Of a stretch of DNA of 43,976 bases, positions 1-43,976 are shown in pieces (the first letter of the stretch is position 1; every line of letters begins with the position of its first letter). Position numbers and translations under genes: made by a program. This stretch comes from an uncultured Pelagibacteraceae bacterium (GTDB lineage Bacteria > Pseudomonadota > Alphaproteobacteria > Pelagibacterales > Pelagibacteraceae). The DNA is taken from NCBI GenBank assembly GCA_902595795.1, contig CACJRK010000009.1, positions 1-43,976 of the forward strand, written 5' to 3'. Under the pieces are notes generated by a model. That model ran no database searches and was not told the origin of the DNA. It worked only from the letters and a program-made list of their open reading frames with translations.

Positions 1-1
1 A

Positions 2-1048
2 TTAATCTCTGCATTTTTAGAAAAACTATTTTCAAAGTATGTGGATTATAATTTTACAGCAGGACTGGAAGACCAACTAGATGATATTACGTCAGGAAAA
101 GAAAGTTGGTTAAAAGTTCTAGAGTTGTTTTGGAAAGATTTTAATAGCAATGTTTCAGAGGTAAAAGAGAAAAGGACCAGAGAAGTTTTAGATCTGTTAA
201 ATGAGAGTTTAGGAGCATTGATATTTGATACTGATAAAGAAGGAAAGATAGTTAGAAAATGTCAGTTATGCAATACTGGGTCACTGAGTTTAAAAAATAG
301 TTTTAGAGGAGGTGCTTTTATTGGATGTTCAAACTATCCTGAATGTAAATTTACAAGACCATTATCAAAAGCAAAAGCGGCTGTTCAGACACAACTAGCA
401 GAACCAAAATTTCTTGGAAAACACGAAAATGGAAATGATATTTTTCTAAAAAATGGAAGATTTGGTCCATATCTTCAATATGAGAAAGCTCTTGAAGAAA
501 ACATTGAGGAAGAAAAACCTAAAAAGAGAAAAAAAACAAAAAAAAAGAAACCTGAAGTTAATGAACTATTAAAAAACGTATCTATTCCAAAGGGTATTGA
601 GTTAGAAAGTATTGACCTAGATAAAGCTAAATTTTTATGTTCGCTTCCTAAATCATTGGGTGTCAATCCGGAAAATCAAAAAGATATTACTTTAAACACT
701 GGTAGATTTGGACCATATTTAAAATGCGAAAATAAATCAGCTAGAATAGAAAATGTGGAAGAAATTTTTTCTATAGGATTAAATAGAGCTATAACATTAA
801 TTTCTGAAGCAAAACCTGGAAGAATGTCTTCTTCGGTTATAAAAGACTTAGGAGAGCATCCTGAAGATAAAAAACCAGTAAGAATCATGAAAGGTCAATA
901 TGGACCATACATTAAATATAAATCTCTAAATGCAACAATACCAGAAGAAAAAGACCCATTAGAGCTAACAATGGAAGAGGCTCTTATATTAATTGAGAAA
1001 AGAAGAGAATACGATAGAAATAAAAAATCTAAAAAAAAGAAAAAATAA
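2..1048 (+). CDS. topA: DNA topoisomerase I, C-terminal part (5' end outside window)
   Basis: This is the 3' portion of a type IA topoisomerase, which relaxes negative supercoils. The reading frame is open from base 2, so the GTG at 41 is an internal codon and not a start. The first visible residues (VDYNFTAGLEDQLDDI) match the end of the TopA catalytic core; the active-site tyrosine lies upstream, outside the window. A four-cysteine zinc ribbon (CQLC, then CSNYPEC) follows. After it come three copies of the TopA C-terminal repeat signature (GRFGPYLQ, GRFGPYLK, GQYGPYIK), and the protein ends in a lysine-rich tail. A RidA-family gene starts 3 bp downstream. I am sure of the family; only the missing N-terminus limits the entry. 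Confidence 0.95.
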   Translation, partial: LISAFLEKLFSKYVDYNFTAGLEDQLDDITSGKESWLKVLELFWKDFNSNVSEVKEKRTREVLDLLNESLGALIFDTDKEGKIVRKCQLCNTGSLSLKNSFRGGAFIGCSNYPECKFTRPLSKAKAAVQTQLAEPKFLGKHENGNDIFLKNGRFGPYLQYEKALEENIEEEKPKKRKKTKKKKPEVNELLKNVSIPKGIELESIDLDKAKFLCSLPKSLGVNPENQKDITLNTGRFGPYLKCENKSARIENVEEIFSIGLNRAITLISEAKPGRMSSSVIKDLGEHPEDKKPVRIMKGQYGPYIKYKSLNATIPEEKDPLELTMEEALILIEKRREYDRNKKSKKKKK

Positions 1049-1051
1049 AAA

Positions 1052-1513
1052 ATGAATTTTGAAAATAAAATCAAAGAGTTAAAAATTAATCTTCCAGAAG
1101 CAAAACCACCTGTTGGTTCTTATGTTGCAACAAAAATAGTTGGAAATTTACTTTATATTTCTGGTCAAATTTCAATTTCAGAAAATGGTGAATTAATAAA
1201 AGGAAAAATTGGAAAAGATTTATCAGTAGAAGAAGGTTATAAAGCAGCAGAAAGGTGTGGTTTAAGTATTATATCTCAAGCAAAAGTAGCTTGTAATGGA
1301 GATCTTTCTAAAATTAAATCCTGCGTAAAATTAACAGGTTTTGTTAATTCAACTGATAATTTTACAGAACAACCTAAAATAATTAATGGCGCTTCGGATT
1401 TAATTGCTTCTGTTTTTGGTGACGCAGGAATGCATACCAGAGCAGCTGTTAGTACAAATAGTTTACCATTGGGTGTATCTGTTGAAGTTGATGCTATTTT
1501 TGAATTAAATTAA
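1052..1513 (+). CDS. RidA/YjgF family protein (153 aa)
   Basis: Members of this family fold as trimeric chorismate-mutase-like proteins, and RidA itself hydrolyses reactive enamine/imine intermediates of amino-acid metabolism. The signature ISGQIS near residue 37 and the C-terminal HTRAAVSTNSLPLGVSVEVDA, with the conserved arginine, place it here. At 153 aa it is longer than classical RidA (about 128 aa). It resembles the longer YjgF-like subgroup with a two-helix insert (EGYKAAERCGLSIISQAK), whose substrate is poorly defined, so I give no gene symbol. It follows topA by 3 bp and probably shares its transcript. Its stop abuts the stop of the convergent ugd gene with no spacer. Confidence 0.85.
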   Translation: MNFENKIKELKINLPEAKPPVGSYVATKIVGNLLYISGQISISENGELIKGKIGKDLSVEEGYKAAERCGLSIISQAKVACNGDLSKIKSCVKLTGFVNSTDNFTEQPKIINGASDLIASVFGDAGMHTRAAVSTNSLPLGVSVEVDAIFELN

Positions 1514-2812
1514 TTATCTTCCAATACCAAAATATTTAATATTTAACTTTCTCATCTTTAAAGGAGAATATATATTTCTCATATCAAATATTTTAAAATT
1601 ATTTTTTTTAACTAATTTTTTAAAATTAAGAAATTTAAAATCATTCCACTCTGTATGCAAAATTACTAGATCTGCATTAAAACATGCTAATGCTATACTT
1701 TTAGAAAATTTTACATTTTTTAAATTTTTGAATTCAATTTTCTCTCCTGAAGGATCGTAGTAATTAATTTTACTTTTTTTTTTGTTTAAATAATTAATCA
1801 TAGGTATACTTGAAGCTTCACGCATATCATCTGTATTTGGTTTAAAAGTGACACCTAGAAAGGTAATTTTTTTATTTCTTAACTTATTATTCAAAATTGA
1901 TTTTACTCTTTCTAAAAGTAAAGTTTTTCTAGAATCATTTGATGCAACTATACTTTTTACTATTGTTAAATCAGTTTTAAATTTATTTCCAATATCGATT
2001 AAAGCACGGGTATCTTTAGGAAAACAAGATCCACCATAGGCTGGCCCAGCTCTTAAAAATCTATCACCAATACGTTGGTCTAAACCCATACCTAAAGATA
2101 TATCTTTAATATCTATACCAGTTTTTTCACACAAATTTGCTAACTCATTTATAAACGAAATTTTAGTTGCTAGAAATGAATTTGAGGCATATTTAATTAA
2201 TTCAGCCCCTCTTCTTGAGGTATTAAAGTATCTACTGCTTTTTTTGATTAATGGCATGTATAAAGCTTTAAGTATCTTATTCGCTTTTTTACTTTCAGTA
2301 CCAATTATAACACGGTCTGGATAAGTAAAGTCTCTTATAGCCTCACCTTCCCTCAAAAATTCAGGATTTGAAACTACATCGATTAATTTTTTTTTTTTTA
2401 AATTATTTAAAATTTTTTCAATTTTGTCTCCTGTAGTTACAGGGACAGTTGATTTTGTAACAATAATTTTGTACTTATATATTAATTTTTTAAGCTCATT
2501 TGCAACATTAAAAACGTATTTTAAATTTGCAGAATTACTATTTTTTTTCGTAGGGGTGCCAACACAAATAAAAATTATATCTGAATTTTGAACTGCTTTT
2601 TTTAAGTTAGACGTAAAAAACAACCTTTTTTGCTTATGATTTTTTTTTAAAATTTCTTCCAAGCCAGGTTCGTATATTGGTACTAATCCTTTATTTAAGG
2701 AATTGATTTTATTAATATCATTATCAACACAATATACTGTGTTACCTAAATCAGAAAAACATACTCCGCTTACCAAACCAACATAACCTGTTCCAATCAT
2801 GCATAGTTTCAT
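1514..2812 (-). CDS. ugd: UDP-glucose 6-dehydrogenase
   Basis: It oxidises UDP-glucose to UDP-glucuronate with two NAD+ for surface polysaccharide synthesis. The N-terminal Rossmann motif GTGYVGLVSG is at residues 7-16. The catalytic cysteine is in GGSCFPKDT (Cys263), and Lys207 and Asn211 are in ELIKYASN. The C-terminal UDP-binding domain is complete; 432 aa is the usual length. It overlaps the upstream galU by 4 bp (ATGA type), so the enzyme making UDP-glucose and the enzyme using it are translationally coupled. GDP-mannose dehydrogenase belongs to the same superfamily, but coupling to galU makes the UDP-glucose enzyme far more likely. Confidence 0.93.
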   Translation of the reverse strand: MKLCMIGTGYVGLVSGVCFSDLGNTVYCVDNDINKINSLNKGLVPIYEPGLEEILKKNHKQKRLFFTSNLKKAVQNSDIIFICVGTPTKKNSNSANLKYVFNVANELKKLIYKYKIIVTKSTVPVTTGDKIEKILNNLKKKKLIDVVSNPEFLREGEAIRDFTYPDRVIIGTESKKANKILKALYMPLIKKSSRYFNTSRRGAELIKYASNSFLATKISFINELANLCEKTGIDIKDISLGMGLDQRIGDRFLRAGPAYGGSCFPKDTRALIDIGNKFKTDLTIVKSIVASNDSRKTLLLERVKSILNNKLRNKKITFLGVTFKPNTDDMREASSIPMINYLNKKKSKINYYDPSGEKIEFKNLKNVKFSKSIALACFNADLVILHTEWNDFKFLNFKKLVKKNNFKIFDMRNIYSPLKMRKLNIKYFGIGR

Positions 2813-3624
2813 AATTTACCTACTTCTTTACATGAGTTTATGTAACCATTCATTGTCCCACAGTCCAGATATTTGCCCTCAAAACTATGGGCTATAAATT
2901 TTTCTTTATCATTGATTAATAACTGAATAGCATCAGTTATATGTACTTCTTCACCTCTCTTAGGTTTTAAGGACTTAATTTTATTAAAAATTGATCTAGG
3001 CAAGATATATCTTCCTATAACAGCATTATTTGATGGAGCATTTCTCACAGTAGGTTTTTCAATAACACTTTCAATAACAAAATTTCTTTTATTTAATTTA
3101 TTATTAATTTTGTATATACCCCATCGCGAAACATTATTTTTTTTCACCTTCATAGAAGCCATAACTGAAGACTTATATTTTTTATGAACCTTGATCATTG
3201 CTTTAGAGCAATTTTTTTTAATTATTAAATCATCCGGTAGCAGCATTAAGAAATATTTATTTTTAATATATTTTTGTGTTTTAAGAACAGCATCACCTGT
3301 ACCCCTTGGAATGTTTTGAAAAACAAACTTAATTTTATTTTTATATTTAAGTATCTTTTTGTATTTATTAATTATTTTCAAATCTTTCTTTTTTTTGATA
3401 ATATTTTTATAAAATTGATCACTATAAAAATATTTTTTTATCATTAATTTTTTAGTGGAAATAATAAATATAATCTCTTTAATGCCTGCCTCAATACATT
3501 CATCAAGAATATATTCAATCCCAGGCCTACCATTTATAGGTAAAAGCTCTTTAGCAAAAACACTGGTCAAAGGCAGTAATCTGGTACCAAGTCCAGCTAA
3601 AGGAATAATTGCTTGTTTAATCAT
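2809..3624 (-). CDS. galU: UTP-glucose-1-phosphate uridylyltransferase
   Basis: It makes UDP-glucose from UTP and glucose-1-phosphate in the cytoplasm. The nucleotide-binding loop PLAGLGTRLLPLT is at residues 8-20, followed by AKELLPI and GIEYILDE, as in bacterial GalU. Further GalU motifs are FQNIPRGTGDAV, LPDDLI, VIEKP and GEEVHITDAI. At 271 aa it is slightly shorter than E. coli GalU (302 aa) but has all motifs. It is the first gene of a galU-ugd pair and is divergent from panC with about 34 bp between starts, so its promoter must lie within that gap or inside panC. Confidence 0.93.
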   Translation of the reverse strand: MIKQAIIPLAGLGTRLLPLTSVFAKELLPINGRPGIEYILDECIEAGIKEIIFIISTKKLMIKKYFYSDQFYKNIIKKKKDLKIINKYKKILKYKNKIKFVFQNIPRGTGDAVLKTQKYIKNKYFLMLLPDDLIIKKNCSKAMIKVHKKYKSSVMASMKVKKNNVSRWGIYKINNKLNKRNFVIESVIEKPTVRNAPSNNAVIGRYILPRSIFNKIKSLKPKRGEEVHITDAIQLLINDKEKFIAHSFEGKYLDCGTMNGYINSCKEVGKL

Positions 3625-3658
3625 TTAAATGTTTTACTTATTAAATATTTTTATACAA

Positions 3659-4474
3659 ATGAAAGTTTTATTAAACAATGCCTCATTATCTGAATCATTA
3701 AGGCCATTTAATGACCTCGGTTTTGTTCCTACTATGGGTGGAATACATAAAGGTCATTTATCACTTATAAACAAATCCAATAAACTTTGTAAAAAAACAA
3801 TTGTAAGTATTTTTGTTAATCCAAAACAATTTAATAATAAAGAAGATTTAAAATCATATCCACGAAATATTAAAAAAGATTTAAAAATTCTAAAAAAAAG
3901 TAAAAAAGTTGATTTTGTTTTTATTCCAAAATTTAAAGACATTTATAAAGATAAAAAAAAATCAAAAATTACACTACTTAAAAAAGATAAAATTTTGTGT
4001 GCTAAATTTAGAAAAGGTCATTTTGAGGGAGTTTTAGATGTAATGAATAAATTAACTAAAATTGTGAATCCTAGAAAGATATTTATGGGAGAAAAAGATT
4101 TACAGCAGTTATATTTAGTCAAAAAAATATTGGAAAGAAAATATAGAACCAAGGTTATTCCTTGTAAAACAATTCGTGATAGTAATAAAGTTGCACTTTC
4201 ATCAAGAAACTTTCTTTTAAATAAATCTAATTTAAAAACAGCAGCAACTATAAATAAAATATTGGCAAAAATTAAAAAAAATATTAGAATCAATAAAAAT
4301 ATTTCCTACTTTTTAAAGATTAAAAAAAAAGAATTAATAAATAATTTTAAAATTAAAATTGATTACTTGGAGTTGAGAAATATAAATAATCTAAAAATTT
4401 CAAATACAAGTAAAAATTCAAGATTATTTATAGCTTATTATTTAGGCAATGTTAGATTAATTGATAACATTTAA
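3659..4474 (+). CDS. panC: Pantoate-beta-alanine ligase (pantothenate synthetase)
   Basis: It condenses pantoate and beta-alanine with ATP, the last step of pantothenate synthesis. The adenylate-forming HxGH signature is in GGIHKGHLSL. Family motifs FVNPKQFN, FRKGHFEGVLDVMNKL, FMGEKDLQQ and LSSRNFLL all follow in order. I chose the ATG at 3659 (protein MKVLLNNASL, 271 aa) over an in-frame ATG at 3629, because PanC proteins start close to this point and the extra ten residues resemble nothing in the family. The protein is extremely lysine- and asparagine-rich, in keeping with the low GC. It is convergent with mgtE, with one base between stops. Confidence 0.92.
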   Translation: MKVLLNNASLSESLRPFNDLGFVPTMGGIHKGHLSLINKSNKLCKKTIVSIFVNPKQFNNKEDLKSYPRNIKKDLKILKKSKKVDFVFIPKFKDIYKDKKKSKITLLKKDKILCAKFRKGHFEGVLDVMNKLTKIVNPRKIFMGEKDLQQLYLVKKILERKYRTKVIPCKTIRDSNKVALSSRNFLLNKSNLKTAATINKILAKIKKNIRINKNISYFLKIKKKELINNFKIKIDYLELRNINNLKISNTSKNSRLFIAYYLGNVRLIDNI

Positions 4475-4475
4475 T

Positions 4476-5849
4476 TTACAAAAAATACGCTCCAACACCT
4501 AAAAAAGAAACAAAACCAATTACATCTGTAATTGTTGTTACAAAAACACTTGATGCAATTGCTGGATCAATATTTATCTTTTTCAAAGTAAAAGGAACTA
4601 ATATGCCAAATAATCCAGCTATAATCATTGTTAGTACCATTGATATTGCAATAATGATTGAAAGGATACTATCTTGAAACCATATCTGAACAATTAAAGC
4701 ACTTATTGCTGCAAAAATAATTCCATTTAAAATACCTATAGAAAATTCTTTAAATACATTTGATGAGAAATTATTTTGTGTCAAATCATTTGTAGCTATA
4801 GTTCTTACTGTAACAGCAAGTGTCTGCATTCCAGCATTTCCACCCATTGATGCAACTATAGGCATTAAAAAAGCTAATACGACCATTTGTTCAATAGTTG
4901 CACCAAATAAACTAATACACCAGGTAGCTAAAAAAGCTGTAAACAGATTAAGCAAAAGCCAATTAAATCTTCTCTTCGTTTTTTTAACAACTCCATCGGT
5001 AATTTCTTCATCCCCAACACCTGCTAATCTTAAAGCGTCTTCTTCAGCCTCTTCTTTCAAGACCGTTAAAACATCATCGTTCATAATCATACCAACTAAT
5101 TTATTTTTTTTATCTACAACAGCAGCAGAATTTAAATTGTAATTTTCAAATAAATTAGCAACCTCCTCTTTATCCATTTCAACAGGTATTAATAACTGAG
5201 ATTCTGACATAATTGATGACATTTTAGTATCTCGTGGTGTTGTAAGAACTCTAGATGATGGAACAGTTCCTATTGGTTTAAAATCCTCGTTAACAATAAA
5301 AATTTCTAAAAATTCTTCAGGTAAATCTTTATTTTCTCTTAAATAATCAATTGTTTGACCTACAGACCAATTACTTGGTATTGCAGTAAACTCTCTTTGC
5401 ATAAGTCTAGCTGCTGTGTCTTCTGGGTAACTTAAACTTTCTAATAAAGCAAAGCGATCTTTTGGCGGTAGTGAACTAAGAATTGCATTTTTATCTTCTT
5501 CAGGAACATTTTCTAATATAGAAATAGCATCATCGGATTCTAACCCTTTAAGAATACTAACTATAGAATCTGAAGATAAATAGGTAATAATTTCTGATTG
5601 AATAGATTCATTCAATTCAACAAAAACCTCTGGATCAATATTGAAATTGTTTAATTTAATTAAACTTTCTCTATCAGTCTCACTAAGATGTTCAATTATA
5701 TCTGCTGCATCAGCAGGGTGCATTTCATTAAAAGAATTAGTTATAAATTGAGCGTCATTATTAGCTATTTTGCTTGTAACAACTCTTATATATTCTTTAT
5801 TAAATTCAAAATTTACTTTTTTATCTTTAGTTTTTTTTGTTAAAGACAT
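4476..5849 (-). CDS. mgtE: Magnesium transporter MgtE
   Basis: It is an inner-membrane Mg2+ channel/transporter gated by cytosolic Mg2+. An N-terminal superhelical MgtE domain (about residues 30-135, with MHPADAADIIEHL) is followed by a CBS pair (about 140-265, with AAVVDKKNKLVGMIMNDDVL). The membrane part (about 290-457) contains the family signature PIVASMGGNAGMQTLAVTVR. At 457 aa it is full length. The gene is divergent from lipB and convergent with panC. I see no M-box riboswitch in the short upstream gap, so regulation is probably by the protein's own Mg2+ sensor. Confidence 0.93.
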   Translation of the reverse strand: MSLTKKTKDKKVNFEFNKEYIRVVTSKIANNDAQFITNSFNEMHPADAADIIEHLSETDRESLIKLNNFNIDPEVFVELNESIQSEIITYLSSDSIVSILKGLESDDAISILENVPEEDKNAILSSLPPKDRFALLESLSYPEDTAARLMQREFTAIPSNWSVGQTIDYLRENKDLPEEFLEIFIVNEDFKPIGTVPSSRVLTTPRDTKMSSIMSESQLLIPVEMDKEEVANLFENYNLNSAAVVDKKNKLVGMIMNDDVLTVLKEEAEEDALRLAGVGDEEITDGVVKKTKRRFNWLLLNLFTAFLATWCISLFGATIEQMVVLAFLMPIVASMGGNAGMQTLAVTVRTIATNDLTQNNFSSNVFKEFSIGILNGIIFAAISALIVQIWFQDSILSIIIAISMVLTMIIAGLFGILVPFTLKKINIDPAIASSVFVTTITDVIGFVSFLGVGAYFL

Positions 5850-5870
5850 AAATCTACCTATAATTTAGAT

Positions 5871-5899
5871 TTGCACTATTAATACATAATAAAGATAAT
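5871..5899 (+). promoter_or_regulatory. Candidate sigma70-type promoter of lipB
   Basis: TTGCAC-N17-GATAAT fits the housekeeping consensus well and lies only 11 bases before the lipB ATG at 5911. If it is used, transcription would start about 5 nt before the ATG, giving an almost leaderless message. Called by eye only; AT-rich DNA gives many chance matches. Confidence 0.5.
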
Positions 5900-5910
5900 A
5901 CAAATTATAA

Positions 5911-6528
5911 ATGAACTTCGAGATCAAAAAGTCAATAAAACCAGTGAATTATTTTGATGCTATCAATATACTAGAGTCAAGATTAAAGGATTTGTATGAA
6001 AATAATGGGCAAGAGTTAATTTGGACTTTGGAGCATAATGAAGTTTTTACTGCGGGAACTTCCTATAAGAAAAATGAGATTATTGATAAATCCATCAAAA
6101 TATTAGAAACAAATAGAGGTGGTAAAATTACTTACCATGGGCCAGGTCAATTAATTTGTTATTTTGTTTTAGATTTAAGAAAAAAAAAGGATATTAGAAA
6201 ATTTATAAATATTATTGAAAATACAATAATTGAAACATTAAAATTTTATAAAATAGAAACTTTCCCAGATAAAAATAATATTGGTATTTGGTACAAGAAT
6301 AAAGATGAAATCAAAAAAATAGCTGCAATTGGTATTAGGGTTAGCAAATGGGTTGCTTATCATGGTTTTGCAATAAATATAAATAACGATCTAGAAAATT
6401 ATAAAAAAATTATACCATGCGGTATTTCAGATAAAGGAGTAACTAATTTAAAAAGTATCATAGATCAGGATTACTCAAATCTAAGTGATAAATTAATTAA
6501 AAATTTTATTTCAAATTTGAAAATCTAA
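5911..6528 (+). CDS. lipB: Octanoyltransferase (lipoyl/octanoyl-ACP:protein transferase)
   Basis: It transfers octanoyl groups from ACP to the lipoyl domains of 2-oxoacid dehydrogenases and GcvH, before LipA inserts sulfur. The signature [16 protein letters not shown] (about residues 69-84) is clear. The catalytic pair is Lys136 in KKIAAIGIR and Cys170 in IPCGI. The length, 205 aa, is normal. Its 3' end overlaps the convergent rluC-type gene by 23 bp. No Shine-Dalgarno is visible and the candidate promoter is very close to the start. Confidence 0.94.
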
Positions 6529-7423
6529 GTCTTTTAGATTTTAAAAGTTTTTTAAAATAATCAGGTAACAATGCAGAATATGTGTGTTTTATCTCATTAA
6601 TTTTAAATTTAATTTGATATGAATGTAACATTAAATTTTTATTAATTCCTTTATTAGAATTTGATAATTTATATTTTGTATCTCCAAATATTGGGTTGCC
6701 TATTGAATGCAATTGTTTTCTTAATTGGTGTTTTCTGCCAGTAATAGGTTTTAACTCTAATAAACTTGCCTCAGAATTTTTATCAATAACTTTAAAAATT
6801 GTTTTTGCTTTTTCGGTTATTTTTTTATCACCGTCGTATCTAATCAAATCATCATTCCATACACCAGATTTTTTATTAATTTCTCCCTGGCAGATAGCTA
6901 AATAAGTTTTGTGAACCTTTCTTAGCCTAAATAAAGAAGTGATTAATTGAGCGGTCTCTCTATTTTTAGCTATAATAAAAACTCCTGATGTGTCTTTATC
7001 TAATCTATGAACGGAATAAGGTTTTGTTCCTTCGAAAATTTTACTTTTAGCAAAAATATCTACTAAATTTTTTTTTGATTTAGTTCCACCTTGAACTGAT
7101 ATGCCTGAAGATTTATTTAAAACTACAAAGTTATCATTGTTGTCAATAATTTGATCTTCATTTGATTTGATAATTTCATTTGAAGGTAAAAACTTAATTT
7201 TTTTTTGCTTAATTATTTCTTTAAATTCAATATTAAATATATTTATCTCATCTTTTGTTTTTATTTTAAAAGAACTTTTAACTTTTTTTTTATTAAGTTT
7301 TATTTTTCCTGTTCTTAAATATTTCTCAACAAGTCCTTGTGGAATGTTTCCAATTTTTAATCTTAACCATCTGTCTAAACGCATATCATTACACGTTGAA
7401 TCAACGATGTAAGATTTTTTCAT
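6506..7423 (-). CDS. rluC: RluC/RluD-type 23S rRNA pseudouridine synthase
   Basis: It isomerises uridines in 23S rRNA. An S4-like RNA-binding domain ([31 protein letters not shown], about residues 14-45) precedes the catalytic domain. The catalytic motif [10 protein letters not shown] contains Asp142, and [22 protein letters not shown] is the C-terminal family motif. At 305 aa it is standard. It starts 10 bp after rplQ on the same strand, so it may be the tail of the alpha operon. RluC rather than RluD is chosen from the overall motif wording and is the less certain part of the call. Confidence 0.85.
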
Positions 7424-7433
7424 GATTTAAGAT

Positions 7434-7877
7434 TTAAGCTGTAGCTTGTTTTTTTTCTTCTGTTTTAGGAGCTTCTTTAATTATATTTTTTTTAGGTTTA
7501 TCAACTCTCTTAGCTTCAACATCTCTGTCAATAAATTCAATTATTGCCATTGGTGCATTATCTCCATATCTAAATCCGGCCTTAATTATTCTTGTGTAAC
7601 CACCTTTTCTATTCTGATATCTTTTAGAAAGTGTTTTTTTAACTTTATTAGCTGATTTAATGTCCTGTAATTTAGAAACCAACATTTTTGTTGTTTGAAG
7701 AGTTTCTTTTTTTCCTAAAGTTATAATCTTATCTGCTTGTGGTTTTAAAAATTTAGCTTTTGGCAAAGTAGTTTTAATTTGTTCATACTTAATTAGGGAA
7801 TTAAGCATGTTCTTAAGAAGAGCTTTTCTATGCTCAGATGTTCTATTTAACTTTTTATTCGCCAGGCCGTGTCTCAT
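7434..7877 (-). CDS. rplQ: 50S ribosomal protein L17
   Basis: L17 lies near the peptide exit tunnel. The N-terminus [24 protein letters not shown] is diagnostic and GGYTRIIKAGFRYGDNAPMAIIEFIDR gives the C-terminal core. At 147 aa it is longer than E. coli L17 (127 aa) because of a lysine/glutamate-rich tail after residue 120 (KPKKNIIKEAPKTEEKKQ). It is the last ribosomal gene of the block, and its start overlaps the end of rpoA by one base. Confidence 0.96.
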   Translation of the reverse strand: MRHGLANKKLNRTSEHRKALLKNMLNSLIKYEQIKTTLPKAKFLKPQADKIITLGKKETLQTTKMLVSKLQDIKSANKVKKTLSKRYQNRKGGYTRIIKAGFRYGDNAPMAIIEFIDRDVEAKRVDKPKKNIIKEAPKTEEKKQATA

Positions 7878-8905
7878 TAAATTGCTTCCTCTAGTTTTTT
7901 AGACATTTCTGCAATATTATCTGGTGGCCAGTTAGGAATCTCCATTCCTAAATATAAAGACATTCCAGTTAAAACTTCTTTAATTTCATTCAGTGATTTT
8001 CTTCCAAAATTAGGTGTTCTCAACATTTCACCTTCTGATTTTTGAACTAAGTCACCAATATAAATAATATTATCATTTTTTAAGCAATTCATTGATCTAA
8101 CTGATAATTCTAGTTCATCTACTTTTCTTAATAGATTTTTATTAAATTCAGGCTCTGTACTAACTTCTTTAACTGGTGCTTCAACAGGTTCATCAAAATT
8201 AATAAACATTTTTAATTGATCTTGAAAAATTCTAGCTGAATATGCCACTGCATCTTCTGCTGAAATTGAACCATTAGTTTCAACCTCCATAGTAAGTTTA
8301 TCGTAATCCAATGCTTTTCCTTCTCTAGCAGTACTTATTGAGTAAGATACCTTTTTAACTGGGCTATAAAGTGAGTCTATCGCGATTAGACCTAACGGTG
8401 GTTCTTCAGGCTTATTCAATTCAGCAGGAACATAACCTTTACCAGTATTTACATTCATTTCCATGTGGAAATTTGTGTTTTCGTCAAGATTACATATTAC
8501 TAAATCAGGATTTAATATTTCAACATCCGCAACTTGCGTGATATCAGACGCCTTTATTTCTCCTGGACCTTTAGCATCTAATATAAGTTTTTTTGTTCCT
8601 TCTGAATTACACTTTAAAGCTAAAGATTTTACGTTTAAAACTATATCAGTTACATCTTCTCTAACGCCTTTTATAGATGTAAATTCGTGTAAAACACCAT
8701 CAATTTGGATTGATGTTACTGCAGCTCCTCTGATTGAAGAAAGTAAAATTCTTCTTAAAGAATTTCCTAAAGTTAATCCATAACCTTTTTCTAGTGGTTC
8801 TGCTATAATCTTAGCATGAGTTAGGTCATCACTGATTTGAACATCCAGTTTAGATGGTTTTATTAATGATTTCCAATTTTTTATATTTACATTTTCTACT
8901 TCCAT
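7877..8905 (-). CDS. rpoA: RNA polymerase alpha subunit
   Basis: The alpha dimer scaffolds RNA polymerase assembly. The N-terminal domain shows [27 protein letters not shown] and the C-terminal domain shows the DNA/activator-binding helices LNCLKN-type ([20 protein letters not shown]) and [16 protein letters not shown]. At 342 aa it is complete with both domains and the linker. It overlaps rpsK and rplQ by one base at each end, a tightly coupled alpha operon. Confidence 0.97.
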
Positions 8906-9354
8906 TAAACTCTCCTTTTCTTTGGTGGTCTAGTTCCATTATGAGGCATGGGCGTTGTATCCTTTATTGATAAAATCTTAAAACCTCTTGCTTGTAATGC
9001 TCTTAAAGCTGTTTCACGTCCTGAACCTGGACCTTTTACTTCAACAGATAATGTTTTCAATCCATATTCCAAGGCTTTAGATGCAGCTGCATCAGCAGCA
9101 ATTTGTGCAGCATAAGGTGTTGATTTTCTAGAGCCTTTAAAACCTTTTTGACCAGCTGATGCCCAGGAAATTACATTTCCATTTGTATCTGCAATTGAAA
9201 TAATTGTATTATTGAATGTAGACTGCACATAAGCAATTCCATTTAAAATATTTTTCTTAATTTTTTTCTTTTTTGAATATGAACTTTTAACACTTTTTTT
9301 AGAAGATTTTTCAACCTTCTGATCTTTATTCTCAACTTTATCAGCTTTAGCCAT
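8905..9354 (-). CDS. rpsK: 30S ribosomal protein S11
   Basis: S11 is on the 30S platform. The core is [30 protein letters not shown] and the C-terminal end [15 protein letters not shown] is diagnostic. At 149 aa it has an N-terminal extension of about 20 residues rich in lysine and serine, compared with 129 aa in E. coli. The alternative internal starts do not match the family better, so the long form is kept. It sits 2 bp after rpsM. Confidence 0.96.
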
Positions 9355-9356
9355 AA

Positions 9357-9740
9357 CTATTTTTTAGTTGGTGTTAATTTTTTTCCTGCAATCGCGATTG
9401 CTTTTCCTTTTCTTGTTCTTGCATTACATCTTGTTCTTTGTCCTCTAACAGGTAATTTTTTTCTATGCCTTGTTCCTCTGTAACAAGCTAAATCAATTAA
9501 TCTTTTAATACTTAATGAATAATCTCTTCTTAAATCACCTTCGACTTTAAAGTTTTGATCGATGTACTCTCTAATTTTTAAAATCTCTTCATCTGTTAAT
9601 TCATTTACTCTTTTAGCTCTTGAAATTTCTAAAGATGAACAAATTTGCTGAGAGAATTTATCACCAATTCCATAAATATAGGTCAAACCTATGTGAACAA
9701 GCTTATTCTGTGGAATGTTTATACCTGCGATACGAGCCAT
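9357..9740 (-). CDS. rpsM: 30S ribosomal protein S13
   Basis: S13 contacts the 50S subunit and P-site t[29 protein letters not shown] and the C-terminal [22 protein letters not shown] are family hallmarks; 127 aa is near normal. A good promoter lies in the 55-bp gap upstream, so rpsM-rpsK-rpoA-rplQ can be transcribed apart from the spc genes. The usual rpmJ or infA gene between secY/adk and rpsM is not present here. Confidence 0.96.
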
Positions 9741-9763
9741 AGTTTTTGTGATAAATTGTGCCT

Positions 9764-9791
9764 TTTATATAAGAAGATTAATCAAAGTCAA
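9764..9791 (-). promoter_or_regulatory. Internal promoter between adk and rpsM
   Basis: On the minus strand TTGACT-N16-TATAAA lies in the only sizeable gap (55 bp) of the spc-alpha block. The predicted start is about 17 nt before the rpsM ATG. It would drive the alpha operon (rpsM, rpsK, rpoA, rplQ) separately. The call is from consensus match and position only. Confidence 0.6.
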
Positions 9792-9795
9792 CGTC

Positions 9796-10359
9796 TTATA
9801 CATTGATAAAAGTGTCTATTTTCCTTGTTATTTCTTCAATTTCTAAGCCTCCGTCAATCTCCTTAAAATTTGGATTCTCAGAGTAGAAATTTAGAACTGG
9901 TTGGGTTGTTTCCATATATTTCTCATACCTCCTAACTATAGTATTGGTGTCATCATCAGACCTATTTTCTATAATTTTTCTCTTCTCAAGTCTTTTGAGA
10001 ATTGTCTCTTTATCTACGTTAAGAAATAAAATTAAATCTATGCTTTGATTTGATTTTTTTAATAATTCTTCTAAGTTTTTAGCCTGGCTCAATGATCGAG
10101 GATATCCATCAAAGATTAAATTGTTTTTTTTTTGAGGATCTGATACTAAATTTTCTATAAGTCTATTAACAATATCATCACTAATAAATTTTCCATCAGT
10201 CATGTCATTTATAATAGCATTACCTATATCTGAATTTTTTTTGATTTCTTCTCTTAAAAGATCGCCCGTTGAAATTTGATAAGCCTTTAATTTGTTCACT
10301 AAATATTTAGACTGAGTACCTTTTCCAGCACCAGGTGGTCCAAATAAAATTATGTTCAC
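9796..10359 (-). CDS. adk: Adenylate kinase, short-LID form
   Basis: It interconverts ATP + AMP and 2 ADP. The P-loop FGPPGAGKGTQ starts at residue 5, followed by the AMP-binding motifs STGDLLREE and IFDGYPRSLSQA. The length is 187 aa against 214 aa in E. coli; the sequence passes from KRLEKRK to ENRSDDD with only a short lid and no zinc-finger LID, a form common in alphaproteobacteria. It starts directly after the secY stop codon. Confidence 0.95.
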   Translation of the reverse strand: MNIILFGPPGAGKGTQSKYLVNKLKAYQISTGDLLREEIKKNSDIGNAIINDMTDGKFISDDIVNRLIENLVSDPQKKNNLIFDGYPRSLSQAKNLEELLKKSNQSIDLILFLNVDKETILKRLEKRKIIENRSDDDTNTIVRRYEKYMETTQPVLNFYSENPNFKEIDGGLEIEEITRKIDTFINV

Positions 10360-11640
10360 TTACTTACCAAATTTAGTTTTTTTGATTAGTTGTTCATATT
10401 GAGAACTCATTAATCTTGTTTGTATCTGTGTCACTGTATCTATAGCTACAACAACAACAATTAAAATAGATGCACCACCCAAATAAAAAGGTATCGGATA
10501 ATTTGCAATTAGAAATTCTGGCATCAAACAAACTAAAGTTAAATATAAAGCTCCTATCGTAGTTAACTTTGTTAAAATATTTTCAATATATAAAGCTGTG
10601 CTTTCACCTGGTCTAATTCCAGGCACAAAACCTCCATATTTTCTAAGATTTTCAGCAGTTTCAGTTGGATTAAAAGTTATTGAAGTATAAAAAAATGTAA
10701 AAAATATTATTCCTGATGCATAAAGCAACATGTAAAGAGGCTGTCCTTGAGTGAAATAAGCGCTTAAATTTAAAAATGTTTCATTGTTAGAAAATGAAAA
10801 ATTTGAAAATGTTACTGGTAATAGTAAAAGTGCTGAAGCAAAAATCGCTGGAATTACTCCAGCCTGATTTATTTTGAGAGGTAAATGAGATGACTCTCCT
10901 CCATACATTTTGTTACCCATTTGTCTCTTTGGATAATTAATAATAATTTTTCTTAAAGCTCTTTCCATAAAAACAACAAACAATATTGTTAATATTAATA
11001 ATACAAATAATGATAAAATCATAAAAGTTGAAACTGCACCAGTTCTTCCTAGCTCAAAAGTTGTAACTAAAGCTCGTGGAATTTCAGCGACAATCCCTGC
11101 AAAAATTATTAGGGATATTCCATTGCCGATACCTCTTTGAGTTATTTGTTCTCCTAACCACATTAAAAATACAGTTCCTGCAACAATAGTTGTAACAGTA
11201 GTTACTTTAAAGAAAGCTCCTGGATTAATTACTAAATCTGCTGACGATTCTAATCCAACGGATAAACCATATCCTTGAACTGTTGCAAGCAACACTGTTC
11301 CATATCTAGTAATTTGTGTAATTTTAGCTCTGCCTGTTTCACCTTGAGCTTTTAGGTTTTTAAAATAGTCAGAAACCCCAGTCAAAAGTTGAACTATAAT
11401 TGCTGAAGAAATATAAGGCATTATACCTAATGCAAATATTGCCATTCTACTTACTGCACCCCCTGCAAAAACATTAAACATGCCTAGTAACCCTTTTTGA
11501 TTACCTTCCATCATTATTTTCAATTGTTCTGGATCTATACCTGGCAAAGGTACAAAAGTTCCAAATCTATAAACGGCTAAAATTAAAATAGTAAATATAA
11601 TTCTATTTCTTAAATCATTTGTTGATGATGATGCACTCAT
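10360..11640 (-). CDS. secY: Preprotein translocase channel subunit SecY
   Basis: SecY forms the SecYEG pore used by the signal-peptide proteins in the accessory region. Ten hydrophobic segments span 426 aa. The sequence RNRIIFTILILAVYRFGTFVPLPGID and the plug/pore region FNVFAGGAVSRMAIFALGIMPYISSAII are characteristic, as is the cytoplasmic loop ITQRGIGNGISLIIFAGI. It lies in the usual spc position between rplO and adk. Confidence 0.97.
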   Translation of the reverse strand: MSASSSTNDLRNRIIFTILILAVYRFGTFVPLPGIDPEQLKIMMEGNQKGLLGMFNVFAGGAVSRMAIFALGIMPYISSAIIVQLLTGVSDYFKNLKAQGETGRAKITQITRYGTVLLATVQGYGLSVGLESSADLVINPGAFFKVTTVTTIVAGTVFLMWLGEQITQRGIGNGISLIIFAGIVAEIPRALVTTFELGRTGAVSTFMILSLFVLLILTILFVVFMERALRKIIINYPKRQMGNKMYGGESSHLPLKINQAGVIPAIFASALLLLPVTFSNFSFSNNETFLNLSAYFTQGQPLYMLLYASGIIFFTFFYTSITFNPTETAENLRKYGGFVPGIRPGESTALYIENILTKLTTIGALYLTLVCLMPEFLIANYPIPFYLGGASILIVVVVAIDTVTQIQTRLMSSQYEQLIKKTKFGK

Positions 11641-11649
11641 ATAAACAAA

Positions 11650-12102
11650 CTATTTTTTTAATTGAATAGATCCACCAATTTTTTCTAGTTTTTCTATTGC
11701 TGATTTAGATGCAAGGTCAGCTTCAATATTAATTTTTTCTTTTACTTCCCCAGATCCTAAAATTTTTAATTTTTTTGAGTTTTTATTTATTAATTTAAGT
11801 TTTTTTAATAATTCTGAGTTTAATACTTCATTTGGATTAATGTTTTTTTTGTCTATGTAAGATTGAATTTTATCTAGATTTAAAATTGCAACATTCTCTT
11901 TTGATATTGGGTTAAAACCTCTTTTTGGAAGTCTTCTATATAATGGCATTTGACCACCTTCAAAACTTTTTATAGCTACGCCGGATCTAGATTTTTGACC
12001 TTTAACGCCTCTACCTGACGTTTTGCCTTTGCCAGAACCAATTCCTCTTCCAACTCTTATTTTAGATTTATTGATTTTTTCTCTATTATTTAAAGTAATC
12101 AT
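11650..12102 (-). CDS. rplO: 50S ribosomal protein L15
   Basis: L15 is an early 23S rRNA assembly protein. The glycine/lysine-rich N-terminal [26 protein letters not shown] and [15 protein letters not shown] are diagnostic; 150 aa is normal. Its ATG overlaps the rpsE stop (TAATG), which leaves no room for the rpmD gene that usually separates these two genes. Confidence 0.96.
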
Positions 12103-12617
12103 TATCCTCTTTTTTCGATTATTTCAGAAATTTTTTTATTTCTAATTGCTGATATTTGTTTTGGTGAACTTTGTTTCATTAAAGCTTTCATTGTAGCTCT
12201 AATAACATTGTGCGCATTAGAAGTTCCCATAGATTTTGCAACAATATCTTTTACTCCTAAAACTTCGCATACTGCCCTAACAGGACCACCTGCAATAATA
12301 CCTGTTCCCTTAGAAGCTGCTCTTAGCACTATTCTACCCGAGCCATCTTTCGCCTTAACGTCATGATGTATTGTTCTGCCTTCTCTTAATGGTATATGAG
12401 TAAGTTTTCTTCTAGCCATCTCATTTGCTTTTTTTATAGCATCAGGTACTTGTTTTGCTTTTGCGTGAGCAATACCGATTTTACCTGCTTGATTTCCAAC
12501 TACTACAAGCGCTGAAAATCCAAATCTTCTTCCACCCTTAACAACTTTAGTAATACGATTTATGTGTACTAATTTTTCTAATATATCGTCAGTTTTTTTA
12601 TCTTTTATATTTTCCAT
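12102..12617 (-). CDS. rpsE: 30S ribosomal protein S5
   Basis: S5 acts in decoding fidelity and mRNA entry. The double-stranded RNA-binding segment [26 protein letters not shown] and [20 protein letters not shown] are intact; 171 aa is typical. It overlaps rplO by one base, follows rplR by 2 bp, and is followed by rplO instead of rpmD. Confidence 0.96.
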
Positions 12618-12619
12618 AA

Positions 12620-12976
12620 TTAAAATTCCATCCCGTTTTCTCTTAGAGTTTCTGCAAAAACTTTAATTCTACCATGATATTTATATGAACCTCTATCAAA
12701 GTAAATTTTAGTAATTTTTTTCTCTTGAGCTTTTTTAGCCAATTTTTGAGCAACCAATTTAGATAGTTCAGTTTTATTAACTTTGTCTGCTGATCTAAGA
12801 TCTTTTTCTACAGATGAAGCTGATAACAAGGTTACTTTTTTTGTATCATCAATTATTTGAGCTGAAATATTTTTTGATGATCTAGAAATACTTAATCTAA
12901 ATCTATCTTTTGAAGCAACTTTTTTAACTTTATTGCTAACTCGAAATCTTTTTCTGATACTAGTGTTTAATTTCAT
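12620..12976 (-). CDS. rplR: 50S ribosomal protein L18
   Basis: L18 binds 5S rRNA. The C-terminal [28 protein letters not shown] is the family signature and [18 protein letters not shown] the N-terminal core. At 118 aa it is normal. It shares one base with rplF. Confidence 0.96.
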
Positions 12977-13515
12977 TATTTTTTCTTACCCTCTTTTTTA
13001 AGAACATATTGTCCTTTTTCTCGAACACCTTTTCCTTTGTAAGGTTCGATTTTTCTTAATGTTTTAATTTTAGATGCTACTTCACCAACTAACTGCTTAT
13101 CAGATCCTGTGATTTTTAATGTTGTTTGTTTTTCAACGGCAATTTTAATGCCTTCTGGTATATCAAAATTGATATCGTGGCTATAACCCAACTGTAAATT
13201 TAACTGATTTCCTTTTAAAGCTGCTCTATAACCAACACCAACTAATTCTAAAGTTTTTTCATATCCTTTGCTAGATCCAATAACGGCATTATTAATTAAA
13301 CTTCTATTCATGCCCCAAAGTCTTTTTGAGTTTTGATCTACTTTTTTTGGTTTAATAGAAATTTCTTTTCCTTCAATTATGTCTAAATTAAACATATCTA
13401 AATCAACATTTATTGATTTTTTTCCTAGAGGTCCTTCTATATTTATAATATTTCCTGCTAAAGCAACTTTTACTTTTTCAGGGATAGATATATTTATTTT
13501 ACCAATTTTAGACAT
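12976..13515 (-). CDS. rplF: 50S ribosomal protein L6
   Basis: L6 lies by the factor-binding centre. Two repeated L6 domains are visible; the second carries [22 protein letters not shown] and the C-terminal [19 protein letters not shown]-like signature ([18 protein letters not shown]). At 179 aa it is standard. One-base overlaps join it to rpsH and rplR. Confidence 0.96.
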
Positions 13516-13910
13516 TAAAATACCTTACAAATTATTTCGCCACCAACTTTTTGTTTTCTTGCATCTATATCAGTCATTACTCCTTTTGGAGTTGAAACAA
13601 TAGCAATTCCTAAACCATTATTTATTTTAGGTAAGCTATCGGCAGATGAAAAAATTCTTCTCCCAGGTTTTGATACTCTTTCAAAAGCACTAATTACTGG
13701 ATTACCTGAATGGTACTTAAGTTCTAATGATAGTATTGGTTTCTTTTCTTCAGAACTTACTTTAAAATCTTTAATAAAACCTTCATTTTTAAGTATATCT
13801 GCAATTTTTGTTTTAAAATTAGATGAAGGTAATTCTACTTTTTTATGATTTCTAGCTTGAGCGTTCTTCACTCTTGCAATCATATCTCCTATTGGGTCAC
13901 TTAAACTCAT
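13515..13910 (-). CDS. rpsH: 30S ribosomal protein S8
   Basis: S8 is a primary 16S rRNA binder and, in E. coli, the translational repressor of the spc operon. SDPIGDMIARVKNAQ at the N-terminus and GLGIAIVSTPKGVMTDIDARKQKVGGEIICKV at the C-terminus are diagnostic; 131 aa is normal. I could not see an obvious S8-like target hairpin at the rplN-rplX-rplE junctions, where genes overlap. Confidence 0.96.
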   Translation of the reverse strand: MSLSDPIGDMIARVKNAQARNHKKVELPSSNFKTKIADILKNEGFIKDFKVSSEEKKPILSLELKYHSGNPVISAFERVSKPGRRIFSSADSLPKINNGLGIAIVSTPKGVMTDIDARKQKVGGEIICKVF

Positions 13911-13921
13911 AATATTCCTTT

Positions 13922-14227
13922 CTACCAGCTAGATTTAACTAAGCCAGGTATCTTTCCTTGTAATCCTAATTGTCTTAATGCAATTCTTGAAATCTTTAAT
14001 TTTCTGTAAACACCATGAGGTCTTCCAGTAATCTCGCATCTATTCATAACTCTTGTTTTAGCCGAGTTTCTTGGGAGTTTAGATAATTTTTGTTGCGCTT
14101 TAAATCTTTCTTCTAATGGAATCTTTTTATCCATTACAATCTTCTTTAATGCTTGTCTTTTCTTATAAAGCCTATCTGAAAGCTTAATTCTTTTTTTATT
14201 TTTATTAACAGCGCTTAACTTTGCCAT
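13922..14227 (-). CDS. rpsN: 30S ribosomal protein S14, zinc-independent form
   Basis: S14 lies in the 30S head. The C-terminal half NRCEITGRPHGVYRKLKISRIALRQLGLQGKIPGLVKSSW is unmistakable. It is the long form (101 aa) with only one cysteine, so it lacks the CxxC pairs of the zinc-binding paralog. It is 2 bp from rplE and 11 bp from rpsH. Confidence 0.96.
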   Translation of the reverse strand: MAKLSAVNKNKKRIKLSDRLYKKRQALKKIVMDKKIPLEERFKAQQKLSKLPRNSAKTRVMNRCEITGRPHGVYRKLKISRIALRQLGLQGKIPGLVKSSW

Positions 14228-14229
14228 GT

Positions 14230-14784
14230 TTAATTATCTCCTTTTTTAATAAATGGAAAATTCATTTTTTCTAGTAATGCAAAACTATGCTCTTTATTTA
14301 TTGCTTTAATAACTATTACTATATCTAAACCTCTAACTTTGTCTGCTCTATCAAAGCTTACTTCTGGAAAAATTATATGCTCTTTAATCCCAAATGTATA
14401 ATTACCAAATTTGTCAAAGCCTTTCGGTGACAAACCTCTAAAATCTTTAATTCTTGGTAGTGCAATATTTACTAATCTATCTAAGAATTCATACATTCTA
14501 TTTTCTCTTAATGTTACTTTTAAACCAGCATTTGATCCTTTTCTGGTTTTAAAATTTGCTACTGATTTTTTAAATTTAGTTGTAACTGGTTTTTGTCCAG
14601 TAATTTTAGCCATATCTTCTTCGCATGATTTTAAAATCTTGGAATCTGTAGCATCTAAACCAAGACCCATATTTAAAACAATTTTCTCAATTCTTGGAGC
14701 CATATAAATATTTTTAAAACCAAACTGATCTTTTAATGCAGGCTGAATTTCTTTATTGAATATTTCTTTTAATCTTGGTGTCAT
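14230..14784 (-). CDS. rplE: 50S ribosomal protein L5
   Basis: L5 binds 5S rRNA in the central protuberance. The motifs NMGLGLDATDSKIL, ITGQKPVTTKFKKSVANFKTRKGSNAGLKVTLR and FPEVSFDRADKVRGLDIVIV identify it; 184 aa is normal. It shares one base with rplX. Confidence 0.96.
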   Translation of the reverse strand: MTPRLKEIFNKEIQPALKDQFGFKNIYMAPRIEKIVLNMGLGLDATDSKILKSCEEDMAKITGQKPVTTKFKKSVANFKTRKGSNAGLKVTLRENRMYEFLDRLVNIALPRIKDFRGLSPKGFDKFGNYTFGIKEHIIFPEVSFDRADKVRGLDIVIVIKAINKEHSFALLEKMNFPFIKKGDN

Positions 14785-15029
14785 TATTTTTTAGCCTCTT
14801 TTTTCTTAGCTGCTTTTTCATCAATTAGTTTTAAGTTAGAAATATGAATAAAGCTCTCCTTTGGAAAAATTCCACCTTTTTTCTCTTTTGTTGTTTTTAC
14901 GTGTTTTTTAACCATGTTTATTTCTTTAACTTTAGCTCTGTTGTTAGCTCTATCAATTTCAATAACTTCGCCTTCTTTTTTTTTATCTTTTCCAGTTAAA
15001 ACTCTTACTTTCAAACCTTTTTTAATCAT
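14784..15029 (-). CDS. rplX: 50S ribosomal protein L24
   Basis: L24 initiates 50S assembly. The KOW motif [37 protein letters not shown] is clear. At 81 aa it is shorter than E. coli L24 (104 aa) and ends in a lysine/alanine-rich tail ([11 protein letters not shown]), typical of the compacted proteins in this window. Confidence 0.95.
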
Positions 15030-15397
15030 TATAAAACCTCTGGTGCCAATGAAATAATTTTCATTTGACCTCTACTTCTTAATTCTCTTGTAACTGGACC
15101 AAAAATCCTTGTCCCTACTGGTTCTCCTTTGTCATCTACTAAGACAGCGGCATTATTATCAAATCTTACTTTAGAACCGTCATTTCTGTGTATTCCTTTT
15201 TTAACTCTTACAACTACTGCTTTATGAACAGATCCTTTTTTAACTTTTCCTTTAGGTATCGCCTCTTTAACTGCAATTACAATTGTATCACCGATACTAG
15301 CGTATCTTCTTTTTGATCCACCTAAAACTTTAATGCACTCAATTTTTTTTGCACCAGTATTATCAGCTACTTGTAATTCTGTTTGAACACCAATCAT
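15029..15397 (-). CDS. rplN: 50S ribosomal protein L14
   Basis: L14 forms an intersubunit bridge. [37 protein letters not shown] and the C-terminal [28 protein letters not shown] are strongly conserved; 122 aa is exactly the usual length. It overlaps its neighbours by one base on both sides. Confidence 0.97.
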
Positions 15398-15633
15398 TAC
15401 TTTGTACTCTCCATAACTTGAAATTTTTTATTTTTAGAAAACGGCTTGCTCTCAATAATTGAAACTTTGTCACCAGTTTTGAACTTATTATTTTCATCGT
15501 GAGCGTTATAGTTTTTTCTAACTTTGATTACTTTTTTTAGAACAGGGTGAGAATATTTACGTTCTACCATAACCGTAACTGTTTTATTTGGCTTGTCGCT
15601 TACAACAACACCTCTGAGGATTTTTTTAGGCAT
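15397..15633 (-). CDS. rpsQ: 30S ribosomal protein S17
   Basis: S17 is an early 16S rRNA-binding protein. [41 protein letters not shown] is the OB-fold core and [19 protein letters not shown] the C-terminal signature; 78 aa. It overlaps the upstream rpmC by 8 bp, one of the larger overlaps in the operon. Confidence 0.95.
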
Positions 15634-15817
15634 TTACTTTTCCTTTTAAAATTGTTTTTAATCTTGCTATTGTTTTTCTAGTTTCCCCAATTTTAGCAGG
15701 GTTTGTTACTTGTGAATTCATTTTTTGAAATCTAAAATTAAAAAGATCTTTTTTAAGTTTATCAATGTTCTTAGTAATTTCATCTTTTGATAATTTTTTA
15801 ATTTCTTGTTTTTTCAT
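15626..15817 (-). CDS. rpmC: 50S ribosomal protein L29
   Basis: L29 sits at the tunnel exit and helps bind SRP and trigger factor. The two-helix pattern with [35 protein letters not shown] is typical; 63 aa. The gene is linked by overlaps to rplP (one base) and rpsQ (8 bp). Confidence 0.94.
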
Positions 15818-16227
15818 TATGAATATCTCTTAATTGTTTTAGTCTTTATAGGTAGCTTTGCTGATGCTTTATATAATGCTTCTTTAGCAATTTGCTCAGA
15901 AACGCCATCAACTTCGAATAATATTCTTCCTGGTTTTACTCTGCATGCAAAGAATTCTGGCGAACCCTTTCCTTTACCCATTCTGACTTCAATTGGCTTT
16001 TTTGAAACTGGTATATTTGGAAATATTCTTGTCCAAACTCTTCCTTGTCTTTTCATATGTCTTGTCAAAGCAACCCTGGCAGCTTCTATCTGCTTCCCCG
16101 TAACTCTTTCAGGTTGCAAAGCTTTTAAAGCATAAGCACCATAATTAATAGTACTAGCTCTTGTAGCGGTACCATGAATTCTGCCTTTATGAGCTTTTCT
16201 CCACTTTGTTCTCACTGGTTGAAGCAT
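15817..16227 (-). CDS. rplP: 50S ribosomal protein L16
   Basis: L16 is needed for the peptidyl transferase centre and A-site t[26 protein letters not shown] and [23 protein letters not shown] are diagnostic; 136 aa is the standard length. A long antisense frame over this gene is a shadow. Confidence 0.97.
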
Positions 16228-16907
16228 TATTGTTTACCCTCTTTTAGTGTTACTTTGTTTGTCTCTTGGCTAAATTCTTTTGCAAAAACCTCTCCTTTAT
16301 AAATCCAAACTTTAATTCCAATAATTCCATAGGTTGTAAGAGCCTCTGCTTCTGCATAATCAATATCAGCTCTTAAAGTATGAGACGGGATACTTCCATC
16401 TCTTAACCACTCAGTTCTTGCTATTTCATTTCCACCAAGTCTCCCACTTACTGAAACTTTAATTCCTTTGGCACCTAGTCTAATACATGATTGCATTGCC
16501 CTTTTCATAGCACGTCTATAAGAAATTCTTTTTACAAGTTGTTGTGCAATATTTTCAGCAACTAAATAAGCATTCGTTTCAGGTTTTTTTACTTCTTTAA
16601 TGTTTAAGTTTATTTCATTTGTTGTGAATTTTGAAAGATTATTTTTAATTTTATCTATATCACTTCCTTTTTTACCAATCACAAATCCTGGTCTAGAAGT
16701 ATAAATTGTGACATAACACTTATTAGATGTTCTTTCGATCATAACCTTAGATACACCAGAATTTATTACGTTTTTCTTGATGTATTCTCTTATTTTAAAA
16801 TCTTCGATTAAATAATTTCCAAAATCTTTTTTCTTAGCATACCATACAGAGTCCCATCCTCTGTTGACACCTAGTCTAAAGCCTACCGGATTAACTTTTT
16901 GTCCCAT
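16227..16907 (-). CDS. rpsC: 30S ribosomal protein S3
   Basis: S3 forms the mRNA entry tunnel and helicase site. [23 protein letters not shown] opens the protein, a KH domain with [21 protein letters not shown] follows, and the C-terminal S3 domain has [15 protein letters not shown]. At 226 aa it is normal. It overlaps rplV by 17 bp, the longest overlap in the ribosomal block. Confidence 0.97.
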
Positions 16908-17289
16908 GTTTCTCCATTTGTTTTGCTTCTGATAAAATTATTGTAACAGTTGACCATGGTTTTAATATTGGTGCTGCTCTTCCTTTAGCTCTTGGTCTAA
17001 ATCTTTTCATAACTATTTTTTTTCCACAATATGCCTCTTTAACTATTAATTTATCAATATCGTACTGAAAATTATTTTCAGCATTGGCAACTGCAGAGCT
17101 TATTGTTTTTCTAACATCTCTAGTAACTCTCTTTTCTGAAAACTGTAAATCTCTAATAGCAACATCAACTTTTTTACCAACGATACTTCTAAGTATTGGA
17201 TTTAACTTTCTAACACTTGATCTAATACCATTATTAATAGACTTCACTGTTTTTTCGTTAGATTTATCTATTTTCTTTTTCTTACCCAT
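16891..17289 (-). CDS. rplV: 50S ribosomal protein L22
   Basis: L22 lines the exit tunnel. [63 protein letters not shown] covers the core and tunnel loop. At 132 aa it is longer than usual (about 110 aa), with an N-terminal lysine-rich extension of about 20 residues. The 3' end overlaps the start of rpsC by 17 bp. Confidence 0.95.
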
Positions 17290-17291
17290 AA

Positions 17292-17588
17292 TTATTTCTT
17301 CTCTGCTGTTGCTGGTTTAGCTTTTTTATCAGCTGGTGTATGACCAAAGAACGTTCTTGTTGGTGCAAACTCACCTAATTTATGTCCAACCATATCTTCT
17401 GAAATTGTAATTGGTATAAATTTTTTGCCATTATAAATTTGGAAACTTACCCCTACAAAATCAGGTAAAATTGTAGATTTTCTTGACCAAGTTTTAATAG
17501 GAATTTTCTTTGGATCGTCTTTATACTTATCAACTTTCTTCATCAAGCTTTCTTCTACAAACGGACCTTTCCAGACTGCTCTAGCCAT
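17292..17588 (-). CDS. rpsS: 30S ribosomal protein S19
   Basis: S19 lies in the 30S head with S13. [17 protein letters not shown] and the C-terminal [23 protein letters not shown] are diagnostic; 98 aa is slightly long because of a basic tail. One-base overlap with rplB. Confidence 0.96.
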
Positions 17589-18427
17589 TATTTAGTATCC
17601 TTCCTCTTATTTCTTCTCTTTACTATAAATTTATCAGTTCTCTTATTATCTCGAGTTTTTAAACCTTTAGCAGATTGTCCTGTAGGTGAAACTGGATGTC
17701 TTCCTCCAGCAGATTTTCCTTCACCACCTCCATGTGGGTGATCAACTGGGTTTTTAACAACACCTCTAGTATGTGGTCTTCTACCTAACCATCTTGATCT
17801 ACCTGCTTTTCCAATTTTAATATTCTTTTGATCTGGATTACTTAAAATTCCAATTGTAGCTAAAGCTCTTGAATCTATTTTTCTCACTTCACCTGAGGCT
17901 AATTTTATTAAACTATAGTTACCATCTACACCACTAATAGTAACTGATGAACCAGCTGCTCTAGCAATTTTTCCACCTCCACCTGGTTGGATTTCAACAT
18001 TATGTATATTGATGCCAACTGGTATATCTTGCAATGGCATACAATTACCTACTTTAATTTCTTTTTTAGAACCGCTTTCAACTTTATCTCCAACTTTAAT
18101 TTTTTGTGGTGCCAAGAAATATGAGTGAGTACCATCTTCAAATTTAACTAACATAATGTAACATGATCTATTTGGATCGTACTCTATTCTTTCAACTGTA
18201 GCTTCCATGTCGAATTTTTTTCGATAAAAATCCACAAGTCTGTACATTTTTTTATGTCCACCAGCTCTATTAATAGAGGTAATATGGCCATTATTATTTC
18301 TACCTTTCATCGCATTTTTAGGTGTAACTAAGGTCTTGAATGGTTTACCTTTCCATAAACCAGTTCTATCAACTAAAATGGTACCTCTTGTAGATTTTGT
18401 ATATGGTTTAAAAGTTTTTAATGCCAT
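17588..18427 (-). CDS. rplB: 50S ribosomal protein L2
   Basis: L2 is essential for subunit joining and peptidyl transfer. The N-terminal [15 protein letters not shown] and the highly conserved [28 protein letters not shown], with the functionally important histidine, are intact; 279 aa. It lies 3 bp after rplW. Confidence 0.98.
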
Positions 18428-18430
18428 TTA

Positions 18431-18724
18431 TTAAATTCCTGTTGTTAGATCAATACTTTGACCTTTTTTTAAAGTAATTATTGCTTTTTTATATCCAGAT
18501 ACTTTTACTTTTTTACCTCTGGTAACTTTTGTTCTGTTTTGTTTATTTATAATATTTATTTTAGTCACATTAACTTTAAATATTTTTTCAATATTTTTTT
18601 TTAAATTTTTCTTATTTGCACCATCTGGAACCTTAAATACAATTTTATTTAGTTCAGACAAGTTAGTTGATTTCTCAGTCACCACAGGTGATAGAATTTT
18701 GTCGTATAAGTGTATTTTTTCCAT
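18431..18724 (-). CDS. rplW: 50S ribosomal protein L23
   Basis: L23 is the docking site for trigger factor and SRP at the exit tunnel. DKILSPVVTEKSTNLSELNKIVFKV and the C-terminal GYKKAIITLKKGQSID match the family; 97 aa is normal. It is one base from rplD. Confidence 0.95.
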   Translation of the reverse strand: MEKIHLYDKILSPVVTEKSTNLSELNKIVFKVPDGANKKNLKKNIEKIFKVNVTKINIINKQNRTKVTRGKKVKVSGYKKAIITLKKGQSIDLTTGI

Positions 18725-18725
18725 T

Positions 18726-19349
18726 TTATGAATATCTCTTTTCTAATTCTTTCACTGAACTTTCTGTGAAAACAACTTTTTTAAATTTGATAATATCATA
18801 AGCACTAAAATGATTTACATCAGTAACTTTAACATTTGGAATATTTCTTACTGATTTTTCAATTTTTTCTTTTGAATTTTTATCTAAAATTATTAGTGAA
18901 TTTGTAATTTCAAGTTTATTAATAATTGAGTTCATCTCTTTTGTTTTTTTAATTTCAGAACTAAAATCATTTAAGATTAATAAATTTTTATTATTATTTT
19001 TTTCAGTAATTAATGAAGCTACGCTTAGTTTTTTTTCAGTTTTATTTAGTTTTCTTTTTTTGTACGCCAATTCACCTTTTGGTCCATGAGCAATACCACC
19101 ACCAACAAATATAGGAGCTTTTCTACTTGCATGCCTTGCACCACCTGTTCCCTTTTGAGCATATATTTTTGATGTTGGGCCTCTTACTTCATTTTGTTGT
19201 TTAGTTTTTGCGTGTCTTCCTTTGTAATTAGCATTCGTTTTGTAAAGAACAGCACTTACCAACTTGTAGTTAATTTTTGCTGAAAAAATATTATCTAAAA
19301 CTTCAATACTATCTTTTTTTCCATCTATACTAATTTTATCTAGTTTCAT
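18726..19349 (-). CDS. rplD: 50S ribosomal protein L4
   Basis: L4 lines the exit tunnel and, in E. coli, autoregulates the S10 operon. GRHAKTKQQNEVRGPTSKIYAQKGTGGARHASRKAPIFVGGGIAHGP is the tunnel-loop signature; 207 aa is normal. The C-terminal half is asparagine- and lysine-rich. No S10-type leader is visible because rpsJ follows fusA by 2 bp, so E. coli-type L4 attenuation is unlikely here. Confidence 0.96.
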   Translation of the reverse strand: MKLDKISIDGKKDSIEVLDNIFSAKINYKLVSAVLYKTNANYKGRHAKTKQQNEVRGPTSKIYAQKGTGGARHASRKAPIFVGGGIAHGPKGELAYKKRKLNKTEKKLSVASLITEKNNNKNLLILNDFSSEIKKTKEMNSIINKLEITNSLIILDKNSKEKIEKSVRNIPNVKVTDVNHFSAYDIIKFKKVVFTESSVKELEKRYS

Positions 19350-20059
19350 TATTTTTTCTTCTTTTCAGGTGTTTTTTTTGCTTCTTCCGCAGCTGCATAT
19401 TTCTCACCAATAGTCATTTTACTGATGTTTTTGACAGATTTTTTCACAATAACCTCTGCATTTTTAGAACCAGGAATTGACCCTTTTAAATAAAGAAGTT
19501 CGTTTTCTAAATCTGTTTTTATAATTTCAATATTTAGCATAGTTCTCAATTTATCTCCCATATGACCAGCCATCTTTTTTCCTTTAAAAACTTTTCCTGG
19601 ATCTTGACTATGTCCTGTTGAACCATGTGCTCTGTGAGATATAGAAACACCATGACTGGCTCTTAAACCACCAAAATTATGTCTCTTCATAGCACCCGCA
19701 AAACCTTTACCAATTGTTTTTGATCTTGTGTCTACAAATTTAATATCTTTGAATATTTCTAAACCAAACTCGTTTCCTTCTTTGTAAACTGATGTATCGT
19801 TTACTCTAAATTCTTTTAATTTTTTCTTAGCTTCAGTATTTTTTTTAGCAAAAACACCCTTCATAGCTTTTGTTAATTTTGAATTTTTAATTTTTCCATA
19901 TCCAAGTTGAACAGCCTTATACCCTCTTTTTTCTTCGTCAATAACTTGAATAACTCTAGCTTTTTCTACTTTAAGTACTGTCACTGGAACTAATTGACCA
20001 GATTTATAGAACTCCCTCGTCATACCTATTTTTTTTCCTATTAAAGCTATCTCGCTCAT
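19349..20059 (-). CDS. rplC: 50S ribosomal protein L3
   Basis: L3 starts 50S assembly. IGKKIGMTREF near the start and HNFGGLRASHGVSISHRAHGSTGHSQDPGKVFKGKKMAGHMG in the middle are the family hallmarks. At 236 aa it carries a C-terminal lysine/glutamate-rich extension (AAEEAKKTPEKKKK) beyond the 209 aa E. coli protein. It overlaps rplD by one base. Confidence 0.96.
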   Translation of the reverse strand: MSEIALIGKKIGMTREFYKSGQLVPVTVLKVEKARVIQVIDEEKRGYKAVQLGYGKIKNSKLTKAMKGVFAKKNTEAKKKLKEFRVNDTSVYKEGNEFGLEIFKDIKFVDTRSKTIGKGFAGAMKRHNFGGLRASHGVSISHRAHGSTGHSQDPGKVFKGKKMAGHMGDKLRTMLNIEIIKTDLENELLYLKGSIPGSKNAEVIVKKSVKNISKMTIGEKYAAAEEAKKTPEKKKK

Positions 20060-20061
20060 AA

Positions 20062-20370
20062 TTAAATTTTTATCTCCACATCTACACCAGAAGCTAAATC
20101 AAGCTTCATCAATGCCTCTACAGTTTGTGGTGTTGGTTCAATAATATCTATTAATCTTTTATGTGTTCTTGACTCAAATTGTTCTCGACTTTTCTTATCT
20201 ATGTGAGGTGATCTTAAAACAGTGTATCTTTCAATTCTTGTGGGTAATGGTATTGGTCCCTTAATTGTTGCTCCAGTTCTTTTTACTGTATTCACAATTT
20301 CTTCAGTAGAAGCATCTAGAACTTTGTTGTCATATGCTCTCAATTTAATTCTAATATTCTGTTTTTCCAT
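20062..20370 (-). CDS. rpsJ: 30S ribosomal protein S10
   Basis: S10 (NusE) works in the ribosome and in antitermination with Nus[50 protein letters not shown] and RTHKRLIDI are diagnostic; 102 aa. It is 2 bp after fusA; the usual intervening tuf gene is missing and the gene has no leader of its own. Confidence 0.97.
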
Positions 20371-20372
20371 GA

Positions 20373-22451
20373 TTAACCTGCAATCTTCTTTGTTACTTCA
20401 TCTTGAACATTTTGTGGAACTTTTGAATAATGATCAAAAAACATTGAATATTGTGCTCTACCTTGAGACATTGATCTTAAATTATTTATATAACCGAACA
20501 TATTAGCCAAAGGAACCATTGCCGTAATTACAGTTGCATTACCTCTTTGCTCTTGAGTGCTGATTTGACCTCTTCTACTGTTTAAATCACCTATAACATC
20601 ACCCATATAATCTTCAGGAGTTACTACTTCAACTCTCATTACTGGCTCTAATAATTTTAACCCACCTTTTGTACATGCCTCTTTAAAGCAAGCTCTACTT
20701 GCTAGTTCAAACGCTAATACACTTGAGTCAACATCGTGATGCAATCCATCTAATATGGTTACTTTGTAATCAATCATTGGAAAACCAGCTAAAATTCCAC
20801 TATCAGAAACTGTTTCTATGCCTTTTTCAACACCAGGGATAAATTCTTTTGGAATTGCACCACCTTTAATTTTGCTCTCAACATCTCTACCTTTGCCAGG
20901 TTCCTGAGGCTCTACTAAAAGTTTAACTTTTGCAAATTGACCAGCACCACCACTTTGTTTTTTATGAGTGTATTCAACCTCTGAAGCAGCTTCAATAGTT
21001 TCTCTATAAGCAACTTGTGGAGCTCCAACATTGGCCTCTACTTTAAATTCTCTTTTCATTCTATCAACAATAATATCCAAGTGTAATTCACCCATTCCTT
21101 TAATTATTGTTTGTCCTGACTCTTCATCTGATGTAACTCTAAAAGAAGGATCTTCCTTAGCTAACCTACCTAAAGCTTCACCCATTTTTTCTTGGTCCGC
21201 TTTTGTTTTTGGTTCTACTGCAATTTCAATTACTGGATCAGGGAATTCCATTGGTTCAAGAAGAACAGAATTTTCTTTATCACATAAAGTATGTCCTGTA
21301 ATAGTATTTTTTAATCCTGCTAAAGCTACTATATCACCTGCATTAGCCTCTTTAATATCTTCTCGAGAATTTGCATGCATTAAAAGCATTCTTCCAACTC
21401 TTTCTTCTTTCTCTTTAGAGGAATTGAAGACTGCTGTGCCAGTTTTGATTGTACCTGAGTAGATTCTAATAAAAGTTAATGATCCTACAAATGGATCGTT
21501 AGCTACTTTAAAAGCTAAAGCAGAAAATGGAACACTGTCTTCAAATTTCATTTCCATTTCATCTTCACTACCTAATTTTGTTCCTTTGATAGAACCAATA
21601 TCTACGGGACTAGGCAGATAATTAACAACAGCATCAAGCAAAGGCTGAACGCCTTTATTTTTAAATGCTGAACCTGTTAAAACTGGAACAAAACTAAAAT
21701 TTAGTGTTCCTTTTCTTATACATTTAACTAAATCCTCTTCTTTAATTTCGTCGCCATTTAGATAGGCTTCCATTAGGTTTTCATCTTGTTCAACGGCTGT
21801 TTCTAATAATTCTGTTCTATATTTTTCCGAAATTTCTTTTAAATCTTCTGGAATTTCTTTGTATTCCCATTCAGCTCCTAGTGCCTCATTTTTCCAAACT
21901 TGAGCTTTCATTTTAACAAGATCAACTACACCAGATAAAGAAGCTTCAACACCTATAGGGACTTGTACAACCAAAGGTTTAGCACCTAATCTGTCTTTGA
22001 TCATATCTACACATCTAAAGAAATCTGCACCTGTTCTATCTAGCTTATTAACAAAACAAATTCTTGGTACTTTATACTTATCGGCTTGTCTCCAAACAGT
22101 TTCAGATTGAGGTTCAACACCTGCAACACCATCAAAAACAGCAACAGCACCATCTAAAACTTTTAAAGATCTTTCTACTTCAATAGTAAAATCTACGTGG
22201 CCAGGTGTGTCAATAATATTAATTCTATGATCATTCCAAAAACAAGTAGTTGCGGCAGATGTAATTGTAATTCCTCTTTCTTGTTCTTGCTCCATCCAAT
22301 CCATTGTTGCAGCACCATCGTGTACTTCACCAATTTTATGACTCTTACCTGTATAGTATAGAACTCTTTCAGTAGTAGTAGTCTTTCCAGCATCTATGTG
22401 GGCCATGATCCCAATATTTCTATATTTATCTAATGTATGAGTTCTAGACAT
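20373..22451 (-). CDS. fusA: Elongation factor G
   Basis: EF-G catalyses translocation and, with RRF, ribosome recycling. The GTPase motifs are [19 protein letters not shown] (G1, about residue 17), DTPGHVDFT (G3) and [10 protein letters not shown] (G4). Domains II-V follow, with [18 protein letters not shown] in domain III. At 692 aa it is full length. It stands between rpsG (6 bp) and rpsJ (2 bp). Confidence 0.98.
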
Positions 22452-22457
22452 AATTTA

Positions 22458-22928
22458 TTACCACCTAAAGTGCGCAAATGCTTTATTTGACTCAGCCATT
22501 TTGTGCACATCCTCTCTTTTTTTAACAGCAGCGCCTTTTTTTTCATATGCATCGTAAAGTTCATTAAATATTTTATCTGACATATGTTTATCTTTTCTTT
22601 TTCTCGCTGATTCTACTAACCATCTTATTGCTAAAGCTTGTGCTCTTTTATTTTTTACCTCAACTGGTACTTGATAAGTTGCACCACCAACTCTTCTAGA
22701 TCTAACTTCAACAGTTGGTTTTATATTGTTAATTGCTTCATTGAAAATATTAATTGGTTCATCTTTTGTTTTTGTTTTAATTTTATCAATAGCATCATAA
22801 ACTATTTTTGCAGCAATACCCCTTTTACCATCGTACATGATATTGTTAATTAATTTTGGAATAATAGTTGATTGAAATTTTGGATCTGGAACTATATTTT
22901 TTTTTGGTTGAGTTTTTTTTCTAGACAT
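22458..22928 (-). CDS. rpsG: 30S ribosomal protein S7
   Basis: S7 nucleates assembly of the 30S head. VEVRSRRVGGATYQVPVEVKNKRAQALAIRWLVESARKRKDKHM is the diagnostic stretch and the protein ends NKAFAHFRW as usual; 156 aa. Its start shares one base with the end of rpsL, so there is no room for the E. coli-type S7 target site between the two genes. Confidence 0.97.
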   Translation of the reverse strand: MSRKKTQPKKNIVPDPKFQSTIIPKLINNIMYDGKRGIAAKIVYDAIDKIKTKTKDEPINIFNEAINNIKPTVEVRSRRVGGATYQVPVEVKNKRAQALAIRWLVESARKRKDKHMSDKIFNELYDAYEKKGAAVKKREDVHKMAESNKAFAHFRW

Positions 22929-23299
22929 TATTTACCTTTTTTCGTTCCATATAAAGATCTTCTTTTTTTTCTGTTTGCAACACCTTGAGTATCTAGATTG
23001 CCTCTTAAAATATGATAACGAACACCTGGTAGATCCTTTACCCTACCGCCTCTAATTAATACTACAGAATGTTCTTGAAGGTTATGTCCTTCACCAGGAA
23101 TATAAGCTGTTACTTCAAAACCATTTGACAATCTTACTCTTGCAACTTTTCTCAGTGCAGAATTTGGTTTCTTAGGAGTTGTTGTGTAAACTTTTACACA
23201 AACACCTCTTTTTAAAGGTTGTTTTTGTAATGCAGGAACTTTATTCCTAGCAGCAGGTTTAACTCTTTTTTTTCTTAACAACTGGTTAATAGTTGGCAT
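22928..23299 (-). CDS. rpsL: 30S ribosomal protein S12
   Basis: S12 controls decoding accuracy. [33 protein letters not shown] and [17 protein letters not shown] are fully conserved. The two lysines at which streptomycin-resistance mutations usually fall (in KKPNS and RVKDLPG) are wild type. It is the first gene of the str operon, preceded by a 168-bp leader/promoter region. No clear Shine-Dalgarno precedes the ATG. Confidence 0.97.
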
Positions 23300-23467
23300 A
23301 AAATTTATTTAAATTAATTAATTTATTTTTAGATGAAAATAACTGACAGGTTATTTTGTGGCAGCGTTTAGTACTGTTAGAAGTACTACATTCCAACCAA
23401 AAATATCGCCAAATTACTTATTAATAGGCCTTTGTCAAACTAAAACTTCAATTTTTAAGGGATTTTT
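23300..23467 (-). promoter_or_regulatory. rpoC-rpsL intergenic region: str operon leader with two hairpins
   Basis: This 168-bp gap is one of the largest in the ribosomal block. On the minus strand a perfect -35 box TTGACA is at 23433-23438, but the -10 is unclear (TAATTT at 16 bp is weak). Downstream are two perfect hairpins: a 7-bp stem with a 6-nt loop at 23369-23388 (TAGTACT arms) and an 8-bp stem with a 6-nt loop at 23336-23357 (AAAATAAC arms). Neither is followed by a U-run, so they are more likely leader structures or processing/regulatory sites than a terminator of rpoC. No small gene is visible. Confidence 0.45.
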
Positions 23468-26400
23468 TTATTGATTTACTTGAGTTTCTTCAGGTTCAGA
23501 TGCTTCTATTTTTTCTTGCTCCGCTAAAAAATTATTATCATCATCTATAGCCTTTTTGTTCCATCTATTTTTAATATTACCAGTGCCTGCAGGAACTAAT
23601 CTTCCAACTATAACATTTTCCTTTAAGCCATTTAATGGATCTACTTTCCCTTTAATTGCGGCATCAGTTAATACCCTTGTTGTTTCTTGGAAAGAAGCCG
23701 CAGAAATGAACGACTCAGTTTGCAGTGAAGCTTTAGTAATACCCATTAATACCCTTTCACCAACTGCTGGGATTTTTCCATCAGCAACTAATTTTTCATT
23801 TACAATATCAAATTTAATTCTATCGACGATTTCACCTGGCAAATAGCGTGACTCACCCGCAACTTTTACCTCAACTTTCTTAAGCATTTGTCTTAAAATT
23901 GTTTCTATATGTTTGTCATTAATTACTACACCTTGTAATCTGTAAACTTCTTGAACTTGGTTTACAAAATACTCAGTTAAATCTTTAATACCTAAGACTC
24001 TTAAAATATCATGTGGTAATGGTTGACCATCTAATAAATATTCACCTTTTTTAATTTTCTCACCTGGATTGAAATTAATATGTTTACCTTTTGGTATTAA
24101 GTAGTTTGATGGTTCTGATCCATCGGCAGGAACTATCGATACTCTTTGTTTGCCCCTAACCTCTTTTCCAAACACAACATGACCGTCATTTTCAGCAATA
24201 ATTGCACTATCTTTGGCTTTTCTTGCTTCAAACAATTCAGCTACTCTGGGAAGGCCACCTGTAATATCTTTTGTTTTTGTGGTTTCTTTTGGCAGTCTTG
24301 CTATGACGTCTCCTGCAAAAACTTTTTGACCGTCTTTAATTGATAGAATTGAATCAGGGACTAAATAATATCTTGCTTCGTTATCATCCGCTTTTTTAAT
24401 TACATTTCCTTTATCATCTCTTAAAGTAATTCTTGGTTTTAAATCTGTACTTTTAGATTGAGATCTCCAATCAATTACTGATTTAGAAGATATACCTGTT
24501 GCGTCATCAGTTGTTTCTTGGATAGAAACACCATCAATTAAATCAACAAAACTTGCTATTCCACTTTTTTCAGCAATTACAGGAGTTGTGTATGGATCCC
24601 ATTCACAGATTTTTGTATTGGCTTTAATCTTATCTCCGTTATTAAAAAATAATTTAGAACCATAAGCAACTTTATAAACAGCAATTTGAACTCCATTATC
24701 ATCTTCGATTGATAATTGAGTATTTCTTCCCATTACAATCAAGTTTTTCTTTGAGTCTTCTAAAATATTTGAATTTATAATTTTTAATTTTCCTTCATTT
24801 TTACTAATAATTTGCGAATCTTGTTTTACAGATGCTGTGCCACCGACATGAAAAGTTCTCATAGTTAATTGAGTACCTGGTTCACCTATTGATTGAGCTG
24901 ATATCATACCAATTGCTTCACCAACATGAACCATTTTACCTCTAGATAAGTCTCTTCCATAACAATTTGAACAAACACCTTCTTTAGAGCTACAAGTCAT
25001 TACTGAATATACTTTAATTGACTTAACACCCGCAGCATCAATTAAATCACATGAAGCTTCATCAATCATTTTAGATTTTTTAATTACAATTTCACCTGTC
25101 ACTGGATTTTTAACATCTCCTGCTGTTACTCTTCCCAATGCTCTTTCGGATAAACTTACTACAACGTTACCACCTTCTAGAATTTCAGAAAGTTCTATAA
25201 ACCCAGGATTGTCACATTGTTTTTTTGTAATTGTTAAATCTTGTGCAACATCACAAAGTCTTCGTGTTAAATACCCTGAGCTGGCAGTTTTAAGAGCTGT
25301 ATCTGCCAGGCCTTTTCTAGCGCCATGTGTAGAATTGAAGTACTCTAAAGCAGTTAAGCCCTCTTTAAAATTTGAAATAATTGGACTTTCAATAATCTCT
25401 CCAGAAGGTTTCGCGATTAGTCCCCTCATACCAGCAAGTTGTTTCATCTGAGCAGCTGAACCTCTCGCCCCACTATCTGCCATCATATAAACTGAATTTA
25501 TTTTAAGACCATCAGGAGTTTTTTCAGTAGCTGATATTCCCTTCATCATTTCACCGGCAACTTTGTCTGTACATTTTGACCAGGCATCAACAACTTTGTT
25601 GTATTTTTCTCCTCTTGTAATCAATCCCTCTGAATATTGAGTTTCGTAGTTTGCTATTAATCCTTTTGTGTCCTCAATTAATTGAGTTTTATTTTCTGGG
25701 ATTACTAAATCATCTTTTCCAAAAGAAATACCTGCTTTAAAAGCATGTTTGAATCCAAGATCTTTTAATTTATCGCAAAAGATAACTGTTGATTTTTGAC
25801 CACAAAATCTAAAAACAATGTCAATTATCTCTGAAACTACTTTCTTCGGTAACAATCTATCTACTAGAGAAAATTTAATGTTATTATTTTTTGGTAGTAA
25901 ATTTGCTAATAAAAATCTTCCTGCTGTAGAAGTGTATTTTTCAAATCTTTTGTTGCCATTTTCATCAACAGTTTCAATTCTTGATATTATTGTGCTATGT
26001 ACCTTTATTTGATCAGAAGATAGTGCGAACTCAATAGCATCTATGTCAGTAAAATACCCTACCGGTTTATCGCTAATTGGTTCTTGTGAAAGATAATATA
26101 TTCCAAGAATCATATCCTGACTTGGAACAATAATTGGCTTACCATTAGATGGAGATAAAATATTATTAGTTGATAACATTAATATCCTAGCTTCTAATTG
26201 AGCTTCTAAACTTAGAGGAACGTGGACAGCCATTTGATCTCCATCAAAATCAGCGTTGAATGCTGCGCAGGTTAATGGATGAAGTTCAATTGCATCACCT
26301 TCTATAAGTTTAGGTTCAAATGCCTGTACACCCAATCTATGAAGTGTTGGAGCTCTATTTAAAATAACAGGGTGTTCCCTAACAATTAATTCTAAAGCAT

Positions 26401-27640
26401 CCCATACTGCATTTGTTTCTTTTTCCACTAATCTTTTAGCTTGTTTTATAGTTGAAGCTAATCCAAGTTTGTTTAATCTTGCATACAAAAATGGTTTAAA
26501 TAATTCCAAAGCCATTTTTTTTGGCAAACCACATTCATGAAGTTTTAAATCTGGACCCACAACAATTACAGATCTACCTGAGTAATCAACTCTTTTACCA
26601 AGTAGGTTTTGTCTAAATCTACCTTGTTTACCTTTTAGCATTTCTGCTAAAGATTTTAATGGTCTTTTACCTGTTCCAGTAATTACCCTACCTCTTCTGC
26701 CATTGTCAAAAAGTGCATCTACAGACTCTTGAAGCATACGTTTTTCATTTCTAACAATAATATCTGGAGCTTTAAGATCCATTAATCTTTTTAACCTGTT
26801 ATTTCTGTTTATTACTCGTCTATAAAGGTCATTTAAGTCTGATGTAGCAAATCTACCGCCATCTAAAGGAACTAAAGGTCTTAATTCAGGAGGTATTACT
26901 GGTACAACTGTTAAAATCATCCATTCTGGTTTTTGACCAGTTTCTATAAATGACTCAACTAATTTTAATCTTTTAATAGCTCTTTCTTCGTTAACTTTAG
27001 ATTTTGTTTCTTTGATAAAATTTACAAGATTTTTTCTCTCTAATTCTAAATCTAAATTTTTTAACATCTCAAGCACTGCTTCAGCACCAATTCCTGCAGT
27101 AAAAGATTCTTCACCATATTCATCTTGATATTTAGCTAATTCCTCTTCATTAAGAAGTTGATTTCTTTGTAGTCCGGTTAAACCTGGTTCTATAACAATA
27201 AAATTTTCGAAATATAAAACTCTTTCAATTTCTTTGAGCTTCATATCTACAGCTAAAGCAATTCTGCTTGGTAAAGATTTTAAAAACCAAATGTGAGCAA
27301 CTGGAGTTGCTAGATTTATATGTCCCATTCTTTCTCTACGAACATTGGATTTAGTGACTTCAACACCACATTTTTCACAAATAATACCTCTAAATTTCAT
27401 TCGTTTGTATTTTCCACACAAACATTCATAATCTTTAATAGGTCCAAAAATCCTTGCACAAAATAGACCGTCTTTTTCAGGTCTAAAAGTTCTATAATTT
27501 ATTGTCTCTGGTTTTTTTATTTCACCGAATGTCCATGATTTAATTTTTTCAGGACTTGCTAGTGAAATTTTAATGCTATTAAAATTTTGAGTTTCAGATA
27601 TTTCTGTGTTTTTAAATAAATCTTTTAATTCATTTTTCAT
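23468..27640 (-). CDS. rpoC: RNA polymerase beta' subunit
   Basis: It is the catalytic beta' subunit. An N-terminal zinc-binding module ([20 protein letters not shown]) is near residue 75, and the active-site magnesium motif [12 protein letters not shown] lies at about residue 460. The second zinc site ([16 protein letters not shown]) and the trigger-loop/bridge-helix region ([23 protein letters not shown]) are complete. At 1390 aa it is normal for alphaproteobacteria. It is one base from rpoB. Confidence 0.98.
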
Positions 27641-27641
27641 A

Positions 27642-30600
27642 TTAATTTAACTCAACATTTAAGGCCAAAGATTTTATTTCTTTCACCAATACGTTAAAAG
27701 ACTCTGGAATTCCTGACTCAAAGTTTTCTTCTCCTTTAACTATAGTTTCATAAACTTTTACTCTTCCAGCAACATCATCTGATTTAACAGTCAAAATCTC
27801 TTGAAGAGTGTAAGATGCTCCATATGCCTCTAATGCCCAAACCTCCATTTCACCAAATCTTTGACCACCAAGTTGGGCTTTACCACCTAAAGGTTGTTGA
27901 GTAACAAGACTATAAGGTCCCGTAGATCTAGCGTGAATTTTATCCTCAACTAAATGATGAAGTTTAAGCATATAAATTATTCCAACTGTTACTGGTCTAT
28001 CAAATTTTTCTCCTGTTCTTCCATCCCACAAATACGTTTGGCCAGATCCAGGTAATTCAGCAAGTTCTAGCATTTCTGTTACGTTTTTTTCTTTTGCTCC
28101 ATCAAATACTGGAGTTGAAATGGCGATACCATTTTGTAAATTTTCGCATAGATCTCTAAATTCTGATTTAGATAATTTATCAACTTTATCATTAAAAATT
28201 TCTTCTCCATAAACAGATTTTAAAAAAGATGAAATTTTCTCTGTTTTTTCAATTCGTTTATTATTTTCGTTTACTAAATTTTTAACTTGTTCACCAAACT
28301 CTTTACATGCCCAGCCTAAATGAGTCTCAAGAATCTGACCTACATTCATACGACTTGGTACACCTAGTGGATTTAATACTATATCAACAGGTCTTCCATC
28401 TTCTCTATATGGCATGTCTTCTACTGGAACAATTTTACTAACTACTCCTTTATTACCGTGCCTACCTGACATTTTATCTCCTGGTCTTAGTCTTCTTTTA
28501 ATAGCAACAAAAACCTTAACCATCTTCATAACACTTGGAAGTAAATCATCACCACTTCTAATTTTTAAAACTTTGTCTTCAAATCTATCAACAATATCTT
28601 TTTTTGCTGTATTATACTGATCCTTAAGTTGAGCTAATGTAGTTTCATCTTTAACATTACCTACATTAATTCTAAATACATCATTTATTGATAAACTATC
28701 AATTTTTTCGAAATCAAGTTTTGTTCCTTCAGCTAAATCCTTTACTTTTTTACTTAAAGTAGATCCTGATAAAAAATTAGATGCTCTTTGTTTTATACTT
28801 CTTTCCAAAATTTCTTCTTCAACATTTTTATCTTGTTGAAATTGTTCAATCTCAGCTCTTTCAATTGTAATTGATCTCTCATCTTTTTCTACACCATGTC
28901 TATTAAATACTCTTACATCTACTACAGTACCACTGCTACCTCTTGACATTCTCAAAGATGTGTCTGTTACATCGATTGCTTTTTCCCCAAATATAGATCT
29001 TAATAATTTTTCTTCTGGACCTGAGGCAGAATCACCTTTTGGAGTAACTTTTCCTACTAAGATATCACCAGCATTAACTTCTGCTCCTATATAAACAATT
29101 CCTGACTCATCAAGGTTTTTCAAAGCTTCTTCATTAACATTTGGTATATCTCTTGTAATATCCTCTTCTCCTAGTTTTGTATCTCTGGCCATAATTTCGT
29201 ATTCAACTATGTGAACTGAGGTAAACACATCATCTGTTACACATCTTTCTGATATCAAAATAGAATCTTCAAAATTATATCCTTGCCAAGGCATAAATGC
29301 GACCGTAACGTTTTTACCTAGTGCCAGCTCACCTAATTTAGTTGAAGGACCATCTGCTATGATGTCACCAGATTTTACATTATCACCAACTCTTACAAGT
29401 GGTTTTTGATTAATACATGTGTTTTGATTAGATCTTTTAAATTTTTGTAAATTATAAATATCAACACCTGATTTAGAAAAATCAGTTTCTTGAGTTGCTT
29501 TAATTACAATTCTCTTTCCATCAATTTTATCAACAATACCATCACGTTTTGCAACTATAGTAACACCAGAATCTAAAGCTACATCACTTTCTATTCCTGT
29601 ACCAACTAATGGAGATTCAGGTTTTAATAATGGTACAGCTTGTCTCATCATATTCGATCCCATAAGAGCTCTGTTTGCATCATCGTTTTCCAAAAAAGGG
29701 ATCAGTGAGGCAGCAACAGATACAAGTTGCTTCGGTGATACATCAATATAATCTATGGTATCTGGTTTTGATAAAAGAAAATTTAAATTTTGCCTGCATG
29801 AAACAAGTTCTTCAATTATTTTTCCTTTTTTATCTAATTTAGTATTAGCCTGAGCAATGGTGAATTTAGTTTCTTCCATTGCAGTTAGATACTCAACATT
29901 ATTTTGGACAACACCATCTTTTACTTTTTTGTAAGGACTCTCAATGAATCCATATTTATTAATCTTAGCATAAGTTGATAAACTATTTATTAGACCAATA
30001 TTTGGTCCTTCTGGAGTCTCAATCGGGCAAATTCTCCCATAATGGGTAGGATGTACATCTCTTACTTCAAATCCTGCTCTTTCTCTTGTTAGTCCACCGG
30101 GTCCTAATGCTGATACCCTTCTTTTATGCGTAATTTCTGATAAAGGATTAGTTTGATCCATAAATTGAGAAAGTTGAGAACTTGCAAAAAAATCTTTTAA
30201 TGAAACAGTTAACGGCTTAGCATTTATCAAATCTTGAGGCATTGCTGACTCAATATCTAAAGTTGTCATTTTTTCTTTTATTGCTCTTTCCATTCTGTAA
30301 ACACCAATTCGAGCTTGGTTTTCAACTAATTCTCCAACAGAACGAACTCTTCTATTTCCTAAGTGGTCGATATCGTCGATTTCATCTTTGCCATCTCTTA
30401 AATCAAGCATTTTATGAATAATTGCAATTATATCATCGTTTCTTAAAATTGTAATTTTGTCTGAACAATCTAGACTCAATCTTGAGTTCATTTTAACTCT
30501 ACCAACATCAGATAAATCATATCTGTCAGAACTAAAGAATAAATTATTAAAAATTTGATTAGCTATTTCTATTGTTGGTGGTTCTCCAGGTCTAAGCATT

Positions 30601-31727
30601 TTGTAAATTTCAGTAATAGCTTCGTCTTTAGTGTTATTTTTATCATTCAAAATTGTTGTTAATAAATAAGGACCTTTATTGATCGAATTAGTTACAGAAA
30701 TTTTTAGAGAATGAATATTAGCATCTAAAATTTGTTGGATTACAGTATCATTTAGCTCTGTTCCAATAGAAAATGTACCGCCCTGTTCATCATTAACTTT
30801 TACATCTCTATGTAAAAATTTTCCAAATAATGATTCTCTTTTAACAAGTATATCTTTAAGTCCATCATTAGCTAATTTCTTTGCGTTTAAATAATTTATC
30901 TTATCACCTAATTTTATAATGACATCTCCAGATTTTGCATCAATAACTTCTTCACTGAAATTTTTAGCTTTATAGTTTTCTGGATTAAATTTAGTTTTCC
31001 ATTTTTCGGTTTTTGGGTCAAAGGTATATTGTTCATTATCATAAAACTCATCCACTATCTCGTCTTTTGAATATCCAAGAGCTAATAATAATGTTGATGC
31101 AAATATTTTCTTTTTTCTATCAATTTTAAAATATAAAAAATCTTTAACATCATATTCAAAATCTAACCACGAACCTCTATTAGGTATAACTCTGCAGTTA
31201 AATAATAATTTACCACTCGCATGTGTCTTGCCTTTATCGTGATCAAAAAACACTCCAGGACTTCTGTGCATTTGATTAACAACAACTCTTTGAACTCCAT
31301 TTGTAATAAATGTCCCACTATTAGTCATCATGGGTACTTCCCCCATATAAACCTCTTGTTCTTTAGCAGAGAGAATGTCTTTTGTATTATTTTCTTGGTC
31401 TATTTCATAAACTACTAACCTTAACGTACATTTAAGAGCTGACGAATAAGTTAAACCTCTTGCTATACATTCTTCAACATCAAATTTAGGTTTATCTAAT
31501 CTATAAGATACATATTCTAAAGTTGCCTTGTCATTCAAATCTTCAATTGGAAATATGCTTTTAAAAACTCTATCAAAACCTTTTGTTAATTCAGTTTCTG
31601 AATTAAATTCTGTAAGTTCTTTATATGAATTCTTTTGAACTTCAATTAGGTTAGGAATTGATAAGCTTTCTTTTAACTTACCAAAATTTTTTCTAATATT
31701 CTTCTTTTCAGTAAAAGATAATTGCAT
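27642..31727 (-). CDS. rpoB: RNA polymerase beta subunit
   Basis: It forms the other half of the catalytic cleft. The rifampicin region reads [22 protein letters not shown]-like with all common resistance positions wild type, followed by [38 protein letters not shown]. The C-terminal part has [17 protein letters not shown] and [24 protein letters not shown]. At 1361 aa it is complete. It is preceded by a strong hairpin in the rplL-rpoB gap. Confidence 0.98.
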
Positions 31728-31737
31728 CTATGTTTAT

Positions 31738-31765
31738 AAATACTGATTAAAAATAATCAGTATTT
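31738..31765 (-). terminator. Hairpin (attenuator-like) between rplL and rpoB
   Basis: A perfect 12-bp stem with a 4-nt A/T loop fills half of the 56-bp rplL-rpoB gap. It lies 11 bp before the rpoB ATG. It is AT-rich and lacks a clean U-run on the minus strand, so it is more likely a partial terminator or processing site that lowers rpoBC relative to rplJL, the role of the attenuator at this place in E. coli. Confidence 0.6.
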
Positions 31766-31783
31766 GAATTCTTTCTATTTAAT

Positions 31784-32149
31784 TTATTTAAGTTCTACTT
31801 TAGCGCCAGCAGCTTCTAACTTAGCTTTGATCTCTTCAGCATCTTTTTTGTTAACACCAGATTTAACTTCTTTTGGTGCTCCCTCAACAAGATCTTTAGC
31901 TTCTTTTAAACCTAATGAAGTAGCTGCTCTTACTTCTTTGATAACATTAATTTTTTTATCACCTGCAGAAACAAGCATGATTGTAAAATCATCTTTTTCT
32001 TCTGCTGGAGCTGCACCACCTGCTGCTGCTGGAGCTGCCGCTGCCATTGGAGTTACACCCCATTTTTCTTCTAATTGTTTTGATAGTTCAGCTGCCTCTG
32101 TAACAGTCAAACTTGATAAATCTTCAATAATTTTGTTTAGGTCAGGCAT
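31784..32149 (-). CDS. rplL: 50S ribosomal protein L7/L12
   Basis: L7/L12 forms the stalk that recruits translation GTPases, in several copies per ribosome. The N-terminal dimerisation part ([25 protein letters not shown]) is joined by an alanine-rich hinge (about residues 35-50) to the globular C-terminal domain, with [34 protein letters not shown]. At 121 aa it is standard. It follows rplJ by 5 bp and is followed by a hairpin. Confidence 0.97.
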
Positions 32150-32154
32150 ATGTA

Positions 32155-32676
32155 TTACTCTTTGGGTTGTGTTTCAGAATTTTCTGCCGACAAACTACTC
32201 ATTTTTTCTGAATGTGCAAGCAAAATACTAATTAATTTAGATGCAGAAGCGTTCAAAATACCTAAAATATTGGTTCTTGCTTCATCTAATGTAGGTAAAC
32301 TTGCTACATTTTGGACACCCGCCTGATCTAAGACCTCATTATCCATTATTCCACCAATTAATTTTAAATTTTCGTTATCTTTTGCAAATTTTGAAAGAAT
32401 CCTCGCTGACATTATAGCATCATCTCCAAATGCAACCGCTGTAGGACCGGTAAATAAATTTGATAAATCTTTACACTTCGTTTTTTCTAAAGCTAATTTT
32501 GTGATTCTATTTTTTGTGATTTTAAAAATGATTCCATGCTCTCTCATTTTAGCTCTCAATTCATCTAATTGAGTCATAGTTAAACCTTGGTAATGAGTAA
32601 CCATAACAGCTTTGCTGCTATCAAACTTATTAATCATTTCTTCAATATAATTTTTCTTTTGTTCTTTGTTCATCAT
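32155..32676 (-). CDS. rplJ: 50S ribosomal protein L10
   Basis: L10 anchors the L7/L12 stalk to 23S rRNA. The N-terminal domain shows [37 protein letters not shown] and [12 protein letters not shown]; the C-terminal helix that binds L7/L12 dimers is at about residues 135-165. At 173 aa it is typical. It is only 2 bp after rplA, so an E. coli-type long L10-binding leader is absent. Confidence 0.95.
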
Positions 32677-32678
32677 AA

Positions 32679-33368
32679 TTATATCAATTTCCCTAATTTT
32701 ACTTTGTAAGAAATACCCATTGTTGATGTGGCAAATACACTTTTAATTAAATCACCTTTTAAAGTATTGTTTGATTTTTCTTTTTCTAAAGTGTCTAAAA
32801 TGGCATTATAATTTTTTAACAATTGATCATCGCTAAAAGATTTTTTACCAATACTAACTCCGATATTACCATCTTTATCATTTCTAATTTCAACTTGACC
32901 AGATTTAGCATTAGTCACAGCTTCTTTAATATTTTCAGAAACTGAACCAAGTTTAGGATTTGGCATTAAACCTTTTGGTCCTAAAACTTTACCTAATTTA
33001 GAAAGTTTAATCATCATTCCAGGAGTACAAATTAACTTTTCAAAATTTAGCTCACCACCTTTTATTTTTTCTATAAACTCATCGCTACCTACTATGTCTG
33101 CACCAGCATCTTTAGCATCTTGAGCTTTATTATCTTCACAAACTACAGCAACTTTTACTTTCTTTCCAGATCCCCCTGGTAAATTAACTACTGTTCTAAT
33201 ATTAATTTCATTTTTTTTTTGTTTATTGTTTATTTGAAAACTTAAATCTAAAGACTCATCAAATTTAGTTGTGCAGTTTTTTTTTAGCTCAGGTAATAAT
33301 TCTTCTATAGAAACAGCACTTAAGTTTTTAGTCTTTTCAGGTAATTTTTTAAATCTTTTAGACGCCAT
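32679..33368 (-). CDS. rplA: 50S ribosomal protein L1
   Basis: L1 forms the mobile stalk by the E site and represses rplKA translation in E. coli. GPKGLMPNPKLGSV and VEIRNDKDGNIGVSIGKKSF are the diagnostic segments; 229 aa. It shares one base with rplK. Confidence 0.96.
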   Translation of the reverse strand: MASKRFKKLPEKTKNLSAVSIEELLPELKKNCTTKFDESLDLSFQINNKQKKNEINIRTVVNLPGGSGKKVKVAVVCEDNKAQDAKDAGADIVGSDEFIEKIKGGELNFEKLICTPGMMIKLSKLGKVLGPKGLMPNPKLGSVSENIKEAVTNAKSGQVEIRNDKDGNIGVSIGKKSFSDDQLLKNYNAILDTLEKEKSNNTLKGDLIKSVFATSTMGISYKVKLGKLI

Positions 33369-33793
33369 TATTCTTTTACCTCAATACCCATTGATCTAGC
33401 CGATCCTGCAATAATTTTAACAGCTTCTTCAATATCATTCGCGTTTAAGTCATTCATTTTTTCTTTTGCTATACTCTCTAATTGTTTTTTAGAAATTGAA
33501 GCTACAATATTTCTTCCAGGTTCTTTTGATCCACCTTTAAGTTTCACTGCTTCTTTTATATAAAAAGATGCAGGTGGTGATTTAATTTTAAAATCAAACT
33601 TTTTATCTTTATAGACTGTAATTTCGACTGGAACAGGTTTACCTGCCATTGATTTTGTTTTATCATTAAATGCTTTACAAAACTCCATAATGTTTACTCC
33701 CCGTTGTCCTAATGCAGGGCCAACTGGTGGTGCTGGGTTTGCTTGACCACCTTTAATTTGTAATTTTATAAATCCACTAACTTCTTTTGCCAT
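33368..33793 (-). CDS. rplK: 50S ribosomal protein L11
   Basis: L11 is at the GTPase-associated centre and is needed for stringent-response activation by Rel[37 protein letters not shown] at the N-terminus and [10 protein letters not shown] at the C-terminus are diagnostic; 141 aa is normal. One-base overlaps join it to nusG and rplA. Confidence 0.97.
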
Positions 33794-34323
33794 TAACTTA
33801 CCTTTTCTACCTGGTTATATTCTAAATCTACAGGTGTAGGACGACCAAATATAGAAACTGACACCTTAAGTCTAGACTTTTCTTCATCTATATCTTCAAC
33901 CATTCCACTAAATGAAGCAAATGGACCGTCAACAACCTGAACTTTTTCACCAACGGTATACTCTATACCAGATTTTGGTTGAGCCACACCATCTTTTATT
34001 TGTCCTAAAATCTTTTCTATTTCTTTATCAGATACTGGTACTGGTACACCTTTAGTACCAAGAAAACCGCTAACTCTCTTCAAGTTTTTTATCATATGAT
34101 ACACATCATTATTCATTTCACATTTTACAAGTACGTAACCAGGAAAGTACTTCTTTTTTCTTTGAATTCTTTTTCCTCTCTTTACCTCTGTAACATCGTG
34201 AGTTGGAACTATAATTTCCTCAAATTTATCTGAGATCTTTGCTTTTTCAGCCTCTTCCTTAATTAAACTGGAAACTTTATTCTCAAAATTAGAGTGTGAT
34301 TGAACAATATACCAATTTTTCAT
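33793..34323 (-). CDS. nusG: Transcription termination/antitermination factor NusG
   Basis: NusG binds RNA polymerase and links it to Rho or to ribosomal S10. The NGN domain begins [14 protein letters not shown] and includes [17 protein letters not shown]. The KOW domain has [38 protein letters not shown]. At 176 aa it is standard. It overlaps secE by one base. Confidence 0.96.
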
Positions 34324-34514
34324 TAAATACTCACTTTAAGAAGTAATTCTAGACAAAATTTTAAAACCTGATCTAAAAGAAGAAAAAATAAAGACATCAG
34401 AACAGCCATTACAAAAACCATTAAAGCACCTTGTAATGTTTCTTTCCAAGTAGGCCAAGTAACCTTAAAAGCCTCTTGTTTAACTTCTTGAATAAATTTA
34501 ATTGGGTTTCTCAT
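34323..34514 (-). CDS. secE: Preprotein translocase subunit SecE
   Basis: SecE clamps the SecY channel. The short form (63 aa) has the conserved amphipathic start NPIKFIQEVKQEAFKVTWPTWKETLQG and a single membrane segment (about residues 30-53). It lies between tRNA-Trp and nusG, the standard position. Confidence 0.94.
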   Translation of the reverse strand: MRNPIKFIQEVKQEAFKVTWPTWKETLQGALMVFVMAVLMSLFFLLLDQVLKFCLELLLKVSI

Positions 34515-34530
34515 ATAATTTAGCTCAGTT

Positions 34531-34606
34531 TGGCAGGAGCGGAGGGACTCGAACCCTCAGCCTCCGGTTTTGGAGACCGGCGCTCTACCAATTGAGCTAC
34601 ACTCCT
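34531..34606 (-). tRNA. tRNA-Trp (CCA anticodon)
   Basis: The 76-nt cloverleaf has the acceptor AGGAGTG paired with CGCTCCT and an encoded CCA end. The anticodon loop between CCGGT-type arms reads CTCCAAA, anticodon CCA. It lies 10 bp after the tuf stop and 16 bp before secE on the same strand, so tuf, tRNA-Trp and secE probably share a transcript cut by tRNA processing. Confidence 0.95.
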
Positions 34607-34616
34607 ACTTATAGAG

Positions 34617-35807
34617 TTACTCTATAATTTTAGTTACTACTCCAGCTCCAACAGTTCTGCCACCTTCTCGAATAGCAAAGTTTAATTGTTCTGCCATTGC
34701 AATTGGTGTTATTAACTTAACAGTGAACTTAGCATCATCACCTGGCATTACCATTTCAGTACCTGCTGGTAACTCAACTTCACCTGTAACGTCTGTAGTT
34801 CTAAAATAAAATTGTGGTCTGTATTTAGTAAAGAAAGGAGTATGTCTTCCACCTTCATCTTTTTTAAGTACATAAGCTTGAGCCTCGAATTTAGTGTGAG
34901 GAGTAATTGAACCAGGCTTGCAAAGAACTTGACCTCTTTCAATGTCATCTCTTTCAATACCTCTCAATAAAATTCCAACGTTATCTCCAGCTTCACCAGA
35001 ATCCAATAGTTTTCTAAACATTTCAACTCCAGTACAAACTGATTTTTTTGTTTCTCTTATTCCAACAATTTCAACTTCTTCGCCGGTTTTAATTACTCCC
35101 GACTCAACTCTACCAGTTGCAACTGTTCCTCTTCCTGAAATAGAAAATACATCTTCAACTGGCATCAAGAAAGGTTTATCAACTTCCCTAGCTGGTTGTG
35201 GTATATGTTCATCAACTGCTTTCATTAATTCTAAAATTGAATTTTTTCCAATTTCATCATCTCTTTTTTCTACAGCTGCTAATGCTGAACCTTTTATAAT
35301 TGGAGTTTTGTCTCCTGGATATTTGTATGAAGTTAAAAGTTCTCTAATTTCTTCTTCAACAAGTTCAATCATGTCTTTATCATCGACTTGGTCGACTTTA
35401 TTTAAATAAACAACTATTGCTGGAATACCAACTTGTCTGCCTAAAAGTATATGTTCTCTTGTTTGTGGCATAGGACCATCAGCTGCATTAACAACCAGTA
35501 TAGCGCCGTCCATTTGCGCTGCACCAGTTATCATATTTTTAACGTAGTCAGCATGACCAGGACAATCAACGTGAGCATAATGTCTTTTTTCAGTTTCATA
35601 TTCAACGTGAGCAGTTGAAATTGTAATTCCTCTTTCTTTTTCCTCTGGTGCTTTATCGATTTGATCATAAGCAACAGCTTGACCACCACCAGTTTCAGCT
35701 AATACATTTGTGATAGCTGCAGTAAGAGTAGTTTTACCATGGTCGACATGACCAATAGTCCCAATGTTACAGTGGGGTTTACTTCTAACAAATTTTTCTT
35801 TTGACAT
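34617..35807 (-). CDS. tuf: Elongation factor Tu
   Basis: EF-Tu delivers aminoacyl-tRNA. [15 protein letters not shown] (G1, about residue 19), [26 protein letters not shown] (G3) and NKVDQVDD (G4) are intact; domains 2 and 3 follow to the end [11 protein letters not shown]. At 396 aa it is full length. This is the tufB-like position between tRNA-Gly and tRNA-Trp; no second copy occurs after fusA in this window. Confidence 0.98.
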
Positions 35808-35852
35808 TACGTTTTTACCTCAGTTTTTGTTTTAATTAATAATTTTTTTTCT

Positions 35853-35926
35853 TGGAGCGGGTAAAGGGAATCGAACCCTTACATCCAGCTTGGAAGGCTA
35901 GCGTTCTACCATTGAACTACACCCGC
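35853..35926 (-). tRNA. tRNA-Gly (TCC anticodon)
   Basis: The 74-nt gene has the acceptor GCGGGTG, T-arm GGTTCGATTCC and an encoded CCA. The anticodon loop reads CTTCCAA, anticodon TCC. It lies between tRNA-Tyr and tuf on the minus strand, in the order familiar from the tufB operon. Confidence 0.95.
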
Positions 35927-35971
35927 AAAACCCCAAGAGTAACACTCCATGTCATCTAAAAATTTATTGAA

Positions 35972-36057
35972 TGGTGGAGGGGGAAAGATTCGAACTTTCG
36001 AAGACCGAAGTCAACGGGTTTACAGCCCGCCCCATTTGACCGCTCTGGAACCCCTCC
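35972..36057 (-). tRNA. tRNA-Tyr (GTA anticodon)
   Basis: The 86-nt gene has a long variable arm as expected for bacterial tRNA-Tyr. The acceptor is GGAGGGG paired with CCCCTCC, and CCA is encoded. The anticodon loop reads CTGTAAA, anticodon GTA. It is the first gene of the tRNA-Tyr, tRNA-Gly, tuf, tRNA-Trp, secE unit. Confidence 0.95.
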
Positions 36058-36105
36058 TTCTGGGGAAGTGTCCCCTGTTCAATAAAAGCTTCAAACAACA
36101 GGCGT

Positions 36106-36133
36106 TTTATATATTTTATTTATGTAAATGCAA
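36106..36133 (-). promoter_or_regulatory. Candidate promoter of the tRNA-Tyr/tRNA-Gly/tuf unit
   Basis: On the minus strand TTGCAT-N16-TATAAA lies about 50 bp before tRNA-Tyr. A small GC hairpin (GGGGA/TCCCC at 36062-36075) lies between it and the tRNA. Called by eye. Confidence 0.5.
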
Positions 36134-36186
36134 CACGTGATTTAATAGGTAAATATTATAAAAAACGTGTAAAAGTCTATAAATTT

Positions 36187-36930
36187 ATGAATAAATCATC
36201 TTTTTTTATTGCTGGCCAGCACGCAGTAATTGAAGCTCTTAGAAATCCTAGAAGAAAGGTTTTAAGAGTTTTTTTAACTGAAGATGCAAAAAAAAATATC
36301 CATAGAAAAAATCCAAAACAAAATGTTTTAAATGATGTAAAAATTTACTTTAAATCTAAAAAAGAATTAGACAAATACACAAATAAAGAACAATTGATGC
36401 ATGGAGGGTATGTTGCTGAAATTGAACATTTAGATCAACCAGACTTAAAAGAATTTATTAAAGAAAAAAATAAATGTACTTTAGTTTGTTTGGATGAAGT
36501 ATCTGATCCAAGAAACATTGGATCATTAATTAGAAGTGCTGCTTCATTTAAAATTGATGGTTTAATTATTAAGCAAAGACATTTTCCTAACGATAGTAAG
36601 TTAATGTATAAATCAGCAAGTGGGTGCATGGAACACTTAAATATTTTTGAGGTATCAAATATTAATTCTACACTTAAAAATTTAAAAGAAAAAAATTTTT
36701 GGGTTTATGGTTTTGATTCTAAGGGAGAAAATGATTTTACAGACATTAAATGGGAAGGAAAAAATATTCTTCTTTTTGGATCTGAAGGTTTTGGAATGAG
36801 ACAACATACAGGAAAATATGCAGATTTTTTTGTTAAAATAGATATAAATAAAGATGTTGAAAGTTTAAATATATCAAATAGTGCAGCAATAGTATTTCAT
36901 CATTTGAGTTATTTAAAAAAAAAGAGTTGA
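36187..36930 (+). CDS. rlmB: TrmH-family 23S rRNA 2'-O-ribose methyltransferase, RlmB type
   Basis: It methylates a guanosine ribose in domain V of 23S rRNA with SAM. An N-terminal substrate-binding domain (GQHAVIEALRNPRRKVLRVFLTEDA, about residues 9-75) precedes the SPOUT domain. SPOUT motifs are LDEVSDPRNIGSLIRSAASF, LLFGSEGFGMR and LNISNSAAIVFHHL, which form the knotted SAM site. At 247 aa it is normal. It diverges from the tRNA-Tyr/tuf unit and tRNA-Thr follows 33 bp later. Confidence 0.9.
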   Translation: MNKSSFFIAGQHAVIEALRNPRRKVLRVFLTEDAKKNIHRKNPKQNVLNDVKIYFKSKKELDKYTNKEQLMHGGYVAEIEHLDQPDLKEFIKEKNKCTLVCLDEVSDPRNIGSLIRSAASFKIDGLIIKQRHFPNDSKLMYKSASGCMEHLNIFEVSNINSTLKNLKEKNFWVYGFDSKGENDFTDIKWEGKNILLFGSEGFGMRQHTGKYADFFVKIDINKDVESLNISNSAAIVFHHLSYLKKKS

Positions 36931-36955
36931 TTAATTTATAAATAATTACTACTTA
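36927..36955 (+). promoter_or_regulatory. Candidate promoter of tRNA-Thr
   Basis: TTGATT-N17-TACTTA overlaps the end of rlmB and ends 8 bp before the tRNA 5' end, a distance that fits direct initiation at the tRNA. It is a moderate consensus match only. Confidence 0.35.
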
Positions 36956-36963
36956 TTGAACAT

Positions 36964-37039
36964 GCCCTTGTAGCTCAGCTGGTAGAGCAATTGATTTGTA
37001 ATCAATAGGTCCGCGGTTCGAATCCGTGCGGGGGCACCA
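36964..37039 (+). tRNA. tRNA-Thr (TGT anticodon), attachment site of the micro-island array
   Basis: The 76-nt gene has the acceptor GCCCTTG paired with CGGGGGC, the D-arm TAGCTCAGCTGGTAGAGC, the anticodon loop TTTGTAA (anticodon TGT) and an encoded CCA. Its 3' portion, from the anticodon stem at 36993 through CCA and 12 bp beyond to 37051, is repeated exactly at 38066-38124 and 39439-39497. It is therefore both a functional tRNA gene and the left junction of three small integrated cassettes. Confidence 0.95.
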
Positions 37040-37096
37040 TCACTCAATAAATTCAACACTAATTTTTTTTGCTAATTCTAAAAATTCTTAATTATT

Positions 37097-37138
37097 GTGT
37101 CGTGAGTGTGTCGTAGTAGTGTCGTGATCAAGTGGTCG
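37097..37138 (+). repeat. Left arm-type repeats of micro-island 1 (GTGTCG x3, 11-bp period) plus GTGGTCG
   Basis: GTGTCG occurs at 37097, 37108 and 37119, exactly 11 bp apart and so on one face of the helix. GTGGTCG follows at 37132, 13 bp after the last unit. The same architecture with different unit sequences is found in micro-islands 2 and 3. The likely role is integrase arm-binding, by analogy with phage attP sites. Confidence 0.7.
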
Positions 37139-37209
37139 TAAGACTTTTAATCAGTCAAAAGTTTATATGTCAAAAATGTTAATTCAATTATAATTAAAGC
37201 TTCAATCAT

Positions 37210-37731
37210 TTAAAATTTAGATTGAGATAAACCATATTTTTTGCATCTCCACACTTGCACCCATTCTATATTTAATCCTTTTTTTCCAATTTTTTTTCTA
37301 TATTTTTTATCTTTATTTGATTTTATATAAGATTCTTTTGAATAACCCACTTGAACTTTTCCTTGAAGTCTATCTATATAAACTATCCAAAAACGATCTT
37401 TAAAATCAGCGCTGTACCATTCGTTCCAATCAGATATGAAAGTATCATATGTTAAAACTTCTCCAGACTTAGTAACATGTTTTGCATTTTTTTCTAAAGG
37501 TCTATTCCATGATTGGACACGGGTTTCATCTATTTTATTAACCTCAAAAGTTACTTTATTACCACCCGACCCTTGAATTATATCAATAAACTTTTCATCA
37601 AAATTTAGATAAATAATATTTTTTTCAACTATCTCTACTAGGCCTTGACACTGAAGTTTAACTTTTGCTAAAGCGTTTCCACTTAACAACAAACCCAGAA
37701 CCACGATCCCTAAAAGTTTTTTCACTAACAT
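37210..37731 (-). CDS. Exported protein of unknown function with MKKLLG-type signal peptide
   Basis: I do not recognise the mature part. The N-terminus MLVKKLLGIVVLGLLLSGNALA is a clear Sec signal peptide with likely cleavage after ALA, leaving about 150 aa of periplasmic or secreted protein with tryptophans and a basic C-terminal half (KSNKDKKYRKKIGKKG). A GTG at 37725 may be the real start: it overlaps the stop of the upstream gene as TAGTG and gives MKKLLGIVVLG exactly. It is the second gene of the micro-island 1 pair. The signal-peptide DNA is nearly identical to that of four other genes nearby. Confidence 0.7.
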   Translation of the reverse strand: MLVKKLLGIVVLGLLLSGNALAKVKLQCQGLVEIVEKNIIYLNFDEKFIDIIQGSGGNKVTFEVNKIDETRVQSWNRPLEKNAKHVTKSGEVLTYDTFISDWNEWYSADFKDRFWIVYIDRLQGKVQVGYSKESYIKSNKDKKYRKKIGKKGLNIEWVQVWRCKKYGLSQSKF

Positions 37732-37970
37732 CTTGCAGGTTCTGCTGGTTGCATATCAGCGTCTTTATCTTCTCTTTCAAAAAACTGAACCATAGATTGA
37801 ACATTTGCTCTTCTTCCAACTACAAATTTATAACCATCAACACATACTGTTGCGATTGTATAATTGAACTCTTTGGCTTTTAAGGTTTTCTCTTCAATTA
37901 ATCTTATTTCTGCAAAAGCATTCACACTCAAAAATAAACCCAGAACCACGATCCCTAAAAGTTTTTTCAT
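37725..37970 (-). CDS. Small exported protein of unknown function (81 aa)
   Basis: MKKLLGIVVLGLFLSVNAFA is a Sec signal peptide with likely cleavage after AFA, leaving about 61 aa. The mature part has two cysteines (one in ATVCVDGYKF, one at the C-terminus) that could form a disulfide. I do not recognise it; the GYKFVVG stretch suggests a small beta protein. The stop TAG overlaps the GTG start of the next gene (TAGTG), so the two are probably translationally coupled. Right-arm integrase-type repeats begin 19 nt upstream of its ATG, inside its promoter region. Confidence 0.7.
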   Translation of the reverse strand: MKKLLGIVVLGLFLSVNAFAEIRLIEEKTLKAKEFNYTIATVCVDGYKFVVGRRANVQSMVQFFEREDKDADMQPAEPARC

Positions 37971-37988
37971 TATGAAAACTTTAGCATT

Positions 37989-38005
37989 GTGTCGTACGTG
38001 TGTCG
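37989..38005 (+). repeat. Right arm-type repeats of micro-island 1 (GTGTCG x2)
   Basis: GTGTCG at 37989 and 38000 are 11 bp apart and carry the same unit as the left arm of this cassette. They lie 60-77 bp from the tRNA-Thr fragment and 19 nt from the ATG of the first gene. Confidence 0.65.
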
Positions 38006-38065
38006 AGATTACTGATGATTGTTTAGAAGTATTGCTAAAGCATATTTATTTGATTGATGATACAA

Positions 38066-38112
38066 GATTTGTAATCAATAGGTCCGCGGTTCGAATCCGT
38101 GCGGGGGCACCA
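38066..38112 (+). pseudogene. tRNA-Thr 3' fragment (att copy 2)
   Basis: The 47 bases from the anticodon stem to CCA are identical to tRNA-Thr, and the identity continues 12 bp past CCA (to 38124). The D-arm and 5' acceptor strand are missing, so it cannot be a functional tRNA. It marks the junction between micro-islands 1 and 2. Confidence 0.95.
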
Positions 38113-38179
38113 TCACTCAATAAAATCAACGTTAATTTTTTTTCAGAATTTTAATTTTAATCAAATTTCTTTAATGAGT

Positions 38180-38221
38180 GTGACGCCAGTGTGACGTGAG
38201 TGTGATGTGATCAAGTGGTCG
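38180..38221 (+). repeat. Left arm-type repeats of micro-island 2 (GTGACG-like x3) plus GTGGTCG
   Basis: Three units at an exact 11-bp period, then GTGGTCG 13 bp after the last, the same spacing as in micro-island 1. The GTGGTCG ends only 2 bp from the stop codon of the lipoprotein gene. Confidence 0.7.
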
Positions 38222-38223
38222 TT

Positions 38224-38616
38224 TTAATCAATTCTAAATTTAAAATTTTTAAATTTAACATCTTTGAGATTGATATTAGTTATTTGTTTGCACTTTATAT
38301 TATCTAAGTCTTTATCTATGTCAGGAAAGTCACCTGTTGATATAACTATTTCTTGTCCTGGTTCTAGAACATCTTTTGTTTCTAATAGTATGGAGCTAAT
38401 AGTCTTATCTTTTGTCGACACATCAAATATAAATGAAGGTTGAAGAGCAAGAGATGATTTATTTTTATACTTAAATATTAATAGACAATTTGTTAAAGGA
38501 GCATCCCATTTTTCTATTATAATATCATATGCATCATCACTAAATTTGATAGCAGTACCAGTTGCACAACCTGTTAATAAAAAACCCAGAACCACGAACC
38601 CTAAAAGTTTTTTCAT
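38224..38616 (-). CDS. Predicted lipoprotein with MKKLLG-type signal peptide
   Basis: MKKLLGFVVLGFLLTGCATG is a lipoprotein signal peptide with lipobox LTGC, so Cys17 should be lipidated. The roughly 113-aa mature domain resembles no family I can name; its alternating pattern (NCLLIFKYKNKSSLALQPSFIFDV, EPGQEIVIS) suggests a beta-sandwich, as in small lipoproteins related to FxLYD-type domains, but this is a guess. Its ATG overlaps the TGA of the upstream HNH gene (ATGA). The signal-peptide DNA is the shared module with one change (ATC to TTC). Confidence 0.75.
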   Translation of the reverse strand: MKKLLGFVVLGFLLTGCATGTAIKFSDDAYDIIIEKWDAPLTNCLLIFKYKNKSSLALQPSFIFDVSTKDKTISSILLETKDVLEPGQEIVISTGDFPDIDKDLDNIKCKQITNINLKDVKFKNFKFRID

Positions 38617-39344
38617 ACTTTTCCCATCTCTTTTTCTTTTGCTAAAACTTTTTTAATTATATCATTATTAAACTGATCACTGTCCTTTGATTTTTCAGTT
38701 CTTCTATGGCAATTAGGACATACGGCAGCAACATTTTCGGGATGGTCAGGTCCGCCTTTGCTAATTGGTATTAAGTGATGGACTTCTAAATAAGGTGTTC
38801 CATTTCTAGTTTCAAAGGGTGCGGGAGTATCGCAACTTTCACAAATACCTTTTGATCTTTGAATTGCATATGAATGAACAGCTGTACTTGTTGAGCGCCC
38901 CTTTGATGTTGTCTTATAAGTTCGAACTTTAACAATAGAATTTTTATATGCGTTCTCTCTTAATCTAATTAAAGGATTTTTAATTATGTCTGGTGTCTCT
39001 GATACATATTTATACAATCTGTCACTAACAGGAATTGCATAAATTTGTTTTATTGGAGAATAATCGTTAACCAAATCAATTGTCTTATCTGTTGCAACTA
39101 AATAAGGGTCACCAATTTTTTTTCCTGTTTTTTTATTTGTTTTTTGTGCAACTTTAACTAAAGCTCTGAATTTAGTACCTAAAGGATTATCTTCTCTTAT
39201 TGATCTTGGAAATTCTACACGTACATCTTCAGCAAACATTTCTACAGGTCTAACTCTTGGTCTACTTATTCCTGCTTCTTTAAATGTTTCTAACAAAACT
39301 CCTGTGAAATAATCTCCAACTTTATAATCTACGTTAAATTTCAT
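38613..39344 (-). CDS. HNH endonuclease family protein
   Basis: The C-terminal third is a zinc-supported HNH domain: CESC at 168-171, LEVHHLIP with His189 and His190, ENVAAVCPNCHRR with Asn204, Cys209, Cys212 and His213. The spacing fits McrA-like HNH nucleases. The N-terminal 150 residues are unrecognised; they are basic and could bind DNA. There is no signal peptide, so it acts in the cytoplasm, unlike the lipoprotein it is coupled to by an ATGA overlap. Possible roles are defence against phage DNA, a homing or island-transfer nuclease, or competition between elements. The right arm repeats start 18 nt upstream of its ATG. Confidence 0.85.
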   Translation of the reverse strand: MKFNVDYKVGDYFTGVLLETFKEAGISRPRVRPVEMFAEDVRVEFPRSIREDNPLGTKFRALVKVAQKTNKKTGKKIGDPYLVATDKTIDLVNDYSPIKQIYAIPVSDRLYKYVSETPDIIKNPLIRLRENAYKNSIVKVRTYKTTSKGRSTSTAVHSYAIQRSKGICESCDTPAPFETRNGTPYLEVHHLIPISKGGPDHPENVAAVCPNCHRRTEKSKDSDQFNNDIIKKVLAKEKEMGKV

Positions 39345-39361
39345 AAAAAAACTTTATCACT

Positions 39362-39378
39362 GTGACGATAGTGTGAAT
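39362..39378 (+). repeat. Right arm-type repeats of micro-island 2 (GTGACG, GTGAAT)
   Basis: Two units 11 bp apart, using the GTGA variant of this cassette's left arm. They lie 18 nt upstream of the HNH gene start and about 60 bp from tRNA-Thr fragment 3, matching the layout of micro-island 1. Confidence 0.6.
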
Positions 39379-39434
39379 AGATCAAAGTTAAATATCAAAT
39401 TTTGTTGGAAACAAATGTCTATTTAAAGTTTTAT

Positions 39435-39485
39435 AATTGATTTGTAATCAATAGGTCCGCGGTTCGAATCCGTGCGGGGGCACCA
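39435..39485 (+). pseudogene. tRNA-Thr 3' fragment (att copy 3)
   Basis: It is identical to tRNA-Thr from the anticodon stem to CCA and on to 39497; the perfect 59-bp repeat is 39439-39497. It lacks the 5' half. It is the boundary between micro-islands 2 and 3. Confidence 0.95.
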
Positions 39486-39541
39486 TCACTCAATAAAATC
39501 AACATTAAATTTTTTCAAAAAGCTAAATTTCTATTCTGACT

Positions 39542-39605
39542 GTGCTCATAGTGTGCTTTGATTGTGTATAGAGTGTGTATGGATTGTGTATCAATCAAGT
39601 GGTCG
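39542..39605 (+). repeat. Left arm-type repeats of micro-island 3 (five units, 11-bp period) plus GTGGTCG
   Basis: This is the longest phased array: five hexamers of the form GTGNWY at exactly 11-bp steps, then the invariant TCAAGTGGTCG. The last three units are identical (GTGTAT). The array ends 5 bp from the stop of the membrane-protein gene. Confidence 0.7.
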
Positions 39606-39610
39606 TTTGA

Positions 39611-40042
39611 TTATTTTGTTGTTTTAATTTTTTTAATTTTAGGAAGCAGCCAAGTATTAAATAAATGACCTACCCAATTCATTAATAAGAAAAATGGTAT
39701 GACAAGAGCTATAACCCAAGCTCCCATTAAATTAAACAAATAAGCCATCATTCCAAAAATCCAGATACACCAACTGACAAAACAAATAATTCCTAAACCA
39801 ATTAAGATAATAATTTTTATAATTATAATTGGATAATAAAAATTCTTTATACTTTTAGGAATTTCAAAATCAGAAATAAAGCCAAACACTCCAACTGAAA
39901 CTAACATAGCGATTGTTGCTGGTGCCCAAATATTTAAAGGAATAATATATTTAGAATAAGGTTCACCTGCATAAACATTTCCACATAACAACAAACCCAG
40001 AACCACGATCCCTAAAAGTTTCTTCACTAAGGTTTTAAACAT
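39611..40042 (-). CDS. Small membrane protein of unknown function with MKKLLG-type signal peptide
   Basis: The N-terminus KKLLGIVVLGLLLCGNVYA is a signal peptide with likely cleavage after VYA. The mature part has about three to four hydrophobic segments (near residues 40-58, 70-100 and 105-130) and a basic C-terminal end (KIKKIKTTK). I do not recognise a family. A GTG at 40027 may be the true start, since it overlaps the stop of the upstream gene as TAGTG and gives the exact MKKLLGIVVLG sequence; the ATG at 40042 adds five residues. Confidence 0.6.
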   Translation of the reverse strand: MFKTLVKKLLGIVVLGLLLCGNVYAGEPYSKYIIPLNIWAPATIAMLVSVGVFGFISDFEIPKSIKNFYYPIIIIKIIILIGLGIICFVSWCIWIFGMMAYLFNLMGAWVIALVIPFFLLMNWVGHLFNTWLLPKIKKIKTTK

Positions 40043-40308
40043 TGAACAACAAATCTATTCTTATTTTTATCTTCATTGCCACTTCGTAAAACACAAGTCA
40101 CTAATTTTTTATCTTTGATTAGATGATATAAAATTGATGGGCTATCATAATTTTTTGAAGGAAGTACATTTGTACTAGATAATATATACCCTTCATTAAG
40201 CAAGTCATTAACAGTAGTGACTTTCTTTAGTACTTCAACTTTATCATTAGAGTTAACATTCCCACTTAAAAACAAAACCAGAATCACAATCCCTAAAAGT
40301 TTTTTCAT
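40027..40308 (-). CDS. Small exported protein of unknown function (93 aa)
   Basis: I chose the ATG at 40308 (MKKLLGIVILVLFLSGNVNS) over an in-frame GTG 15 bp upstream because it aligns with the shared signal-peptide module. The mature part, about 73 aa, starts near NDKVEVLKK and has two cysteines (LVTCVLRSG, VVQCLKP) in a pattern that suggests a small beta protein with a disulfide. This copy of the signal DNA is the most diverged of those with an intact start. It is the first gene of the micro-island 3 pair. Confidence 0.65.
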   Translation of the reverse strand: MKKLLGIVILVLFLSGNVNSNDKVEVLKKVTTVNDLLNEGYILSSTNVLPSKNYDSPSILYHLIKDKKLVTCVLRSGNEDKNKNRFVVQCLKP

Positions 40309-40393
40309 TAAAATTAATCCCACAATCTATTTTTACTTTATATATAATGCATTTAACCTAAATAAATTAGAATGTATATACGACGTTCATTAT

Positions 40394-41164
40394 TTAATTA
40401 GTTTCTTTTCTTATTTGTTCAATTTTAATCTTTTTTTGTAAACTTCTATTTTTATCGTAAAGAAGATTAAACTTTATTTTGTTGTTAGTTTTTACGGTAA
40501 TTGATTTAGCATTTCTTACTTCTAAATTATCTGCAACAGCACTAATTGGTCGCTTAGATGGATTCAAATTTGTTATTAAAATTTTAGATTTATCATTCAC
40601 AATTTTACCCTTCCATCTTCTTGGTCTAAAAGCACTTATTGGAGATATTGATAATTTTTTTGAATGTAGACTTAAAATAGGACCATGCACAGACAAATTA
40701 TAAGCTGTACTTCCTGCTGGTGTTGAAACTAATACACCGTCTGAAACTAAATTTTTAATTATTTGTCTTGATCCCTGCTTAATTGATAATGAAGCAGCCT
40801 GTCTACTTTGTCTGAGAACAGAAACTTCATTTATCGCTATAGATCTTTTAATTTGATTGTTTTTATTTTTAACAATCATTTCTAAAGGAGAAATTGAAAC
40901 CAAATTTGCTTTTGAAAGATTTTTAATTATATCTTTAGAGGAAAATTTATTCATAAGGAAACCATAGCTTCCAGAATTAATCCCATAAAAATGTTTTTTT
41001 GAAGCCTTATTTCTTTTAAGTGTTTGAAGCATAAAGCCATCACCACCAATAACAATTATAAGGTTTTCTTTTTTAAAATGATTAAATTTTATCTTTTTTA
41101 ATAATAAATTTTTAATCTCAGATGATTTTTTATTTTTATCTGAAATGATTTGAAGTTTACTCAT
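40394..41164 (-). CDS. nadK: NAD kinase
   Basis: It phosphorylates NAD to NADP in the cytoplasm and is the only known route to NADP. The family motif is VIGGDGFMLQTLKR (about residues 38-51), followed by GINSGSYGFLMN and SDGVLVSTPAGSTAYNLSVHGPILS. At 256 aa it is typical of alphaproteobacteria. The ATG begins only 4 bp after the CCA end of tRNA-Leu, so the mRNA most likely starts within the tRNA transcript and becomes nearly leaderless after tRNA 3' processing. Any element inserted in tRNA-Leu must therefore keep a promoter for this gene. Confidence 0.92.
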   Translation of the reverse strand: MSKLQIISDKNKKSSEIKNLLLKKIKFNHFKKENLIIVIGGDGFMLQTLKRNKASKKHFYGINSGSYGFLMNKFSSKDIIKNLSKANLVSISPLEMIVKNKNNQIKRSIAINEVSVLRQSRQAASLSIKQGSRQIIKNLVSDGVLVSTPAGSTAYNLSVHGPILSLHSKKLSISPISAFRPRRWKGKIVNDKSKILITNLNPSKRPISAVADNLEVRNAKSITVKTNNKIKFNLLYDKNRSLQKKIKIEQIRKETN

Positions 41165-41168
41165 TTAA

Positions 41169-41254
41169 TGGTGCCCTCGGCCAGACTCGAACTGGCACTC
41201 CGCAAGCGGCAAGGATTTTAAGTCCTTTGTGTCTACCAATTTCACCACGAGGGC
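41169..41254 (-). tRNA. tRNA-Leu (TAA anticodon), attachment site of the second element
   Basis: The 86-nt gene has a long variable arm, the acceptor GCCCTCG paired with CGAGGGC and an encoded CCA. The anticodon loop reads CTTAAAA, anticodon TAA. Its 5' half, from the anticodon loop outward through 17 bp of leader (41216-41271), is repeated exactly at 42944-42999. The 3' half is joined directly to nadK. Confidence 0.95.
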
Positions 41255-41286
41255 ATTAATGAATTTCATGAGTGTTTATGCCAATA

Positions 41287-41315
41287 TTTATAATTGAACA
41301 AGATAAATAAGTAAA
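41287..41315 (-). promoter_or_regulatory. Promoter of tRNA-Leu/nadK (element-borne copy)
   Basis: On the minus strand TTTACT-N17-TATAAA lies about 33 bp before the tRNA 5' end. The same arrangement, with the same spacing, is kept in the duplicated copy at 43015-43043 although the flanking bases have diverged. This conservation supports it being the real promoter. Confidence 0.55.
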
Positions 41316-41338
41316 TTTTTTTTATTTTATATCTCTGT

Positions 41339-41357
41339 GTACTGGTCATGTACTGGT
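41339..41357 (+). repeat. Arm-type repeat pair, left end of tRNA-Leu element (GTACTGGT x2)
   Basis: GTACTGGT at 41339 and 41350, 11 bp apart. The surrounding bases (CTCTGT before, TT after) are also shared with the right-end pair. Confidence 0.65.
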
Positions 41358-41401
41358 TATCCTATAATATCCAATAAATTAAATACCTTTATTAGTTTTC
41401 A

Positions 41402-42721
41402 CTAACTAAAAATATAAACGGTTGAATTTTCTAATTCTTCAATTTTTAACTTATTTGATTTAATAGATATCTCAATATTATTTGCTTCTAAAAAATCTCT
41501 TACCTGACTAGACTTAATTCCATAATTTGTATTTTCACTCTCAGTTCCAAAAGCTGCCTTTGTGAAATCTTTATTCAATTTCATTGTTGCAACGCCTACT
41601 AAACTGCCAGAGACTTTATCAACAATTGGTCCTCCGCTGTTACCAGGGTTTATTGTTGCATCTATTTGCAGCATAGAAGTATTATTTTGAATTCCTTTAA
41701 GAGAATTAATAATACCAGATGTAATCTTCAGGTCATCACTGATAAATTTCCCATAAGGATAGCCAGCTACCAAAATATTTTGTGCTTTTTTTGGTGAAGC
41801 ATTAGAAAACTTTATAAAATTTTTATTTTTAACTTTTGCTCTAAGTAAAGCTATGTCTAATATCTCATCATAAGCAATTATCTTTACGTCAATTTCATCA
41901 TTATTAAATATGATCTTTGTATTGTTCTTACTAGACTTAACTACATGATAATTTGTTACTATATGGCCTTTGTTATCAACAAAGAAACCTGTGCCAACTT
42001 GAGAAGGGTTTTGTTCTCGCTTCTTATTTTCATTATCTGGTAGATCTTTATTTTGTTTTTTTGGTTTTTCAGTGTCGAAGATAAAATCATTAGAAAATGG
42101 ATCTTTATTATCAGCAATATGACTAATATCTTGAGAAGATGAGCCAATTGCTAGAACGTAGGCTAAAGCTGCGTGTCGTGGAAGTACTAAATGTCGATTA
42201 TCATTATTATAGTTTACTGTATATTCAGCTCCAATAATTTTTCCATCTTTAAAACTTTTTCTTAAAGCTTTACCATTTAATTCAGTTGAAACTTGAAATA
42301 TGCCCAAATCAGATCTGTAATTTGGTAATTCGTTAACTCTTCCCCAAGTATGAGCAAAACCAATTAAACTTCCTTCTACAATATATTGTTCAATGTATTT
42401 TACATAAACGTCAAAATGAGCTTTAAATGGTATTAACATTATAATAATATCAGCCCAACTAGCTGCTTTTGATAGTTTCATAACTTTAAAACCTTTTGCT
42501 TCAGCCTTAGAAATACTTTTTGAGTTTTCTCGAAGGGCTATTACAATATTATTTATTCCACTATCTTTTAAATTTAATGCATGAGCTTCTGCTTGTTCAC
42601 CAAATCCAAAGATTGCAATTTTTTTATCTTTAATTACATAGACAACATCATTTTTTTGATATTTTATAGGTTTTTTCTTTTTGGATTTTTTTTCAGAATT
42701 AAAAATATCAAATATGCCCAT
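41402..42721 (-). CDS. Fusion protein: ketol-acid reductoisomerase-like NADP domain plus trypsin/HtrA-like protease
   Basis: Residues 34-195 closely resemble the N-terminal Rossmann domain of IlvC: KKIAIFGFGEQAEAHALNL (dinucleotide loop), IALRENSKSISKAEAKGFKVM (NADP phosphate site), ASWADIIIMLIP and FAHTWG. The helical C-terminal catalytic domain of IlvC is missing. A charged linker (about 205-240) leads to a chymotrypsin-fold protease with a complete triad: His259 in TNYHVV, Asp289 in ILDIALLR, Ser362 in NPGNSGGP. There is no PDZ domain and no signal peptide, so it is probably cytoplasmic, unlike secreted DegP. An NADP- or metabolite-sensing protease is a possible role, but this is inference. 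It is the only gene of the tRNA-Leu element. Confidence 0.85.
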   Translation of the reverse strand: MGIFDIFNSEKKSKKKKPIKYQKNDVVYVIKDKKIAIFGFGEQAEAHALNLKDSGINNIVIALRENSKSISKAEAKGFKVMKLSKAASWADIIIMLIPFKAHFDVYVKYIEQYIVEGSLIGFAHTWGRVNELPNYRSDLGIFQVSTELNGKALRKSFKDGKIIGAEYTVNYNNDNRHLVLPRHAALAYVLAIGSSSQDISHIADNKDPFSNDFIFDTEKPKKQNKDLPDNENKKREQNPSQVGTGFFVDNKGHIVTNYHVVKSSKNNTKIIFNNDEIDVKIIAYDEILDIALLRAKVKNKNFIKFSNASPKKAQNILVAGYPYGKFISDDLKITSGIINSLKGIQNNTSMLQIDATINPGNSGGPIVDKVSGSLVGVATMKLNKDFTKAAFGTESENTNYGIKSSQVRDFLEANNIEISIKSNKLKIEELENSTVYIFS

Positions 42722-42732
42722 AATAATTGTTT

Positions 42733-42765
42733 ACCTAGAACCACGATCCCTAAAAGCTTTTTTAT
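42733..42765 (-). pseudogene. Relic of the MKKLLG signal-peptide module (ATG changed to ATA)
   Basis: On the minus strand the codons read ATA, then KKLLGIVVLG with nearly the same DNA as the five live copies (including GGGATCGTGGTTCT). The start codon is lost, and the frame is not that of the fusion gene beginning 12 bp downstream. It looks like a leftover from an earlier secreted-protein gene in this element, or a DNA site kept for another reason. Confidence 0.75.
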
Positions 42766-42797
42766 TAAATAACAGTACTATAAATTCATCTCTCTGT

Positions 42798-42816
42798 GTA
42801 CTGGTCTTGTACTGGT
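42798..42816 (+). repeat. Arm-type repeat pair, right end of tRNA-Leu element (GTACTGGT x2)
   Basis: GTACTGGT at 42798 and 42809, 11 bp apart, in the same orientation and with the same flanks as the pair at 41339/41350. Confidence 0.65.
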
Positions 42817-42894
42817 TTTGAGATATTTAATGAGCTCGATTTCCCTATATCGATTTAAAGCTAATTTAAAGTTATGAGATTTTATAGGATGTTT

Positions 42895-42924
42895 TAGACT
42901 GCCTTGGACTACTATGGACTGACT
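42895..42924 (+). repeat. 10-bp-period tandem repeat (TAGACTGCCT, TGGACTACTA, TGGACTGACT)
   Basis: Three consecutive decamers share TRGACT; a fourth degenerate unit (TTAACTTCTA) may follow at 42925. The array lies 20-49 bp from the tRNA-Leu core and has a different unit and period from the GTACTGGT pairs. It could be a second set of integrase or accessory-factor sites, or the arm of an older element. Confidence 0.5.
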
Positions 42925-42943
42925 TTAACTTCTATCCCTCGGC

Positions 42944-42982
42944 TTTTAAGTCCTTTGTGTCTACCAATTTCACCACGAGGGC
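42944..42982 (-). pseudogene. tRNA-Leu 5'-half remnant
   Basis: These 39 bases match tRNA-Leu from the 5' end to the anticodon loop exactly; identity continues through the leader to 42999. The anticodon 3' stem, variable arm and T-arm are missing, so it cannot be a full tRNA. Its promoter appears intact, so a tRNA-half transcript could still be made. Confidence 0.93.
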
Positions 42983-43014
42983 ATTAATGAATTTCATGAT
43001 TGTTTAAGCTAATA

Positions 43015-43043
43015 TTTATAATTCAACAAGAGTAATAAGTAAA
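43015..43043 (-). promoter_or_regulatory. Promoter copy upstream of the tRNA-Leu remnant
   Basis: TTTACT-N17-TATAAA on the minus strand, the same as the copy at 41287-41315. It is probably the original chromosomal promoter of tRNA-Leu and nadK, now driving only the remnant. Confidence 0.5.
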
Positions 43044-43105
43044 ATTTTTTTATTTTATCTCTATAATTTCTAAATTACTTCTAGTTTTTAGATTATTTAA
43101 AATTC

Positions 43106-43975
43106 TTATTTTTTTTTGAAAAATAATGAATTAGATTTATTAAATTTTCCTCTTCTGTAAAATACATATAAGCACTGCTTTAGAAATTTAACACATTCTA
43201 CAGGATTATTTCCTATTGCTGTTTCAGCTGCTAAAACTAAGCCTGAGCAACCTGTTTCTAAAGAAGAATATACATCATTACTTTCTGCCCTAGTAGGATT
43301 ATTCGACATAATCATTGTTTCAAGTAAATTCGTTGCAACATAAACTTCTTTTTTAAGTTTCTTTGCGTCTTTAATAATAATTCTTTGAGCTAATGGTATT
43401 TTAGAAATTTCTATGTATCTGGAAAGATCGCCTCTATCAATGAGAATTGCGTTGGAAACGCTTGCAATTTTTTTTCTGTTAAAAAAACCTTTCTTAGTTT
43501 CTATTTTAGAGATTATTAAATCTTTCTTATCTAATTTTGATCTTAATGTTAAAATATCATTTGGAGAATTTGCAAAAGAAAGCGCAAACATTTTTACTTT
43601 AAATTGCTTTGCAATATTAATGGCTAACAAATCCTTTTCGGTTAAGGGATTAAGAAATATATCTGCATGAAAATGAACACCTTTATTTGAATCTAAAATT
43701 CCTTCTTTTATAACTTTGCACTTAAGATAATTTTTGTAAGTTTTTGATACCTCAAGTTCTAAACCATCAAAACCAATTTTTACTAATGTTTTTTCTTTAA
43801 TATTATTAAAATTAAATAATGGATAAAGTCTTATAGAATTTTTAAAATTCAATTTTTTATTTGATAAAAAATAATATGAATTTTTTGTTAAAAATTTCTT
43901 TTTAACATTTGAAGTACGTATTTGTGCACCCTCTGTATCGATACAAATATTTTTAATTTTATTTTTTTTTAAAAA
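43106..43975 (-). CDS. Pyruvate-kinase-like barrel protein, 5' end outside window
   Basis: The frame is open to the window edge; the TTG at 43852 is not a start because upstream codons encode ICIDTEGAQIRT, the counterpart of the LDTKGPEIRT motif of pyruvate kinase. Further matches are LSFANSPNDI, SKIETKKG (catalytic lysine and glutamate kept), ILIDRGDL (ARGDLG motif changed) and VATNLLETMI...PTRAESNDV. It ends just after the barrel (NPVECVKFLKQ), so the C-terminal regulatory domain is absent. It may be a diverged pyruvate kinase or a paralog with another phosphotransfer role. I give no symbol for that reason. Confidence 0.75.
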   Translation of the reverse strand, partial: FLKKNKIKNICIDTEGAQIRTSNVKKKFLTKNSYYFLSNKKLNFKNSIRLYPLFNFNNIKEKTLVKIGFDGLELEVSKTYKNYLKCKVIKEGILDSNKGVHFHADIFLNPLTEKDLLAINIAKQFKVKMFALSFANSPNDILTLRSKLDKKDLIISKIETKKGFFNRKKIASVSNAILIDRGDLSRYIEISKIPLAQRIIIKDAKKLKKEVYVATNLLETMIMSNNPTRAESNDVYSSLETGCSGLVLAAETAIGNNPVECVKFLKQCLYVFYRRGKFNKSNSLFFKKK

Positions 43976-43976
43976 T

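Follow-up and report, generated by a model that had tools for sequence, protein, structure and literature searches.

How does a bacterium come to carry, behind a single tRNA gene, several exact copies of the 3′ end of that gene with one or two genes between them and no integrase? SAR11 bacteria are among the most abundant in the ocean; their genomes are streamlined and contain few known mobile elements. Their hypervariable regions harbor pilin and surface genes, and one of these regions is flanked by tRNA genes; they were described without integron sites and with no mechanism assigned (Wilhelm et al., 2007; PMC2217521). The array discussed here lies in a window of 43,976 nucleotides, by which we mean the whole stretch of DNA that was analyzed, from a Pelagibacter (SAR11) genome of 1.1 Mb that is 84% complete.

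The integration target (attB) is a gene of 76 nucleotides for tRNA-Thr(UGU), found with ARAGORN at 36964–37039 (plus strand; anticodon TGT in the DNA). It is preceded by the gene for a TrmH/RlmB-type (SpoU) rRNA methylase (36187–36930, plus strand) and followed on the distal side by nadK (40394–41164, minus strand). A repeat search placed a core of 59 bp at 36993–37051, 38066–38124 and 39439–39497 (all plus strand) with 0 mismatches, where none is expected in shuffled sequence. The sequence-only reading had reported these three perfect repeats, their extent from the anticodon stem to 12 bp past the CCA end and their spacings of 1,073 and 1,373 bp; all of this proved exact, the tRNA-Thr gene model placing the start of the core at base 30. 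The first copy begins cassette 1, the second closes cassette 1 and opens cassette 2, and the third closes cassette 2 and opens unit 3; the tRNA itself is restored by the most proximal cassette. The same reading had counted three cassettes, of which two stand as complete units, the third being decayed at its distal end toward nadK. Unit 3 (39439 to about 40396) has a normal right end and cargo; no distal repeat was found in it, and the region 40280–40420, compared with the consensus of left end and core, scored at the level of shuffled sequence.

As proposed from the sequence, related genomes were compared at the site between tRNA-Thr and nadK, and both empty sites and a variable copy number were found. 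A 68-bp core probe, run against an even draw of 151 genomes of the same genus, matched in 117, with at least two matches in 57 of the 117 (a few of the lower-scoring ones may be other tRNAs). The locus, whose backbone is SpoU/TrmH methylase, tRNA-Thr and nadK, was read in 80 genomes. Among the 59 loci with the tRNA and a downstream nadK (window included), 10 were empty, 36 had one or two cores beyond that of the tRNA, and in the remaining 13 a single core was accompanied by leftover sequence; since the loci were picked by match strength, these fractions are not frequencies. At empty sites the stop codon of nadK lies 45 bp after the tRNA, and occupied loci hold one to four complete cassettes, the longest array, L050, having five cores. 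Most records are by name single-cell genomes (AG- and AH- isolates; scan of named GTDB contigs), which lessens worries over chimeric bins, and metagenome-assembled genomes also carry the locus type.

In all, 127 distinct core-to-core units of 411–7,742 bp were collected, most of them shorter than 2.5 kb. An integrase was detected in one of the 127 (L113_0) and in none of the units of the window. With this, and with presence or absence varying between genomes, the earlier view is supported, according to which the units are minimal mobile elements that target a tRNA, are stacked and lack an integrase.

The ends of the units have a stereotyped anatomy. Each core is followed by some 45 bp of AT-rich sequence, after which come short motifs with a period of 11 bp and finally a constant box, ATCAAGTGGTC. 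In cassette 1 the right-end arms are TGTGTCG, TGTGTCG and AGTGTCG (37096–37124), followed by the box at 37127–37137; in cassette 2 they are TGTGACG, TGTGACG and TGTGATG (38179–38207), with the box at 38210–38220; unit 3 has five (TGTGCTC, TGTGCTT and three times TGTGTAT; 39541–39591), with the box at 39594–39604. At the left end the motif class of the unit occurs twice, 11 bp apart, the first copy starting 78 bp before the next core. Thus cassette 1 ends with TGTGTCG twice, the motif of its right end (37988–38005, before core 2), and cassette 2 with TGTGACG and TGTGAAT (39361–39378, before core 3); all these features are on the plus strand. Elsewhere in the genome of the window the box has only two matches, neither with arms, tRNA or core. 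The arm motifs, which flank each core outside the 59 bp, are an important signal that the sequence-only reading had missed.

The arrangement recurs throughout the collection. TG pairs at −78 and −67 from the next core are present in 101 of the 127 units, against a background of 0.27% for 11-bp-spaced TG pairs inside the cargo. Within a unit, the left and right arms also match each other better than permuted pairs do (own pairs 8.23, permuted 7.24 with a maximum of 7.65; P ≤ 1e-5 in 100,000 permutations), a P value that does not refer to independent events because related cassettes have arms in common; subsets with distinct arms, drawn from an earlier unit set, gave the same result. The arm motif is specific for the element and common to both ends of a cassette. 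An ATCAA motif is found near the core in 87 of the 127 units; it could be an IHF-like site, which we do not claim.

In most units the layout is that of a lambda-type phage attP, whose core and arm-type sites have been divided between both ends of the integrated element. In tyrosine integrases, arm-type sites are recognized by the N-terminal domain. The cassettes have what such an element would have: a core that is the 3′ end of a tRNA, arm-type repeats on both sides and a restored tRNA.

Between these ends, on the minus strand in every case, cassette 1 encodes proteins of 173 aa (37210–37731) and 81 aa (37725–37970), both with an MKKLLG-type export leader and without an assigned family. Cassette 2 encodes a protein of 130 aa with a lipoprotein-like leader and no family (38224–38616) and an HNH endonuclease of 243 aa (38613–39344; PF01844, E = 3e-12), and unit 3 a membrane protein of 143 aa (39611–40042) and a protein of 94 aa (40027–40311, ATG start at 40311) that share a leader. 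In the first 70 units 89% of the coding bases point toward the tRNA. Pilin-like proteins with a TLIELL leader account for 45 of the 187 proteins of at least 80 aa, tandem runs of them lying inside single cassettes, and many other cargo proteins carry the MKKLLG export leader. Searches of 99 non-pilin proteins with Pfam and PADLOC returned DpnI, Mrr, MrcB_N, HNH, T5orf172, DUF4268, trypsin-like, M60 peptidase and bacterial globin families, the PADLOC matches being candidate families and no proof of defence. Judged from these leaders and domains, the cargo as a whole consists of predicted exported proteins, type IV pilins and defence-like nucleases.

That cassettes move can be seen from pairs of them in different genomes. 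The fourth cassette of the array in AG-325-J17 (L050_3) and the cassette beside the tRNA in AG-904-F14 (L470_0) are 99.9% identical over 1,122 bp; identity is 99–100% from core to core and collapses just outside, the flank on the methylase side being 79.6% identical. One cassette has therefore moved here without its array neighbors. Two further pairs with the same pattern are L040_1/L068_0 (cassette 98.4%, flank 80.8%; second and first array position, respectively) and L454_0/L497_0 (94% versus 79.7%). In the pair L452_0/L508_0 only the proximal 1.1 kb is in common, which indicates that cassettes also recombine internally. By these identities, whole cassettes have recently moved between different SAR11 lineages.

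Taken together, complete att sites, the lack of an integrase and recent moves from lineage to lineage look like a small gene-swapping system that borrows the enzyme of another element. We therefore propose, with a probability of roughly three in four, that the units are non-autonomous integrative cassettes mobilized in trans by integrases of phages or satellites that target tRNA-Thr. A cassette would hold one to a few genes, and no recombinase, between attP-like ends made up of core, right arm array and left arm pair. After entry of a presumably circular donor form into a new cell, a tyrosine integrase from a phage or satellite that likewise targets tRNA-Thr(UGU) would act in trans, binding the arm sites and recombining the core of the cassette with the tRNA. 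The insertion would restore the tRNA and displace the old 3′ end together with earlier cassettes downstream, so that stacks would grow next to the tRNA. In the assembled sequences neither an excised circle nor an attP junction was seen.

The units could instead be decayed remnants of larger integrase-bearing elements that have accreted at the site and depend for their movement on an active neighbor in cis. There are precedents: CIMEs are described as decayed ICEs or IMEs that by definition have lost their integration genes but have kept attL and attR, and that are moved in cis (PMC5704250), and tandem integrase-less islands are reported at ssrA in Dehalococcoides (PMC3146451). Like these elements of Streptococcus and Dehalococcoides, the SAR11 units have as their boundaries att sites within an RNA gene's 3′ end, stand in tandem without an integrase (one exception among 127) and have integrase-bearing relatives at the same site; in L395 the remnant of an integrase even adjoins a cassette. 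They differ in being mostly 0.4–4 kb long with one to few genes, in their paired element-specific arms and in their solo movement. As 127 very small units with stereotyped ends, varied cargo and transfer of single cassettes point to a self-maintaining kind and not to random decay, we consider the remnant explanation unlikely.

A second explanation is that the cassettes are shuffled by homologous recombination, perhaps following the uptake of DNA, via the cores of 47–59 bp or via conserved flanking genes, the att ends being relics of former integrations. Each array has long perfect cores, some units (e.g., L080_0, L053_1 and L045_0) are hybrids whose arms do not match and that resemble fused neighbors, and the pair L452_0/L508_0 represents an exchange within a cassette. 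Yet the identity of L050_3 and L470_0 ends exactly at both cores, with flanks that are unrelated or 80% identical, and the register of the arms and the co-specificity of left and right ends are kept across very different cargo, whereas relics would lose them. We rate shuffling by homologous recombination as somewhat less probable again than decay.

Still less credible is a system of the integron kind, in which the chromosome would encode a dedicated recombinase; one candidate would be the resident Xer-like PF00589 protein of 300–318 aa, which most genomes have next to glycosyltransferase genes. A PF00589 match is present in 38 of 50 genomes, usually as a single copy, the inspected examples having this length and lying beside polysaccharide genes; a phage integrase is listed for HVR2 (Wilhelm et al., 2007; PMC2217521), and the one-way orientation of the cargo (89% of coding bp) is as in integrons. 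Integron cassettes, too, form arrays of small, promiscuous, recombinase-less units that grow at one fixed end. The Xer-like protein, however, has a SAM-like core-binding domain and no recognizable arm-binding domain, and so should not read arm sites. The hypervariable regions were described as being without attC (Wilhelm et al., 2007; PMC2217521), and the boundaries of the SAR11 units are tRNA-Thr cores whose arm repeats have the 11-bp period usual in the attP of phages and which have no IntI adjacent, a distinction from integrons judged on boundaries and neighbors.

The idea that the tRNA end was duplicated locally long ago and then passed on vertically, for which nothing was found and which the sequence-only reading had tied to the same three units recurring everywhere, is refuted by empty sites, by variation in copy number and cargo and by an identical cassette in divergent lineages, and an assembly error has next to no chance given the locus type in many single-cell genomes and MAGs.

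If the cassettes are mobilized in trans, which element could provide the integrase? L113_0, the only integrase-bearing unit of the 127, is an element of 7.7 kb with an integrase that has an arm-binding domain, and with a primase/helicase. L119, an IMG/VR contig, has the same tRNA-Thr core as the cassettes beside an integrase of 328 aa, a primase/helicase-like protein and a small terminase subunit; its arm motif, TGCGGAC, recurs in three cassettes (L050_0, L039_0 and L509_0). In the cellular genome of L379 an integrase 73% identical to that of L119 lies on the nadK side of the site, with attR against nadK, and its arms (TGTTGCA) recur in seven cassettes. L395, also from a cellular genome, retains a 78-aa integrase remnant abutting a pilin cassette, and its arms (TGTGGTC) recur in nine.

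L119, L379 and L395 are thus plausible candidates for helpers. Arms of the L119 type begin 88–89 bp from the core versus 78 bp in the cassettes, one helical turn further, and the cognate helper may therefore be an element other than L119 itself. Some arm 7-mers of the cassettes (TGTGCCC, TGTTACC and TGTGCTC) are also found with integrases that have different target sites, which makes arm matching suggestive only. Within the genus, L119- and L113-type integrases are uncommon, with 23 of 399 at any site, and none was found in the genome of the window, as far as its 84% completeness goes. Among viral contigs the L119 integrase has no close relative other than itself, a profile search adding one distant match, and cassette-type left ends were absent from the IMG/VR contigs. 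Among the INPHARED matches listed there was no pelagiphage with the tRNA-Thr core, only phage tRNA genes. L118 is likewise a phage tRNA array, and pattern scans of viral contigs with the arm motifs were set aside, the motifs being so short that the matches were due to chance.

Phage satellites (P4-like, PICI, PICMI) resemble L113 and L119, which at the same target carry an integrase and a primase/helicase, L119 also a small terminase subunit. The cassettes differ from them in having no detected genes for replication, packaging or integration, those of the window holding only exported proteins and the HNH nuclease; they would at most be satellites of satellites. Tycheposons, with which the sequence-only reading had compared the units, are likewise tRNA-targeted cargo elements of streamlined marine bacteria. 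They are reported to be 4–200 kb long and to have their own tyrosine recombinase (PMC10872708), whereas no integrase was detected in 126 of the 127 SAR11 units and most measure 0.4–4 kb; the comparison holds as an analogy only. The additive flexible genomic islands of Ca. Actinomarinales, too, are small cassettes by tRNAs, with direct repeats of tRNA fragments (PMC7771536). The consulted part of that paper describes them by insertion targets and repeats, and arm sites, a helper or an integrase-less attP anatomy do not appear there. An earlier description of the SAR11 cassette type was not found in the open-licence papers searched.

More tentatively, and with somewhat less than even odds, one may think of an integron-like economy, in which tRNA-Thr would be a fixed dock of SAR11 for a shared pool of cassettes of 0.4–4 kb, with arm classes set by phage or satellite integrases, and in which this would be a main route of exchange for surface pilins, exported proteins and defence genes. 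For bacteria such as SAR11 a minimal, att-only cassette docking at one tRNA offers a concrete and testable mechanism of gene exchange at a very low cost in DNA. The specificity of the integrases, as embodied in the arm motifs, would act as an address code for non-autonomous cargo.

A 32-bp DNA segment that encodes the export leader MKKLLGIVVLG is nearly identical in otherwise unrelated cargo genes. It occurs in the window at 37694-37725, 37939-37970, 38585-38616, 39996-40027, 40277-40308 and 42734-42765. Since five of the seven copies found in the genome itself (at most 3 mismatches) lie inside the tRNA-Thr array, the sequences suggest that the common segment arose by leader capture or by recombination within the leader.

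Among the loci from other genomes and databases compared with the window, several harbor different type IV pilin-like genes in tandem within one cassette (units counted from 0 at the tRNA: L050 unit 2, L052 unit 0, L045 unit 0 and L094 units 0-1); L094 unit 1 contains 13 small ORFs in succession, each of pilin size. The smallest unit, L445 unit 1, measures 411 bp core to core and has a normal left end and no arm array at its right end. At the same tRNA-Thr, first units of 6-7 kb were observed in L076, L091, L114, L116 and L047; each contains a long ORF (roughly 880-1,650 aa), they carry different arm motifs (e.g., AAGTGAATAA repeats) and an integrase was not detected in any of the five.

In most genomes inspected, a conserved Xer-like recombinase of 300-318 aa adjoins the glycosyltransferase genes of the polysaccharide hypervariable region (examples, with similar ones existing: L121 1144-2100, L122 985-1941 and L134 56-766).

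The short IMG/VR phage-database contig L119 (1-8916) encodes a helicase/primase-like protein, a small terminase subunit and a tRNA-Thr integrase, and no structural genes were seen on it; judged by gene content, it appears to be a phage satellite from SAR11 and not a phage in its own right. A further SAR11 element at tRNA-Thr, L113 (7.7 kb; 2248-10581), with an Arm-DNA-bind_3 integrase, a DUF5906 primase/helicase, small proteins and TGTAGTC arms spaced 11 bp, likewise appears satellite-like.
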